Of a stretch of DNA of 64,000 nucleotides, positions 1 to 64,000 are shown in pieces. A program made the translations under genes and the position numbers. Source of the stretch: Myxococcota bacterium (GTDB lineage: Bacteria; Myxococcota_A; UBA9160; UBA6930); contig JANQOX010000001.1 in NCBI GenBank assembly GCA_028285625.1, positions 1-64,000 of the forward strand, written 5' to 3'. Below the pieces are notes generated by a model, which ran no database searches, was not told the DNA's origin, and worked only from the letters and a program-made list of their open reading frames with translations. The first letter of the stretch is position 1; each line of letters starts with the position of its first letter.

Positions 1-278
1 TCTTCCCTTCTCTCATCCAACCGGAGAAGTTGATCCCGGACGGCCTCGCGCTCTTCAACGATGCATGGCGCGTGCTCGAGAAATGGGAGAAGCCGTTCAC
101 TACGGCCTACGGCAAAGCAGATCCGATTCTGGGCTGGTTCGACACCGTGTTTCAGGAGCACGTCCCCGGCGCGGCAGGCCAACCGCACAGAGCATTCCCG
201 GAAGGTCCGCACTTCATTCAAGAAGTCGAAGCGGAGGCTCTCGTCGACTCGATCGTCGCGGCTGCGTCAGCGAGCTGA
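1..278 (+). CDS. Haloalkane dehalogenase (alpha/beta hydrolase), C-terminal part, 5' truncated by window edge
   Basis: Frame from nt 3 reads FPSLIQPEKLIPDGLALFNDAWRVLEKWEKPFTTAYGKADPILGWFDTVFQEHVPGAAGQPHRAF..PHFIQE, resembling the DhaA/LinB C-terminus (W-KPF, D-P, IPGAxGQPH, HFIQE). Confidence 0.85.
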   Translation, partial: FPSLIQPEKLIPDGLALFNDAWRVLEKWEKPFTTAYGKADPILGWFDTVFQEHVPGAAGQPHRAFPEGPHFIQEVEAEALVDSIVAAASAS

Positions 279-322
279 ATCGGTTCCTGCTGCCTCCACG
301 CGCGTGTAAGAACTTGATCCTA

Positions 323-357
323 GTGGCACGCCGGGAGCGATTCGAACCCCCGACCCC
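323..357 (-). pseudogene. Partial duplicate of the 3' end (T-arm + acceptor + CCA) of the neighbouring tRNA-Arg
   Basis: gtggcacgccgggagcgattcgaacccccgacccc matches 411-445 of the intact tRNA region with mismatches only at one internal position and at the last base; no D-arm or proper anticodon arm follows. Confidence 0.8.
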
Positions 358-411
358 GCGCGCGAAGACGCGCGCTCGAACACGCACGGTGGAGGCGTGA
401 CGAAGATCTGG

Positions 412-488
412 TGGCACGCCGGGAGGGATTCGAACCCCCGACCCTCAGGTTCGAAGCCTGATGCTCTATCCAGCTGAGCTACCGGCGC
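412..488 (-). tRNA. tRNA-Arg (anticodon TCG), CCA encoded
   Basis: Reverse complement GCGCCGGTAGCTCAGCTGGATAGAGCATCAGGCTTCGAACCTGAGGGTCGGGGGTTCGAATCCCTCCCGGCGTGCCA folds as a cloverleaf; anticodon loop CTTCGAA. Confidence 0.95.
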
Positions 489-655
489 GTGGGAGCGTCA
501 GGGTAGCGAAACCGGGCTCGAGAGCGGGTCCTGGGGTTGGGGCCTGGCGGCGTGAGCCAGTCCGTTCTATCGTCGGACTCACTTCGTTCGATGATCGAAC
601 TCACTCGGGCGGGACTCGCGCGCCGCCCAGAGGCCCGGGAGAGCTGGAGGAGCCG

Positions 656-2926
656 ATGCCCGCGATGACCAAGAAGGCCGACCCGAACGACTGGCAGAGC
701 ACGTCGTGCATCCTGTGCAGCACCAACTGTGGGCTGCAGGTTCGGGTGGCCGACGGCCACTTCGAGAAGATCCGCGGCGACAAGACCAATCCGCGGTCGC
801 GCGGCTACACGTGCGAGAAGCCGGCGGGCCTCGATCACTACCAGAACCACGCCGACCGTCTCACCACGCCGCTGCGCCGCAAGCAGGACGGCAGCTTCGA
901 GGCCATCGATTGGGACACGGCGATCGGCGAGATCGCGGCGCGGCTGGCCGAGATTCGCGACACCCACGGCGGCGAGAAGATCCTCTACTACGGCGGAGGA
1001 GGGCAGGGCAATCATCTCGGCGGGGCGTACAGCGCAGCGACGCGGCGAGCGCTGGGCATGCGCTACTCGTCGAACGCGCTCGCGCAGGAGAAGACCGGCG
1101 AGTTCTGGGTCGAGCGCGGGATGTTCGGGGGCCGCCCCGAGCCCGACTTCGAGCATGCCGAGGTTTCGGTGTTCGTCGGCAAGAACCCCTGGCAGTCGCA
1201 CGGCTTCGAGCGCGCGCGGCCCATCCTGCGTGCCATCGCCAAGGACCCCGAGCGGCACATGATCGTGATGGACCCGCGCCGCACCGAGACGGCCGAGCTC
1301 GCGGACATCTGGCTCCGGGTCGTGCCGGGCACCGACGCCTTCGTGCTGGCGGCGATGCTTCGCATCCTGATGGACGAAGACCTCCTCGATCGCGATTGGC
1401 TCGCAGCGCACGCCCACGACGGCCAGGCGCTCTTCGACGTGCTGTCCGAGGTGCCGGTGGCCGACTACTGCGCTCGCGCAGGCGTCGCCGAAGGCGACGT
1501 TCGCGAGGCCGCGCGGCGGATCGGCACCGCCCGCAGCGTCTCGGTGCTCGAAGACCTCGGCATCGAGATGGCCCCTCACAGCACGCTCAACTCGTACCTC
1601 GAGAAGCTCCTGTACGCGCTCACGGGCAACCTCGGCGGCCAGGGGGCGATGAACCTCGGCACGCACATGGGCAAGCTCATCGGGGGCGGCAAGGCCAACC
1701 GTACGACGCCCGTCGGGGGCCACCGCATCATCACGGGCCTGATCCCGTGCAACGCGATCCCCGAAGAGATCCTCACCGATCACCCCGACCGGTTTCGCGC
1801 CATGTTCATCGAGAGCGGCAACCCCGTGCACTCGCTCGCCGACAGCCCGCGCATGCGAGAGGCGCTCGACGCGCTCGACTGCGTGGTGGTGATCGACGTC
1901 GCCATGACCGAGACCGCCCAGCACGCCGACTACGTGCTGCCGGCGGCGTCGCAGTACGAGAAGGTCGAGACCACGTTCTTCGGGGGCGGCTTCCCCGATC
2001 ACGTGTTCCTGCTGCGACACCCCCTGTTCCCGGTGGCCGAGGGCACGCTCACCGAGCCCGAGATCCACAGCCGGCTCTGCCGCGCGCTCGGGGCCTTCAC
2101 CGACGAAGACGTCGCCGACCTGCGTGCGGCCGCCGAGGCCGGGGTCGAGAAGTTCGGCATGGCCTTCGCCCAGGCCATGGCAACCGAGCCCAAGCTCGCG
2201 GCGATCCTGCCGGTGGTGCTCTACGAGACGCTGGGCCGCGCCCTGGGCGAGGGTCTGGAGGGCGCCGCGCTCATCTGGGGAGCGGCGCAGACGCTGGCCT
2301 CTGCCGAGCCCGATTCGGTGCGCCGCGCCGGCTTCGAGGGCGAGGGGGCCGCGCTCGGCGATGCGCTCTTCCGCGCGATCGTCGACAACCCGAATGGTGT
2401 CGTCATCACGAGCGACCCCTACGACGTGACGCTCGAACGCATCGGCACCGGCGACGGCAAGATCCAGCTGGTGCTGCCCGAGCTGCTGCAAGAGCTCGCC
2501 GACCTGATCGACGAGCAGCCCCCGCGCCAGACCGACGCCTATCCGTTCATCCTGGCGGCGGGAGAACGGCGCACCAGCACGGCGAACACCATCTACCGCA
2601 ACCCGGGCTGGCGCAAGAAGGACGCCGATGGCGCCCTGCGCATGAGCCCGGCCGATGCCGAGCGCCTGGGCGTGACCACGGGGGGGCGGGTTCGCATCAC
2701 CACCAAGCGCGGATCGGCCGAAGCCATCGTCGAGGTGAGTGACACCCTCCGCGACGGTCACATCACGCTGCCGAACGGTCACGGCCTCGAGTACCCGGAT
2801 GCGGAAGGTCGGCGCCGGGTGGTCGGCACGCCGCCCAATGAGCTCACGTCGGGCGAAGATCGGGACTGGTTTGCGCTGACGCCCTGGCACAAGCACGTGC
2901 GGGCCCGGGTCGAGGCCATCGCGTGA
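656..2926 (+). CDS. Molybdopterin-dependent oxidoreductase (formate dehydrogenase/nitrate reductase-like large subunit)
   Basis: CILCSTNCGLQVRV Fe-S motif, RGYTCEKPAGLDHYQNHADRLTTPLRR, and a molydopterin dinucleotide-binding C-terminus (TANTIYRNPGW). The ORF-track start at 461 overlaps the tRNA; ATG 656 is the likely start. Confidence 0.9.
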   Translation: MPAMTKKADPNDWQSTSCILCSTNCGLQVRVADGHFEKIRGDKTNPRSRGYTCEKPAGLDHYQNHADRLTTPLRRKQDGSFEAIDWDTAIGEIAARLAEIRDTHGGEKILYYGGGGQGNHLGGAYSAATRRALGMRYSSNALAQEKTGEFWVERGMFGGRPEPDFEHAEVSVFVGKNPWQSHGFERARPILRAIAKDPERHMIVMDPRRTETAELADIWLRVVPGTDAFVLAAMLRILMDEDLLDRDWLAAHAHDGQALFDVLSEVPVADYCARAGVAEGDVREAARRIGTARSVSVLEDLGIEMAPHSTLNSYLEKLLYALTGNLGGQGAMNLGTHMGKLIGGGKANRTTPVGGHRIITGLIPCNAIPEEILTDHPDRFRAMFIESGNPVHSLADSPRMREALDALDCVVVIDVAMTETAQHADYVLPAASQYEKVETTFFGGGFPDHVFLLRHPLFPVAEGTLTEPEIHSRLCRALGAFTDEDVADLRAAAEAGVEKFGMAFAQAMATEPKLAAILPVVLYETLGRALGEGLEGAALIWGAAQTLASAEPDSVRRAGFEGEGAALGDALFRAIVDNPNGVVITSDPYDVTLERIGTGDGKIQLVLPELLQELADLIDEQPPRQTDAYPFILAAGERRTSTANTIYRNPGWRKKDADGALRMSPADAERLGVTTGGRVRITTKRGSAEAIVEVSDTLRDGHITLPNGHGLEYPDAEGRRRVVGTPPNELTSGEDRDWFALTPWHKHVRARVEAIA

Positions 2927-2939
2927 ACCGCCCCGTCCG

Positions 2940-2959
2940 ACTAGCGAGGCCGCGCTAGT
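2940..2959. promoter_or_regulatory. Inverted repeat ACTAGCG-N6-CGCTAGT overlapping the GTG start of the HxlR gene
   Basis: Perfect 7-bp dyad read directly from sequence. Confidence 0.5.
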
Positions 2960-3404
2960 GCGCCGTACGCGATTCGAAGATGCGCCGTGCCCGATTGCGC
3001 GAACCACGGATCTCATGGGAGATTGGTGGACGCCGCTCGTCATGCGCGAGGCGCTGCGCGGCGTCCGCCGCTTCGAGGACTTCCAGCAGTCGCTCCAGCT
3101 CTCGCGGGGCGTGCTCGCCCAGCGCCTGGGCCGCCTGGTCGACGAGGGTCTGCTCGCGCGGCGGCGCTACGAAGAGCGGCCGCCGCGCGACGAGTACGTG
3201 CTCACCGACAAGGGACGCGACTTCTACGCCGTGCTGGCGGCCATGTGGCGCTTCGGCGAGGACTGGCTGTGGCCCGAGGGCGAAGCCCCGCCCATCGAGC
3301 TGGTCGACCGCGACAGTGGCGAGCGTGTCGAGGTGCGGGTGGTCGATGAACGCACCGGCGAGCCGGTCGACGCGCGCCGCGTGAGGATCGCCGCGCGCAA
3401 GTAG
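2958..3404 (+). CDS. HxlR-family winged-helix transcriptional regulator
   Basis: CPIARTTDLMGDWWTPLVMREALRGVRRFEDFQQSLQLSRGVLAQRLGRLVDEGLLARRRY is a typical HxlR domain. Confidence 0.93.
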   Translation: MRRTRFEDAPCPIARTTDLMGDWWTPLVMREALRGVRRFEDFQQSLQLSRGVLAQRLGRLVDEGLLARRRYEERPPRDEYVLTDKGRDFYAVLAAMWRFGEDWLWPEGEAPPIELVDRDSGERVEVRVVDERTGEPVDARRVRIAARK

Positions 3405-3426
3405 GCGCGGGGCGAACCGCGGCCGC

Positions 3427-4119
3427 TCAGGCGGCCGATTCGGCCGCGGCCGGCAGCAGGTCGGCGTAGACGAAGCCGTCGCGCTCGACGACCTCGCCCG
3501 GGGTGACGGCGATGGGCCGGGAGAACATCGGCCCGTCGTACGCAAAGGTATGGAACTCGCCGTTCTCGCCGCAGCGGTCGATCTGGGGCGGAAGCTCGGC
3601 GAGTAGCGCTTCGTCGAAGGCCCGCCCGGCGAAGGAGGCGTCGAGGGCGCGTGGGTCGACGCACGTGATCCGCGCGCGTAGGCCCCCCGCGACCATGCGT
3701 CGGGCGAGCTCGTGCGTCGGGATCCCCCAGATCGGGAAGAGCGGCTCGATCCCCGTCCCGTCGAGCTGCTTCTCGCGGTAGCTGCGGATGTCTTCGAGAA
3801 AGAGGTCGCCGAACGCCATGGCGCCAATCCCCTCGGCGACGGCGCGTTCGACGGTCTGCCCCATCAACCGCTCGTACACCTCGTTCGGGCACGGGTTCGG
3901 GAGCGGCACCTTCCAGAGCGCGAGCCCCGCCGCGGCGGCCTGCGCTTCGAGCAACGTCTCCCGCACGGCGTGCATGGCGACGCGCTCGTACTGCTCGTTC
4001 ACGGTGGTGAGCAGCCCGACCACCTCGAGCGAGGGGTCACCGCGCAGCGCATGCAGCGCCCAGGCGCTGTCCTTGCCGCTACTCCAGGAGAGGAGGACCT
4101 TGCGAGGCACGGAGGGCAT
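3427..4119 (-). CDS. Diphthine--ammonia ligase-like ATP pyrophosphatase (MJ0570 / Dph6 family)
   Basis: VLLSWSSGKDSAWALHAL PP-loop (SGGKDS-like) plus ...GDLFLEDIRSYREKQL..G.EPLFPIWG, family-typical. Confidence 0.85.
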   Translation of the reverse strand: MPSVPRKVLLSWSSGKDSAWALHALRGDPSLEVVGLLTTVNEQYERVAMHAVRETLLEAQAAAAGLALWKVPLPNPCPNEVYERLMGQTVERAVAEGIGAMAFGDLFLEDIRSYREKQLDGTGIEPLFPIWGIPTHELARRMVAGGLRARITCVDPRALDASFAGRAFDEALLAELPPQIDRCGENGEFHTFAYDGPMFSRPIAVTPGEVVERDGFVYADLLPAAAESAA

Positions 4120-4174
4120 CGTCTTCGGAGTATGCCCGAGACCGGCTCGCCTGCCCGAGGCGGGATCGTCTAGC

Positions 4175-5089
4175 ATGGCGCGCATGCGGCAGGTCGCCTT
4201 CCTGCTCGTCCTCGCCCTGGGGCTCGCACCCAGCGCAGCCTCGGCCGACTGTGTCGACGGCATCTGCGTGGACTGGGAGACCGAGGCCGACGAGACGCTC
4301 TTTCTCGCCCGCCACGAGCTGCCCGTGCCGATCCAGGTGCGCCTGCGGCTCGAGCTGCGCAACATGGCTGCAGACCCCGCCGATGAAGTGGTGGCGCTCG
4401 TGCCGGTCGGCGAAGAAGTCACACTGGCGACCATCTGGCCCGAGGGCAGCGGCGAGCCACGCTGGAAGTACCGCTGGCGCTCGGCCCTCGGCGAGCCCGA
4501 CGCCGCTCACGACGAGGCCGCGCGCTACCGCATCCCCTTCGGCGGCAAGGCGCCGCGTCGCCTCACCCAGGGTGGCAACGGCGGCTTCAGCCACCGGGGG
4601 CGCACGGCCTACGATTTCCGCATGCCCGTGGGCACACCCATCCTCGCGGCGCGCGGTGGCGTCGTCGCGAAGGTGGTGGATGTCTACACACGGGGTGGCC
4701 GGCGCAGGAGTCTCGCGGGCAAGGCCAATCGCGTCATGATCGCCCACGACGACGGCAGCGTGGCGCTCTACGTCCACCTGTCGAAGGGCGCCGTCGTCAG
4801 CACCGGCGATCGCGTCGTGGCCGGGCAGCGGCTCGGGCTGAGCGGCAACACCGGCTACACCACGGGGCCGCATCTGCACTTCGAGGTGTATGCCGCGGTG
4901 TCGGGTCAGGTGGACACCGAGAGCATCTCGATCCGCTTCGACGACGGCAGCCCGCGCGGCACGACGCCCGTGGCCGGTTCGTACTACGGCCCGGCCGAAG
5001 AGGTGGCCGGGCCGCTCGCGCGGGCCGAGGGCGCTTCCGCGTTGGCTCTCAGTCCTCGCCCCGGCCCGGCCGGCCCTGCCAGGCCTTGA
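4175..5089 (+). CDS. Secreted M23-family metallopeptidase
   Basis: Signal peptide; NGGFSHRGRTAYDFRMPVGTPILAARGGVV...GPHLHFEV, M23 zinc-site motifs. Confidence 0.9.
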   Translation: MARMRQVAFLLVLALGLAPSAASADCVDGICVDWETEADETLFLARHELPVPIQVRLRLELRNMAADPADEVVALVPVGEEVTLATIWPEGSGEPRWKYRWRSALGEPDAAHDEAARYRIPFGGKAPRRLTQGGNGGFSHRGRTAYDFRMPVGTPILAARGGVVAKVVDVYTRGGRRRSLAGKANRVMIAHDDGSVALYVHLSKGAVVSTGDRVVAGQRLGLSGNTGYTTGPHLHFEVYAAVSGQVDTESISIRFDDGSPRGTTPVAGSYYGPAEEVAGPLARAEGASALALSPRPGPAGPARP

Positions 5090-5516
5090 CCATGGCCAGC
5101 GGCTCGGGCGGGCGCTGTTCGAACTGGGGGCCCGGGGCCATGGCGACCCAGGGGCGCGCGCTGCGCGTCCACATGTTGCCGTAGGGGGTCATGCCACCGA
5201 CGTCCTCGAGCGCTCCGGCGCTGATGCTGAGCACCTGCGGCACGTCCTCGGCCTGGGCCCAGACGAGGGTGTCGCAAGCGCTGCATCGCGTGAAGGTGAT
5301 GCGCTGTTCGCCCGCTTCGCCGAGCAGGCGCTCTTCGGTCGGGCCAGCCACGTCGGTGATGGCCTCGCGACGCACGTGCATCGACTGGCCGAAGGCCGAG
5401 CCCGAGTCGGCCTGGCACTCGGTGCAGTGGCACAGGTAGAACGCGATCGGTTCTTCGCGCAGCACGAACGTCGTCTTGCCGCAGCGGCAGGCGCCTCGAA
5501 CGTTCATGGGCTTCAT
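5049..5516 (-). CDS. GFA-family (glutathione-dependent formaldehyde-activating enzyme / CENP-V) zinc protein
   Basis: GACRCGKTTF...CHCTECQADSGSAFG...CSACDTLVW motif set; converges on and overlaps the M23 gene by 41 bp. Confidence 0.9.
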   Translation of the reverse strand: MKPMNVRGACRCGKTTFVLREEPIAFYLCHCTECQADSGSAFGQSMHVRREAITDVAGPTEERLLGEAGEQRITFTRCSACDTLVWAQAEDVPQVLSISAGALEDVGGMTPYGNMWTRSARPWVAMAPGPQFEQRPPEPLAMVKAWQGRPGRGED

Positions 5517-5638
5517 GGGACGAGCCTCCAATGCCGGGGCCGGCCAGGCAACGGTACCTGAGCGAGAGGGCGAGAACGTCGATTTCCGCCCCCTCCCGCT
5601 GGCGCCTGGGCGTAGAATGCCCGCCTGGGGAGGGTTGG

Positions 5639-6589
5639 ATGAAGCGTCTTCTCGCGTTCGTCGGTGTCCTGGTGCTCGCGGCCATCGCGGTGCCGCCGCT
5701 CTACTTCGCCGTGTTCCCGGCCGAGGCCCCGCCCGAGCTGCCTCCGCCGGGACGCCGCCTGATGCTGCCCGGAGGTGTCGGTGTGAACGTGCTCGACACC
5801 GGACGGGGCCCGGCCGTGGTGATGGTGCACGGTCTGCCCGGCTCGGCCTACGAGTGGCGCGAGACCATCCGCGAAGTGGCGGCGCGTGGGCGCCGCGCCA
5901 TCGCCTACGACCGCGTCGGCTACGGCCACTCCGATGCACGCCGCGAGGGCCGTCACACGCCCGCCGCCAACGCCGACGAGCTGCTGGCCGTGCTCGAGGA
6001 GCTGAACCTTCGCGATGCCACGGTGGCCGGGTGGTCGTACGGTGGCGTGACGGGCATGATCGCGGCCCAGAAGGACCCGAGTCGCATCGGTCGCCTGGTG
6101 CTCGTCGGCACCGGCGGGCCCGACTCGCCCGACGCGAAGCCGCCCGAGCCGAGCGCGGCCATGCGCGCCTTCTACTCCGATCCCGTGCTGCGCTGGCGGG
6201 TCATGGTGCCGCCGCTCGGCGTGAACCTCATGAAGGTCCTGTCGGCGATGGCGTTCAGCGACCAGCCCCAGCCCGACTGGTGGCTCGAGGGCCTGCGCGC
6301 CAACTTCGCGCGTTGGGACACGCTCGTGACCTACCGGGAGGAGATGTTCGGCCTCGACCCCGACGCCGATCCGGGCGCGTTCGACCCCAGCCAGATCTCG
6401 GTGCCGACGCTCCTCCTGCACGGAGACGACGACCGGCTCGCGCCTGTGGCCATCGCCCGGTATCTGGCCAGCGTGATCCCGAACGCCGAGCTCGTGGAGT
6501 ACCCGGGCGGAAGCCACATGCTGCCGGTCACCCATGCCGACGCGCTGGCCGAGCGCATCACCGGGTTCGGAGACGGCGCGCGCCGATAG
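5639..6589 (+). CDS. Alpha/beta hydrolase
   Basis: VVMVHGLPGSAYEWR, AGWSYGG nucleophile elbow, LLLHGDDD, GGSHMLPV catalytic His. Confidence 0.92.
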   Translation: MKRLLAFVGVLVLAAIAVPPLYFAVFPAEAPPELPPPGRRLMLPGGVGVNVLDTGRGPAVVMVHGLPGSAYEWRETIREVAARGRRAIAYDRVGYGHSDARREGRHTPAANADELLAVLEELNLRDATVAGWSYGGVTGMIAAQKDPSRIGRLVLVGTGGPDSPDAKPPEPSAAMRAFYSDPVLRWRVMVPPLGVNLMKVLSAMAFSDQPQPDWWLEGLRANFARWDTLVTYREEMFGLDPDADPGAFDPSQISVPTLLLHGDDDRLAPVAIARYLASVIPNAELVEYPGGSHMLPVTHADALAERITGFGDGARR

Positions 6590-6628
6590 GCCGGGCCGGG
6601 CGCGGTCGCCCGTCGTCCGTTGCTGCGG

Positions 6629-6865
6629 CTAGGCCGACTCCGCCATCGAGGCGGGGACGGTGCGCACGGCGCGCAGACCGGGGAAGTACTCGTTGCGCAG
6701 CTCCCAGGGGACGCCGAGCGCCGAGAGGATCTTGCGCTTGGTCGCCTGGCGACACTGCTGACCTTTCTCGACGGCATGCACGGTGCGCGGAGAGACGCGC
6801 GCGCGCTCGGCGAGTTCGGTCTGGGTCCATCCGCGCGCCTGTCGCGCGGCTCGAATGCGGTTCAT
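6629..6865 (-). CDS. Small XRE-family helix-turn-helix protein
   Basis: MNRIRAARQARGWTQTELAERARVSPRTVHAVEKGQQCRQATKRKILSALG HTH_3; start at 6865 preferred over the track start. Confidence 0.85.
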   Translation of the reverse strand: MNRIRAARQARGWTQTELAERARVSPRTVHAVEKGQQCRQATKRKILSALGVPWELRNEYFPGLRAVRTVPASMAESA

Positions 6866-7057
6866 GGGAGGGGGCCTCGCGGCTCGCCTAAGCCGCGAGC
6901 CAAGGGCCGAATCATAGCGCCAAAGGCCCCTCGCGGGGGACCGAAACTGCGTTTGGTTTAGAGGTGCCGCGGGGCGTAATCCCAACGAAACACGAGGGGT
7001 TACGCGCATTTGGCCACTCGCGGACGGGACCGAACGGGTCCGAGCGGTTGCGGCGGC

Positions 7058-7474
7058 CTAGCGAACCCCCGTGGGGAACAGGCGCGTGTCCGGGAGCACG
7101 GCTGCGATCGTGACGGCCTCGCCCGTGGGCTCCGCAGCGGGCGGCACGCTTCCGAACTCGACCAGGCCCACGAACAAGAGCAGGGCGGCGAACGCGCCCA
7201 GCGCCGAGAGGCCGCGGTCCTGCCAGGACAGCGGCGGCTCGGTCGCCCACCGCGCGAGCCCCAGCAGGCGGGCCTCGGCCTGCGGGCTCGCCTCGCGGGG
7301 CACCAACGTCGCCGGCAGTCGCGCCAGCAGCGCTTCGGCCGCGCGAAGCTCGGCAAGGCCGCGGCGACAGCGGCGGCAGCGATCGACATGCGCCCGTACG
7401 GCCGCTTCCTGCCGCGGGGGCAGGTTGCCGTCGAGAACGGAGGGCAGGAGTCTGCGTGCGCGCCCATGCCTCAT
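7058..7474 (-). CDS. Anti-sigma factor, zinc-finger type, single TM
   Basis: N-terminal HVDRCRRCRRGL (HxxxCxxC) and TM ALGAFAALLLFVGLVEF; directly downstream of an ECF sigma gene. Confidence 0.85.
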   Translation of the reverse strand: MRHGRARRLLPSVLDGNLPPRQEAAVRAHVDRCRRCRRGLAELRAAEALLARLPATLVPREASPQAEARLLGLARWATEPPLSWQDRGLSALGAFAALLLFVGLVEFGSVPPAAEPTGEAVTIAAVLPDTRLFPTGVR

Positions 7475-7523
7475 GGTTCGAATCCTCGTCGGGCGCGAGT
7501 CAGTCGTGCGACGGGTCGGCAGG

Positions 7524-8087
7524 TCATCGGTCGGCGTCCATGTCGCGAAGCACCGGCAGCAGGGCCGTGCGCAGCTCTTCTCGGCCGCGCCGCAGCCAGG
7601 TGCCGACGGTGGCCGGCGGTAGCCCCTCCTGCTCGGCGATCTCGATGTTCGACAAGCCGTGGTGGATGCGGAGCACCAGGACGCGGCGGTGCTGGGGCTT
7701 CACCTGCAGCAGCGCACGCGCCACGGCGGCCAGCACCTCGCCCTCCAGCACCTGGGCTTCGGGGTCCGATAGCGCGGGTGACGGCTGCACCAGCTCCTGG
7801 GTGGCGACCTCGCGCGCGAGTGCGTCGCGACGGCGCCGCGAGCGCAGCAGGTTGACCGAGCCGTTGATGGCCGCGCGGTACAGGTAGCTCCAGAGGCTGG
7901 CCGAGCCGCGATAGGCGGCACGCGGCAGCGCCAGGAAGACGCGCTGCACCACTTCTTCGGCGTCGGCGTGGTTGCCGACGATCCGATACGCCACGCCCTC
8001 GAGCCGACTTCGGTAGCGGCTGTGGGCTTCGCTCAGCGCACCGGGCTCACCGGCCAGCCAGCGCCGGTCGAGTGCCGGATCCGCCAT
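7524..8087 (-). CDS. ECF-type RNA polymerase sigma factor
   Basis: Sigma2 (ADAEEVVQRVFLALPRAAYRGSASLWSYLYRAAINGSVNLLR) and sigma4 (RVLVLRIHHGLSNIEIAEQEGLPPATVGTWLRRGREELR). Confidence 0.95.
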   Translation of the reverse strand: MADPALDRRWLAGEPGALSEAHSRYRSRLEGVAYRIVGNHADAEEVVQRVFLALPRAAYRGSASLWSYLYRAAINGSVNLLRSRRRRDALAREVATQELVQPSPALSDPEAQVLEGEVLAAVARALLQVKPQHRRVLVLRIHHGLSNIEIAEQEGLPPATVGTWLRRGREELRTALLPVLRDMDADR

Positions 8088-8228
8088 CCGCGGGCGTGCG
8101 GTCTGTGCTTCGGGACCACTCAGAACAAGGCTCCCCTGGCGCTTCCCCTGCCCAGTATGACACCGGACGGTGCCCCGCGGATTCGCTCGAATACCGCAGG
8201 GTCGCTGGAGGAGTGCCCCACGGGGGCA

Positions 8229-9488
8229 TCAGCGGGTGCTGGGAAAGGTGCTCCCGATGCGCGCCATCAGCTGGAGCAGCCGCACCACGTGCAGGCTGGC
8301 CACGGGCTTGCCGCTGGTGAGTAGCGCCACCGAGATCTCGCGGTCGGGGTCGGCCCAGCCGAAGATGTTGGTGAAGCCCAGGTGGCCGAACGCGCGTCCG
8401 CTGCGCTGACCGAACAGGCCCACCGGGTCGTCGCCCAGCATCATGCCGAGCCCGTAGCGCAGCGGGATCATCAACGTGAGGTCGACCTCGCGGTAGCTCT
8501 GCTCGGACACCGCGTGCCGGACCGTGCGGGGCTCGAACACGCGTACGCCGTCGAGTTCGCCCCCGCAGCGCAGGCACTCGTAGAACGCGCAGAGCTCGTC
8601 GGCATTGGACACGACGTTCGCAGCCGGCACGATGCCGGTCAGGAAGCGGGGGTCGCTCGCCAGGGCCACGGCCCCTTCGAGCCCGACGCCCAGGGCCCTT
8701 TGCAGCATGGCGCCCGCGGGCGGCGGCAGCGGCGGCCCCGTGACTGCGTCGTCCGCCACGTGCCCCAGGTCTTCCGGGGCCACGCCGTACCGCATCCAAC
8801 GCATGGAGAGCGGTCCGGTGAGCTCGCGCACGGCGATCTCGCGAATGTCCTTGCCGGTCGCGCGGCGCACGACCTCGCCCAGCACGAACCCGCCGCTCAC
8901 GGCGTGGTAGGCCACCAGGCGCCCAGGCCGGCTGGCGAGCGACGCGTCGCAAAGCAGCTCGACTACGGCGTCCGGATTCTCGAGCAGTTCGAGGTCCATC
9001 GCCTCGGGCGGAATGTTCGGAATGCCCGCTCGGTGCGACAGCACGTGCCGCACCGTGATCCACTGCTTGCCGTGCCGTGCAAACTCGGGGATGTAGTCGC
9101 AGATGCGGTCGTCGAGATGCAGCGCGTGCAGCTCGTCGAGCTTGTGGATGACCATGGCCGTCACGGCCTTCGAGGCCGAGTACAGGCAGAACGGCGTGTC
9201 CACCGTTGCCCGCAGCCGGGGCCCGTCCTCCGGATCGCCCGGGGCGTTGCCGCGCGCATGGCCCACGGTGCGGTGCAGCACGATCTGGCCGCGATGGCGG
9301 ATCTGGACCTGGATCGCCGGATGGACGCCCGTGCGGTAGAGCGCCTCGACCGCGTCCCAGATGCCTTCGACGTCGTGGGGGCTCGGGACTTCGGCGCCGC
9401 GGTCGGTCACGGCCTGCAGGTGGCGCGGTACGCGCACCCGGCGCAAGAAGGGCAGCGGTGCGTTGGCGAGCAGAGCGAGGGGGTCCAT
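8229..9488 (-). CDS. Beta-lactamase-family serine hydrolase
   Basis: FCLYSASKAVTAMVIH (SxxK), YHAVSGGFVLGEVV (YxN-like), GHLGFTNIFGWADP. Confidence 0.9.
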   Translation of the reverse strand: MDPLALLANAPLPFLRRVRVPRHLQAVTDRGAEVPSPHDVEGIWDAVEALYRTGVHPAIQVQIRHRGQIVLHRTVGHARGNAPGDPEDGPRLRATVDTPFCLYSASKAVTAMVIHKLDELHALHLDDRICDYIPEFARHGKQWITVRHVLSHRAGIPNIPPEAMDLELLENPDAVVELLCDASLASRPGRLVAYHAVSGGFVLGEVVRRATGKDIREIAVRELTGPLSMRWMRYGVAPEDLGHVADDAVTGPPLPPPAGAMLQRALGVGLEGAVALASDPRFLTGIVPAANVVSNADELCAFYECLRCGGELDGVRVFEPRTVRHAVSEQSYREVDLTLMIPLRYGLGMMLGDDPVGLFGQRSGRAFGHLGFTNIFGWADPDREISVALLTSGKPVASLHVVRLLQLMARIGSTFPSTR

Positions 9489-9581
9489 GCGGTCAGCCTA
9501 GCGACATGCCCGCCTTCGGTCGCGCGCCCGAACCGTCGGTCGTGGAGCCGACAGTTGCGTGCGCAGCAGTTGCATGTCGGG

Positions 9582-10196
9582 TCAGTCGCCGAAACGCCAG
9601 TCGTGCAACACGCGCCCCACGTAGCGGCGCGTTTCGGGGCCGAGCCGACCCGCGAGCGCTCGCGCGGGCCCTGCGTGGTAACCGGCCACGGCTTTGCCCC
9701 AGCTGCCGAGCCGATCGTGCAACTGCCGCAGGTAACGCGTTCCGGCCAGCACGTTCTCGCGTGGATCGAACGGGCACACCACGCCCAGCTCGCGCGCGGT
9801 GCCGGGCATGAGCTGCATGAGCCCCATGGCGCCCTTGACCGAGACGGCGTCGGGGCGTCCGGCGCTCTCGTGCCGAATCACGCTGCGCACGAGCGACGCG
9901 TCGACGCCGTAGCGCCGCGAAGCATCGCGCACGGCGCGGTGGATGCGGAGCTCGAGCAGCGCAGGGGGGTCGGGCGCCCGCCGTACCGGGCACACGAAGT
10001 CGGCCTCGCGCGCGGGGAGGGCGGCGAGCGCCCGGTGCGCATGCGGTGCACGCTCGAGGTTGCGAAGCGCGGCCAGCCGGCGGCTGATGGCGGCGTCGGC
10101 CGAGGCCCCGGCGCCCGCGAGCAGGATCGCCAGAAGCAGGGCCACGCGCACGGCGCGACCGAGCCCAGGCGATCGGGCGAGAGAGCACCGCCTCAT
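9582..10196 (-). CDS. Lytic transglycosylase (SLT domain)
   Basis: Signal peptide; SLVRSVIRHESAGRPDAVSVKGAMGLMQLMPGTARELGV...ENVLAGTRYLRQL; catalytic Glu in RHESAG. Confidence 0.93.
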   Translation of the reverse strand: MRRCSLARSPGLGRAVRVALLLAILLAGAGASADAAISRRLAALRNLERAPHAHRALAALPAREADFVCPVRRAPDPPALLELRIHRAVRDASRRYGVDASLVRSVIRHESAGRPDAVSVKGAMGLMQLMPGTARELGVVCPFDPRENVLAGTRYLRQLHDRLGSWGKAVAGYHAGPARALAGRLGPETRRYVGRVLHDWRFGD

Positions 10197-11044
10197 GCGC
10201 CTTCCCCCAAGCCGGCCACTGCGCTCAGGTCGAACACGAGGTCGAGGGGCACCGGCGCGCCGTCCAGTCGCTCGGCACCCTCGACCCGCAACTCGACCCC
10301 ACCGGCGGGTCCCCGCCGATAGCGCGCACGGATCTCGCGCAGCTCGCTCGGGGCATCGCCCTGGGCGCGAAGCCTTCGCGCAATGGCGCCGAACAGGGCG
10401 GCGTCGATTCCGCGCGGAACCAGCATCATCACGCGCGCTCCGGGCCCGAAACGCTCGCGGGCGCGATGGGACGCGCGCTCGAGTGCCGGCTCGTCACTGT
10501 AGTCGCGTGCCCGGGGTGAGAACCGCGCGTCGGCTCGGTCGTCCCGCATGGCGCCGGTCGCCGGGTCGATGTCCCCGACGATCTGGCGCTGGCGCACGAC
10601 CACGAAGCGGGCCCCCAGCGAACGCATGGCCGAGGCGTAGGCGCCGAACGACCCGAAGTCGCCGTAGCTCGAGCTGAGCGGCGGAAAGCGCCCCTGGCCA
10701 TCGAGCAGCGTGGCCCCGGCTGCCAGGTCGCCGGGATCCACCGCGACGCTCTCGGGCATGGGCTCGGCCCGGCTTTCGGCCGCGGCGGGCTCAGGCGCGG
10801 GTGGCTCGGCTGCGACGACCTTCGCCTCGGGTTCGGGGACGGCTTGCGCTTCGCGTTCGGAGACGGCGTGCGTTTCGAGCACCTCTTCGATCCAGGGACG
10901 GATGCGCGCCGAGCGCTCCTCGATGTCTTCGAGGGCGACCGGCGGGGCGAGTCCACCCTTTGCGAGCGCGACCAGGGCCGCTGCGATCCACGCGATCACC
11001 ACCAACCGCGAGGCCCAACCAAGGGCTACGTGCGCCGGGCTCAT
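10193..11044 (-). CDS. Single-TM periplasmic protein of unknown function
   Basis: N-terminal TM (RLVVIAWIAAALVALAKGG), Pro/Glu-rich linker, C-terminal alpha/beta segment; 4-bp overlaps with both neighbours. Confidence 0.75.
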   Translation of the reverse strand: MSPAHVALGWASRLVVIAWIAAALVALAKGGLAPPVALEDIEERSARIRPWIEEVLETHAVSEREAQAVPEPEAKVVAAEPPAPEPAAAESRAEPMPESVAVDPGDLAAGATLLDGQGRFPPLSSSYGDFGSFGAYASAMRSLGARFVVVRQRQIVGDIDPATGAMRDDRADARFSPRARDYSDEPALERASHRARERFGPGARVMMLVPRGIDAALFGAIARRLRAQGDAPSELREIRARYRRGPAGGVELRVEGAERLDGAPVPLDLVFDLSAVAGLGEGA

Positions 11045-11574
11045 CGGCTGGCCTCCACGCTGCGCCGGTAGATCGCCAGCATGCGGCGGATGCGGTCGGC
11101 CGAGACGCGAGGGTCCGTGGTGTCGGGTGCTTCGGGTGAAGCCGTCCGATCGGGGATGGGCGTTTCGTTCGAGCCCCAAGGGTTGGGTGGCGCCGCGGCG
11201 GCCCCGGTCGACGCGGCGTGCGGGCCTGCCCCCGTGCGGCCCTGTGCCGCCAGCCCGTCCTCCGCGCCTCCCGGGACCGCCGGTTCGATCTCCGGCGCTT
11301 CCGATTCACCGACCACCTGCACACGCTCGCCAGCGGGCGGCTCTTCGTCGATCTTCGTCGGCGCTTCTTCGTTGAAGTCGTGCGCCACCTGGGCCGCGCG
11401 CTCGGCCAACTGCGCCGCGCTCTCGCTGGCGCGCGAAGCCAACTCGACGGTGCGAACGCGCGCGCGCGCCGCCGCGTCGCCTGCCCTCGTGGGGTCGAGC
11501 CGCCCGGCGGCCCACAGGCCGGCCGCGACGACCGCGGCCATGCCGACCAGTAGCGAGAGGGCCGCGCGCATCAT
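11041..11574 (-). CDS. Single-TM protein with acidic Pro-rich periplasmic segment, unknown function
   Basis: N-terminal TM (ALSLLVGMAAVVAAGLWAAG) then Glu/Pro-rich region; ATGA overlap with the ExbD-like gene. Confidence 0.7.
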   Translation of the reverse strand: MMRAALSLLVGMAAVVAAGLWAAGRLDPTRAGDAAARARVRTVELASRASESAAQLAERAAQVAHDFNEEAPTKIDEEPPAGERVQVVGESEAPEIEPAVPGGAEDGLAAQGRTGAGPHAASTGAAAAPPNPWGSNETPIPDRTASPEAPDTTDPRVSADRIRRMLAIYRRSVEASR

Positions 11575-12017
11575 GGCATCTCCTTCACGCGTTCGGGCCG
11601 TTCTGGCTGATAGGCCAGCCGGATCTCGCCCACGCCTGCTGCGTGGGCGAGGCCGACCACGCGGGCCAGGGCCGACGCCTCGGACCGCACCACCAGTTCG
11701 GGCGGGGCGAGTTCGCGCAGGTGGGCCTCGAGGGTGTCGAGCGCCACGGGCTGCTCGCCCACCCGGATACGCGCGTCGAGTCCCGTTCCCTCGACGGTGA
11801 CCACGAGCCCCGTGAGCCCCGCCCCGGTGGCGTCACCTGAGGGGGCCTCGGGCAGCGAAACGTCGAGCGCGAAATCGGAGTCGAAGCGCGCCACCGAGAC
11901 GGCCAGCGCCAGCGCGAACAGCAGGCACGCCAGCACGTCGATGAAGTAGAGCGCATGGCCCAGGTGGGCCCCCGTGTCGCTCGCATCGTTGCCAGGTCGC
12001 ACGACCGGTTCGCTCAC
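11571..12017 (-). CDS. ExbD/TolR-like biopolymer transport protein
   Basis: YFIDVLACLLFALALAV TM with Asp, RIRVGEQPVALDTLEAHLRELAPPELVVRSEASALARVVGLAHAAGVGEIRLAYQPE matches ExbD periplasmic domain pattern. Confidence 0.85.
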   Translation of the reverse strand: MSEPVVRPGNDASDTGAHLGHALYFIDVLACLLFALALAVSVARFDSDFALDVSLPEAPSGDATGAGLTGLVVTVEGTGLDARIRVGEQPVALDTLEAHLRELAPPELVVRSEASALARVVGLAHAAGVGEIRLAYQPERPERVKEMP

Positions 12018-12520
12018 GACACGCCCGCCGTGTCGGCGCTGCGCGGCCCGAGCCAGACCCCTACCAGCGCGATCGCGAAGCCCACGAAGCTGCTGCGCAG
12101 TGCGGTTCCCAGGCTGTGGATGAGCGGGCCCGGTTCCAGAGCGTTGGCGTCGAGGCCCGAGAAGCCGCGCACCATGCCGGCGATCGTCCCGAGCATGCCG
12201 AGCAGCAGCGCCGACTCGACGGCCGGCCCGAGCCAGCCGGGCGGCGCCGCGCGCGACAGCCCCGCTGCACGCGCCGCGAAGCGGTGGACGGCGAGCCCGA
12301 GCACGAACACGGCGAGTGCGAGCTGCGGGATCAGCACGAAACCCACGGCATCGACCGCGGCGATCGCCGCCTCGACCACGGCCTCGGCCGCACCCGGGGC
12401 TTCCACCCGCGCGAGCGCACCGACCGGGATCAGCAGCAGCGCGCCGAGGGCGGCACCCACCACGGTGCCGCGAAGCACCGATCCGCTCTTCGCGCTAGCG
12501 GCGGACATGTCGCGATGCAC
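12014..12520 (-). CDS. MotA/TolQ/ExbB proton-channel-like protein
   Basis: Three hydrophobic segments; SALLLGMLGTIAGMVRGFSG and GTALRSSFVGFAIALVGVW match TolQ/ExbB TM2/TM3 motifs; next gene is ExbD-like. Confidence 0.85.
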   Translation of the reverse strand: MHRDMSAASAKSGSVLRGTVVGAALGALLLIPVGALARVEAPGAAEAVVEAAIAAVDAVGFVLIPQLALAVFVLGLAVHRFAARAAGLSRAAPPGWLGPAVESALLLGMLGTIAGMVRGFSGLDANALEPGPLIHSLGTALRSSFVGFAIALVGVWLGPRSADTAGVS

Positions 12521-12941
12521 CCGCGCGGCCCGCGTTGCGGCGGGGCGGTTCGATCGGCGGGCTCACCAGCGTCTCGAGGCTCAGGTCGAAGCCCGCGCGG
12601 TCGAGCAACGAGTCGACCACGGCGCTCGCGAACTCGTCGGGCACGAGGTGCACGAGTCGCCAGCCGAGCATCGCCTCACGCGCGCGCGCGCCGCTCGCTA
12701 CACAGCTGGTGAGCCACGCCTCACGCTGGAGCAGCTCGAACACGGCGTCGTCGAGCTCGCGCTGGGGCGCGCCGTGGAGGTAGCGCCGAACCACCTCCGC
12801 CTTCCATCGGTGGTGCTCCTTCCACCACTCCCGGCAGGCCTCGTCGGCACGCGCGGTCTGGGCGGGCAGGGTGGTCCCTGCCAGGGCGATGAGCACGGCG
12901 GTGGCCGCAGCGCGTACGAACCCTCGGTTGCGTCGGGTCAT
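12495..12941 (-). CDS. Secreted protein of unknown function
   Basis: Signal peptide (AAATAVLIALAGTTLPAQTARA), two Cys in mature part; 3' end overlaps the ExbB-like gene by 26 bp. Confidence 0.75.
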   Translation of the reverse strand: MTRRNRGFVRAAATAVLIALAGTTLPAQTARADEACREWWKEHHRWKAEVVRRYLHGAPQRELDDAVFELLQREAWLTSCVASGARAREAMLGWRLVHLVPDEFASAVVDSLLDRAGFDLSLETLVSPPIEPPRRNAGRAGASRHVRR

Positions 12942-12959
12942 CTGGAATCCTCCCTTGCC

Positions 12960-13919
12960 CTACTCGCGGTGGGCGCCGCGTGCGAAGTGGTCGAGGCGAT
13001 CGAGCGACGCGCGCTCGGGCAGCGGGGTCTGGCCCCGGTGCGGGAGCCCGAGCGTGCGCGCGACGAGCCCGCCGAGGTCCCGCCAGTCGTCCGAGCCCTG
13101 GTCCGTCGCCAGCAGGGCGCCGATCCCCTGGCCGTCGTAGCCCTCGAACAGCTCGTCGAGCCGCCGGGCGAGCTGGCGTTCGATCAAGAGATCGAGCAGC
13201 CGCCGCACGGCCTGGCGCTCCGCGACCAGCTGGTTCGTGCGCGCCTGGAAGCGCGCGTAGAGCCCTTCGACCTTGCGCGCAAAGCTGCGCGCCCCGTCGG
13301 GCCCGAGTTCGGGGACCGGAACGCCGAGCGAACCATGGGTGGCCCAGCTCGCGTGCAGCACCGCCCCCGCCGTAGCCGCCTCGCTGCCGCGTTCGAGGCG
13401 CTCGGCCAGCTCGGCCGTAGCCGATGCAACACCCTGGAACTGCTCCGCGAAGAAGGCGCGCTGCTCGGCCGCCGACTCGGCCTCGCTGCCACGCGCCGCG
13501 TCGGCGGCCGCTGCCAGGTCGCGGGCGTCGGCCCGCATGCGGACGACCGATCCGTGGATCGCGTCGAGGCCCGACTGCTGTTCATCGAGCCGGGTCGCAT
13601 AGGCCTCGACGTAGTCGGTGAGCGCTTCGGCGGCCTGCTCTTCGGACGACGCGGCCTCGATGTTCTCGCGCGCGCTCGCGAGCTTCTGGTCGAGCCGCTG
13701 GATGCGCGGCTCGATCTCGCTCTCGGTGGCACGGATCTCCTCCTGGGATTCGAGGATGCGTCCCATCAGCTCGGGAATCTGCTCGATCGCCCGTTCGCGC
13801 GGCGGCAGCGCCGAAGCGGGCAGGGCGATCAGCAGCACCGCTACGGCCACGGTCCGGCCGAGGCCTCGGCGCCGTCCATCGAAACCCGTGCGGCTCGAAC
13901 CCCGGTCGATGCTCGCCAT
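12960..13919 (-). CDS. Secreted coiled-coil protein (DUF3450-like architecture, family not confirmed)
   Basis: Signal peptide then long heptad-like helix (ILESQEEIRATESEIEPRIQRLDQKLASARENIEAASSEEQAAEAL...); TGATG junction with upstream gene. Confidence 0.75.
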   Translation of the reverse strand: MASIDRGSSRTGFDGRRRGLGRTVAVAVLLIALPASALPPRERAIEQIPELMGRILESQEEIRATESEIEPRIQRLDQKLASARENIEAASSEEQAAEALTDYVEAYATRLDEQQSGLDAIHGSVVRMRADARDLAAAADAARGSEAESAAEQRAFFAEQFQGVASATAELAERLERGSEAATAGAVLHASWATHGSLGVPVPELGPDGARSFARKVEGLYARFQARTNQLVAERQAVRRLLDLLIERQLARRLDELFEGYDGQGIGALLATDQGSDDWRDLGGLVARTLGLPHRGQTPLPERASLDRLDHFARGAHRE

Positions 13920-14407
13920 CAGTACGTCTCCCTCGCGGCGTCGCGCAGTACGGCACTCACCGCATTCGGTACGCGCAGTCCGGGCGCGCCCCGGTGGCCC
14001 GCCAGGGCGCCCAGCGCGATCAGCGTGTTCACGCCCGGGTCCGAACGCCGGGCACGGCGCTGGAGCGGCTCGAGCTGCGCCGTGCAACCGGCCAGGTCAT
14101 CCAGGCGACGGGCGCGAAGCCAGGATGTGCACTCGGCCGCCCGAGCGCGTCGTTCGAACTCGGCATCGCGAATGCGCGCGCCGATCGTGGCGGCTTCGCG
14201 AAAGCGCAGCCCCGCCAGCGCGTAGTCCGAAGCCCCGTACAGCTCGAGCCCGGCTTCGAGTTTCGATCGCGCCACCTGCACCGCCATCGGGTCGGTGGGT
14301 CGCGGCGGCGCGGTGCACGCCGACACGACTGCCATGAGGAGCCCGAACCCGGCCACGCGGGCCGTGGTTCGCGGGATCCGTCCGTTCCATCGCTCCCCCC
14401 GTCTCAT
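13919..14407 (-). CDS. Putative lipoprotein with TPR-like helical repeats
   Basis: Lipobox-like VAGFGLLMAVVSAC; helical segment KLEAGLELYGASDYALAGLRFREAATIGARIRDAEFERRARAAEC. Confidence 0.7.
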   Translation of the reverse strand: MRRGERWNGRIPRTTARVAGFGLLMAVVSACTAPPRPTDPMAVQVARSKLEAGLELYGASDYALAGLRFREAATIGARIRDAEFERRARAAECTSWLRARRLDDLAGCTAQLEPLQRRARRSDPGVNTLIALGALAGHRGAPGLRVPNAVSAVLRDAARETY

Positions 14408-14500
14408 CTCGCGTCTCCTCTCGCCGGACGTCCGGCCTCTCGTGCCGAGACATGGCGTGGGGGTTCGGAACGCAACACCCGGAACTGCCCCCAACGAAAG

Positions 14501-14526
14501 ACGCCCGGGCCGCAGGGCCCGGGCGT
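14501..14526 (-). terminator. Rho-independent-type hairpin downstream of the 14587-15681 gene
   Basis: Perfect 11-bp stem acgcccgggcc / ggcccgggcgt, 4-nt loop; minus-strand tail CTTTCGTT. Confidence 0.6.
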
Positions 14527-14586
14527 TTCCGAGTGGTCGCTCGCGCCCGTCGGCGCCGCGTTGCTCGTTGCCGCCGTCGCGGGGTG

Positions 14587-15681
14587 CTAGTTGCCTCCGG
14601 CGCCGCCCCGCGCGCTCTGTTTGCCGCCGTGCGCGACGGTGTCGGGCGAGGTCGACGCCGCATGCACCGGCGGGGACGTTGCGAACAGAGCGATTCCCGC
14701 GCCGACCAGCAGCGCCAGCACGCCCTTGCGGCCGGCCTCGGCGATCCAGCGAAGCGGCCCGCTGCGCCAGAAGCGCGTCGACTCGACGGCCTCGGCCCAG
14801 GGCGCCTGGTGCAGGTAGCGGGCCAGGTCGTCGCGCAGCGCATCGCCCATGCCCTTGCGGGCCGCGGCCAGCTCGCCGACCCAGTACTCGGCGCGGCGGC
14901 GGTCGTGTGCATCGACGGCCAGCTCGGTCAGGTTCGCGAACGCGAACCAGGTGCCCTGGTCGAGGATCACGGCGCGCCGGAAGGCGCGCTCGGCCCGCGC
15001 CAGATGGTCTTCCAGCGGGGCACCCGATTGCGGCCCGCAGTCCCAGAAGGTCTGCCCTCGCGCGTTCCAGAGCAGCGCGCGGACTGGTCGCGCCTCGGCC
15101 AGTGCCAGCCCCTCTTTCAGCGCCTCGTCCGATGCCACCAACGCACCGCGTGCGCGCAGCACGTGACCCTCGTTCAAGTGGAAGTACGGGTCCTCGCCGC
15201 GAAAGCGCGGGGCAACGCGTTCGAGTTCGCGCCAGGCAGCCTCGGTACCGGCGTCTTCGTGGACGAGGCGTCGCAGGCGGTCGAGATCGGGGTGCGCATG
15301 GCCCACCAGCAGCAGCCGGTCTTCGTGAAGGCGGTAGCCCACGCGGTAGGCCAGGCGGCCCACCTCGTGGATCCAGCTTCGCACCGTGGCGTGGTTCAGG
15401 CCTTCGGCTCGGGCAAAGGCAGCGGCATTGCCCCGCGCGTCGAGCTTGACGTAGCGGTAGGCGGCGAGCTTACGGTCCCAGAGCGCAGCATTGCCACGCT
15501 GGTGCGCCTCGCTGCGGATTTCCTGCCACAACGCGTCGGCGCGTTCGCGACGCCCTACGCGTGCGCCGTCGTCCTCGTCGACTTCGTCGGAGGCCGGTGC
15601 TTCGACGGCCTGCTCGGGCCCCTCCCAATGCATGGTGAAGATCTGCGGCCAGGCGATCGAGCCATCGTCGGGGTGCGGCAC
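14587..15681 (-). CDS. HTH (sigma-region-like) + TPR-like protein with C-terminal TM; GTG start
   Basis: RGNAAAFARAEGLNHATVRSWIHEVGRLAYRV HTH-like, helical repeats, C-terminal TM GVLALLVGAGIALFATSP; CAGGAGA Shine-Dalgarno before GTG 15681. Confidence 0.7.
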   Translation of the reverse strand: MPHPDDGSIAWPQIFTMHWEGPEQAVEAPASDEVDEDDGARVGRRERADALWQEIRSEAHQRGNAALWDRKLAAYRYVKLDARGNAAAFARAEGLNHATVRSWIHEVGRLAYRVGYRLHEDRLLLVGHAHPDLDRLRRLVHEDAGTEAAWRELERVAPRFRGEDPYFHLNEGHVLRARGALVASDEALKEGLALAEARPVRALLWNARGQTFWDCGPQSGAPLEDHLARAERAFRRAVILDQGTWFAFANLTELAVDAHDRRRAEYWVGELAAARKGMGDALRDDLARYLHQAPWAEAVESTRFWRSGPLRWIAEAGRKGVLALLVGAGIALFATSPPVHAASTSPDTVAHGGKQSARGGAGGN

Positions 15682-15922
15682 GGGGTGAGTCTCCTGTCGG
15701 TCGATCCCACCCGGAGTCGTGGCGTGGGATCTGCGGCTCCCACACCCGGCGCGCCTCGGTGGGGTGAGGGCGCGCATGGGATGGGACACCCCGGGCCGCC
15801 CGATGGGTGACGCCCGCGGGTGCCCCTCGCCCGGTTGGACCGCCCGGGGGTCGGCCCTATTCGAGGCGCATGGTCCGGGCGCACGGGATCGCCGGGCCCG
15901 CGTCGGGGTGCGCGGGCCTCCG

Positions 15923-17137
15923 CTAGTCCAGACGCGAGGCGTCGGGCCGCGGGCCTTCGACCTCGAGTTCGAGGGCGGGGGTCTGGTCGCCTCCCGACTC
16001 GATCTCGAGGGCCAGCTCGGTCTCGAGCGTGCGCACCTCGAGGTGGCGCTGGAAGGCCACGGCTTCGGCGGCGAAGCGCTCCGACTCGGCCGCCGAGCGC
16101 GCGGGTCGCGGCTTGAAGTGCACGATGCGCTCTTCGGAGCGCGCGGCGCCGTCGGGGCTGGTCGCGATCACCGTAAGACGGTTCTCGCCGGGCAGCAGCG
16201 GCGCGAAGCCATCGAAGGATCCATCGAGTCGGACCCGCACCGCGCGCGCTCCGAGCCCCGCGGTGCGGTTCTCGATGGTGATCTCCGGGGTCTGCGAGAG
16301 ACGCAGGCGGGGCAGGCGTACCAGCAGATCGCCGGGCACCTCGACCTGCACGTGGCGGCCACCGGTGGCTGCGGCCACCTCGGCGTACACCGGCTCGCCG
16401 GACTCGCTGCCGACGGCGAAGGTGTGGATCGCGATCCCGCGCTCGGCGGCGCGCGCGGCGGCCTCGCGGACGGAGTCTGCCTCTCGCCGGGCGTGCCCCG
16501 GCGACATGGCGAGGCCGTCCGAGAGCACGACGATCGCCTTGCGGCGCGGCTCGTCGTGCTCGAGTGCGGCCACCGCCGCCTCGAGGGCCACGCCCAGGCG
16601 CGTGCCGCCGCCCGGCCCCGTATCGCCGATCTCGGTGAGTGCCTGGGTCACGCGCGGCACGTCGGACGTGAGCGGCAACGCCACGCGCGCGCGCTCGGCA
16701 TAGGGGATCACCGCGAAGCGCGTGGTGCCGTCGCCTAGCGTCTCGAGCAGCCGCTCGACCGCGCGCACTTCGGCGCGAAGGATCGTGTCACCCGCGTCGG
16801 ACGACAGGTGCCGCGGGTTGGGGCTGCGCCAGCTCTCGAGCCGCCGGCGCTCCCGCCCGACCTCTCCGTCGCCGTCGATGTCGGCGCCCGACGCGTAGGC
16901 CGTGCTGGCCGAGACGTCGATCAGCAGCGCCACGTCCCAGGCGGCCGGCTCGCGGTCGAGGCTCGCGCGCCCCGAGACCTGCACCCAGTCGAGCTGTCCC
17001 TCGCGCAGTGCACCCGGCGCGGGCTCGACCACTTGAAGCCAGACCGACTCGGCGCTGGCCGGCTCGGGTGCGGGCAGGAGCACGGCCAGGGCCACCAGCA
17101 GGTAGGCTCGGACCAGGGGGAAGGGACGCGCGTTCAC
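15923..17137 (-). CDS. Secreted von Willebrand factor type A domain protein
   Basis: Signal peptide; WDVALLIDVSASTAYASGAD (MIDAS DxSxS), GGTRLGVALEAAVAAL, KAIVVLSDG. Confidence 0.92.
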   Translation of the reverse strand: MNARPFPLVRAYLLVALAVLLPAPEPASAESVWLQVVEPAPGALREGQLDWVQVSGRASLDREPAAWDVALLIDVSASTAYASGADIDGDGEVGRERRRLESWRSPNPRHLSSDAGDTILRAEVRAVERLLETLGDGTTRFAVIPYAERARVALPLTSDVPRVTQALTEIGDTGPGGGTRLGVALEAAVAALEHDEPRRKAIVVLSDGLAMSPGHARREADSVREAAARAAERGIAIHTFAVGSESGEPVYAEVAAATGGRHVQVEVPGDLLVRLPRLRLSQTPEITIENRTAGLGARAVRVRLDGSFDGFAPLLPGENRLTVIATSPDGAARSEERIVHFKPRPARSAAESERFAAEAVAFQRHLEVRTLETELALEIESGGDQTPALELEVEGPRPDASRLD

Positions 17138-17278
17138 GGCCCACCCACCCTACCACGGCCGACGGGCCCGGCCGGACTAGAGGATGGGGCCTCCTGCCGG
17201 TCCCGGAACGGGCAGAAAGGGCAATCGGGCGCCCCTCGGGGGTTTGACCGGGCCTCCGGCGTGCCGATCTTTCCCACC

Positions 17279-17437
17279 ATGAACATGGACCGACACGTGA
17301 CCCTGCTGAACCTGATTGCCGGCGCCGCCGCCCACGCCCGCGGCCAGCGTTCCCCCCGCCTGCCTACGGGACCTGCCGCCGACCTGCGCGCCATCCTGTT
17401 GGCGATCCCCGCCCCGACCTGGGTCGAGGCCGCTTAG
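17279..17437 (+). CDS. Possible small ORF (52 aa), unknown function
   Basis: MNMDRHVTLLNLIAGAAAHARGQRSPRLPTGPAADLRAILLAIPAPTWVEAA; GC-rich third positions like neighbouring genes, but no clear Shine-Dalgarno. Confidence 0.35.
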   Translation: MNMDRHVTLLNLIAGAAAHARGQRSPRLPTGPAADLRAILLAIPAPTWVEAA

Positions 17438-17482
17438 CCCGGGGTTCGGGTCCCGACTCTCAGCTGAGCAGCCAAGTGCCGG

Positions 17483-18787
17483 TCAGGGCAGTGCGCCCTG
17501 CTGGTAGACGGTGAGCAGTTCGACCTGGACGCCGCCCACCGGAAAGCGCGCCCCGATCGGCTGACCCTTCGGGTCGAGCAGCATCTGCGAGGACGAGCTC
17601 TCCTGCCCCGCGATGCGGGACATGGCGAGGAAGCTCCCATCGTCCACGTCACCGACCAATCGCGTCTCCACCGAGAGCAGCGCGGCCGGGTCGGCCGACG
17701 GGATCCACTCGACCTGGGTCATCGAGCCGCCCTCTTCATCCGCGGCGACCAGCGCGGCCAGGGCGTGCCGCCGGCCCGGCAGCGACGTCACCGCGCCGGG
17801 AGCCGCGGCCGCGGCCTCCACCGCGCGATCGCCGAAGCGCCCGCGGACCTGCCAGCTCCCGGACGCATCCCGGTCGAGCAACAGCTCCAGCTGGGCTTCG
17901 CCGTTGCGGGTCTGGATGCGAAGCTCCGAGACGAGCTCGCCGGTTCCGGTGCCCTGCTGACGCCGCAGCGAGTCGTGTACGGCGAGCAGATCTCCGGCCA
18001 CGGGCAACATGAACGCGCCGCGAATCTCGGTTCGGGTGGCGCCCGCGGGCTCCGCGAAGACTTCGATCTCCTGCACGCCGACGGGCCGGCCCTCGAGGGC
18101 GGCGACCGACAGCTCGCGAAAGGCGGGGGTCGGGGAGGGCTCGCCTCCCCAGCGGAGTTCGCGCACCAGGGTCTCGAACACCCGCGCGAAGCTCGCGCCG
18201 TAGCCCACCTCGTCGTGCTGGCAGAACACGCTTCGGCCCTCCTTGGTCGCGGCGCGTTGCTTCACCATGCCGACGCTCGGGCCTTCGTCGGTCGTGACCC
18301 GGTAGAGCCAGGTGACGCCGGTCCACGGGCTGCCGTCGATCGCGCCCGCATCGATCCCGGCCAGCTGGCGAGCCTGCAGGTCGGGGTTGTCGTCCACGGC
18401 CTGGGCGGCGCGTTGGTGGATGGCGCCGAGATCCACGCGGGAGGGGAAGAACGCGCACGACATCGGCAGGGTGGCACCGAGATCGAGATCGATCATGGTA
18501 TGGCCGTCGCGGTAGCGCATGGGCCCAGCCACCCGTGCCGGCACGCTCGTGCGGAATCCCTCGTCCGGGCCGAGCAGCTCCAGCGTCGGCAGTGGCGCCG
18601 CCTCTCGCGCCATCGCCTGGAGCAGCTCCTGCTCCTGGGCGCTGCTGGGTTCCGTGCCTGCGGGCAGGGGTGCTTCGGCGACGGCGGGCGTCTCGGGCGT
18701 CGGCGTGCCAGCGCACGCGAGGGCGGCGACCAGCACGAGCAGGGGACATGCCCGCCCCAGAAGGGCTTCAAGGGGCCGCAGCGACAT
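17483..18787 (-). CDS. Putative lipoprotein of unknown function
   Basis: MSLRPLEALLGRACPLLVLVAALACAGTP lipobox; long secreted domain. Confidence 0.75.
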   Translation of the reverse strand: MSLRPLEALLGRACPLLVLVAALACAGTPTPETPAVAEAPLPAGTEPSSAQEQELLQAMAREAAPLPTLELLGPDEGFRTSVPARVAGPMRYRDGHTMIDLDLGATLPMSCAFFPSRVDLGAIHQRAAQAVDDNPDLQARQLAGIDAGAIDGSPWTGVTWLYRVTTDEGPSVGMVKQRAATKEGRSVFCQHDEVGYGASFARVFETLVRELRWGGEPSPTPAFRELSVAALEGRPVGVQEIEVFAEPAGATRTEIRGAFMLPVAGDLLAVHDSLRRQQGTGTGELVSELRIQTRNGEAQLELLLDRDASGSWQVRGRFGDRAVEAAAAAPGAVTSLPGRRHALAALVAADEEGGSMTQVEWIPSADPAALLSVETRLVGDVDDGSFLAMSRIAGQESSSSQMLLDPKGQPIGARFPVGGVQVELLTVYQQGALP

Positions 18788-20624
18788 GGTGGGGATACCT
18801 CCAAGAGGGTTGTTCGGCAGTGGCGCCACCGCGCCTGAGCCCGGCCTGGCCGGCGCGCGCAGGGTGGGTGGCAGGGGGCAGCAGGCCGGCCGCCCGAGCG
18901 CAGGCGGCGTTGCGGGTCATCAGGGGATGGCGCTCTCCGCGAAGCGCCAGCGTCGCGCACAGGGCTCCGAGAATCTCGCGGCGCAACGAGGGCCAGTGGG
19001 GCGAGTAGCGGCCGGCCGCCTCGCGGTCGAGGACCTCGCGCACCGCCTGGAGCGCGAACGGAGAAAGCGGGACCGGGCCCACCCGGGCGCCGACCTGGGA
19101 GAGCAGGCCGCTGGTCGCGCCCTCGTGCGGCGCAACGCCGAGCATGGGCATCACCCGCCCGAGCATCGGCGAGTAGACCACGCCCTCTCTCTCCAGCAGT
19201 CCGGCCAGGCCCGCGCGCGCCCCGGGCGCGTCGACGCGCATGGGGTCGAAGGCGCGGGTCGGAAACACGGCGCCCGTTGCCGAGACCACATGCAGGTCGG
19301 GACGCATCCCTTCCACCAGGTGTGCATAGGCGAGGGGCCCGGTGTCGGCCGCACCCCCGACGACCAGCGTGGCGCCCTGGGGAACGGCACGCAGCACCGC
19401 GCGCGCGTAGTCGAGCGCCAGCGTGTCGGTGCGGCGGTCGTTCGCCTCGAAGTGCAGCGCGACCGTGCTGACGAGAATCGCCCCGGCCGCGAGGTTCACG
19501 AGCCCCGGTCGGCGCGGGGCGAGCTTGGCAGCGAGTGCCGCGCACAACACCCAGGCCCCGGCCGGGACCACCTGGTAGGCCAGCAGGTACTCGGCGCCGC
19601 GTTCGGTGAACGTGTGCGCGAGGATCAGGCGAAAGACGATCGCGGTCGAGGCGATGGCGAGGAGCAGCGCGGCGCCCAGCCGCCAGCGCCGGGTGCGGAC
19701 CATCCAGAACGTGCCGAGGCCCGCGGCCAGCGCACCGAGCGGGCCGGCGTCCTCGAGCAACCGGCGCACCGCAAGCTCGGCGTAGGCGAGGCGATCGGCC
19801 AGGGTGGCGAACTCGGAGACCCGCAGGTGCCCGTAGCCGGTCATGCTCAGGTACCAGCCGAGGTCGCGAAGATCGCGGAGCGTCCCGAACATCGTGATCT
19901 CGGCGCCGGCCAGCGATCGCAGAGGCATCCAGAGGTAGGGGAGCAGGCCAAGGGCCATGCAGCCGAGCAGCGCGGGCGCATCGCGAAGCAGTTCGCTCCT
20001 CCGGTGCCAGAGCACCACCCCGAACGCCCCCGACGCGAGCACCAGCAGCGGCCAGTGGTTGGACAGGCCGAGGCCGTAGAGCAGGGCCAGTAGCCGCGCA
20101 CGCGTGGGGTCGAACCGCCGGGCCAGGTCGAGCGCCACCGCCAGCGTCGCGAAGAAGAGCAGGGCGTGGAGGGCGTAGACCTCGGCGACCACGGCCTGGG
20201 ACCAAAGGGACGTGGTGGCGGCGTACGTGAAGCCGGCCGACACGGCCACGAAACGCGAGAGCCCCATGCGGCGCGCACACAGGACGAGTGCCGCGCAGGC
20301 CAGCGCGGCGCTGGCGGCTGACACCAGGTTCACGCGATAGGCGACGCTTCCGATCGGCACGTGGGTCGCGGCCCACGCGATCGCGGTGTAGAGGGGGTAG
20401 CCGGGCGGATGGGCGATGCCCGCCGCCCAGGCGTTCGTCGTGAGCAGGCCCGAGTCCTCGAGGGTCACCGTGGGCGGGCCAATGGTGGCGTACCCCGCGA
20501 AGACGCAGACGGCCACGGCCGCGAGCGCCGGCAGCTCCCGGCGCAGCGGTGCTTCCGCGAACGAGGCGAGCACGTCCGGCGGCGCGCCCCGCTCGGGCGG
20601 GTGGAGCACGGCCTCTCGCCCCAT
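18768..20624 (-). CDS. Multi-TM glycosyltransferase-like membrane protein (DUF2723 type)
   Basis: TLEDSGLLTTNAWAAGIAHPPGYPLYTAIAWAATHVPIGSVAYRVNLVSA is the DUF2723/PMT-like signature; many TM segments. An upstream start at 20681 is possible. Confidence 0.88.
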   Translation of the reverse strand: MGREAVLHPPERGAPPDVLASFAEAPLRRELPALAAVAVCVFAGYATIGPPTVTLEDSGLLTTNAWAAGIAHPPGYPLYTAIAWAATHVPIGSVAYRVNLVSAASAALACAALVLCARRMGLSRFVAVSAGFTYAATTSLWSQAVVAEVYALHALLFFATLAVALDLARRFDPTRARLLALLYGLGLSNHWPLLVLASGAFGVVLWHRRSELLRDAPALLGCMALGLLPYLWMPLRSLAGAEITMFGTLRDLRDLGWYLSMTGYGHLRVSEFATLADRLAYAELAVRRLLEDAGPLGALAAGLGTFWMVRTRRWRLGAALLLAIASTAIVFRLILAHTFTERGAEYLLAYQVVPAGAWVLCAALAAKLAPRRPGLVNLAAGAILVSTVALHFEANDRRTDTLALDYARAVLRAVPQGATLVVGGAADTGPLAYAHLVEGMRPDLHVVSATGAVFPTRAFDPMRVDAPGARAGLAGLLEREGVVYSPMLGRVMPMLGVAPHEGATSGLLSQVGARVGPVPLSPFALQAVREVLDREAAGRYSPHWPSLRREILGALCATLALRGERHPLMTRNAACARAAGLLPPATHPARAGQAGLRRGGATAEQPSWRYPHHVAAAP

Positions 20625-20695
20625 GGCGGCAAAGGGTAGGGCAGGGGTGCGGGTCTGAGGCACACTCCGGCCGAGAACCATCGGGAGATCACCGG

Positions 20696-23600
20696 ATGCG
20701 CTCGCCCGCTCTCGCCCGAAGGTTCGGGACCCTCGCGGCCCTGCTGCTGGTGGCCCCGATCCTCGCCCTGCTGCTGGCCGCGCCCGACACGGCCCACGCC
20801 ACCAAGCTCGAGGTCGCCGCGATCGACGGATTCTCGGCGGTCGAGGGCGCCAAGGTCGTCGTGAAGGACGCCAACGGCAAGACGGTCAAGAGCGGCGAGA
20901 CCTCTGGCGCCGATGGCAACACGCCCAACGCCGAGTTCGAGGTCGACCCCGGCACGTACACCATCGAGGTCGAGTACCTCGACGGGAAGGGGCGCACCAA
21001 GACCGGCACGGTCAAGACGACCGTGGGCAACAAGAAGAAGGGCGAGACCGTCTACCTGGCCGAGAAGAAGAGCGACAGTGCTCCCGCCGACGCCACGGCG
21101 CTCGGCGGCGTCGCGACCGGTCCGATCGGTACGACCGGGGCGGCGTTCATCCCCATGTCGATCGAGCTTCCGGCGTTCTCGGTCGAGGTGGCGCACAACT
21201 TCCTGTGCCGGCTCAACCCCGACAACACCCCGCTGGTGATCGGTCCCTTCGCCGACGGCGGACCCACGGCGTCCCCGTCCACCTTGGGTCGCGACGCCGC
21301 GCAGCTCTACAACAGCTACGCGTCGGGCAGCCCCGACGAGTTCGACGAATTCGCCTACGGCGCCATCCAGTCGAATCTCGCGTCGGCGGCCAGCACGCCG
21401 ACGCCCACCGCCGCGCCGGCGACCACGGCCTCGGCACCCGTCGACCCCTGCGACGAGTACCGCAAGCAGAACCGCAGCCCCGAGTGGATCGACCAGAAGA
21501 CCTCGCAGCTCTACGACCGCTACTGGCACCTGCGCGACGAGAAGGGCGAGAACCACCCCGATACGATTGCCGTGGGTCGTGAGTTCGACTGCTGGGACAA
21601 GCTCTGGAACGAGGCCATGAGTGGCACGCAGCAGGCCGAGGCCGACCTGCGTGAGGAGGTGACGGCGGACGTCCGGCGCATCGCCAACCAGGTCTTCGCG
21701 CACAAGATCAGTCCGGAGGCGCGGGACGAGCGCCTGCTCGCAGCGCACACCGCCGACGCTGCCACGAAGGGCTGGCGCAACTTCACCTTCACCGGTGCCG
21801 TGCAGAACACGCAGATGGTGCTCGTGGGTGGCCAGCGCATCCAGGTGTCGAGCATCGCCGTGAGCCGGGAGAAGGGCATCCTCGCCAACACGATGATGCA
21901 GTCGGCGCAGCTCTACCTGAACGAGGTGACCGACCCCGCGAAGCGGGCGATCGCGCAGGAGATCTACGACCGCAACCACGTCGCGCGCGGCCTGGCCGCG
22001 GCCGACGTGGGGCAGGACGTCGCCGTCACGTTTCTCGGCACGGCGGCCGACGTGGGCACGCTCGCGCTCGGCGGAACCATCGCTCGCCTGGTGAACAAGG
22101 GTGGCAACGCGGTGCGTGGCTGGCTCGCCGCCGACGAAGCCGTCGCCGGGGGCGGGCGTGCGCTCGCCCAGGAGACGGCGACGGCGGGTGCGACCGGGAG
22201 CTCGAGCGCTGCGTCGGGCAGCGGCGCGGCGACCGCGCCGACGGTTCGCATCCCGCCGCCCCCAGGCGCGCAGGCCGCAGCCGGTGTAGGGGACGACGCA
22301 GCGACGGTGATCATCAAGCCGCCGGCGGGCGCGCGAGGGACGGCGCCGCGGACGAACCTGCCGGTAGACGACACGCCCACCCTGTTGTTGCCGCCGCGCA
22401 CCGGAGCGCCCGCAGCCGGATCGGCCGCAGCGGCCGGCGCTCCCACGGTGCGGATCCCGGCGCCCGGCGCCGCGACGGCGCCGACCGTGCGATTGCCCGG
22501 CGCCGCGGCGGGTTCGGGCACCGCGCCCACCGTGCAGCTCGGATCGGCCGCGACGGCGCCCACGGTTCGATTGCCCGGTGCCGCGGCCGGCTCGGGTACG
22601 GCGCCGACCGTGAAGCTCGGCTCGGCCGCAACCGCGCCCACGGTTCGATTGCCCGGTGCCGCGGCGGGCTCTGGTACGGCGCCGACCGTGCAGCTCGGCT
22701 CGGCCGCGACCGCGCCGACGGTCCGATTGCCCGGTGCCGCGGCGGGTTCGGGCACCGCGCCCACGGTCAGGCTTGGAGCCGGCGCGACGGCGCCCACGGT
22801 GAGGCTCGGGGCCGGGGCGACTGCACCGACCGTGAAGCTCGGTCCTGGCGCCACGGCGCCGACCGTGAAGCTCGGCCCCGGCGCCACGGCGCCGACCGTG
22901 AAGCTCGGTCCTGGCGCCACGGCGCCGACCGTGAAGCTTGGCCCCGGCGCCACCGCGCCCACGGTGAAGCTCGGCCCCGGTGCCACCGCCCCCACCGTGA
23001 AGCTGGGCAGTGGCGCAGCATCGGGTTCGGCGACGGCCTCCGGCGCAGCACGAACCACGCGTGCCCTGGAGACCGCCGGGGGCCAGGCCCTGGGAGGCGC
23101 GCTCACCTCCGGCCAGGGTGGGACGACGCCCGAGGCCACGAGCAACCCTCCGCCCGCTTCGGCTACGACGCCGACGGCGGCGACGCCGCAGCTCGCGACC
23201 GTCGTGGTTCCGTCCATCCAGCTCGGCCTGATGCCGATCAAGGCCACGTCGCTCGCCATCGCCCAGGGCCAGCTGCAGCACACGGGCCAGAAGGGGAGCA
23301 CGCTACGCGTGAACACCGGGCCCGTGCCCGATCCCGCTGCGGGCAAGGGCAGCGACGAGGGCTACGCGGACGACCCCTCGGTGATCGAGCTCGACGAGGA
23401 CGGCAACGGCTGGCTCTACTACGTCAAGCTCGTGCCCCGCGCGTTCGGTGTCGATGGCAGCTATTTGAGCCTGAACCAGAGCGCGGATGCCCCCGCGATC
23501 GAGTGGGGCGGGGACTGGGATTGCGACGAACCCGGCGCGTGCCCGAGTGGCGACGCGGGTTCGGCCCTTCTCCAGGACCCGTCGATCTGCGACGCGGGCG

Positions 23601-25552
23601 GCTGCACCTCGTTTCCGTACCTCGCCCTCGACCCGGGTGCGGACTGCGACGCGGGTGCGTGCGATGCGCCGACCTACGCGTACGTACCTTCCTGCGACGC
23701 CGGGGGTTGTGACTGGCCCGACGACTGGACCGCGGCCATCCCGGGCTGCGACGGGGGCGCGTGCACCGAGAGCGACTTCGCACCGTTCGTCCAGAACGAG
23801 AGCACCGACTACGGCCTCGACGCGCCCTCCGACGGATTCCTGCTGCCCGACGGGACGATCCCGTACATGTTGGATCTCGGTCAGCAGATCTTCGGCAAGG
23901 GCGGGATCGACTTCTCGGCCGTTCCCAACAGCTACCTGGGGCTTCCGTTCGACCTGACGCTGCTTCCTGAGGTCAGTCTGGACGCGACGCACATGGACGG
24001 CCAGATCCTCTGGCTCGAGCCGGGTACCGCGCTCGCCGACCTGCCCGCGGGCCTGCAGCTGCTGAACCCGAACCTCTTCGCGATCGGCGATCAGGCCGTG
24101 GCCAGCGTGCTCTACCCGGCCGACATGGCCCAGCAGGTGATCGACTGGATCGAGTCGACCACCGGCGTCAAGCTCTCCGAGCGCGACAAGTGCCGCATCA
24201 TGGAGGCGGCACCGGCCGATCCGTACTTCAACTCGAAGGGCAGCTGGGGTCAGTCCTACGACGACCAGTGGGCCATCAAGAGGGTCGGTCTCACCGCGGC
24301 CAGCGACTCGGCCTGGAACCTGATCCCCTCGGATGCGTCGCGCACCCTGGTGGCCGTCATCGACACGGGCCTTGACTGGAACCACGCCGACGTCGCGTGG
24401 GAGAGCCTTTGGCAGAACCCGGGCGAGACCCCGAGCAATGGCATCGACGACGACGGCAACGGCTATGTGGACGACCTGATCGGCTGGGACTTCATCGGTC
24501 GCAACAACCGCCCGTGGGATCGCAACGGCCACGGAACCTTCGTGACGGGCGTGATTGCTGCGGCGCACGACAATGGTCTCGGCATTGCCGGCGTCGATCC
24601 GAACGCGCGGGTCATGGTGCTCAAGGCCATGAACAACTTCGGCCAGACCCGCGCGTCGTACGTGGCCGAGGCGATCGCCTATGCGGCCGACAACGGCGCG
24701 CGTGTGATCAACCTGAGCCTCGGCGGTCCCGACCTCACGGCCACCGAGAAGCTCGCCATCGACTACGCGCACGGGCAGGGCGCGGTGGTGGTGGTGGCGG
24801 CGGGCAACGAGGCCGTCGACGTGAAGGACCGCGGGCCGGCCGGCCATCCCCGGGCGATCACCGTCGCGGCGACCGACCTGGCCGATGCGCGCGGTGCCTT
24901 CTCGAACTTCGGCGAGGGCATCGACGTGGCGGCTCCCGGTGTGGACGTGCTGTCGCTGCGCGCACGGCGCACCGACCTGATGACCGGCATCCCGGACGTC
25001 GCCTACGAGGCGGGCTCGGCCTACGTCGGTGACGACAACCGCTACTACCGAACGGGCGGTACGTCGTTCGCGGCGCCGATCGTGGCGGGCGTGGCATCGC
25101 TCATGCTCTCGGCGCGACCCGAACTCACCCCGGACCAGGTCAAGCGCATGCTGCGCGAGTCGGCGCGCGACGTGGCGCTACCCGGTGTCGACCTGCACAC
25201 GGGCTACGGACTGATCGACGCGCGCGCGGCCCTGCGGGCCGATCCGTCCTTCTTCGTCTCGGCCGACATCGCACGGGTCGAGGTGGTCCAGGTGGACGGT
25301 CGACCGGTGGTTCGGGTGCATGGCACGGCGGATGCCGACCGGCTCGAGGGAGCGATCCTCGAGATCGGGCGCGGCGAAAACCCCGATCGCTTCGCTCCGG
25401 TGCGGACCCTCGAGAAGGGCATCCAGGACGGGGTGCTCGGCGAGTTCGACGCGAGCAAGCTCAGCGGCTCGAAGGTCTGGATCCTGCGCCTGCGAACGCG
25501 CCACCAGGACGGCACCGAACGCCAGGCGCGATTCCGGGTGGGCCTCGGCTAG
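20696..25552 (+). CDS. Giant secreted subtilisin-like (S8) serine protease with repeat linker and Cys-rich segment
   Basis: Signal peptide; SdrD/CarboxypepD_reg-like N-term (VEGAKVVVKDANGKTVKSG); TAPTV repeats; five CDxxGxC/CDxGxC motifs; S8 triad VAVIDTGLDWNHADV / NGHGTFVTGVIAAAHD / GGTSFAAPIVAGVASLML. Confidence 0.92.
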   Translation: MRSPALARRFGTLAALLLVAPILALLLAAPDTAHATKLEVAAIDGFSAVEGAKVVVKDANGKTVKSGETSGADGNTPNAEFEVDPGTYTIEVEYLDGKGRTKTGTVKTTVGNKKKGETVYLAEKKSDSAPADATALGGVATGPIGTTGAAFIPMSIELPAFSVEVAHNFLCRLNPDNTPLVIGPFADGGPTASPSTLGRDAAQLYNSYASGSPDEFDEFAYGAIQSNLASAASTPTPTAAPATTASAPVDPCDEYRKQNRSPEWIDQKTSQLYDRYWHLRDEKGENHPDTIAVGREFDCWDKLWNEAMSGTQQAEADLREEVTADVRRIANQVFAHKISPEARDERLLAAHTADAATKGWRNFTFTGAVQNTQMVLVGGQRIQVSSIAVSREKGILANTMMQSAQLYLNEVTDPAKRAIAQEIYDRNHVARGLAAADVGQDVAVTFLGTAADVGTLALGGTIARLVNKGGNAVRGWLAADEAVAGGGRALAQETATAGATGSSSAASGSGAATAPTVRIPPPPGAQAAAGVGDDAATVIIKPPAGARGTAPRTNLPVDDTPTLLLPPRTGAPAAGSAAAAGAPTVRIPAPGAATAPTVRLPGAAAGSGTAPTVQLGSAATAPTVRLPGAAAGSGTAPTVKLGSAATAPTVRLPGAAAGSGTAPTVQLGSAATAPTVRLPGAAAGSGTAPTVRLGAGATAPTVRLGAGATAPTVKLGPGATAPTVKLGPGATAPTVKLGPGATAPTVKLGPGATAPTVKLGPGATAPTVKLGSGAASGSATASGAARTTRALETAGGQALGGALTSGQGGTTPEATSNPPPASATTPTAATPQLATVVVPSIQLGLMPIKATSLAIAQGQLQHTGQKGSTLRVNTGPVPDPAAGKGSDEGYADDPSVIELDEDGNGWLYYVKLVPRAFGVDGSYLSLNQSADAPAIEWGGDWDCDEPGACPSGDAGSALLQDPSICDAGGCTSFPYLALDPGADCDAGACDAPTYAYVPSCDAGGCDWPDDWTAAIPGCDGGACTESDFAPFVQNESTDYGLDAPSDGFLLPDGTIPYMLDLGQQIFGKGGIDFSAVPNSYLGLPFDLTLLPEVSLDATHMDGQILWLEPGTALADLPAGLQLLNPNLFAIGDQAVASVLYPADMAQQVIDWIESTTGVKLSERDKCRIMEAAPADPYFNSKGSWGQSYDDQWAIKRVGLTAASDSAWNLIPSDASRTLVAVIDTGLDWNHADVAWESLWQNPGETPSNGIDDDGNGYVDDLIGWDFIGRNNRPWDRNGHGTFVTGVIAAAHDNGLGIAGVDPNARVMVLKAMNNFGQTRASYVAEAIAYAADNGARVINLSLGGPDLTATEKLAIDYAHGQGAVVVVAAGNEAVDVKDRGPAGHPRAITVAATDLADARGAFSNFGEGIDVAAPGVDVLSLRARRTDLMTGIPDVAYEAGSAYVGDDNRYYRTGGTSFAAPIVAGVASLMLSARPELTPDQVKRMLRESARDVALPGVDLHTGYGLIDARAALRADPSFFVSADIARVEVVQVDGRPVVRVHGTADADRLEGAILEIGRGENPDRFAPVRTLEKGIQDGVLGEFDASKLSGSKVWILRLRTRHQDGTERQARFRVGLG
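22471..23014 (+). repeat. In-frame tandem repeats: ~4 x 78 bp (TAPTVRLPGAAAGSGTAPTV[QK]LGSAA) followed by 8 x 33 bp (TAPTVKLGPGA)
   Basis: Repeat units read directly from DNA and translation; the 33-bp units are nearly identical at DNA level. Confidence 0.95.
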
Positions 25553-25555
25553 CGG

Positions 25556-27016
25556 CTACTGCATGCTGGATCGGAGCCGATCGCGTTCTTCGAGGTACTG
25601 GTAGGCGTAGTAGTACTTGAAGATGTTGCGGACGTAGCGCACCGGTTCGCTGCTCACCCGCATGGCGACCAGCGTCTCCATCTCGCCGAACCAGACGTTC
25701 GGGTCGATGCCCATGTCCGGCGCCTCGCGCCGAAGCCGCCGGATGCGGGTGGGACCCGCATTGTAGGCGGCGAGCGCCATCAGGTAGCGGTTGGGCGGGT
25801 CGAGGTCGGGGTCGGCGAAGTATCGGTCCATCAGCACGCGCATGTACTTCGAACCCGCGTGAATGTTGGACTCGGCGCGGTCGATGTTCGGCACGCCGAC
25901 CTCCTTCGAGCGCGCGGTGGAGCGCAGCAGCTGCATCACGCCGATCGCGCCCGCGCTGCTGCGCCGGCTCTGGTCGAGCCCCGATTCCTGGTAGCCCTGG
26001 GCGGCGATCAAGAGCGGATCGAACCCGTAGCGTCCCGCGTACTCGTCGAAATAGGGCTCCAGGGCCACGAAGCGGGCGTGGTCGTTGCCGCGCCCGGGGT
26101 TGCGGACCCAGTGATTGCGTTCGAGATAGCGCTTGTAGATCACGTTGCCGAAGAGCGTGCCCTTCTTGTGGTCGCGAACGAACGCGTTCAGTTCGGCCAG
26201 CAGCCGCGGGCTGTCGGGGCGCACGGCGTAGGCGATCGAGACGTCTTGCCGAAGCGCTGCTCGACGATGGACGCGGAGGTCGGGGAGCACGTCGCTCCAG
26301 AAGTCACAGAGGTTGCTGTCGCAGACCGTCGCGGGGATCTGCCCGGCGCTCACCATCTCGAGGATGTCTTCGGTCTCGAGGTGTTCGTCGACCGGGTGGA
26401 TTGCGATGGGTTCGCGCCCCTGGGCTTCGAAGCGGCGGTTGAGGGCGAGGAGCGTTTCGTGATAGCTGCTCGACTGGCGAACCCAGAGGTCGCGTCCCGC
26501 AAGTCCCTCCACGGAAGCGATCGGCGCTTCGCCCGCGTGCGTGACCACGAGTTCCGAGATGCCCTCGAGCACCGGGTCGGTGAAGGCGACCTGACGCTTG
26601 CGGTCGGGGGTGATCGTGAGTCCCGCAGCGGCGATGTCGCCGCGTCCGGCCAGCAGGTCGCTCAGCAGTTCGTCGCGGGAGACCGGGATCATCATCACGT
26701 CGACCCCGCCGCGGCCCTGTCCGAGCTTCTTGCGCAGCACCTTCTCGAACTGTGCGAACGTCTCCTGCGCGATGCCGCGCTGGCGCCCCCCCTCGATGAA
26801 GAAGCTCGTGCGGCTGAGCGTCGTGAGCACGCGGATCGCCTTGCGGCGATGCACCATGTCCTCGAAGTCGCCGGTCCAGGGCTGGCGCAGCATTCGGCCC
26901 GGAAGAACGGCGGGCTCGCCCGCATCGTCCTGGGCCCATCCGGCGCCGGCCGGCGCCAGCAGCGCCGCCAACACCACGCATGCGATCCATCCCCTCACCG
27001 CGGGGGAACCTAGCAT
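25556..27016 (-). CDS. MltF-like membrane-bound lytic transglycosylase (SBP_bac_3 + SLT)
   Basis: Periplasmic solute-binding module (KAIRVLTTLSRTSFFIEGG...GRGDIAAAGLTITPDRKRQVAFTDPV) followed by SLT (LLIAAQGYQESGLDQSRRSSAGAIGVMQLL). Confidence 0.93.
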   Translation of the reverse strand: MLGSPAVRGWIACVVLAALLAPAGAGWAQDDAGEPAVLPGRMLRQPWTGDFEDMVHRRKAIRVLTTLSRTSFFIEGGRQRGIAQETFAQFEKVLRKKLGQGRGGVDVMMIPVSRDELLSDLLAGRGDIAAAGLTITPDRKRQVAFTDPVLEGISELVVTHAGEAPIASVEGLAGRDLWVRQSSSYHETLLALNRRFEAQGREPIAIHPVDEHLETEDILEMVSAGQIPATVCDSNLCDFWSDVLPDLRVHRRAALRQDVSIAYAVRPDSPRLLAELNAFVRDHKKGTLFGNVIYKRYLERNHWVRNPGRGNDHARFVALEPYFDEYAGRYGFDPLLIAAQGYQESGLDQSRRSSAGAIGVMQLLRSTARSKEVGVPNIDRAESNIHAGSKYMRVLMDRYFADPDLDPPNRYLMALAAYNAGPTRIRRLRREAPDMGIDPNVWFGEMETLVAMRVSSEPVRYVRNIFKYYYAYQYLEERDRLRSSMQ

Positions 27017-27028
27017 TGGCACGGTGCT

Positions 27029-27664
27029 GTGCGCGCTACCGTGTTCGGCGTGAGCGAGATCGACCATCTGCTCTACGGGGCGGCATCGCTCGACGATGCG
27101 GTCCGGGAGATGAACCGTGTTCTGGGCGCGCAGGCGATGCCGGGAGGTGCTCACCCGGGGCTCGGGACACACAACGCGCTGGTCGGCCTCGGCGCGACCT
27201 ACCTGGAGCTGATTGCGCCCGACCCGGCCCAGGGCTCGCCCGCCGGCCTGGGCGCCGAACTCGCGCAGCTGGCTGCGCCGCGCCTGCACGGCTTCGCGGT
27301 GCGCAGCGCCGATCTGGACGGCATTGCCCGCCGGCTCGAGGCCGTGGGTTCCGGCGCGCGCGTGATCGGGATGTCGCGCGGCCACCCGGACGGTCGGACG
27401 CTTCACTGGCAGGTCGCGCTGCCCACGGACCACGCCTTCGGCCGGTTCCTGCCGTTCGCCATCGACTGGGGCAAGACCCCGAACCCCGCGTCGGAGCTTC
27501 CCGTGGCCGGCGCGCTCGATGCGCTGGTGGTCGAGCACCCCGACGCCCCGGGGCTCCAGCGCCTGCTGGAGGCTCTCGAGCTTCCGCTGCGCGTCACCGA
27601 GGCCCCGGCGCCCACGTTGCGCGCGCGCATCGCGACACCCCGTGGTGTCGTCGATCTGGCCTAG
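27029..27664 (+). CDS. Glyoxalase-like (VOC) domain protein
   Basis: IDHLLYGAASLDDAVREMNRVLGAQAMPGGAHPGLGTHNALVGLG..YLELIAPDP. Confidence 0.88.
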   Translation: MRATVFGVSEIDHLLYGAASLDDAVREMNRVLGAQAMPGGAHPGLGTHNALVGLGATYLELIAPDPAQGSPAGLGAELAQLAAPRLHGFAVRSADLDGIARRLEAVGSGARVIGMSRGHPDGRTLHWQVALPTDHAFGRFLPFAIDWGKTPNPASELPVAGALDALVVEHPDAPGLQRLLEALELPLRVTEAPAPTLRARIATPRGVVDLA

Positions 27665-27674
27665 CTCGCCCCTC

Positions 27675-28061
27675 CTAGATCAGCTTCCAGCCGATCGTCC
27701 CCACCAGCACGAGCGTGGCGAGAAACGTGCCGCCGGCGCCGAGCGCGCGCAGCGGCGGCGAGGTGTCGTCCGCCCGCAGGCCCATCGGGTGCGCGATGCG
27801 GCTGGCCACGAGCAGGAGGCCGACACCATGCAGCACGCCCGAGGACACGCCGTTGAGCTCGGCGATCACCATGAGCACGAGCGCCAGGGGAACGAACTCG
27901 CTGAAGTTGCCGTGGCGCCGCACCTCGAGCGCCACGTTCATGTCGTCGCCCCACAGGATCGACGGGCCGCCGCCCCCGCGGATCTTTCCGATGCGGTAGG
28001 CGAGATACGACCCGATCAGGGTGAGCAGGATCGCGTAGAAGGCAGTGACAGGGACGGCCAT
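27675..28061 (-). CDS. MAPEG-family membrane protein
   Basis: AYRIGKIRGG...VEVRRHGNFSEFVPLALVLMVIAELNGVSSGVLHGVGLLLVASRIAHPMGL is the MAPEG signature. Confidence 0.92.
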   Translation of the reverse strand: MAVPVTAFYAILLTLIGSYLAYRIGKIRGGGGPSILWGDDMNVALEVRRHGNFSEFVPLALVLMVIAELNGVSSGVLHGVGLLLVASRIAHPMGLRADDTSPPLRALGAGGTFLATLVLVGTIGWKLI

Positions 28062-28103
28062 CGTGGACGGACTCCTCGTTGGGGCCGCCGGTCGCGGCCG
28101 TGG

Positions 28104-28613
28104 CTAGACGCGTTTCACCTTCACCGACCCCAGGAACACCGAGCCGGCGACGCGGAAGCGCAGCGGCTCTTCGTCGTCGGCCCCTTCGAGCCGGTCGAGT
28201 TCGGGATCGTCGCCGATCAGCCGGTCGACGAGCGAGCGCCCCTTGCGCGGGCTGCCCTCGGTGACGGTCACGTCGCCGAGGATCGCGCGGGTGCCCGCCA
28301 GGTCGACGTCGGCGTCGCGCGGCACGATGAGCACGATCTCGCCGAGGATGACGTTGCAGTCGAGGTCGATCTGGCCATGGGCGGGCAGGTCGGCCTCGGT
28401 GAAGTCGAGCACGACCTCGCCCAGGAGCGACCAGGCGTCGATGCGATCGGGGACGTACCAGTCGCCGGTGCGCTTGCAGGACCCGAAGACCGCGTTGAAC
28501 GACTCCTCCTGGGGCGCCGGGACAGGCGCCTCGGCCGATGACAGGAGCGCGAGATCGTCACCCTCCCCGTCGGAAACGTCGAGGGTCGAACGGGGTCGCG
28601 TGCTTTGCTTCAT
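28104..28613 (-). CDS. LiaF C-terminal-like (cell wall-active antibiotic response) domain protein
   Basis: [38 protein letters not shown]...[18 protein letters not shown] resembles LiaF-like beta-repeat. Confidence 0.7.
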
Positions 28614-28631
28614 GGCCTCCGGGCCAGGGCG

Positions 28632-29120
28632 CTAGCTGCGTGGATAGTCTCGGATCGGGTCGCGGCCGCTCGGGTAATCGGGGTACCGGGTCGCCGTGGT
28701 GGGCATGCGCTTGCGCAGCGCGAGGGCCGCGCCGAGCGCGTCGCTGCGGCTCACCACGCCGACGAGCCGGCCGGCCTCGACCACCGGGTAGCGGTGGACG
28801 CGATTGGCCATGAACTCGTGCGCCAGGGCGAAGAGATCGAGCTCCGACGACACGGTCCGCACTTCGCGGGTCATGAGGTCGCCCACCAACGCGTTGGTGT
28901 CGTGGTCGTCCATCTCGTAGTCCGACGACGCCACGGCCCGGAGGCAGTCGAACTCGGACAGAAGCCCGAGCAGCGTGCCGTCCGGCGCGACCACCGGCGC
29001 CCCGGAGATGCCCTTGCGGAGCAGAACCTGCGCCGCCTGGAAGAGCGTCATCTCAGGACGCAGAGTGATCGGCGAGCGGGTCATGAACTCGCGGATCGAA
29101 GGAATGTCGGCGCGATGCAT
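28632..29120 (-). CDS. Tandem CBS-domain protein
   Basis: [36 protein letters not shown]... and ...[49 protein letters not shown]. Confidence 0.93.
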
Positions 29121-29279
29121 GAGCCGTCCTCCCGGCCACCCCCGGCAGCCCCATCCTGTCCAGAACCGTCCGAGAAGTCTAGCCAAACCGCCCTCGGGCC
29201 ATTAGGATCCGCCCGGCGCCAGCCCCGTCCCAGGGGGCAGCCCCTCGCGTATCACCCCGTTTCCAAAGGGAATTTCTCG

Positions 29280-30662
29280 GTGGCAGTGCACCGCATTCGG
29301 AAGGGACTCGACCTTCCCCTCGCCGGTGCTCCGGAGCAGCTCGTGAGCGACGCTCCGGAGGTCGGCCGCGTCGCCGTCATGGGCGACGACACCCCGGGTC
29401 TGCGGGCGCGCCTGGCCGTCGCCGAGGGCGACGTGGTGCGCCGGGGCCAGCTCCTGTTCGAGGACCGCAAACGCCCGGGCGTGCGCTACACCGCGCCCGG
29501 CGCCGGACGCGTGCAGGCGATCTTCCGCGGGGCGCGGCGCATGCTGCGATCGGTGGTGATCGAGCTGTCGCCCGGCGAGCGCGCGGGAGCCCCCGAGGGG
29601 AGTGAGCTCGAGTCCTTCGCCTCCATGCCGTCCGAGGCCCCCGAGGCCTGGACCGGCGCCCAGGTGCGCGCCCTGCTGGTCGAATCGGGCCTGTGGACGG
29701 CGCTTCGCACCCGGCCCTACAGCAAGGTGCCGCTGCCCGAGGGCGAGCCTGACGCCCTGTTCGTGACGGCCATCGACACCAACCCCCACGCGCCCGACCC
29801 GGCGCCGGTGATCGACGCGGCCTTCGACGACTTCCAGCTCGGGCTCACGCTGGTTTCTCGTCTGTGCGCGAACACGACCTACCTGTGCACCGCAGCCGAC
29901 GCCGACCTTCGCGGTGGCGCCGAGGCCGGGGTTCAGGTCGAGACCTTCAAGGGGCCGCACCCGGCGGGCAACCCCGGCGTCCACATCCACCGCCTGGCGC
30001 CGGCCTCGCGCAACCGGACGGTGTGGCACATCGGCTACCAGGACGTGATCGCGGTGGGCGAGCTCGCGCGCACGGGTGTGCTGCCCGTGGCACGCACCGT
30101 CTCGCTGGCCGGGCCTCCGGTGGTCGCGCCGCGCCTGGTGCGCACGCGGCTCGGCGCGTCCCTCGACGAACTCACCGCCGGCGGGCTCGACGAGAGCGAG
30201 GGCGAGGTGCGGGTGATCTCGGGCTCGGTGCTCTCGGGCAAGAAGGCCATGGGCCCGGAATTCGGCTTCCTGGGTCGCTACCACCTGCAGGTGAGCGCGC
30301 TTCGCCCCGGCGGCCGTCAGTTCCTGGGCTGGATCAACCCCGGCCTGCAGAAATTCTCGATGATGCCGGTCTTCCTGTCGCGCCTGTTCCCGCAGGACGC
30401 ATTCGACATGACCACGGACACCAACGGCAGCCACCGGCCCATGATGCCGATCGGCGGCTACGAGAAGGTGATGCCGATGGACATCGTCGCGACCTACCTG
30501 CTGCGCTCGCTGGTCGTCGGCGACATCGAGCAGGCCGAGGCGCTCGGCGCCCTCGAACTCGACGAAGAAGACCTGGCGCTCTGCACCTTCGTCTGCCCGG
30601 GCAAGACCGAGTTCGGGCCCTACCTCCGGCAGAACCTCGACCGCATCGAGAAGGAGGGCTGA
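29280..30662 (+). CDS. nqrA: Na+-translocating NADH:quinone reductase subunit A (GTG start)
   Basis: [15 protein letters not shown]..., [32 protein letters not shown]; first gene of a complete nqr array. Confidence 0.95.
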
Positions 30663-31879
30663 TGAAACCGATACGCGACCTCCTCGACAAGCTCGGGGCG
30701 CAGGTCGAGAAGGGTGCGAAGTTCGAGAAGCTGGCTTCGGCCTACGAGGCCGTGGACACGCTTGCCTTCTCACCGGGGATCCAGACGCGCACGGGGTCGC
30801 ACGTCCGCGATGGGCTCGACTACAAGCGCCTCATGTTCTTCGTGGTGCTGGCCCTGGGCCCGGCGCTCACGTTCGGCCTGTGGAACACCGGCTACCAGGC
30901 CAACCTGGCCATCGAGGCCGGTGCCAGTCCCAACGCCGATTGGCAGAACGCGCTCTTCCAGCTGGTGGGAGGCGTGTATACGTCGTCCAACCCGCTGTGG
31001 TGCGCGCTGCTCGGGGCCGTCTACTTCGTGCCGATCTTCCTGGTCGTGCACGTGGTGGGCCTGGGCATCGAGATCATCAACGCCCAGATCCGCGACCACG
31101 AGGTGAGCGAGGGCTTCCTCGTCACGGGCGCCCTGCTGCCCCTGATCCTGCCGCCGACCATTCCGCTGTGGATGGTGGCATTCGGCACGGCCTTCGGCCT
31201 GATCTTCGGAAAGGAGATCTTCGGCGGCACCGGCATGAACTTCCTGAACCCGGCGATGTTCAGCCGGGCGGTGCTGTTCTTCGCCTACCCGGCCTACCTG
31301 AGCGGCGACGCCCCCTGGATCGCCGCCGACTTCATCGACGTGGACGGCTTCACCGGGGCGACCTGGCTGGCGCGCGCGGCGGTCGAGCCGGGCGTGCTGG
31401 GGCAGCAGAGCTGGCTCCAGGCGTTCGTGGGCGCGATCCCCGGGTCGTTCGGCGAGACCTCGACGCTCGCCCTCCTGATCGGGGCCGGGCTCATCATCAC
31501 CACCGGCGTCGCCTCGTGGCGCACCATCGCCGGCACCGCCCTGGGCACCATCGTGATGGCGAGCCTGCTCAACCTGATCGGCTCGGACACGAACCCGATG
31601 ATGTCGGTGCCCTGGTACTGGCACATGGTGCTCGGCGGATGGGCCATCGGCGCGATCTTCATGACCACCGATCCGGTCTCGTCCGCATACACCGACCGGG
31701 GGCGTTGGGTCTACGGGTTCTCGATCGGCGCGCTCTGCGTGCTGATCCGTTGCGTGAACCCGGCCTACCCGGAGGGGATGATGCTGGCGGTGCTCTTCAT
31801 GAACATGTTCGCGCCGCTCATCGATCACTTCGTGATCCGGCGCAACGTCGCACGGAGGCTCGCGCGCAGTGGAGCATAG
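30662..31879 (+). CDS. nqrB: Na+-NQR subunit B
   Basis: FSPGIQTRTGSHVRDGLDYKRLM; DGFTGATWLARA (FMN-attachment-type motif); multi-TM. Confidence 0.96.
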   Translation: MKPIRDLLDKLGAQVEKGAKFEKLASAYEAVDTLAFSPGIQTRTGSHVRDGLDYKRLMFFVVLALGPALTFGLWNTGYQANLAIEAGASPNADWQNALFQLVGGVYTSSNPLWCALLGAVYFVPIFLVVHVVGLGIEIINAQIRDHEVSEGFLVTGALLPLILPPTIPLWMVAFGTAFGLIFGKEIFGGTGMNFLNPAMFSRAVLFFAYPAYLSGDAPWIAADFIDVDGFTGATWLARAAVEPGVLGQQSWLQAFVGAIPGSFGETSTLALLIGAGLIITTGVASWRTIAGTALGTIVMASLLNLIGSDTNPMMSVPWYWHMVLGGWAIGAIFMTTDPVSSAYTDRGRWVYGFSIGALCVLIRCVNPAYPEGMMLAVLFMNMFAPLIDHFVIRRNVARRLARSGA

Positions 31880-32654
31880 TGCCCGCCATACCGTGATCTT
31901 CACGACGGCGCTGTGCGTCGTGTTCTCGCTGCTGGTCTCGGCCGTGGCGGTCGCGCTCAAGGACCGGCAGGACGAGAACCAGCGACTCGACCGCATCAAG
32001 AACGTGCTGCTGGCCGCGGGCCTGTCGCAGCGGGGCGAGTCGCTGTCGCGCGACGAGCTCAACCAGCGCTTCGAGCAGAAGCTCGAGGCGAAGCTGGTCG
32101 ACCTGGCCAAGGGCAACTTCGTCGACACCGACGACGCGCTCGACTACGACCAGCGCCGGGCTGCCAAGGACCCCGACCGCAGCCGGCCGGCGCCCGACAA
32201 TGGCGCCAAGGTGCAGCGTGTGCCCGATCTCGGGCTCGTCTACCTGATCCGCGGCGAGAGCGGTGGCGTCGACGGCGTGGTGCTGCCCGTCGAGGGCTAC
32301 GGCCTGTGGTCCACGATGTACGGGTACCTGGCCCTCGAGGCCGACCTGCGCACCGTGCGCGGCATCACCTTCTACGAGCACGGCGAGACGCCGGGGCTGG
32401 GCGGCGAGATCGCCAACCCGCGCTGGCAGGCCGGGTGGCCCGGGCGCCAGGCGATCGACGAGAAAGGCGAGCCGCGGCTGCGGGTGAAGAAGGGCACCGC
32501 CGGCCCGCCCGAGCGCGACCCCTACCAGGTGGACGGCCTCTCGGGGGCTACGATCACCAGTAACGGCGTGACCAACATGCTGAGCTTCTGGCTGGGGGAC
32601 GCGGCCTTCGGCCCGTTCCTCGATTCCTACCGCAACCAGCAGGAGGCCGGATGA
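31869..32654 (+). CDS. nqrC: Na+-NQR subunit C
   Basis: [14 protein letters not shown] and [17 protein letters not shown] covalent-FMN motif. Confidence 0.96.
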
Positions 32655-32676
32655 TGCGTATGCGTCCGGAGGTCGG

Positions 32677-33345
32677 ATGAGCAAACCCCGCGAGATCCTC
32701 CTCGACCCGCTGATCGACAACAACCCGATCGGGTTGCAGGTGCTGGGCATCTGCTCGGCGCTGGCCGTCACCACCAAGATGGAGACGGCGGTCGTCATGA
32801 GCCTGGCGGTGCTGTTCGTGCTGACGACCTCGACCGTGGTGGTCAGCGTGCTGCGCGCGCTGATTCCGGCGAGCGTCCGCATCATCACGCAGCTCACCAT
32901 CATCGCGTCGATGGTGATGGTCGCCGACCAGTTCCTGAGGGCGTACCTCTACGAGATCAGCCTGCAGTTGTCGGTGTTCGTCGGTCTCATCATCACCAAC
33001 TGCATCATCATGGGCCGGGCCGAGGCCTTCGCCATGCAGAACAAGCCCTGGCCCACCTTCCTGGACGCGCTCGGCAATTCCGCTGGCTACGCCCTGGTGC
33101 TGATCGTCGTTGCGGCCTTCCGCGAGCTGTTCGGGTCGGGGTCGCTGTTCGGCATCACCATCCTGCCCACCACGTCGATGGGCGGTTGGTACGAGCCGAA
33201 CGGCCTGATGGTCCTGGCGCCCGGCGCATTCATCCTGATTGGTTGCTTCATCTGGGCCGTGCGCACGATTCGCCCGGAACAGAACGAAGAGGAGTTCCAC
33301 GTTGGAGCACTACCTGAGCCTGGCTACGAAGGCGATCTTCGTTGA
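32677..33345 (+). CDS. nqrD: Na+-NQR subunit D
   Basis: [35 protein letters not shown], family-typical. Confidence 0.96.
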
Positions 33346-33913
33346 GAACATGGCCCTCGCCTTCTTCCTGGGGATGTGCTCCTTCCTGGCCGTCTCCCGG
33401 AAGGTGGGCACCTCCCTGGGCCTCGGCCTCGCGGTCATCTTCGTCCTCGGGCTGACGACGCCGCTCAACCAGATCCTCACCAAGACCTTCCTCGAAGAGG
33501 GCGCGCTGTCCTGGCTGCCCGGTGGCGAGAGCGTGAACCTCTCGTTCCTGTCGTACCTCGTGCTGATCGGCACGATCGCGGCGGCGGTGCAGATCGTGGA
33601 GATGGCGATCGACCGGTTCGCGCCCGCGCTCTACGGCTCGCTTGGCGTGTTCCTACCGCTGATCGCCGTGAACTGCGCGATCCTGGGTGGGTCCCTCTTC
33701 ATGGTGCAGCGTGACTACACCCTGGGCGAGGCCACCGTGTTCGGTCTGGGCTCCGGCATCGGCTGGGCGCTGGCGATCGTGGCGCTAGCTTCGATTCGAG
33801 AGCGCATGAGCTATAGCGACGTCCCGCCGGCGCTTCGCGGCCTGGGCATCACTTTCATCACCGTCGGTCTGATGGCGATCGGCTTCATGTCCTTCTCGGG
33901 CATCCAGCTCTAG
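33302..33913 (+). CDS. nqrE: Na+-NQR subunit E, TTG start inside nqrD
   Basis: [41 protein letters not shown] Shine-Dalgarno upstream of TTG 33302. Confidence 0.93.
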
Positions 33914-33928
33914 GCGGAGGCAGGCCTC

Positions 33929-35155
33929 GTGGATACCGTCCTGTTCGGCATGGCCGGCTTCACCGTGATCATCGTGCTGCTCACGGTGGTGCTGCTCATC
34001 GTGAAGGCGCGGTTGTCGCCCGGCGGCAAGGTCAGGATCGAGGTCAACGACGACCCCGACAAGACGCTCGAGGTCGGCGCGGGCGGCACGCTGCTCGGCA
34101 CCCTCGCCTCGTCGGGCGTGTTCATCCCCTCGGCGTGCGGCGGCAAGGGCACCTGCGGCGTCTGCACCTGCGTGGTGAAGGACGGCGGCGGGGCGCTGCT
34201 GCCCACCGAGGTCTCGCACATCACGCCCAAGGAGGCGCGCGGCGGCCTTCGCCTGGCCTGCCAGGTCAAGGTGAAGGAGGACATGCAGATCGAGCTGCCG
34301 CCCGAGGTGTTCGACGTCCGCAAGTGGAAGTGCAAGGTCCGCAGCAACCACAACGTGGCGACCTTCATCAAGGAGCTGATCCTCGAGCTGCCGGCAGGCG
34401 AGACGGTGCCCTTCAAGGCCGGGGGCTACATCCAGATCGAGTGCCCGCCGCACGTGGCCGAGTACAAGAACTTCGAGGTCGAGGACGAGTACCGCGAGGA
34501 CTGGGACAAGTTCAACCTGTGGCAGTTCACGTCCAAGGTCGACGACGACGTGTCTCGCGCGTACTCCATGGCGAACTACCCCGAAGAGCACGACATCATC
34601 ATGCTCAACGTCCGCATCGCGTCGCCGCCGCCGAATGCGCCGGACGTGCCGCCGGGCCAGATGTCGTCCTACATCTTCGATCTCAAGCCCGGCGACGAGG
34701 TCACGATCTCGGGCCCCTACGGCGAGTTCTTCGCCAAGGAGACCGGCCGCGAGATGTGCTTCATCGGCGGCGGCGCAGGCATGGCGCCCATGCGATCGCA
34801 CATCTTCGACCAGTTCCGGCGCATCCACAGCGACCGCAAGGTCACGTTCTGGTACGGCGCGCGGTCCTACCGCGAGGCCTTCTACGTCGAGGACTTCGAC
34901 GCGATCGCCAGCGAGAACGAGAACTTCGACTGGTATCTCGCGCTTTCGGAGCCGATGCCCGAAGACAACTGGACCGGGCTCACCGGGTTCATCCATCAGG
35001 TGCTCTTCGACAACTACCTGAAGGACCACCCGGAGCCCGAAGAGGTCGAGTACTACCTGTGCGGCCCGCCGATGATGATCGAGGCCTGCAAGAAGATGCT
35101 CGACGAGCTGGGCGTCGACCCCGAGATGATCGCCTTCGACGACTTCGGGGGTTAG
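33929..35155 (+). CDS. nqrF: Na+-NQR subunit F (2Fe-2S/FAD/NADH subunit)
   Basis: [17 protein letters not shown] 2Fe-2S motif; [40 protein letters not shown]. Confidence 0.97.
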
Positions 35156-35206
35156 GCCACGCGGCCCGAGGGGCTCACGCCCCGCGCCAAGCTGCTGCTG
35201 CCGATC

Positions 35207-36268
35207 GTGCTGGTCGGCCTGGTCGCCCTCTCGGTGCGCACGCTCTGGTGCACGAGCCCCGAGCGTGTGGTGCTGGCCGGCGACACCATGGGCACGACCT
35301 GGGGCGTCACGCTGAACGCACCGGGTCTGCCGCGTGCAGCTCCGGCTGAGCTACGCGAAGCCATCGACCTGCGGCTGGCGGCCATCAACGCCGCCATGTC
35401 CACGTGGGACCCGGAGTCCGAGCTCTCGCGCCTGAACCGCTCGGAGACGACCGAGTCCGTCGCGGTCGGTGCCGAGCTGGCCCGTGTGTTGGGCCTGGCC
35501 CGCCAGGTGAGCGAGGCCAGCGGCGGCGTCTTCGACGTGACCGTGGGGCCGCTGGTCGCCGCCTGGGGTTTCGGCGCCGGTGCACGCATCCCCGGGGAGG
35601 GCCCGTCGCCCGAAGAGCTGGTCGCGCTTCGCGCGCGCGTGGGCTGGGAGAAGCTCGAGATCGACGCCGGGGCCGCCACCGTGCGCAAGGCCGTACCCGG
35701 CGTGCAGGCCGACCTCTCGGCCATCGCCAAGGGCCATGCCGTGGACGAGGTGGCGCGCCTGCTCCACGAAGCCGGCCATCAGGACTTCCTGGTCGAGATC
35801 GGGGGCGAAGTGGCCGCCCGCGGTGAGCGCGTCGGCGGTGGCGCCTGGAGGGTGGCCATCGAGCGGCCGCATCCCGAGGGCCGCGCGGCGCACGCCGTCG
35901 TCGAGCTCGGCGATCTGGCCATGGCGACCTCCGGCGACTACCGCGACTTCTACGAAGCGGGCGGCGAGCGCCTCACCCACGTGGTCGACCCGCGGATCGG
36001 GCGCCCGGTCGCCCACGGGCTGGCCTCGGTGAGCGTCGTGCACCCCCGTGCCGCACTTGCCGATGCCTGGGCCACCACGCTGCTGGTGCTCGGTCCTGAG
36101 GCCGGGCCCGAGGCGGCAGCCCAGGCCGGGCTCGGCGCCTACTTCATCCGCCGGGGCGAGGGCGGTGCGTTCTCGGCCTGCGGCACGCCGGGCTTCCCGA
36201 CCCGGCTCGATCCGGCGGGCGCACCGGTGGTCGGCGAGGTCCCGTGCCTTGCCGGTGCGATCGACTAG
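35207..36268 (+). CDS. apbE: FAD:protein FMN transferase
   Basis: AGDTMGTTWGVTL, GVFDVTVGPLVAAWGFG, DLSAIAKGHAVDEVARLL, FLVEIGGEVAARG. Confidence 0.94.
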   Translation: MLVGLVALSVRTLWCTSPERVVLAGDTMGTTWGVTLNAPGLPRAAPAELREAIDLRLAAINAAMSTWDPESELSRLNRSETTESVAVGAELARVLGLARQVSEASGGVFDVTVGPLVAAWGFGAGARIPGEGPSPEELVALRARVGWEKLEIDAGAATVRKAVPGVQADLSAIAKGHAVDEVARLLHEAGHQDFLVEIGGEVAARGERVGGGAWRVAIERPHPEGRAAHAVVELGDLAMATSGDYRDFYEAGGERLTHVVDPRIGRPVAHGLASVSVVHPRAALADAWATTLLVLGPEAGPEAAAQAGLGAYFIRRGEGGAFSACGTPGFPTRLDPAGAPVVGEVPCLAGAID

Positions 36269-36277
36269 ATTCCCCTC

Positions 36278-36469
36278 ATGATCACGATTCTCGCCACGCT
36301 GGTCGTTTTCGGCGCCGTCGTGTTCGCCATGTCGGTCGGCGTGCTCGTGCAGGGCAAGCGCCTGCGCGGGAGCTGCGGCGGCAGCGGCGAAGACTGCAGC
36401 TGCAGCCCGCTCGCCGCGCGCGAGTGCCGCCTGCGAAAGTCCCGCGAGGCAGCCGGCGCCACCCCGTAG
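36278..36469 (+). CDS. nqrM: (Na+)-NQR maturation factor NqrM
   Basis: Small single-TM protein with SVGVLVQGKRLRGSCGG...CSCSP, located at the end of the nqr-apbE array. Confidence 0.9.
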   Translation: MITILATLVVFGAVVFAMSVGVLVQGKRLRGSCGGSGEDCSCSPLAARECRLRKSREAAGATP

Positions 36470-36559
36470 CCGCGGCCCGCGCGGGGCCTGACCCGCGGTC
36501 CGCGCGCCCCCCACCTGGCGGTCGGCCCCGGCCCGCGCCGCCGCTACCCTCCGCGCCGC

Positions 36560-38203
36560 ATGGGTCTGCGTGAGAGCAACCTCGAGAAGCTCGATGGCGG
36601 CGTCTACGACGTCCTGATCGTGGGCGGCGGCATCAACGGGGCCGTGTGCGCCTCGGCGCTTTCGACCATGGGCGCGCGGGTGGCGCTGATCGATCGCGGC
36701 GACTTCGCCGGCGAGACCAGCCAGGAGTCGTCGAACCTGGTGTGGGGGGGCATCAAGTACCTGGAGACCGCCGAGATCGGCCTGGTCCGAAAGCTCTGCG
36801 TCTCGCGCAACAAGCTGCTCCGCACCTACCCGTCTTCGGTGAAGGAGGTGCGCTTCTTCGCCACGCTCGAGCGCGGCTTCCGCCGCCACCGGCTCACCCT
36901 GGTACTGGGTGCGCTGCTGTACTGGGTACTCGGCAGCTTTCGCACCCGCGCCCCGCGCATGCTGTCGCTCGAGCGCATCGGCATCGAAGAATCCGTGATC
37001 GACCCCACCAACGCAGTGGGCGGGTTCGAGTACTCGGACGCGTACCTCGTGGACAACGATGCGCGCTTCGTCTTCAACTTCGTGCGCGCAGCCATCGACC
37101 ACGGCGCCATCATCGCCAACTACGTCGAGTCGTTGGGTGCCACGCACGAGGAAGACGGCACCTGGGTGACGCGCGCCCGCGATCACCAGACCGGCCGCGA
37201 GATCGCGATCCGCTCGCGCGTGTTGCTGAATGCCTGTGGCCCCTGGGTGGACGAACGCAACACCGGGGACGCGCAGCAGACCGATCACCGTCACGTCTTC
37301 TCGAAGGGGGTCCACCTCATCGTCGACCGCGTGACCCCGCACGATCGGGTGCTGACCTTCTTCGCCGACGACGGACGCCTCTTCTTCGTGATCCCGCTCG
37401 GCACGAAGTCGTGCATCGGGACGACCGACACCCGCGTCGAGCGCCTGCCGGCGACCGTGACCGACGACGACCGCCGCTTCATCCTCGACAACGTGAACAA
37501 GCGCCTGCGCCTGGAGCGCCCGCTCACCGAGGCCGACATCATCGCCGAGCGCTGCGGCGTGCGGCCCCTGGCGGTCGACCCGGGAGGGAGCAGCCGGGAC
37601 GAGGGCGACTGGACGTCGCTCTCGCGCAAGCACGCCATCGAGGTCGACGGCGACGCGCGTCACATCAGCATCTTCGGCGGCAAGCTCACCGACTGCCTGA
37701 ACGTGGGCGAAGAGGTGGCCGAGATCGTGGGCGAGCTGGGCGTGGAGCTGCCCTACCGGCGCATGCCCTGGTACGGTGAGCCGCCCGACCAGGTGCGCGA
37801 GGAGTACTTCCACCAGGCGCGCCTCATGGGTCTCGACGCCATGACGGCGCCCGAGTCGTCCGAGCCGCTCAGCACGCGCCTCTGGCGTCGTTATGCCGAG
37901 AGCGCGCTGCGGCTGCTCGAAGACATCCGCCACGACCCGGCCATGGCCGAGGTGCTGGTGAAGGGCACCGAGTACATCCGCGCCGAGATCCACCACGCCG
38001 CGCGTCGCGAGATGATCACGCGCCTCGAGGACTTCCTGCGCCGCCGCAGCAAGATCGCCCTGATCGAGCGCACCGAGACGATCCGCCAGGCCCCGGGACT
38101 GCACGAGGCCTGCCACATCCTGTTCGGCGACGAGGCCGAGCAGCGCATGGCCGAGTACTTCGGCACTGGGGATGAGCGGGGCCGAGACCAGAGGACCGGG
38201 TAG
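36560..38203 (+). CDS. glpD: Glycerol-3-phosphate dehydrogenase/oxidase
   Basis: YDVLIVGGGINGAVCASALSTMGARVALIDRGDFAGETSQESSNLVWGGIKYLE; VLLNACGPWVD; FVIPLGTKSCIGTTDT. Confidence 0.92.
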   Translation: MGLRESNLEKLDGGVYDVLIVGGGINGAVCASALSTMGARVALIDRGDFAGETSQESSNLVWGGIKYLETAEIGLVRKLCVSRNKLLRTYPSSVKEVRFFATLERGFRRHRLTLVLGALLYWVLGSFRTRAPRMLSLERIGIEESVIDPTNAVGGFEYSDAYLVDNDARFVFNFVRAAIDHGAIIANYVESLGATHEEDGTWVTRARDHQTGREIAIRSRVLLNACGPWVDERNTGDAQQTDHRHVFSKGVHLIVDRVTPHDRVLTFFADDGRLFFVIPLGTKSCIGTTDTRVERLPATVTDDDRRFILDNVNKRLRLERPLTEADIIAERCGVRPLAVDPGGSSRDEGDWTSLSRKHAIEVDGDARHISIFGGKLTDCLNVGEEVAEIVGELGVELPYRRMPWYGEPPDQVREEYFHQARLMGLDAMTAPESSEPLSTRLWRRYAESALRLLEDIRHDPAMAEVLVKGTEYIRAEIHHAARREMITRLEDFLRRRSKIALIERTETIRQAPGLHEACHILFGDEAEQRMAEYFGTGDERGRDQRTG

Positions 38204-38220
38204 GGGGCGCGAACGCCGAT

Positions 38221-38248
38221 CGGCAACTGGATTCAGATCCAGTTGCCG
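38221..38248. repeat. Perfect 12-bp-stem hairpin between convergent genes
   Basis: CGGCAACTGGAT-TCAG-ATCCAGTTGCCG; no U-tract. Confidence 0.85.
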
Positions 38249-38276
38249 GAGGGTCCTGTCCCCGTCCTCAGAGCCC

Positions 38277-39452
38277 TCAGGCGAGGCTCGAGAGCATCAT
38301 GCCCTGGGCGGGCAGGCCGAGCAGCACGCGCCCGCCGTCCTCGATGTGGTGGGGCGCCACGGTCGTGTGCTGGCGGACCACGCGCACGTCGCGCGCACGG
38401 CGCTCGAGCGGCGAGTCGAGCGGGTTGGCGCTGGTGCCGGCGGCCTCGACCACCTGATCCACGGCCTCGGCGCATGCGCGCACCGCGTCGCTGCAGGCGA
38501 TCTGCAGCAGCGCGCGGGCACGCGCGTCGAGCTCGCGGCCTTCACGAACGGCCTGCCAGAGCTCGTCGAGGGACTCGAATACGAAGGCGCGTGCGCCGCG
38601 CAGGCGGGCCTCGCCCTGGGCGATGGCGCGCTGGGCGAAGGGACGCTCGCGCAGCGTCGTCGAGGTGAAGCGCGGCACCTTGCCGGCCGCGAGCTCGCCG
38701 AACGCGTCGAGGGCGCCGCGCGCGATGCCCAGCGCCACCCCCACCTTGTTGTAGGCGAGGCGCGCCCCGAGCGGCACACGCGCCGCGGGCGGAACCGTGT
38801 CCGCCCCACCCGACGCCCGGGTGCCGAAGCCCACCGTGTCCTGCTCGGCGACGAAGACGTCGTCGACGCGGACGTCGTGAGAGCCCGAACCGCGAAGCCC
38901 GGCCACGTGCCAGGTGTCGAGGATCTCGATCGACTCGCGCGGTACGAGCATGAAGCGCGGTGGGGTGCCTTGGCGGGGGGCCCCGCCCTCGTGCACGATC
39001 GAGAGCCCGGAGAACCAGGTCGCGTTGTGGCAGCCGCTCACGAAGGGCCACTGGCCACTCAGCCGATAGCCGCCGTCGGTGACGTCGGCCCGGCCGAAAC
39101 TGGCGGTCGAACCCGCCGGGATCGCCAGCGGGTCGGCAAACAGCTCGGCCGCTCGCGCAAAGCCCGCCGTCAGCAGGCCGAAGGTCTCGATGCCGATCAT
39201 CAGGTTCCAGCCCGTGGCGCCGTCGGCTTCGGAGATGGCCTCGATGGTGCGCACCTGGGTGGCAGGGTCGTGCTCGCCGCCACCGAGCCGGGCCGAAGCG
39301 GCCACGCGGTAGAGGCCGGCTTCGGCCATCGCCCGGGCCACCGGGGCCGGCAGTCGGCGGTCGCGCTCGGCCTCGTCGGCGTGGTCCCTGACAAGGGGCT
39401 GGAGGGCCGTCGCACGTGCGACCGGGTCGTCGAGCGTGTCGGAGTGGGTCAT
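38277..39452 (-). CDS. Acyl-CoA dehydrogenase / flavin-dependent monooxygenase (group D-like)
   Basis: N-terminal ACAD helices, ADGATGWNLMIGIETFGLL, YRLSGQWPFVSGCHNATWF, RGSGSHDVRVDDVFV, C-terminal LDSPLERRARDVRVVRQHTTVAPHHIED. Confidence 0.9.
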   Translation of the reverse strand: MTHSDTLDDPVARATALQPLVRDHADEAERDRRLPAPVARAMAEAGLYRVAASARLGGGEHDPATQVRTIEAISEADGATGWNLMIGIETFGLLTAGFARAAELFADPLAIPAGSTASFGRADVTDGGYRLSGQWPFVSGCHNATWFSGLSIVHEGGAPRQGTPPRFMLVPRESIEILDTWHVAGLRGSGSHDVRVDDVFVAEQDTVGFGTRASGGADTVPPAARVPLGARLAYNKVGVALGIARGALDAFGELAAGKVPRFTSTTLRERPFAQRAIAQGEARLRGARAFVFESLDELWQAVREGRELDARARALLQIACSDAVRACAEAVDQVVEAAGTSANPLDSPLERRARDVRVVRQHTTVAPHHIEDGGRVLLGLPAQGMMLSSLA

Positions 39453-39512
39453 GGCCCGAGGGTAGTGCGGGCCGGGGCGCCTGGGTGCTGGCGAGGTGGC
39501 GCCCAACCGCAA

Positions 39513-39540
39513 GACGCCGCGGGCGCGGGCCCGCGGCGTC
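39513..39540 (-). terminator. GC-rich hairpin downstream of tRNA-His
   Basis: Perfect 12-bp stem gacgccgcgggc / gcccgcggcgtc, 4-nt loop; tail poorly U-rich. Confidence 0.45.
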
Positions 39541-39552
39541 CTCGAAGATGGG

Positions 39553-39630
39553 TGGGGTGAGCGAGGGGAATCGAACCCCCGACCTCCGGAACCACAACCC
39601 GGCGCTCTAACCAACTGAGCTACGCCCACC
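39553..39630 (-). tRNA. tRNA-His (anticodon GTG), CCA encoded, with G-1
   Basis: Reverse complement GGTGGGCGTAGCTCAGTTGGTTAGAGCGCCGGGTTGTGGTTCCGGAGGTCGGGGGTTCGAATCCCCTCGCTCACCCCA; loop TTGTGGT. Confidence 0.96.
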
Positions 39631-39778
39631 GCAGACGGCCCAACCTAGAGCCGCGCCCGAGGGGTGTCAAACGGGCCGGTTAGGGGCGCAGGGGGCCGCC
39701 GCGTTCGCCTGGATCGACTGGCGTGGGCGGCGCCCGGTGGCGAGAATAGACCCTCTCTCACCAAGGAGACGACCTCCG

Positions 39779-40273
39779 TTGAACCGCCAAATCCTCGAAC
39801 GGTTTCGAGCCGGGTGTGCAGGCTCCGCCGTCGCGCTGCTCGTTGCGAGCGGCCTGGCGATGCCCGCCTTCGCCAACGCGCCGGTCATCTACCCGGCCCA
39901 GGGCCAGACACCCGACCAGCAGACCAAGGACCAGGGCGAGTGCCACGTGTGGGCCGTCCAGACCACGGGCGTGGACCCGGCGGCGCTCGCGACCCAGGCC
40001 CCGCAGAGCACCCAGACGGCGCCCGGAGGCCAGCGCGTTCGGGGTGCAGCGCGCGGCGCCGCCGGCGGCGCCGCCATCGGTGCGATCGCGGGCGATGCCG
40101 GAGAGGGTGCGGCGATCGGCGCCGTCGCCGGCACGATGGCCGGCGGTCGCCGCTCGCGCATGGCCCAGCAGCAGGGTCAGCAGGCCGCCCAGGCTCAGCG
40201 GAACGAGACGGTCAATACCTACTACCGCGCGGTTGCAGCCTGCATGACCGGCCGCGGCTACACGGTGCAGTGA
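39779..40273 (+). CDS. Secreted glycine-zipper protein (TTG start)
   Basis: Signal peptide; GAARGAAGGAAIGAIAGDAGEGAAIGAVAGTMAGG glycine zipper; AAGGAG Shine-Dalgarno upstream of TTG 39779. Confidence 0.85.
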   Translation: MNRQILERFRAGCAGSAVALLVASGLAMPAFANAPVIYPAQGQTPDQQTKDQGECHVWAVQTTGVDPAALATQAPQSTQTAPGGQRVRGAARGAAGGAAIGAIAGDAGEGAAIGAVAGTMAGGRRSRMAQQQGQQAAQAQRNETVNTYYRAVAACMTGRGYTVQ

Positions 40274-40689
40274 TGATGCGACGAAACGCGCTTTGCAAGA
40301 GAGTCGGATGGGCCGCGATCGCGGCCCTCGCCTGCGCGCTGGCGATGCCGGCCTGGGCCGGCGACTTCGACGGCAAGAAGGCGCTGATCTGCGCACCGGT
40401 CGAGGTGAACGACTGCATCAGCGGGGCACCCTGCCTGGGTGGCACGCCGTCGCAGATGGGCGCCCCCTCGTTCCTGCGGATCGACTTCTCCAAGTCCACG
40501 GTGACCGGGCCCCACAACACGGCCAAGATCGCCTCGGTCGAGAAGGTCGGAGATCAGCTGGTGCTGCAGGGCTTCGAGGTCGGGCATGCGTTCGCCATCG
40601 CGATCGATCGCGAGAGCGGCCGGATGACGACGACCCTCGCCAGCACGCAGGGTGCGTTCGTGCTGTTCGGCTCTTGCACGACCCAGTGA
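40273..40689 (+). CDS. Secreted protein of unknown function
   Basis: MMRRNALCKRVGWAAIAALACALAMPAWAGDFDGKKALICAPVEVNDC; start overlaps the TGA of the preceding gene (TGATG). Confidence 0.8.
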   Translation: MMRRNALCKRVGWAAIAALACALAMPAWAGDFDGKKALICAPVEVNDCISGAPCLGGTPSQMGAPSFLRIDFSKSTVTGPHNTAKIASVEKVGDQLVLQGFEVGHAFAIAIDRESGRMTTTLASTQGAFVLFGSCTTQ

Positions 40690-40748
40690 GCCTGCTCGTG
40701 CGGGTCGCCTGGCCCGTCCGGTAGCGCAAGCTTGGTCGAAGCCGCGTC

Positions 40749-41543
40749 ATGATCCCGGCGACCCTCGTGGTTCTCGCGCTCGCGCTGGGTGTGGGCGTGC
40801 TGGCCAGCACGACCGTGCAGCGCCGGGCAAGTGAAGGCGACGACGGCCTCAAGCTCGACCTGGTGGTGTCGCCGCTGCTCACGCTGACTGCGCTGCTGCT
40901 CGCGTTCGTGCTGGTACAGGTGTTCTCGTCCTACACCCGCGTGAAGCTCTCGACCGGCGAAGAGGCGGGGATGGTGGTCGGCGAGTTCAAGCAGTTCGGC
41001 CTGCTGCCCGAGCCCTACGCCACGCGCGGTCAGACCAACATGGTGTGCTACGCGCGCGCGGTGGCCGAAGTCGAGTGGCCCCAGCTCGGCAAGGGCCTGC
41101 GGGTAGCGCCCGAGCCCGGGTTCTGGATCGCGCGGCTCGACGTCGATCTACGCGAGCTCGCCGATCGACGCAGCAACCCGCCCTTTGGTTCGATCGTGAA
41201 CACCGATCGCGAACGCATCGACGCCCGGCGCAGCCGCCTGATGGAGGCACGGCCCGCCGTTCCACCGCCGGTCACGTGGCTGATGTTGGCCGTGAGTGCA
41301 GTCAGCATCCTGTCCATCGCGATGATCACGCCGGTCGCCCGCGCACGACGCCTGCAGATCGCCATGTTCTCGCTGCTGGCCGCCGTGTTCGCCGCCGTCC
41401 AGATCACGATCATCGAGATCGACGACAAGTTCGACGGCCTGATCCGCGTGGAACCCGAGGAGATGCGCCTGGTTCTGGGCGTGATGGAGCAGGTGCTCGC
41501 CGACACCGAGCTGCCCTGCGACGCGCAGGGCCGGCCCCTGTAG
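40749..41543 (+). CDS. Membrane protein, DUF4239/bestrophin-like
   Basis: Two N-terminal TMs, VVGEFKQFGLLPEPYATRGQTNMVCYARAVAEVEWPQL, two C-terminal TMs. Confidence 0.75.
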   Translation: MIPATLVVLALALGVGVLASTTVQRRASEGDDGLKLDLVVSPLLTLTALLLAFVLVQVFSSYTRVKLSTGEEAGMVVGEFKQFGLLPEPYATRGQTNMVCYARAVAEVEWPQLGKGLRVAPEPGFWIARLDVDLRELADRRSNPPFGSIVNTDRERIDARRSRLMEARPAVPPPVTWLMLAVSAVSILSIAMITPVARARRLQIAMFSLLAAVFAAVQITIIEIDDKFDGLIRVEPEEMRLVLGVMEQVLADTELPCDAQGRPL

Positions 41544-41568
41544 GCGGGGCCGAGGCGATCCGCGCGGC

Positions 41569-41617
41569 GAGCGGCTAGCTGCGATCCTCGCGTGAGCGGC
41601 TAGCTGCGATCCTCGCG
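41569..41617. repeat. 25-bp period tandem duplication spanning the stop codon of the coiled-coil gene
   Basis: gagcggctagctgcgatcctcgcg at 41569-41592 and 41594-41617, identical. Confidence 0.95.
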
Positions 41618-42058
41618 ATGCAGGTCGATCAGCCGCTGCTGCATCTCGAGCAGCCGATCGGTCGTCTCGCGCTGCACTTGGATGATCTGGGCGGCGGTCT
41701 CGCGCTGCACCGCACTGATCTGGGCCGCCGTCTCTCGTTGCACCTGGTTGATCTGCTGAGCGGTCGAGACCTGGACATCCGTGATCCGCTCCTGCAGGTC
41801 GAGGATGCGATCGGTGGTCGATTCCTGCAGGTCGAGAATCCGCTGGGTCGTGACCTGCTGACCATTCCAGAGCAGGCCGAAGCCGAGCGCCATCAGGGCG
41901 AAGCTCGGCCCGCTGAGCTTCAGCCAGGCTCCGAACGGGATGTGCGACCAGAACCGGTCGGCTTCGTGAGGTCTCGCCACGACGGCCTCCTCGTGCTCGT
42001 GTTCCGCCGCCTCCAGTCGCTCGATGCGGGCCAGGAGGTCTTCGAGATTCGCAGCCAT
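41600..42058 (-). CDS. Small membrane-anchored coiled-coil protein with 11-residue repeats
   Basis: One hydrophobic segment; repeats QRETAAQISAV / QRETAAQIIQV / QRETTDRLLEM. Confidence 0.8.
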   Translation of the reverse strand: MAANLEDLLARIERLEAAEHEHEEAVVARPHEADRFWSHIPFGAWLKLSGPSFALMALGFGLLWNGQQVTTQRILDLQESTTDRILDLQERITDVQVSTAQQINQVQRETAAQISAVQRETAAQIIQVQRETTDRLLEMQQRLIDLHREDRS

Positions 42059-42121
42059 CCATCTGCTCCCCGGGACCTTGGGGATCGCAGCCACTCTAGC
42101 GCGTTGCGATCTGGGAGCGCG

Positions 42122-42493
42122 TTAGGCGCTGTCATCGGCGGGGAGCGGGCCGAAGAACCCGATTACCCGCGCCACGCGGCCCGCTTCGTCCAGCTCGGTC
42201 ACGTCGAACCCCGGCATGATGAGCTTGCCGTCCTGGTGGATCGCCCAGGCGTAGCGATAGAAGCCGTGCTGCGCGTCCACACCGCTGGCCCGCGAGTAGA
42301 CGGCGCCCGGCAGGCGGCCGTGCACCTCGTGCACGTTCTTCTCGAAGCCGTCGATGCCCACGACGTCGATCGACGGGTCGACGAACCGCACGTCGGGTCG
42401 AAGCGCCTGGTCGAGGTGGCCGCGCACCTTCGACGCGTCCGGCTCATTCCAAGCCGCGAGCATCAGATCGAGCGCCGGGGGAATCTCGGTCAT
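42122..42493 (-). CDS. SnoaL-like / NTF2-fold protein
   Basis: LMLAAWNEPDASKVRGHLDQALRPDVRFVDPSIDVVGIDGFEKNVHEVHGRLPG. Confidence 0.8.
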   Translation of the reverse strand: MTEIPPALDLMLAAWNEPDASKVRGHLDQALRPDVRFVDPSIDVVGIDGFEKNVHEVHGRLPGAVYSRASGVDAQHGFYRYAWAIHQDGKLIMPGFDVTELDEAGRVARVIGFFGPLPADDSA

Positions 42494-42654
42494 CGGGGGC
42501 CCTCCACAGCCGGGTGCGGGGAGGCTAGCCCCTCGGCACGCGCGGCGTACCGACGGAGCAGCCGTGGGCCGAGGGGGCGCCACCGGTGGCGATCGCCCGC
42601 CTCCGGTACCCTCGCTCAATCCCGCGAGAGGCCGCCCAGCGGCCCCTCGCGCGC

Positions 42655-42731
42655 GCCCCGGTAGCTCAGCTGGATAGAGCGGCTGCCTTCTAAGCAGCGG
42701 GTCGCAGGTTCGAGTCCTGCCCGGGGCGCCA
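42655..42731 (+). tRNA. tRNA-Arg (anticodon TCT), CCA encoded
   Basis: GCCCCGGTAGCTCAGCTGGATAGAGCGGCTGCCTTCTAAGCAGCGGGTCGCAGGTTCGAGTCCTGCCCGGGGCGCCA; loop CTTCTAA. Confidence 0.97.
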
Positions 42732-42834
42732 GGGCATCGTCGCGAGACCCCAGGTGTTGGTTCCGCGCTTCGGCAGGTCTGCAGTTGCAGGCCCTCGCCT
42801 CCGGCTGGCGCCCCAGCGAGCTGCCTCCCTGAAG

Positions 42835-43422
42835 CTACGCGCGTCGTCGTCGTGCTGCGAGGCTGGTCAGGCCGAGGGCGAGGAGCATTGCGGTGGAGGG
42901 CTCGGGGACGGGAACACCAGACAGGAACGCTTGGTTCGTAGAGCGGAAAGGCGAACAGTTCAAGCACTCGCCAGTTTCGACTACCGGCAGGGAAGCGACA
43001 GGAGTGTCCAAGGCGTCCAGCAGACCAAACGTGTTGCTGAATCGGAAGAGTCTGTTCGAACCGTTGAGGGTGAATTCGATTCCGCTACCGCCGAAGATGA
43101 TATTGGCCGCGATCGAGTTCGCCGGCGTGTAGGTCAGCAAGGGAAACGTAGTCGTGTCGCCTCCGCTCAGAGTGAGTTCCCAATCGGTGGCACTTCCAAG
43201 CGCCGTATCCCAGACGAAGGACCCCGAAACCTCGCCACAGGTCCCGGGTGTCGGGCAAGAGAGGAGGGGGTCGAAGCTCCCGTCGAAACCAAAGTCGAAC
43301 TGACCGTCGTTCACGGTCCAGCGGATTTCGATCGCGTGAGCAGGTGCGGTCGTCAGGAATGCCGCAGCGGCCGGCAAGAAGAGCATGGCGAGAGTGACGA
43401 TCCGCACTAGTCGGAAGTGCAT
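42835..43422 (-). CDS. PEP-CTERM sorting domain protein
   Basis: Signal peptide and C-terminal VPEPSTAMLLALGLTSLAARRRRA (PEP motif, TM, Arg-rich tail). Confidence 0.93.
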   Translation of the reverse strand: MHFRLVRIVTLAMLFLPAAAAFLTTAPAHAIEIRWTVNDGQFDFGFDGSFDPLLSCPTPGTCGEVSGSFVWDTALGSATDWELTLSGGDTTTFPLLTYTPANSIAANIIFGGSGIEFTLNGSNRLFRFSNTFGLLDALDTPVASLPVVETGECLNCSPFRSTNQAFLSGVPVPEPSTAMLLALGLTSLAARRRRA

Positions 43423-43773
43423 CTGGTCTCCAGTTCGATTGCAGGTTCGGCACCAAGAGGTGAGGGGAAACCCTAATGAGGTGATCAGCGTGTCAGCTGC
43501 GCCGCCACGAGGAGGGTGCCGGGCGTGGCGCCGACAACTTGGGAGTCGCCATGGGTGCGCAAAAGGTGACGCGCCGTGTGCAAGAAACTTCAGTCTTCTC
43601 TGTGGGGATGGCCCCGTGCGTGGCCGCCTTGTGAACCCCGGGCGACGGTCGCCGGCCTCCGGGTGCTGCAGGAGTGCTGCATCAGCGATCGACGACGGCC
43701 ACCACCGCCGGACGAACCTAGAAGTCCAAACCTCCGACATCACCACGGAACCGAAAGCTGTGGACGTCCGCAG

Positions 43774-43939
43774 TCAGAGGCGGACCCTGCCCGGAGCCAA
43801 CTTCCAAGCAGCGGGCCGCAGGTTCGAGGGCGCCGGGATCATCACGGCCTCGAGGTCGCCCTGGCGCATCCAGTGCCCGCCGCCCATCTCACCACCGATG
43901 AAGTCGCCGGGGCCGTAGATCGCGTCGCGGGCCCCGTGC
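43774..43939 (-). pseudogene. Truncated coding remnant of unknown family
   Basis: Open frame reads HGARDAIYGPGDFIGGEMGGGHWMRQGDLEAVMIPAPSNLRPAAWKLAPGRVRL* with coding-like GC3 up to ~APS; no upstream start (abuts the next gene's stop); last part is the tRNA-derived segment. Confidence 0.5.
43801..43828 (+). repeat. tRNA-Arg(TCT)-derived fragment (anticodon loop to T-loop), direct repeat of 42687-42714
   Basis: cttccaagcagcgggccgcaggttcgag vs cttctaagcagcgggtcgcaggttcgag: 26/28 identical. Confidence 0.85.
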
Positions 43940-44479
43940 TCAGGCCCGCCCGCGCCTCCTGCGCGCCGCGGCGAAGCCGCTCAGCGTACCGACGGCTGCC
44001 AGGGCGATGGTCGTGGGCTCCGGTGCCGAGTGGGCGGTGATCAGCTCGATCACGAACGACTCGCCCGCCTGGAAGGTCGGGGCGGGGCTCCCCGGGTCGA
44101 GCAGGAACTGGTGCTCGGTGAAGGACGAGAAGGAGGGTTCGAAGCCCGGGAAGTTCAGGCCGACGATCTCACCATCGATGAGTTCGCCCTGGTCGTCCCG
44201 CCAGTCCAGGCTCTGGGCGTTCACCCGGAAGTTCCAAGGTCGCGTCTGCAGGAACCGGATCGTCACCGACTCGGCGTCGAAGTCGAGCTCGACCTGGTCG
44301 CCGAGGATGAGGTACTCGGCGCCGTCCCCGACCACGGCCGACCCGTTGAACAGGCCCTGCCCGGTCTGGGTGGTCACCAGGAGGAACACGGAGTCGCCGA
44401 TGAGCGATGCGGACGCGGGCATGGCCCAGAGCAGTGCAGCGACGAGAATGGGAAGAGCAGCGCGGGGAGCGAGTCGCAC
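43940..44479 (-). CDS. PEP-CTERM sorting domain protein
   Basis: Signal peptide and C-terminal SAPEPTTIALAAVGTLSGFAAARRRRGRA. Confidence 0.92.
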   Translation of the reverse strand: MRLAPRAALPILVAALLWAMPASASLIGDSVFLLVTTQTGQGLFNGSAVVGDGAEYLILGDQVELDFDAESVTIRFLQTRPWNFRVNAQSLDWRDDQGELIDGEIVGLNFPGFEPSFSSFTEHQFLLDPGSPAPTFQAGESFVIELITAHSAPEPTTIALAAVGTLSGFAAARRRRGRA

Positions 44480-44734
44480 GTCGGACCTCCTCGACTCCGG
44501 GATTCCGGGTCGTCGGGGTTAGGTGGTGCGGGCCACGCCGATGTGTCACGCGTACGCAGTGCGTGTGAGTCGGCCCCCAGGGGCGCGACCTTCGGAAAAC
44601 CGGGAGTGGCCGACGCTTTCCGCGCGACCTCGGGCCCTCGGAGTTCTGAGGGACACCGGCGGTTGACCGAGTGGGAGCATGTACCCAGAATGGTCGAGGA
44701 CGTACGTGAGAATTCCTCCACGGGGAAGCAACAC

Positions 44735-45751
44735 ATGCCCGCACGTCGTCCGACCGTCGTGGTCGGTGCATTGCTCGTCGTGGCGTCGATCGCTGCGCTG
44801 CCGGCGTGTTGGTGGTCCGACCCCGATTCCGGGGGGCCCGATCCCGATCTCGGCACGTTCGATGTGGCGCGGGGCGATCTGCTGCTGGCGCACTACGACA
44901 ACCGGCCCGATACCGATGACATCCACTCCCAGGCGGCGACTGCCACCATGGTGGCGTGGCTCGAGGAGAAGGAGGGCCTGAACGTCGACGACCAATTCCA
45001 CGCCGTGCTGGGGGCGTACGGCATCAACCAGTTCACCGCCCCGTTCGTCGATTCGTCGGCGGTGATGGAGATCTGCTTCGGACCGGAAGGGGACGCATGG
45101 AGCATGGCCCACCCTCGTCACTCCCAGCCGTGGCAGGAGTCGGTGGCCGAAGTGTCCGAGAAGGTGCACGCAACGCTGACCCGATCGCCGGATTCGAAGG
45201 TGTGGATCCTGGAGGGTGGCCAGTCGGACTTCACCCACGAGGTCTACGGGCGACTCACCGGGGACCTGGACATCCCCCTGTCGCGAGACGAGCTCAGGGA
45301 ACGGATCGTCGTGATCCAGCACAACGCAGGTTTCTACAACGAGGCCTTGGCGAGCCCGTCCCGCCTGGTGTCGGTGCGGGAGAACACGACCTACGTGGTC
45401 ATGCCGAACGGGAACTTCTCGGGCAACGGATCGCCTGGGCTGAAGCTCGAGGCCGGGTCGCCCAGCCTCGATCGGGTCAAGGCTCATGCCTCGAGCCTGT
45501 CGGGGAGGAATGTGTCGGGTGCGGGTGGCGCCCTCGACGCCTGCTGGGAGGCCGCCTTCGCCCGGGCTCGGGCCAAGAAATGGATGTTCCTCATCAACCC
45601 GACCATCCACGAAGGGGGCCTCGACTTCTCCGACGCGGTCGCTGGCGTGCGGGCGTTGGGCCTCGACGACGACCCCGCCTTCGACGTGCCGCAGGACGGC
45701 AGCGACGTGGCCGGGTTCTTCGAGGTGTTTACCGGGTACCGACGGGAGTAG
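44735..45751 (+). CDS. Putative lipoprotein, possibly nucleoside-hydrolase-like
   Basis: Lipobox VVASIAALPAC; LLLAHYDNRPDTDDIHSQAATATM is reminiscent of the IUNH Asp cluster. Confidence 0.6.
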   Translation: MPARRPTVVVGALLVVASIAALPACWWSDPDSGGPDPDLGTFDVARGDLLLAHYDNRPDTDDIHSQAATATMVAWLEEKEGLNVDDQFHAVLGAYGINQFTAPFVDSSAVMEICFGPEGDAWSMAHPRHSQPWQESVAEVSEKVHATLTRSPDSKVWILEGGQSDFTHEVYGRLTGDLDIPLSRDELRERIVVIQHNAGFYNEALASPSRLVSVRENTTYVVMPNGNFSGNGSPGLKLEAGSPSLDRVKAHASSLSGRNVSGAGGALDACWEAAFARARAKKWMFLINPTIHEGGLDFSDAVAGVRALGLDDDPAFDVPQDGSDVAGFFEVFTGYRRE

Positions 45752-45864
45752 TTCTACCGGCTACGTCCGGCGCAACCTGCGCCCGCGGCCAAGAGGCCGG
45801 GGCGGCGCGGGGGTGAGGCGCGGACCGGGCGCCCGCACGCCGTTCCCCTGCTACGTTCGCGCGA

Positions 45865-47193
45865 GTGGAGCCGGAGACTCGCTACGCCCGCAGCGAGGAC
45901 GTCGCCATCGCCTACCAGGTCATTGGCGAGGGCCCGGTCGATCTGGTCGTCGTGCCGGGCTGGGTCTCCCACCTCGAAGAAGCCTGGCGCGACCGCGTGT
46001 ACCGCCAGTTCATGCTGCGCCTGGCATCGTTCGCGCGACTGATCCGCATCGACCGGCGCGGCACGGGGCTCTCCGATCGGGTCTCGAGGCAAGCCACGCT
46101 CGAGCAGCGAATGGACGACCTGCGCGCCGTGATGGACGCGGTCGGCAGCGAGAAGGCCGCGCTGCTCGGCGTATCCGAGGGCGGGCCGATGTGCACGCTC
46201 TTTGCCGCCACCTACCCGGAGCGGACCGAGGCCTTGATCCTGGCCTCGACGCTCGCGTCAGGCCTGCGAAGCGCGGACTACCCCTGGGCCATGACGCTGG
46301 AACAGCTCGAGGCCTTCCTCGACCGCGTGGAGGCCGTCTGGGGCACCGGCTTCTCGGCGGGGCTCCTCGCACCGAGCATCAAGAACGACGAGCAGGCGGT
46401 GCGCGCCTGGGCCCGGCTGGAGAGGAACGCGGTCTCCCCCCGCGCCGCACGTGAGCTGTTCTCGATGCTCGCCCAGACCGATGTGCGCCACGTGCTTCCG
46501 ACGGTCTCCGTGCCCACCCTGGTGCTCCACTGCGAAGGCGACCGCGCCACCCGCGTGGGTGGAGGGCGCTACCTCGCCGAGCACGTGTCCGGAGCCCGCT
46601 ACGTCGAGTTCGAGGGCGACGATCACGTGCCGTGGACCGAGCGGAATAGCGACGGGTTCATCGGCGAGATCGAGGAGTTCCTGACTGGCGCACGGGGCGT
46701 CAGCGAGCCCGACAGGGTTCTCAAGACCGTCATGTTCAGCGATGTCGTCGACTCCACCCAGCGCGCGGTCGACCTCGGTGACCGGGCCTGGGGCGACCTG
46801 CTCGGCCTGTTCCACGAGATCGTGCGGACCACCCTGACCACCTGGCGCGGCGAGGAGATCGACACGGCCGGGGACGGGTTCTTCGCCGCCTTCGACGGTC
46901 CAGCCCGCGCCGTCCGCTGCGCCTGCGCGGTGCGAGATGCCCTGGCGCGCCGGAGCATCCCGGTTCGGGTGGGCCTGCACTCCGGCGAGTGCGAGCTCAT
47001 CGGCGGCAAGATCGGGGGGATCGCCGTGCACACGGGTGCGCGGGTCGCGACCCAGGCCGAGCCCGAAGAGGTCCTGGTCTCGAGCACCGTGAAGGACCTC
47101 GTCGCTGGATCGGGGCTCCTGTTCGAGAACCGCGGTCGCCACGTGCTCAAGGGCCTGCCCGGGGAGTGGGAGCTCTTCTCCGCATCCACCTGA
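45865..47193 (+). CDS. Alpha/beta hydrolase fused to class III adenylate/guanylate cyclase domain
   Basis: LLGVSEGGPM elbow, LVLHCEGDRATRV, GDDHVPW; then VMFSDVVDSTQRAV, DTAGDGFFAAFDGPARAV, VRVGLHSGECELIGGKIGGIAVHTGARV. Confidence 0.93.
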   Translation: MEPETRYARSEDVAIAYQVIGEGPVDLVVVPGWVSHLEEAWRDRVYRQFMLRLASFARLIRIDRRGTGLSDRVSRQATLEQRMDDLRAVMDAVGSEKAALLGVSEGGPMCTLFAATYPERTEALILASTLASGLRSADYPWAMTLEQLEAFLDRVEAVWGTGFSAGLLAPSIKNDEQAVRAWARLERNAVSPRAARELFSMLAQTDVRHVLPTVSVPTLVLHCEGDRATRVGGGRYLAEHVSGARYVEFEGDDHVPWTERNSDGFIGEIEEFLTGARGVSEPDRVLKTVMFSDVVDSTQRAVDLGDRAWGDLLGLFHEIVRTTLTTWRGEEIDTAGDGFFAAFDGPARAVRCACAVRDALARRSIPVRVGLHSGECELIGGKIGGIAVHTGARVATQAEPEEVLVSSTVKDLVAGSGLLFENRGRHVLKGLPGEWELFSAST

Positions 47194-47233
47194 GGGCCCG
47201 GCCGCGCGGTCGAACCGACCGGAATCCGCTCGC

Positions 47234-47262
47234 TTGACACCAAGTTGCAACATCGATATAAC
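47234..47262 (+). promoter_or_regulatory. Sigma70-type promoter TTGACA-N17-TATAAC
   Basis: -35 at 47234-47239, -10 at 47257-47262, spacing 17 bp; predicted TSS lies just before the TetR ATG. Confidence 0.7.
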
Positions 47263-47270
47263 TTGCAACG

Positions 47271-47981
47271 ATGTTGCAGAATGGAGAGCCCAACCTTCGG
47301 CAGCTGAACGTCGAAGCGCGCCGTCAGCGCATTCTCGACGCGGCCCGCCGCTTGATCACCCACGGCGGCATGGCCGCACTCTCGATGCGCAAGCTCGCCG
47401 CCGAGGCGGGGCTGGCGGTGCGCACGCTCTACAACCTGTACGGCTCGCGCGACGACATCCTCTTCGCGCTCACCCAGGACGCCGTGGACCGCATGGTTGC
47501 GATCCTCGACGCCGAGGCGCCGCTCGAGGATCCGCTCGCGCGCTGTCGCGCGGTCATCACGGTGAGCGTCCGCTACTTCGCGGAACACGAGGCGATCTAT
47601 CGCCCGATGATCGTCGCCAGCTACGAGGGGCTGTCGCAAGGGTCCGAGGCCGATCGGCGCCTGGCGAAGCGCGCGGCGGGCATGCAACGCGACGGGATCG
47701 CCCAGGCGATCGAGCAAGGCCTGCTCGCCGACACGCTCGACCCGACTCGTCTCGGCGAGCAGATCTACCACGGCTACGAGCTGGCTTGCGTGCAATGGGC
47801 CTTCGGCGTGATCGACGCCGCTGCCTTCGAGGCGCGCGCCCTCTACGGCATGTGCCTGGCGCTGCTCGCAGTCGCCAACGAGGCGGCGCGGCCCGCACTC
47901 GAGGACGAACTTCGGGCGCTCGAGCCGCAGCTCACCGCTGCGGCGGAGTCCATCGAACGCAAGAGACGCCACCGCGCCTGA
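47271..47981 (+). CDS. TetR-family transcriptional regulator
   Basis: RRQRILDAARRLITHGGMAALSMRKLAAEAGLAVRTLYNLYGSRDDILFAL. Confidence 0.95.
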   Translation: MLQNGEPNLRQLNVEARRQRILDAARRLITHGGMAALSMRKLAAEAGLAVRTLYNLYGSRDDILFALTQDAVDRMVAILDAEAPLEDPLARCRAVITVSVRYFAEHEAIYRPMIVASYEGLSQGSEADRRLAKRAAGMQRDGIAQAIEQGLLADTLDPTRLGEQIYHGYELACVQWAFGVIDAAAFEARALYGMCLALLAVANEAARPALEDELRALEPQLTAAAESIERKRRHRA

Positions 47982-48014
47982 GCGCTCCTTCCCATCCCCG
48001 CCAAGGAGATCCCC

Positions 48015-49259
48015 ATGAAGCGCGAGGTCGAACTCTCCATCCTCGACGAGCTGTTCCGACAGCTCGACGACAAGCGCAACGTCGATGCGGGCGTGATGTA
48101 CCAGAACCCGACCTCGGTCTACACCTCCACCGAGGTGGCCGATCGCGAGCGGGAGACGTTCTTCCGCGATCACCCGCAGCTGATCGCTCTCTCTGGCTCG
48201 CTGCCCGAGCCCGGCTCCTACATGACCGTCGACGACTTCGGGGTTCCGGTGCTGGCCACGCGCGACTCCGACGGGCGCTTCCGGGCCTTCGTCAACGCGT
48301 GCCGCCACCGGGGCGCGCGCGTGGCCGAGGGCCAGGGCAAGGCCGCCGCCTTCAAGTGCCCCTTCCACAACTGGGTCTACAGCAACCGGGGAGAGCTGAC
48401 GGGGATTCCGCTGGCAGACCACGTGGGTGCGCTAGACCGGTCGTGTCACGGTCTGGTCGAGCTCCCGGCCGTGGAGCAGGGGGGCCTGCTCTGGGTGCAC
48501 CCGCGGGCGGACGGACGCATCGATCTCGAGCAGCAGCTCGGGGACCTGGGGGCCGAGATCGCCTCCTGGGGCTTCGGTGATCTCCGGCTCGTGGGAGAGA
48601 GCGTGATCGAGGGCCGTCTCAACTGGAAGCTCGCCAACGACACCTTCGGTGAGACCTACCACTTCTCGCGTCTGCACAAGAACACGCTGGGACAGATCTT
48701 CCACGGCGACGTCCTCGGCTACGAGGAGTTCGGTCGCAACCACCGCTTCGTCATCGCCACCAAGCGCCTCGACGAGCTCCGCGCGAAGCCGAGGAACGAG
48801 TGGAGCCTGCTCGATGCCACGAGCCCGCTCTACTACCTCTTTCCCAACATCCAGCTCTCCTTCGGACGGGGGACGGTGAGCCTGATCAAGATCTACCCCG
48901 ACCCGGAGCGCCCTGGTGATCCGAGCCACTCGCGGACGCGCGTGCTCCACTACTTCAGTCAGGAGGCCATCGACCTGGCAGAGGCGGCCGGAGAGCATGG
49001 CGTCACGGCCGAGAACACCTATAGCGCCGAGGCCAGCCGCGATCCTGACGCGGTGCTCACCCTTTCCGCCTTCACCGAGGTCTTCGACAGCACCATCGAG
49101 AAGGAGGACTACCTGATGGGCGAGCACCAGCAGAGGGCCGCGGAAAGCGGACAGCTCGAGCATCTGGTCTTCGGACGCAACGAGCCCGCGCTCCACCACT
49201 ACCACAGCCACTTCCGCGACGCGCTCGGGCTGCGACCCCTCCAGCAGATCGACCCCTGA
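48015..49259 (+). CDS. Rieske [2Fe-2S] aromatic ring-hydroxylating oxygenase alpha subunit
   Basis: CRHRGARVAEGQGKAAAFKCPFHNWVYSNRGELTGIP and NWKLANDTFGETYHFSRLH. Confidence 0.95.
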   Translation: MKREVELSILDELFRQLDDKRNVDAGVMYQNPTSVYTSTEVADRERETFFRDHPQLIALSGSLPEPGSYMTVDDFGVPVLATRDSDGRFRAFVNACRHRGARVAEGQGKAAAFKCPFHNWVYSNRGELTGIPLADHVGALDRSCHGLVELPAVEQGGLLWVHPRADGRIDLEQQLGDLGAEIASWGFGDLRLVGESVIEGRLNWKLANDTFGETYHFSRLHKNTLGQIFHGDVLGYEEFGRNHRFVIATKRLDELRAKPRNEWSLLDATSPLYYLFPNIQLSFGRGTVSLIKIYPDPERPGDPSHSRTRVLHYFSQEAIDLAEAAGEHGVTAENTYSAEASRDPDAVLTLSAFTEVFDSTIEKEDYLMGEHQQRAAESGQLEHLVFGRNEPALHHYHSHFRDALGLRPLQQIDP

Positions 49260-49411
49260 GCTCCCGGGACGATGCCGCTCGGCTACGCCTTGCGAAGGGA
49301 GTACGTGTTGGAGGCGGACGTCGTCACGCGAAGAAGCCGGGCGTCGGCGTTGGGCCAGGAGCCCGAAGCCCGAAGTCGCCGGGATCCATGCGGGGCCTTC
49401 CGTGTCGAACC

Positions 49412-50263
49412 TCAGGAACTCGGCTTCGGGAACAGGAACTGCACCTGGAAGCGGAGCTGCCAGTCGGCGCTGGGGCCGTCGGGCGTGGCCGCGTTCCAGT
49501 AGGCCTGGAGGCTCGTGTTGATTGGGAGCTTCCCGATCCGGAACACCCGGCCGATGCCACCACCGAGCGGGACGAGCCACCGGTCGTCATCGAGCTCCCA
49601 GTTCGCCGTCAGGATGGGTGCCGTCACCGCGTACCAGCCGTGGTCGAAGTTGTAGTTGATGAAGGGCTGGATGATGGTGAGGTTCACGTCGCTGCGGTCG
49701 CCGTCGCCGGCGAAGGACCAGAAGTGCTTCACCAGGCCACCGGCGACCCAGGGCCCGCCGAGGACCAGGGCGACGACCGACGGCCCCACCGAGTGCTTGC
49801 CGGTCCCGAGAAGGTCGTCGCTCGCGGTATCGAAGAGGAAGGCCGGCCCTGCGCCCCAGGTGACCGAGGCCTTCTCGCCACCGAAGAGCGCCTCGGGGCC
49901 GTCGAAGCTGAAGCCGTCCGTCGGCGAGACGAACGCGGTGAAGTCGAGATCCCCCGTCCCGAACTCGGATGCCACACCGGGCGCCAGGGAAGGCACGTAG
50001 CGGATCGGCAGGATCGTACGCGTGATCACGTTCCAGCCGTCGCTGATCCCGATGGGAACGACCGGCTGGATGTTCATCGTCCAGCCCGTGTCGTCGTTCG
50101 GGCCCAGCCCGAAGTCGAAGTTGTTCTGGAGCGGGAGGCTGATCAGGTCGGCGATCGGGTTCTGGGTCTTCTTCGCGAGATCCGAGTCCGAGTCCTGGGC
50201 CAGGGCGGGCGAGCAGAGGGCGAGGGCCCAGGCCATGGTGAGCGTCAGGCATCGGATCTTCAT
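49412..50263 (-). CDS. Outer-membrane beta-barrel-like protein ('neuromedin U'-type/transporter family)
   Basis: Signal peptide; LAKKTQNPIADLISLPLQNNFDFGLGPND.TGWTMNIQPVVPI, family-typical. Confidence 0.85.
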   Translation of the reverse strand: MKIRCLTLTMAWALALCSPALAQDSDSDLAKKTQNPIADLISLPLQNNFDFGLGPNDDTGWTMNIQPVVPIGISDGWNVITRTILPIRYVPSLAPGVASEFGTGDLDFTAFVSPTDGFSFDGPEALFGGEKASVTWGAGPAFLFDTASDDLLGTGKHSVGPSVVALVLGGPWVAGGLVKHFWSFAGDGDRSDVNLTIIQPFINYNFDHGWYAVTAPILTANWELDDDRWLVPLGGGIGRVFRIGKLPINTSLQAYWNAATPDGPSADWQLRFQVQFLFPKPSS

Positions 50264-50435
50264 CGCGGTCTCCCGGTGGGTCACGGCGATCGCAGCGGCC
50301 GCCGTGCGCGTGCACGTTTTAGCGCAGGTCCTCGATTCCACTACGGGTGGGCCCGGGCCTTGGACTCCCGGCTTCTTCTCCGGCACGCTGCCGCAGGGGG
50401 ATCGGCTCGCCGGCCGGCGGAAGTGGAGGTCGAAA

Positions 50436-51455
50436 TTGGCACTCGAGGAAGCCTGGGCCTGGCTGGACGCGAAGCCGCGACTGCCGCTGGCCCACCTGCC
50501 GACACGGCTCGAGCCCCTGGATCGCCTGTCGCAAGAGCTGGGCGGGCCGCGCATCTGGTGCAAGCGGGACGACTGCACCGGGCTCGCCACCGGCGGAAAC
50601 AAGACCCGCAAGCTCGAGTACCTGCTGGCGGACGCCAGGAGGGCCGGTGCGAGCACGGTCGTCACGTTCGGCGGCGTCCAGTCGAACCACGCGAGGCAGA
50701 CGGCGGCCGCCTGCGCGAAGGCGGGCTTCGACTGCCATCTCGTGTTGAGCCGGGTGGTCGACTGGCGGCATCCCGCCTACGAGCGGTGCGGCAACGTGCA
50801 GCTCGACCGGTTGCTCGGCGCAAAGGTCCACCTCTTCGATGCGGACCAGACCGCAGACGGCGCCCTCGCGCTGATCCAGGAACTCGCGAACGGCGAGGGC
50901 GCTCCCTACGTGATCCCGACGGGCGGCTCCAACGCGGTCGGCGCACTGGGCTATGCGCGCGCGGCCCTGGAGCTGGCCGTGCAATGCGAAGAGCACTTCG
51001 CCTTGACCGACGTCTTTCACGCCACGGCGAGCGCCGGAACGCAGAGCGGTCTCCTGCTCGGTTTTGGTGCAGCGGAAGCGGCGGTCCGGGTGCACGGCGT
51101 CCAGGTGTACAGCCCTGACCGCGCGAGCTTCGCCGCAACGATCTCGGGGATGGTCGCCGAGGCTCGGGGCGAGGACGCGCCGGGGCGACCGCTCGAAGAC
51201 GACGACATCCGGATCGAGCAGGGCTACCTGGGGGACGGGTATGGGATCCCTACCGCCGCCGGCCTCGAAGCCGTGGGCCTCGTGGCCCGACTGGAAGGGC
51301 TGCTTCTCGACCCCGTCTATTCGGGCAAGGCGATGTCTGGCCTGATCGATCAGATCGCTACGGGGGCGCTCCGCGACCGATCGGACGTGGTGTTCCTGCA
51401 CACCGGCGGCAGCGCGTCGCTACCGGCCTACGACGACGTGCTCGGCGCCCCCTGA
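50436..51455 (+). CDS. PLP-dependent D-cysteine desulfhydrase / ACC deaminase family (TTG start)
   Basis: LPTRLEPLDRLSQELGGPRIWCKRDDCTGLATGGNKTRKLEYLLADA; VQSNHARQTAAAC; YVIPTGGSNAVGALGY. Confidence 0.9.
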   Translation: MALEEAWAWLDAKPRLPLAHLPTRLEPLDRLSQELGGPRIWCKRDDCTGLATGGNKTRKLEYLLADARRAGASTVVTFGGVQSNHARQTAAACAKAGFDCHLVLSRVVDWRHPAYERCGNVQLDRLLGAKVHLFDADQTADGALALIQELANGEGAPYVIPTGGSNAVGALGYARAALELAVQCEEHFALTDVFHATASAGTQSGLLLGFGAAEAAVRVHGVQVYSPDRASFAATISGMVAEARGEDAPGRPLEDDDIRIEQGYLGDGYGIPTAAGLEAVGLVARLEGLLLDPVYSGKAMSGLIDQIATGALRDRSDVVFLHTGGSASLPAYDDVLGAP

Positions 51456-51589
51456 AGCCTGCCCTCGGGGCACGCAGCTTCGCGAATGCGCTTCAGCGAC
51501 GAGGATCGCCCCTTCAGGGTTGCCTGGAGGCATGGCCAGGGTGTAGAAGCCAGGAGGGGTTGGGAGACACCCGAAGGAGGGGTAGCTCC

Positions 51590-51934
51590 ATGGTACGAGT
51601 TCTGGTCGTTCTATTGGTACTGGTGCCCGGCGTTGCGTTCGCCCAGGAGCGGGTCGTGCTCGAGACGGTCACGCTGCAGCCGCAGGAGAAGAAGTCGGCC
51701 TCCATCGATGCGACGAAGAAGACCCGAATCGGATGGAATCACGTGGAAGAGGCGACCTCGGATACCTGCAAGAACAACTGCGTGATGATGACCCCGCCCG
51801 GAATGTCTGGCTACGCCCAGGCCACGGGCGGCTCCATGCGGCTCGACCCGATCGACGGGAAGATCACGGTGATCCTCGAGAACGTCGAGGCGTTCCCCCT
51901 CGAGATCGTGATCTACAGGGAAGAGCTCCCGTAG
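51590..51934 (+). CDS. Small secreted protein of unknown function
   Basis: Signal peptide MVRVLVVLLVLVPGVAFA; conserved-looking Cys pair TCKNNC. Confidence 0.7.
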   Translation: MVRVLVVLLVLVPGVAFAQERVVLETVTLQPQEKKSASIDATKKTRIGWNHVEEATSDTCKNNCVMMTPPGMSGYAQATGGSMRLDPIDGKITVILENVEAFPLEIVIYREELP

Positions 51935-51995
51935 CAGGCATCAGGCAGGGCGCTGCCAAGGTCGCGCCCGCTTGCACGGATCCGTCGCCGTCTTC

Positions 51996-52976
51996 CTAGA
52001 GGCGCCGGCCGAGCTTCTGCGCCAGGCGCGGGGCCACGCCGGGGCGGCTCCAGGGGCAGATCGGGAGGCAGGCTGCGCAGCCCTGGTGCTCGTTGAAGAA
52101 GGGCAGGCAGCGATCGAAGTCGACGTACCACTTCTCGACCCCGCGGACGAGCTGCTTTTCGTCGTGGATGGCGTCGACCGGGCACGCCGCGGTGCACAGG
52201 CGGCAGTTCTCGCAAAAGCCATCGGCACCGAACTGGCGTGGCGCGTCCACGCGAGCGGGTACCGACGTCAGTACGCAAGCCAGTCGAAACCGGGCACCGA
52301 GCTCGTCGTTGATGATCGAGCCGTGCTTGCCCAGCTCGCCGAAGCCCGCGGCGAGGGCGGCGGGGATCAGATTGATCGGGCCCGCCTGGGGCCCGCTGTG
52401 CCCCTCGGCCTCTTCACCCTGGGACCGAAGCCAGTCGGCGACCTCGAGCGCGACGCGTAGTCCGCGGTTGTATTGCTTCATCACCTCGGCACTCGCCTCG
52501 GGCTCGGGCGCCGTGTTCAGCGGGTCGTAGTCCATGGCCACGCCGATCATCACGACCTTCGCGTGGGCGACGGCGTAGCCCTCGAAGACCCACTGGGGGT
52601 CCATGTCCACGATGCCCACCAGTTCGGCGCCCGCCCCGCGAGCGACGTCGCGCAGCGCCTCGGACCACTGCTCGGGTGTTCGCGCGGCGGCGGCCGTCGG
52701 CTCGACCGGTGCCTGCGGCTGGTCCTGGAGCCCGGCGTTCTCGAGCACGAGCCCGAGCAGCTCGGTGTTGCTGGCCGAGCGTGCCCCCATCCATCTCTGC
52801 AGGGGTCCATGGGGCGTGGCCGACGGGTCGTGCCAGTAGATCGGCGTCGGGCGGCGCTGCTCCGGCTCCCCGAGACCATTGATCTCGTTGCCCGAGATCT
52901 CGGGCCAGAGCGCCATCTGCTCCTCGGAAGGCGTCCAGGGCTGCGCGACCTCTTTGCTCGCCTTGCGATGCGGCAC
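51996..52976 (-). CDS. QueG/reductive-dehalogenase-like 2x[4Fe-4S] protein (GTG start)
   Basis: GFGELGKHGSIINDELGARFRLACVLTSVP; CENCRLCTAACPVDAI; GCAACLPICPWSRPG; GGGAGAGGAG Shine-Dalgarno region upstream of GTG 52976. Confidence 0.82.
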   Translation of the reverse strand: MPHRKASKEVAQPWTPSEEQMALWPEISGNEINGLGEPEQRRPTPIYWHDPSATPHGPLQRWMGARSASNTELLGLVLENAGLQDQPQAPVEPTAAAARTPEQWSEALRDVARGAGAELVGIVDMDPQWVFEGYAVAHAKVVMIGVAMDYDPLNTAPEPEASAEVMKQYNRGLRVALEVADWLRSQGEEAEGHSGPQAGPINLIPAALAAGFGELGKHGSIINDELGARFRLACVLTSVPARVDAPRQFGADGFCENCRLCTAACPVDAIHDEKQLVRGVEKWYVDFDRCLPFFNEHQGCAACLPICPWSRPGVAPRLAQKLGRRL

Positions 52977-53116
52977 GTCTCCTCTCCCTGGGTTCGGATT
53001 CGACGTCGCGTTCCTCACGGATCGGGAGGCAACGCGAACGAGCCTAGCGCGGGCGCGCGAGTCGATCCTCATCGTGGGCCGGTGCCGGTGGAGCCGTCCC
53101 CGCTGTACGCTATTCC

Positions 53117-53330
53117 GTGTCACCCGCACTCTGGCGTCCGCTCGGCATGGAGAACGACGCAGGAGTACATGGCACTCGGGATCTACGGCCAGAACATCTA
53201 CGTGAACACCCGGCACCGGGTCGTGGTCGTGAAGAACTCCGCCGACCCGTCGTTCCAGGCCAACGGTTTCGAGAACGGCCGTATCGCCGTCGAGCTCTGG
53301 CGAACGATCGCCGCCGACCTGGCCGACTGA
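53117..53330 (+). pseudogene. Remnant of a beta-lactamase-family serine hydrolase with internal deletion and frameshift
   Basis: SPALWRPLGMENDA (frame 2) followed by EYMALGIYGQNIYVNTRHRVVVVKNSADPSFQANGFENGRIAVELWRTIA (frame 3): two separated family motifs now adjacent in different frames. Confidence 0.75.
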
Positions 53331-53380
53331 ACGCCCCCCACTGGATGGGGACGAGCGTGCTCCAGTATCCTCGCGCCCGC

Positions 53381-54355
53381 TCAGCCGGTCACGGCCCGTC
53401 GGAAGCGTGCGCGGTAGGCGGAGGGGGAGACCCCGATCGACTGCTGGAACCTTCGTCGCATCGTCTCGGGCGACCCGAAGCCGCAGGCGTCGGCGACATC
53501 CTCCACGCTCTGCCCCTCGCGCTCCAGCAGCTGCCGCGCCCGTTCGAGGCGCACGCGCTGCACGTAGTGCGCCGGTGGCTCGCCCGTCTGCTGCGAAAAG
53601 ACCCGGACGAAGTGCCGGGGGCTCATGCCCGCGCGTTGCGCGAGCTCGGCGACGCGATGATCTCCGCTCGGGTCTTCGGCTACCTCCGTCTGCACCCGTC
53701 GGATGCCAGGGTGCTCGGCGGTCGGTCGCTGCAGTGCTGCGCTGAACTGCGATTGCCCACCCGGCCGGTGGAGGAACATCACCAGGATGCGCGCGACCTC
53801 GAGTGCGATCTCGGGGCCGAGGTCCTCCTCGACCAACGCCAGCGCGAGATCGATCCCGGCGGTGATTCCCGCCGACGTATAGACGGGCCCATCCTTCACG
53901 TAGAGGGCGTCGCGCTCGACCGTCGCGTCCGGGACGAGACGTTCCAACCGTTCGAGCTCGCGCCAGTGCGTGGTGACGCGCCGTCCGGCCAGCACGCCGG
54001 CTTCGGCCAGGACGAAGGCGCCGCTGCAGATCGACACCACGCGGCGCGCGCGCCGCCAGCGCCGGCGGATCCACGCGGTGGCTCGCGGGTCGAGGGCCGC
54101 TTGGCCGAAGTCCATCCCGCCCGGAACCACTAGCGTGTCGATGGGCCCGCGAACCCGGGCGAGGCTCTCCACGCGAAGGCCCACGCCGCTCGCAGTCTCG
54201 GGGTTCGTGTTCGGCCCCGCGTAGGTGACGGCGTAGGCCGGCTTCCGCCCCGGGCTGCGCTGGCACTGGTTGGCCGCCATGAAGACATCCGCCGGGCCGG
54301 CGAGATCGAGCAGCTGCGTGCCGGGGAGTACCAGAAAAACGACCTGCCTGGGCAC
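53381..54355 (-). CDS. GlxA-family AraC-type regulator (DJ-1/PfpI + HTH_18)
   Basis: VFLVLPGTQLLDLAGPADVF; CSGAFVLAEAGVLAGRRVTTHW; AELAQRAGMSPRHFVRVFSQQTGEPPAHYVQRVRLERARQLLE. Confidence 0.95.
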   Translation of the reverse strand: MPRQVVFLVLPGTQLLDLAGPADVFMAANQCQRSPGRKPAYAVTYAGPNTNPETASGVGLRVESLARVRGPIDTLVVPGGMDFGQAALDPRATAWIRRRWRRARRVVSICSGAFVLAEAGVLAGRRVTTHWRELERLERLVPDATVERDALYVKDGPVYTSAGITAGIDLALALVEEDLGPEIALEVARILVMFLHRPGGQSQFSAALQRPTAEHPGIRRVQTEVAEDPSGDHRVAELAQRAGMSPRHFVRVFSQQTGEPPAHYVQRVRLERARQLLEREGQSVEDVADACGFGSPETMRRRFQQSIGVSPSAYRARFRRAVTG

Positions 54356-54438
54356 TCGAGCAGTATGGCATGAAATGAGGGGAATTTGTCATTTACGCCA
54401 GGAGGCCGAGGAGCGATCCTGGCCGCACGGAGGACGTC

Positions 54439-55341
54439 ATGGCCATCGTCGACCGGCCTCGTAGCGAGCTTCCCGGCAAGCTGAAGGGGCTCCACCTCTT
54501 CCACTATGGCGGGGCGCCCTGTGCACAGCGGGTACGGCTGGTGCTCGCCGAGAAGGGCATCCGGCGCGGTCCGGACGTGCCCTGGCGTTCGGACGCCGCG
54601 GCGCACCTTTCCGCGCCGGCGGGCACCTACATCGGACGCCCGGTGTCGCTGCCCCGTCAGGAGAACCTGAGCGAGGCCTACGCCGCGATCCACCCCCATC
54701 TCGTGGTGCCGGCCCTGGTGCACGACGGGGTGCTGCACATCGAGTCGGTCGACATCATGAACTACGTCGATCGCGAACTCCCGGGTCCTGCGCTCATGCC
54801 CGACGGTGAGGCCGGCGAGGCTTGTCGTTCGCTGGTCGCCCGCGCAGCCGAACTGCAGCCGGCGGTGCGCCACGTCACCTACCGGTGGAGCCTGGGGGGC
54901 CTCGCAAAGCTCGGCGCCGACAAACAAGCAGAGCTCGAGCGGCTCGATGCGCCCGACTCTCCCGAACAGCTGGCCGACTTCTACCGCCGCTTCAGCAACG
55001 GGGAGATTTCGGAGGACACCTTTGCCGACCACGTGACGAGCCTGACCGAGGGCTTCCGCGAGATCGAAGCCCGACTCTCCGACCGTCGCGCCTGGCTGTG
55101 CGGCGAGGCGTACTCGATGGCGGACATCATCTGGGTCGTGAAAGTGTTGCGGCTCGACGAGGCCGGGTACCCCTTTGCCAAGTCGTTTCCGCGCGTCCAG
55201 GCCTGGTTCGATCGGGCTCGCGCACGCCCCGGGTACCAGGAGGCCATCGCGCGCGACCTGGGCGTCGCTTCACGTTTCCTGCGCGTGCGAGGCCGGGTGC
55301 AGAACCTGCTCGGCCGGGGGTTGCGGAACGCGGCGAGCTAG
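54439..55341 (+). CDS. Glutathione S-transferase-like protein
   Basis: LHLFHYGGAPCAQRVRLVLAEKGI; NPH-like HPHLVVPALVHDGVLHIESVDIMNYVD; C-terminal GST helices. Confidence 0.9.
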   Translation: MAIVDRPRSELPGKLKGLHLFHYGGAPCAQRVRLVLAEKGIRRGPDVPWRSDAAAHLSAPAGTYIGRPVSLPRQENLSEAYAAIHPHLVVPALVHDGVLHIESVDIMNYVDRELPGPALMPDGEAGEACRSLVARAAELQPAVRHVTYRWSLGGLAKLGADKQAELERLDAPDSPEQLADFYRRFSNGEISEDTFADHVTSLTEGFREIEARLSDRRAWLCGEAYSMADIIWVVKVLRLDEAGYPFAKSFPRVQAWFDRARARPGYQEAIARDLGVASRFLRVRGRVQNLLGRGLRNAAS

Positions 55342-55384
55342 CGAGCCGCGGGGGAGGGCAGCCCGGCACGACGTAGCGTGCCGG

Positions 55385-56632
55385 TCAGCGCGACAGCTGC
55401 CAGCGCCCTTCCGGCAGGTCCAGAGCTTGCCGCGCCAGTCGCCGGGCCAGTACGTAGCCACCCCGGTCGTCCAGCACGACGTCGGCAAAGCCGCCGGTGT
55501 TGGTGAGGACCACCAGGGCGTCGCCCCGCGACGGCACGAGGATGAAGAGGCCCTGGAAGCCCGGATTGCTCCCCCACTGCCAGTAGGTGGGCGTCGGGCC
55601 CCCCGCCGTAGGGACCGTGTCGATACCGAGCCCCGCGCTCCAGCCCAGTCGCGCGTCGATGCGGGCTTGTGGTTCCAGCAGCAGGTCGCGCGTGTCTGCG
55701 TGAATGAGGTTTGGCTCGAGCATCTCCCCGGCGAAGCGCGCCATGTCTTCGGCGTTGGTGTGAAGGCTCGAAGGAAGGCGGATCTCGTCGTCCCACGGTG
55801 CGGTGGGCACGACGACCAGCGCCGCGGCGATGGCGAGGCCTGCGGTCGCCGTCAGGCCGTAGATCGCCATGGCCGCCGCGGTCCGTGCGCGGCGGCCACG
55901 CCCGACTGCCCGTTGCACCCACCAGAAACCACCGCCGAGCACGAGCAGGGCCAACGAGGGCGCTACGAACCGCGCGGCGCCCAGCGTGCGGCCCGCCAGG
56001 GTTCCGTAGAGCAGGTCGGCATGGCCCGTAGCGACGTCGTCGTCGTGAGGCCGCGCGTAGGTGGTGCTCGCCATGCCCAGGGGTTTGAACACGTTCTGCT
56101 GGAAGAAGGCCTCGGCGGCGCGGCCCCCGTTACCGGGCCCAAAGAGCTGCTGGAGCAGCAAGTAGCCTTGCCCGGCGTACGCGAAGGGCGCCGGCAGCGG
56201 ACACCCCGCGGCGTAGGTCTCCGCAAGCAGGGCGTTGCCCAGGCCCGCCGTGTGAGACAGCGCCTCGACCAGTGTGGGCGGGCGGCACCCGGGCGCGCTC
56301 GCCAGGCGGGGCGAGGACAGCGGCATGTCGAGTTGCCACGCGCCCTCGGCAACCCGCAGCAGCGCCCCATAGGCGGCGACGGGCTTGCCGAGCGACGCGG
56401 CCTGGAAGACCGTGCTCGGCGTGACGGGTTCGCCGCTGCGTTGGTCGCGTACGCCGTAGCCCTCGAGCCAGACGGTCTCGCCGCCTCGGATCAGCGCGAC
56501 GCTGGCGCCGCGTACCCCGGTTTCGGTCATCGCGCGTCGGATGAGGTCGCGAAGGCCCGCGACGTCCATGGCGCTCGCGGGTCCCGCTGCGAGCGCGACG
56601 GCCAGCGAGAGACACCGAATCGAGATCCGCAT
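55385..56632 (-). CDS. Beta-lactamase-family serine hydrolase with internal TM insertion
   Basis: QAASLGKPVAAYGAL (SxxK), YAGQGYLLLQQLF, C-terminal GSNPGFQGLFILVPSRGDALVVLTNT; two TM segments between. Confidence 0.88.
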   Translation of the reverse strand: MRISIRCLSLAVALAAGPASAMDVAGLRDLIRRAMTETGVRGASVALIRGGETVWLEGYGVRDQRSGEPVTPSTVFQAASLGKPVAAYGALLRVAEGAWQLDMPLSSPRLASAPGCRPPTLVEALSHTAGLGNALLAETYAAGCPLPAPFAYAGQGYLLLQQLFGPGNGGRAAEAFFQQNVFKPLGMASTTYARPHDDDVATGHADLLYGTLAGRTLGAARFVAPSLALLVLGGGFWWVQRAVGRGRRARTAAAMAIYGLTATAGLAIAAALVVVPTAPWDDEIRLPSSLHTNAEDMARFAGEMLEPNLIHADTRDLLLEPQARIDARLGWSAGLGIDTVPTAGGPTPTYWQWGSNPGFQGLFILVPSRGDALVVLTNTGGFADVVLDDRGGYVLARRLARQALDLPEGRWQLSR

Positions 56633-56695
56633 GGTTCTCCTGGGGCGCGCTCCGACGCTACCGCACTCGAGGAGGCCGTAGGGGGAGGGCGCCGG

Positions 56696-56738
56696 ACTGT
56701 CCCTCGATGCCGCACACGAGGGGCGCATTGGGGACAGT
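56696..56738. repeat. Inverted repeat ACTGTCCC-N27-GGGACAGT with nested CCCTCG/CGAGGG
   Basis: Read directly from sequence in the intergenic region between divergent genes. Confidence 0.7.
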
Positions 56739-56835
56739 TGGACAGCGACGTTGGCTGGGGCCCGCCTCACCGGGCGCTTTGGTGGCACGCTTCGTGCGAA
56801 GAGGTCGCCCAGGTCGGTAGCAGGGGGACGCTTTC

Positions 56836-57312
56836 ATGCATGGATCGAAGCAGCGGCGGCGCGCAGCACATCTCGGGACCGGTGCGGTGGCCGCGCTCGT
56901 CCTCGGCCTTGGAGCGGTCGCATTCGCCGACGCTCACGGGGGCGCGGCAGAGCCCAGTCAGGACGAGGTGGTCGGCCGCCAGGACTTCGTCCGCTACTGC
57001 GCGGCCTGCCACGGGACCGACGGTCGTGGCACGGGCTCGATGGCCGGGGAGTTGAAGACCCCGCCGGCCGACCTCACCCGCATCGCTGCGCGTCGCAACG
57101 GCGTCTTCCCGCAGGCCGAGATCCTGCGCATCGTCGACGGGCGCGACCCGGTGGTCTCGCACGGCTCGCGCGAAATGCCGATCTGGGGCCTCGAGTTTCG
57201 CAGCCAGGTCCAGCTTGGGCCGGCGAGCGAGGGTGTGGCCCGCGGTCAGGCGCTGCTGATCGTGCGCTATCTGGAGCGCATTCAGGTGGAAGACGCTCCG
57301 GACGAGGACTGA
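56836..57312 (+). CDS. Secreted mono-heme cytochrome c
   Basis: Signal/TM then FVRYCAACHGTDGRGTGSMAGELKTPPADLTRIA and distal Met. Confidence 0.92.
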   Translation: MHGSKQRRRAAHLGTGAVAALVLGLGAVAFADAHGGAAEPSQDEVVGRQDFVRYCAACHGTDGRGTGSMAGELKTPPADLTRIAARRNGVFPQAEILRIVDGRDPVVSHGSREMPIWGLEFRSQVQLGPASEGVARGQALLIVRYLERIQVEDAPDED

Positions 57313-57345
57313 GCCCTACGCCGGGCGCGGGTCCTGCGGCTGGTC

Positions 57346-59100
57346 CTAGTCTCGGCTGCCGCGCTTCGGACTGGGGCGGAAGCGCTTCTTCCCAGGTCCG
57401 CCGCGGGGTTTCGGATGGCCGCCGCTTCGCTCCCCCGAGCGCTCTCCGGCGCGCGTGATGCGGAGCTTGGGGTCGCGCGGGTCGGGCGGTCGAACGGCCT
57501 TCTCGAATCGATCTGCGGCCCGCGCTTCGACGTCGAAGCTGGACGCGTCGTGGCCCACTTCGATCGCACCCACCATTCGGCCCGAGATCTTCCCGCGCCG
57601 ACAGACGTGGCCGAGCACGCGGTTCGGAGCGGCGCCCCCGCGCTCGCCCCAGTTGATCGAAAAGCGCACGTAACCCGGGGCGGCGGAGCGCGCGCGCAAG
57701 GGCGCATGCTCCGGGGGTTCCCCGACCTTCATCGGCTCGCGTGCCGGCACGGGCTGCGCGAACTCGAGCAGCTGCGCGACGACGGCGGCCGGGTCGCGTC
57801 CGTCGAGCAGTCCCTTGGCGTAGTCGATCTCGGGCTGGGTGGGCTCTGCGTCGGAAGCGAGGAGCTCGTGGATCTGCTGGCGAAAGAGCTTGCGTAGCCG
57901 CTTGCGCACCTTGGCGGGGCCGGGCGCGGGCTGCCACGCAGCCTCGATGCGCGCCCGCTGGAGCAGGCGCGTCATGTGGCCCCGCGCACGCGGCGGCACC
58001 AGGAGGACGCTGCGGCCGGCTCGACCCGCCCGTCCGGTGCGGCCGCTTCGGTGGACGTAGGTGTCGGCGTCCCCGGGGACGTCTGCGTGGATCACCATCT
58101 CGATGTCCGGCACGTCGATGCCGCGCGCGGCGACGTCGGTCGAGACCAGGGTCTTGATGGTTCCGGCTCGAAACGCGTTCAGCGTGCGCGTGCGCTCGCC
58201 CTGCGCCAGCTCGCCACTGAACGCCTGTACCGGAAAGCCATCGCTCGAAAGGGCTGCGGCGAGGGAGGCCGCATCGATCCGGCGCTCGACGAAGATCAGG
58301 CAGCGCTCGTCGCCGTTCAGGAGCAGCAGGTTCACGAGCGCGGCGCGACGCTGGCGGGGATCGACCACGTGGGCGACGTGCTCGATGTCTGCGTTCGCGA
58401 CGCCGAGCCGCGTGCCCTCGATGTGGAGCGCGTCGGTCTGGTAGCGATCGGCGAGCCGGCGCACCGGCGCGGGGAACGTCGCCGAGACGAGGTGGGTTCG
58501 GCGTTCCTGCGGCAGGCACTCCAGGATCGCTTCGAGATCTTCTCGAAAGCCCATGTCGAGCATCCGGTCGGACTCGTCGAGGACGACGTGCTGCACGTTT
58601 GTGGCGACGAGCGCGCCCGCTTTCAGGTGATCGAGGGTCCGTCCGGGCGTTCCGACGACCACCCGCGGCCGCCGCTGCAGCGCGCGCCGCTCGAGCCCAA
58701 GGGACGTGCCGCCCATGACGACCTCGACGGCGAAGTCGCGCGCCCCGGCAAAGAGCCACCGCAGCTCTTCGCGCACCTGCACCGCCAACTCGCGGGTCGG
58801 AACCAACACCAGAACGCTCGGGCCGGCACGCTTCGAATCGGTGGCAGGGTCTTCTGCCATGAGATGCCGTGCCAGCGCCAGGCCGATCGCCACGGTCTTG
58901 CCAGACCCCGTCTGGGACGAGATGCGCAGGTCGCGCTCGTCAGGGGCGGCGTCCAGGACCGCGCGCTGCACGGAAGTGAGGTCCGTGAAGCCGCGGCGGC
59001 GCATGGCGTCTGCGAGCTGCGGTGACACCGTATCGAGTCCGGCCAACACGGGCGCTTCAGGGCTGGGATCGATCGGCTCGGTTCGTTCGTCTTCGGGCAT
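57346..59100 (-). CDS. DEAD-box ATP-dependent RNA helicase
   Basis: ISSQTGSGKTVAIGL, VLVPTRELAVQV, VLDESDRMLDMGF, VSATFPAP, VSTDVAARGIDVP, HRSGRTGRAGR. Confidence 0.97.
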   Translation of the reverse strand: MPEDERTEPIDPSPEAPVLAGLDTVSPQLADAMRRRGFTDLTSVQRAVLDAAPDERDLRISSQTGSGKTVAIGLALARHLMAEDPATDSKRAGPSVLVLVPTRELAVQVREELRWLFAGARDFAVEVVMGGTSLGLERRALQRRPRVVVGTPGRTLDHLKAGALVATNVQHVVLDESDRMLDMGFREDLEAILECLPQERRTHLVSATFPAPVRRLADRYQTDALHIEGTRLGVANADIEHVAHVVDPRQRRAALVNLLLLNGDERCLIFVERRIDAASLAAALSSDGFPVQAFSGELAQGERTRTLNAFRAGTIKTLVSTDVAARGIDVPDIEMVIHADVPGDADTYVHRSGRTGRAGRAGRSVLLVPPRARGHMTRLLQRARIEAAWQPAPGPAKVRKRLRKLFRQQIHELLASDAEPTQPEIDYAKGLLDGRDPAAVVAQLLEFAQPVPAREPMKVGEPPEHAPLRARSAAPGYVRFSINWGERGGAAPNRVLGHVCRRGKISGRMVGAIEVGHDASSFDVEARAADRFEKAVRPPDPRDPKLRITRAGERSGERSGGHPKPRGGPGKKRFRPSPKRGSRD

Positions 59101-59392
59101 CGCTGGGTTCGTTCCTTGCTGCGCGGGCAGCTCCAGCGGGCCGGTGCGGCTGGAAGGGCTTGGACCCGGTGTGACCCGAGCCCGTTGTCTGGCGGTGGGA
59201 GGCCGGCGGCGACGGGGGAGGGCGAGCGGGACGCTCTGCCCGAGAAGGCGCGAAAGTTAACACAATCTCGAGCGCCCCCTAGGGCAGGGCGAACCGGGTC
59301 GAAGCCCGGCTCGAAGGGGCTTTGGAGCGGGGTCGGCTCGTCGATCGCCAGGTCCGACTATCATGCTCGAGCCAACCACCGGAGGATGGAAC

Positions 59393-59851
59393 GTGTCCAG
59401 GGCAATCCGATTCACGGTCGCGCTCGTGTTCGTGTGTGCGCTCCCGCAGCTGGCTTCGGCCGCGGTCACGCTTTCGCAGAAGGTCGGCTTCTCCTCCGCG
59501 GCCAACGTCCGCGAACAGGTCCGCAAGGAGTGCACGCTGCAGACGGCGATCCCCGCAGCGGTGGCGGACAACGCGAGCGACGTTCAGCTGGTCGAGGGGA
59601 AGGGCAGTCTCTCGCTCACCATCACCGACGTGCATGCGCCCGGCGGTGGCGTCTTCAGCGGCCCGAAGTGGGTCGAGGTGAAGGGCCGGTACAAGGGCAA
59701 GTCGTTCCGCGCCAAGCGGTTGTCGGTGGCCGACCCCTTCGCGGGGGGCACCTGCGGCATCCTCAACAAGATCTCGCGCTCCCTCGGCCGTGACATCGCC
59801 ACCTGGCTGGAGAGCCCGCAGGACGGCGCCGAGCTCGGGGACGCCAAGTAG
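59393..59851 (+). CDS. Small secreted protein of unknown function (GTG start; ATG 59363 alternative)
   Basis: GGAGG Shine-Dalgarno before GTG; signal peptide IRFTVALVFVCALPQLASAA. Confidence 0.7.
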   Translation: MSRAIRFTVALVFVCALPQLASAAVTLSQKVGFSSAANVREQVRKECTLQTAIPAAVADNASDVQLVEGKGSLSLTITDVHAPGGGVFSGPKWVEVKGRYKGKSFRAKRLSVADPFAGGTCGILNKISRSLGRDIATWLESPQDGAELGDAK

Positions 59852-59857
59852 CGCCAC

Positions 59858-60391
59858 TCAGGGCGGGTCGGGAGCCTCGACTTCGAGCACGACGGCCAAG
59901 AAGTGCCCCTTCGCGATCGAGCCCTGTCGCTCGCCCGCGATCGCGCCATCGACACGCACCGCGAAGCCGATCTCGTCGGCCCCGCCCTCGCAGGACTCCG
60001 GGAAGTCGACACCCACGCGGTAGGTTCCAGGCCGAACCGCGGCGAAGGTGACGGTCTCGATGCGTGGGGCGGGCGCGTCGCATCGGACGTCCGCCTCGAG
60101 CGTGCCGCCCGCGCGGGTGGGGCTGTTGGCGAAGTAGACGGTCTCGAACGACGGGTCGGTCGCGTAGAGGTCGAGATCGGCATCGCCGCCGAAGGCGAGG
60201 CGCACGCGCACGGCCCCGTCGGGAAGGGGCGCGGCAGGGGTCTCTCTCAGGTGCTCGGCGAGCAGGTGCGCTTCGGCGGCGAGTTCGCCCGCGGGCCGCG
60301 GATCATGGGAGGGTTCGCTCGGGGGCGCGCCCGCGCACGCCACCACGGCGAGCAGGATGAGCGCCGTTGGGAATGCACTGAGCATGCTCAT
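59858..60391 (-). CDS. Putative lipoprotein with PPC-like beta domain
   Basis: ALILLAVVACAGAP lipobox; VRLAFGGDADLDLYATDPSFETVYFANSPTRAGGTLEADVRCD. Confidence 0.75.
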   Translation of the reverse strand: MSMLSAFPTALILLAVVACAGAPPSEPSHDPRPAGELAAEAHLLAEHLRETPAAPLPDGAVRVRLAFGGDADLDLYATDPSFETVYFANSPTRAGGTLEADVRCDAPAPRIETVTFAAVRPGTYRVGVDFPESCEGGADEIGFAVRVDGAIAGERQGSIAKGHFLAVVLEVEAPDPP

Positions 60392-60488
60392 CGAGCTGGC
60401 AGTACCCTCTGCCCTGACCGCGCGGCCAAGGCGTGCGCGCCCAGCGGGCGCAGGGCACGAACGGGGACCGCCGCGAGAGGGCCATCGC

Positions 60489-62324
60489 ATGCGCAGTCCG
60501 AAGCGACTTCGACTCACCGTGTTCCTCGCCCTGGGCCTTGCGACCGGGGTGCCGACTGCCGCGACGTCGGCCGAAGCCGGCCCGACCCTCACGGGTACCG
60601 TAACCGACTCGACCGGCGTTCCGATCGTCGGCGCCATGGTCAGCGTTTCGACCGGCAAGCCGGCGCACCGGATCACGGTCTTTTCCGACCACCAGGGTCG
60701 CTTCGCAACGCCGCCGCTCGACGGCGCCGGCCCTTACGACGTGCGTGCTCGCCGAATCGGATGGCGCGATCGGCAGGCGGTTGGGGTGGCACCGGGCGAG
60801 GCTCTCACCCTGCCGCTCGAACGGGAGACCGACGCCACGGCCCTGGCGGCACAGCTGCCCGCCAATCGCTGGTACGCGCTGCTGCTCGACGAACTCGAGG
60901 GCCAGCCCGAGATGCGCGAGCAGTTGGTGCGCCAGTGCACCTACTGCCATCAGCAAGGCAGCCTTCACACGCGCATCGAGCGCTCACCCGAGCAGTGGCA
61001 GAAGGTGATCGCACTCATGGGCCGCATGGGTGGCGTGATCTCGCCCGCGCTTGCCGAACAGGTGCCCGAGATCTTCACGCGTGCCTACGCGCCCGCGACG
61101 GCCGTGCCTCGGCTCACGGCCGATCGCGATGAACCCGACTTCGCGCCGCCGCCCCACCCCGAGGCGCGCAAGGCCGTGATCGAAGAGTGGGACCTCGGCC
61201 ACCCCGCGTCGATGCAGCACGACGTCACCATGCACCCCGACGGTCGGCTCTACTCCGTCGACATGACCCAGGACATGCTCTACCGGCTCGACCCGTCGGT
61301 GCCCGGCGGCGACCGCAAGAGCTGGAAGGTTCCCCACGGTGATCTGGAGCTCGGGGGTGCGCTCGGCACCGGCGGTGCGCCCACCCCCTCGACCGCCAAC
61401 GCGCGGGTGGGCCCCCACTCGCTTCAGGTCGCACCCGACGGCGCAATCTGGTCGACCCTGGCGCTCGGCAACCAGCTCGCGCGCTTCGACCCCAAGACCG
61501 AAGCCTGGACGATCCACCCGCTCGAAGAGGGCTTCTATCCGCACACGCTTCGCTTCGATGCGCGCGGGCGCATCTGGTACACGGTGGCCGTCTCGAACCA
61601 CGTGGGCGTGCTCGATCTGGCGACGGGTGAGCACCAGTGGATTCGTCTGCCGACCAAGACGTGGGGGCAGGCGATCATGGTGCGCATGCTGCCGGTCTTC
61701 TTGTGGCTCGCCCAGAAGATGGACCTCGGCGCGGCAGGCGAGGGCGGTGGCGGCGGTAGCGACCTGCCCGAGATGCCGATCCCCTATGGCATCGACGTCT
61801 CGCCGACGGGCGACATCTGGTTCAGCCAGCTGAACAACCACCAGATCGGCCGCATCGACCCCGACACGTTCGAGGTGGAGATGGTCCAGACGCCCTTTTC
61901 GGCCCCGCGCCGGCTGCGCTTCGACTCGCAGGGACGGCTCTGGATCCCGGGGTTCTCGTCGAGCGTGCTCGCGCGCTTCGACCCCGAGACGCGCGCGTTC
62001 GAAACCTGGGAGCTGCCCATCGAGCCGCTGGGCAGCGAGACGCCCTACGCCCTGCACGTCGACCGGCGCACCGACACGGTCTGGGTCTGCGGAACCAACA
62101 GCGACACGCTGATCCGTTTCGAGCCGCCGAGCGAGCGCTTCACGGTCTACCCGCTTCCGACGCGCGTCACCTACACCCGGGAGATCGACTTCGACGCCCA
62201 GGGTCGCGTCTGGACCTCCAACTCCAACGTTCCCAGCTGGCAGATCGAGGGGGGGCTCCCCAAGGTGATCCGCCTCGACCCCGACCCCACCGCGCGGGCG
62301 CGTGTGGCGACGACCGCACCCTGA
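60489..62324 (+). CDS. Virginiamycin B lyase-like beta-propeller with N-terminal CarboxypepD_reg domain and CxxCH heme motif
   Basis: LTGTVTDSTGVPIVGAMVSV...; QCTYCHQQGS; repeated SLQVAPDGAIWSTLALGNQLARFDPKTEAWTIHPL-type propeller blades. Confidence 0.9.
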   Translation: MRSPKRLRLTVFLALGLATGVPTAATSAEAGPTLTGTVTDSTGVPIVGAMVSVSTGKPAHRITVFSDHQGRFATPPLDGAGPYDVRARRIGWRDRQAVGVAPGEALTLPLERETDATALAAQLPANRWYALLLDELEGQPEMREQLVRQCTYCHQQGSLHTRIERSPEQWQKVIALMGRMGGVISPALAEQVPEIFTRAYAPATAVPRLTADRDEPDFAPPPHPEARKAVIEEWDLGHPASMQHDVTMHPDGRLYSVDMTQDMLYRLDPSVPGGDRKSWKVPHGDLELGGALGTGGAPTPSTANARVGPHSLQVAPDGAIWSTLALGNQLARFDPKTEAWTIHPLEEGFYPHTLRFDARGRIWYTVAVSNHVGVLDLATGEHQWIRLPTKTWGQAIMVRMLPVFLWLAQKMDLGAAGEGGGGGSDLPEMPIPYGIDVSPTGDIWFSQLNNHQIGRIDPDTFEVEMVQTPFSAPRRLRFDSQGRLWIPGFSSSVLARFDPETRAFETWELPIEPLGSETPYALHVDRRTDTVWVCGTNSDTLIRFEPPSERFTVYPLPTRVTYTREIDFDAQGRVWTSNSNVPSWQIEGGLPKVIRLDPDPTARARVATTAP

Positions 62325-62327
62325 CGC

Positions 62328-62804
62328 GTGAGTGAGTTCGTCCTCGCGCGTGCACTCCATGTTCTGGGGGTCGTTCTCTGGATCGGCGGGGTGGCCATGG
62401 TGACCACGGTGCTGCTGCCCGCGGTGCGAGAACTCAAGACGCCCGAAGAGCGCGTGGTGTTCTTCGAAACCGTGGAGAGGCGGTTCGCGTGGCAGTCGCG
62501 CGGGACGACCTTGCTCACGGGGCTGAGCGGCTTCTACATGGTCCACACGCTCGGCGCCTGGCACTGGTACCTGGAGCCTTCGCGTTGGTACCTGCACGCG
62601 ATGACGGCCGTCTGGCTGCTCTTCACGCTGATGCTCTTCGTGTTCGAGCCGCTCTTCCTGCACGGCTGGTTCGAGCGTTCGGCCGAGCGCGACCCGACGG
62701 GTACGTTCCGGCGCATCGAGCGCATGCATCGCGTACTGCTCGCGCTCAGTCTGGTCACCGTGGCGGCCGCGGTCTCGGCGTCGCACGGCTGGCTCTGGTT
62801 CTAG
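62328..62804 (+). CDS. CopD-like 4-TM membrane protein
   Basis: ARALHVLGVVLWIGGVAMVTTVLLPAV...TTLLTGLSGFYMVHTL; GTG start. Confidence 0.8.
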   Translation: MSEFVLARALHVLGVVLWIGGVAMVTTVLLPAVRELKTPEERVVFFETVERRFAWQSRGTTLLTGLSGFYMVHTLGAWHWYLEPSRWYLHAMTAVWLLFTLMLFVFEPLFLHGWFERSAERDPTGTFRRIERMHRVLLALSLVTVAAAVSASHGWLWF

Positions 62805-62892
62805 GGCGCTCCGGAGGCTCGAGCCTCGGCAGAATGACCCGAACTGGCTACGCGAAACCCCCATCCGGCGCCATGTCCCAAGCGGGTCGTTG

Positions 62893-62926
62893 GCGGACCT
62901 TCTCCTCGTACCGAGAGGAGGTCCGC
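62893..62926 (+). promoter_or_regulatory. Hairpin sequestering the Shine-Dalgarno of the 62927 gene
   Basis: GCGGACCTTCTC-CTCGTACCGA-GAGGAGGTCCGC directly before ATG: 12 consecutive pairs including one G-U. Confidence 0.7.
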
Positions 62927-63202
62927 ATGACTCGCCAGCCGCCCACGAGGGTTCGAACCGAAGGCAGTCGCCGCGCACGGCGCACGCTGCGCGGGTTTGC
63001 CGCGACCTGCTCGTTGCTGGCGGCCCTCGTTGGAACCACGGGGCTCCTCGGTGCCCGCGCTGTTTCGCGCCCGTCTGCATCGAGCCAGGTCGACGTCTGG
63101 GCCGCCGATAGCAGGCCGGCGCTCATCGCTCTCGGCGCAGGCAACTGGGGCGGGGTCGTCGTCCTGAAGGGCTCGGGCGATACGCACGCGGCTCGCCGCT
63201 AG
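62927..63202 (+). CDS. Small single-TM protein of unknown function (91 aa)
   Basis: MTRQPPTRVRTEGSRRARRTLRGFAATCSLLAALVGTTGLLGARAVSRPSAS...; GAGGAGG Shine-Dalgarno 6 nt upstream of ATG. Confidence 0.7.
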   Translation: MTRQPPTRVRTEGSRRARRTLRGFAATCSLLAALVGTTGLLGARAVSRPSASSQVDVWAADSRPALIALGAGNWGGVVVLKGSGDTHAARR

Positions 63203-63308
63203 CCCGGCGCCCCGAGTCGGGGCAGGCTCGGACGTTGACTTCCGCCGGTCTGGGTCTATCCAAGGTCATGCGCCGTTCCCTTCTTGCCCGCGCCCGGTTG
63301 CGGTAGCC

Positions 63309-64000
63309 GTGCCCGAAGGCCCCGAGATCCGGCGGGCGGCCGACCAGGTCGACCGGGCGCTGCGTGGGCGCAAAGCCGAGGTCGTGTTCTTTGCCTTTCC
63401 CCACCTGAAGGGCTTCGAGCGAGAGCTCCGTGGGCAGCGCGTGCGCGCGGTCGAACCGCGGGGCAAGGCGCTCCTCACGCGCTTCGAATCGGGCTGGACG
63501 GTCTTCAGCCACAACCAGCTCTATGGGCGCTGGTACGTGACCCGGTCGGGCAAGCCGCCCGACACGCGTCGCTCGCTGCGGTTTGCGGTTCGCAACCAGG
63601 CGCAGACGGCGTGGCTCTACAGCGCGTCACAGATCGAGGTCCATCGCGATCGCGACCTGCCCAGGCAGCCCTACCTGGCAAGCCTGGGGCCCGACGCCCT
63701 CGACCCCGCCCTCGACGAGAAGGCGCTGCGAGCCCACCTGCGCAACCCCCGCTTCGCCCGCAGCGATCTGGCCACGCTGCTCTTGCGGCAGGACTTCGTC
63801 GCGGGGATCGGCAACTACCTGCGGTCCGAGGTGCTGCACGTGGCGCGCCTGCATCCGCATCGGCGGCTGGGCGATCTCGAAGCAAGCGAGGTCCGGCGGC
63901 TCGCCGCTGCGCTGCTGGCCGTGACGCGCCGCGCCTATGAGACGGGCGGTGTCACCAACGACCCGCGTCGTGCGCGAAAGCTCGAGCTGGCCGGGGTCCC
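63309..64000 (+). CDS. nei: Endonuclease VIII / Fpg-family DNA glycosylase, 3' truncated by window edge (GTG start)
   Basis: VPEGPEIRRAADQVDRALRGRKAEVVFFAFPHLKG..., FSHNQLYGRWYV, RSDLATLLLRQDFVAGIGNYLRSEVLHVARLHP. Absent from the ORF track because no stop lies in the window. Confidence 0.93.
   Translation, partial: MPEGPEIRRAADQVDRALRGRKAEVVFFAFPHLKGFERELRGQRVRAVEPRGKALLTRFESGWTVFSHNQLYGRWYVTRSGKPPDTRRSLRFAVRNQAQTAWLYSASQIEVHRDRDLPRQPYLASLGPDALDPALDEKALRAHLRNPRFARSDLATLLLRQDFVAGIGNYLRSEVLHVARLHPHRRLGDLEASEVRRLAAALLAVTRRAYETGGVTNDPRRARKLELAGV

Follow-up and report, generated by a model that had tools for sequence, protein, structure and literature searches.

In the 64-kb window, by which we mean the whole stretch of DNA analysed here, a tRNA-Arg(TCT) gene is followed by a displaced copy of part of its own 3′ half, and the 1.1-kb segment that the two enclose, probably foreign DNA, is most probably the decayed relic or scar of a tRNA-borne integrative element, with a PEP-CTERM gene as its last remaining cargo. 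Elements of this kind are known, and the locus adds a further case. When a tyrosine integrase inserts an element into a tRNA gene, the insertion splits that gene, which is made whole again by sequence from the element while its former end is moved away, so that the tRNA gene and the fragment mark the two ends of the element (PMC4383910). This is the arrangement by which such islands are recognised and it is seen in the window, where a full tRNA gene has a displaced 3′ fragment downstream of it in the same orientation.

Across its full length the tRNA-Arg(TCT) gene is 95–100% identical to copies in six further genomes from the order. A repeat search recovered 42687–42714 in direct orientation at 43801–43828, with 26 of 28 nt identical (93%); these are the coordinates and the identity reported in the first-pass annotation, whose judgement that the match is too good for chance also stands. 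Under the base composition, a match of at least 26/28 is expected by chance at 6e-14 per site, about 1e-10 per 2 kb and 7e-7 per genome. The first repeated base is C33, with which the seven-nucleotide anticodon loop opens. Within the displaced copy, tRNA positions 33–60 are clear and positions 71–76 are likely to follow after a 10-nt gap: because the hexanucleotide GGCGCC, matching positions 71–76, comes after position 60, the copy resembles a damaged 33–77 fragment, and these six nucleotides are suggestive of a copy that spans 43801–43834 and has suffered a 10-nt deletion (see table). Immediately upstream lies a short stretch with some resemblance to the tRNA 3′ end. Scored against a tRNA of the G044 type, the segment around it (43740–43800) is equalled by 3 of 1802 background windows; against the window's own tRNA, however, 97 of 1818 background windows match it and an older tRNA fragment at 43786–43797 is thus not established.

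Table. Features of the tRNA-Arg(TCT) locus in window coordinates
Feature	Position	Strand	Basis
tRNA-Arg(TCT), intact; attL-like end in the model, where the tRNA gene would have been rebuilt	42655..42731	+	ARAGORN
Anticodon loop CTTCTAA, where the repeat starts; putative strand-exchange region	42687..42693	+	Nine solo fragments, from six relatives, have this left boundary
Segment enclosed by the two tRNA copies, with unusually low GC (63.2%)	42732..43800	.	
PEP-CTERM protein gene, 195 aa, probable cargo	42835..43422	-	PF07589 and TIGR02595 over cut-off
CCTGCCCGGAGC, resembling the tRNA 3′ end (positions 62–73); possible older fragment, weak	43786..43797	+	
Displaced tRNA fragment, tRNA positions 33–60, 26/28 identical, attR-like	43801..43828	+	
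GGCGCC, possible tRNA positions 71–76 past a 10-nt deletion	43829..43834	+	Alignment, 6 nt, suggestive

The interval between the copies stands out from its surroundings. At 63.2%, its GC content is below that of every other 1,069-bp stretch of the 64 kb (mean 70.5%, SD 2.6), and it holds one clear gene only, the PEP-CTERM ORF. At 0.72, the GC3 of this gene compares with 0.85–0.93 for neighbouring genes, and its codon-usage score falls below those of all 40 reference ORFs of the window, making it the most atypical. The first-pass annotation had placed a single PEP-CTERM gene between the copies and described that gene as looking lower in GC than its surroundings, with composition and codon usage as the check; each of these points is borne out. 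No ORF of an integrase kind is present in the interval and none of the Phage_integrase matches of the genome falls within the 64-kb window. In the predicted 195-aa protein, the sorting motif (PF07589, TIGR02595) scores above the curated cut-off and the genome encodes an exosortase, as expected for a PEP-CTERM protein; the signal peptide was judged by eye only. Searches of relatives with this protein returned mainly matches to the sorting motif. Its mature domain has no close match in the relatives, plasmids, phages and solved structures searched; for the protein as a whole, plasmids and phages yielded no homologue and solved structures no convincing one. A donor in genus g25 had been hinted at by the displaced fragment, which is one base nearer to the tRNA of G044, and by weak matches of the protein in that genus, but this candidate was dropped: the mature domain is unmatched, and the direction of exchange would not leave the donor's 3′ end in the displaced copy.

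The PEP-CTERM gene class itself is not foreign to the genome, since 26 such genes score over the Pfam cut-off, another of them also has low GC3 (among the other 25, 24 lie at 0.82–0.93 and one at 0.62) and yet another (43940–44479) is found just outside the interval. The frequency of these genes and the presence of one directly beside the fragment lend some weight to an account that we regard as distinctly less probable, in which the locus has two histories, the tRNA fragment being an old island scar and the PEP-CTERM gene either native or a later arrival by another route. The shift in composition coincides with the interval, however, and the adjoining PEP-CTERM gene is of normal composition, GC3 included, and shares no similarity with the interval gene (42835–43422) at the protein level beyond the motif. 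These observations favour the reading that the interval was inserted as such and that the PEP-CTERM gene arrived with the element. A separate feature of the neighbouring gene is a 45-nt stretch within it that has a 76% identical copy just past the gene's 3′ end (43872–43916 and 44152–44196), possibly the leftover of a duplicated gene end.

Relatives show that tRNA-Arg(TCT) is an integration hotspot in the order. Six other genomes together hold nine solo 33–77 fragments, all of which begin, like the window copy, at position 33 and are preceded by unrelated sequence, except that for one of them, in G006 (L085), the match runs a few bases further. The solo fragments of G006, G009 and G013 are on contigs other than that carrying tRNA-Arg(TCT). 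In G010 (L083), a 12.9-kb interval has an integrase gene abutting tRNA-Arg(TCT) at one end, a 33–77 fragment at the other and genes for AAA_25 and HTH_17 proteins in between. The reading frame of the G010 integrase extends into the antisense strand of the tRNA gene; this crossing is seen at L083:17101-18417 and L074:4900-6327, where the last residues of the protein are tRNA-encoded. An integrase spanning the attachment site has precedents, among them that of the virus Mx8 (PMC4383910). Integrases related to that of G010 adjoin the same tRNA in G005 and G016, the G016 gene being cut by the contig end, and in G023 the displaced fragment is found 13.9 kb from tRNA-Arg(TCT). A GCCGTATAGGGCCGT-like motif occurs downstream of the tRNA in G022, G010, G023 and G005 and also upstream of the fragment in the first three; these motifs are putative integrase arm sites, and searches at both ends of the window interval found none. 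A left arm of another kind, 84% identical over 287 bp, is common to the fragments of G013 and of contig C42 in G023, so more than one element family uses the site.

That integrases abut the same tRNA in G005, G010 and G016, that displaced 33–77 fragments lie downstream of it in G022, G010 and G023, and that the composition and codon usage of the window interval are atypical all support the earlier reading of this segment as a decayed or minimal integrative element, or scar. It is very unlikely that illegitimate recombination, with no integrase involved, instead duplicated part of the tRNA gene to give the second copy. Whilst this would suit the finding that the window's genome has a single solo tRNA-Arg(TCT) fragment, with no integrase near it, it does not sit well with a left boundary at the very base seen in the nine fragments of relatives, nor with the fact that no tRNA-flanking sequence was copied along.

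Further features were seen at tRNA-Arg genes. In G017 and G016 (L070 and L080), the tRNA 3′ end (positions 56/57 to 75/77) recurs as short repeats 81–184 bp downstream of tRNA-Arg(TCT), perhaps as traces of other integrations with a T-loop boundary. The window's own genome has, at G000:C5:114903-116312 (L136), an integrase abutting tRNA-Arg(GCG) in the same antisense arrangement and 55% identical to one in G011.

The synteny comparison found no neighbours of tRNA-Arg(TCT) in the relatives that are shared with the window flanks and offered no empty site for comparison. In G001 only 47.2–49.3 kb of the window is conserved, and the sole same-genus genome (85% complete) gave no match to a TCT-type core with as many as two mismatches allowed and shows no assembled tRNA-Arg(TCT). 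Viral contigs were searched for a free attP: the seven exact core matches all lie within complete tRNA-Arg genes, and the CTTCC variant of the core gave no matches. The gap on the other side of the tRNA, between tRNA-His(GTG) and tRNA-Arg(TCT), also varies, from about 25–240 bp in eight loci among the relatives, where the two genes are mostly divergent, to 1.1 kb in G002 and G025, 3.0 kb in the window (39553–42654) and 7.6 kb in G012. No tRNA-His fragment was found in 38501–45000. Within this gap, two perfect copies of the 24-mer GAGCGGCTAGCTGCGATCCTCGCG lie 25 bp apart in intergenic sequence (41569–41617).

A small unit is present in G022 (L064:1756-3423), whose tRNA-Arg(TCT) is identical to that of the window. 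Here, perfect 45-nt repeats (positions 33–77) bound a 1.6-kb interval, the fragment being 1.59 kb from the tRNA; the unit has one full ORF, of membrane type and without a Pfam match, and arm-like motifs at both ends, and a complete integrase is absent. A 14-nt remnant, CTTCTAAGCAGCGG, lies at +159. Small integrase-less units with good sites thus exist in the order, which leaves some room for the window segment having been inserted small, as a minimal unit that had no integrase and whose att sites served in trans as targets for the integrase of a different tRNA-Arg(TCT) element. We consider this improbable: the window interval has a damaged far site and shows no arm motif, whilst the G022 unit still has, beside the tRNA, an apparent integrase C-terminus and may therefore itself be a deletion product. 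Equally doubtful is the broader proposal that single-cargo units of 1–2 kb, lacking an integrase, enter tRNA-Arg(TCT) across the order and are moved in trans by integrases that share the site. The G022 unit makes continued movement of such units testable and, were the proposal true, they would be screened out by the length and integrase filters that island finders such as Islander apply.

The favoured reading, that of a decayed element, can be set out as a series of steps. An element with a tyrosine integrase would have recombined at tRNA-Arg(TCT), with strand exchange in the anticodon loop, as the shared left boundary suggests. Integration would have restored an intact tRNA gene at 42655–42731, the near end, whilst the original 3′ part was carried to the far end (43801–43834). 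Later the integrase and most other contents of the element would have disappeared and the displaced site would have decayed through two substitutions and a probable 10-nt deletion, leaving about 1.1 kb with one PEP-CTERM gene that was probably cargo. Export of its product and processing by the host exosortase are predicted.

Taken together, these results document a tRNA-Arg(TCT) hotspot at which more than one kind of element uses one anticodon-loop site, and suggest one route by which genes for PEP-CTERM surface proteins may be acquired. Intervals so small and without an integrase may be under-counted, since Islander has a length limit of 2 kb and its filters reject small integrase-less intervals (PMC4383910). 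The class A islands of Islander, with crossover in the anticodon loop (PMC4383910), likewise consist of a tRNA gene and a same-orientation 3′ fragment that starts in the anticodon loop; the window locus differs in having no integrase, in being 1.1 kb long and so below the 2-kb limit, and in the internal gap of its fragment. With the 12.9-kb element of G010 it shares the tRNA gene and the left boundary of the fragment at position 33, whereas the antisense-running integrase, the AAA_25 and HTH_17 genes and the arm-like motifs of that element are all absent from the window interval. A possible parallel, with descent from an ICE or IME and mobilisation both conjectural here, is the cis-mobilizable element, or CIME (PMC5704250), in which the genes for integration and transfer are absent whilst the sites at both ends are still recognisable. 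The window interval has no such genes, and its two ends are att-like, the far one being damaged. Decay fits this locus, since its interval is integrase-less and its far site damaged, as described for CIMEs.
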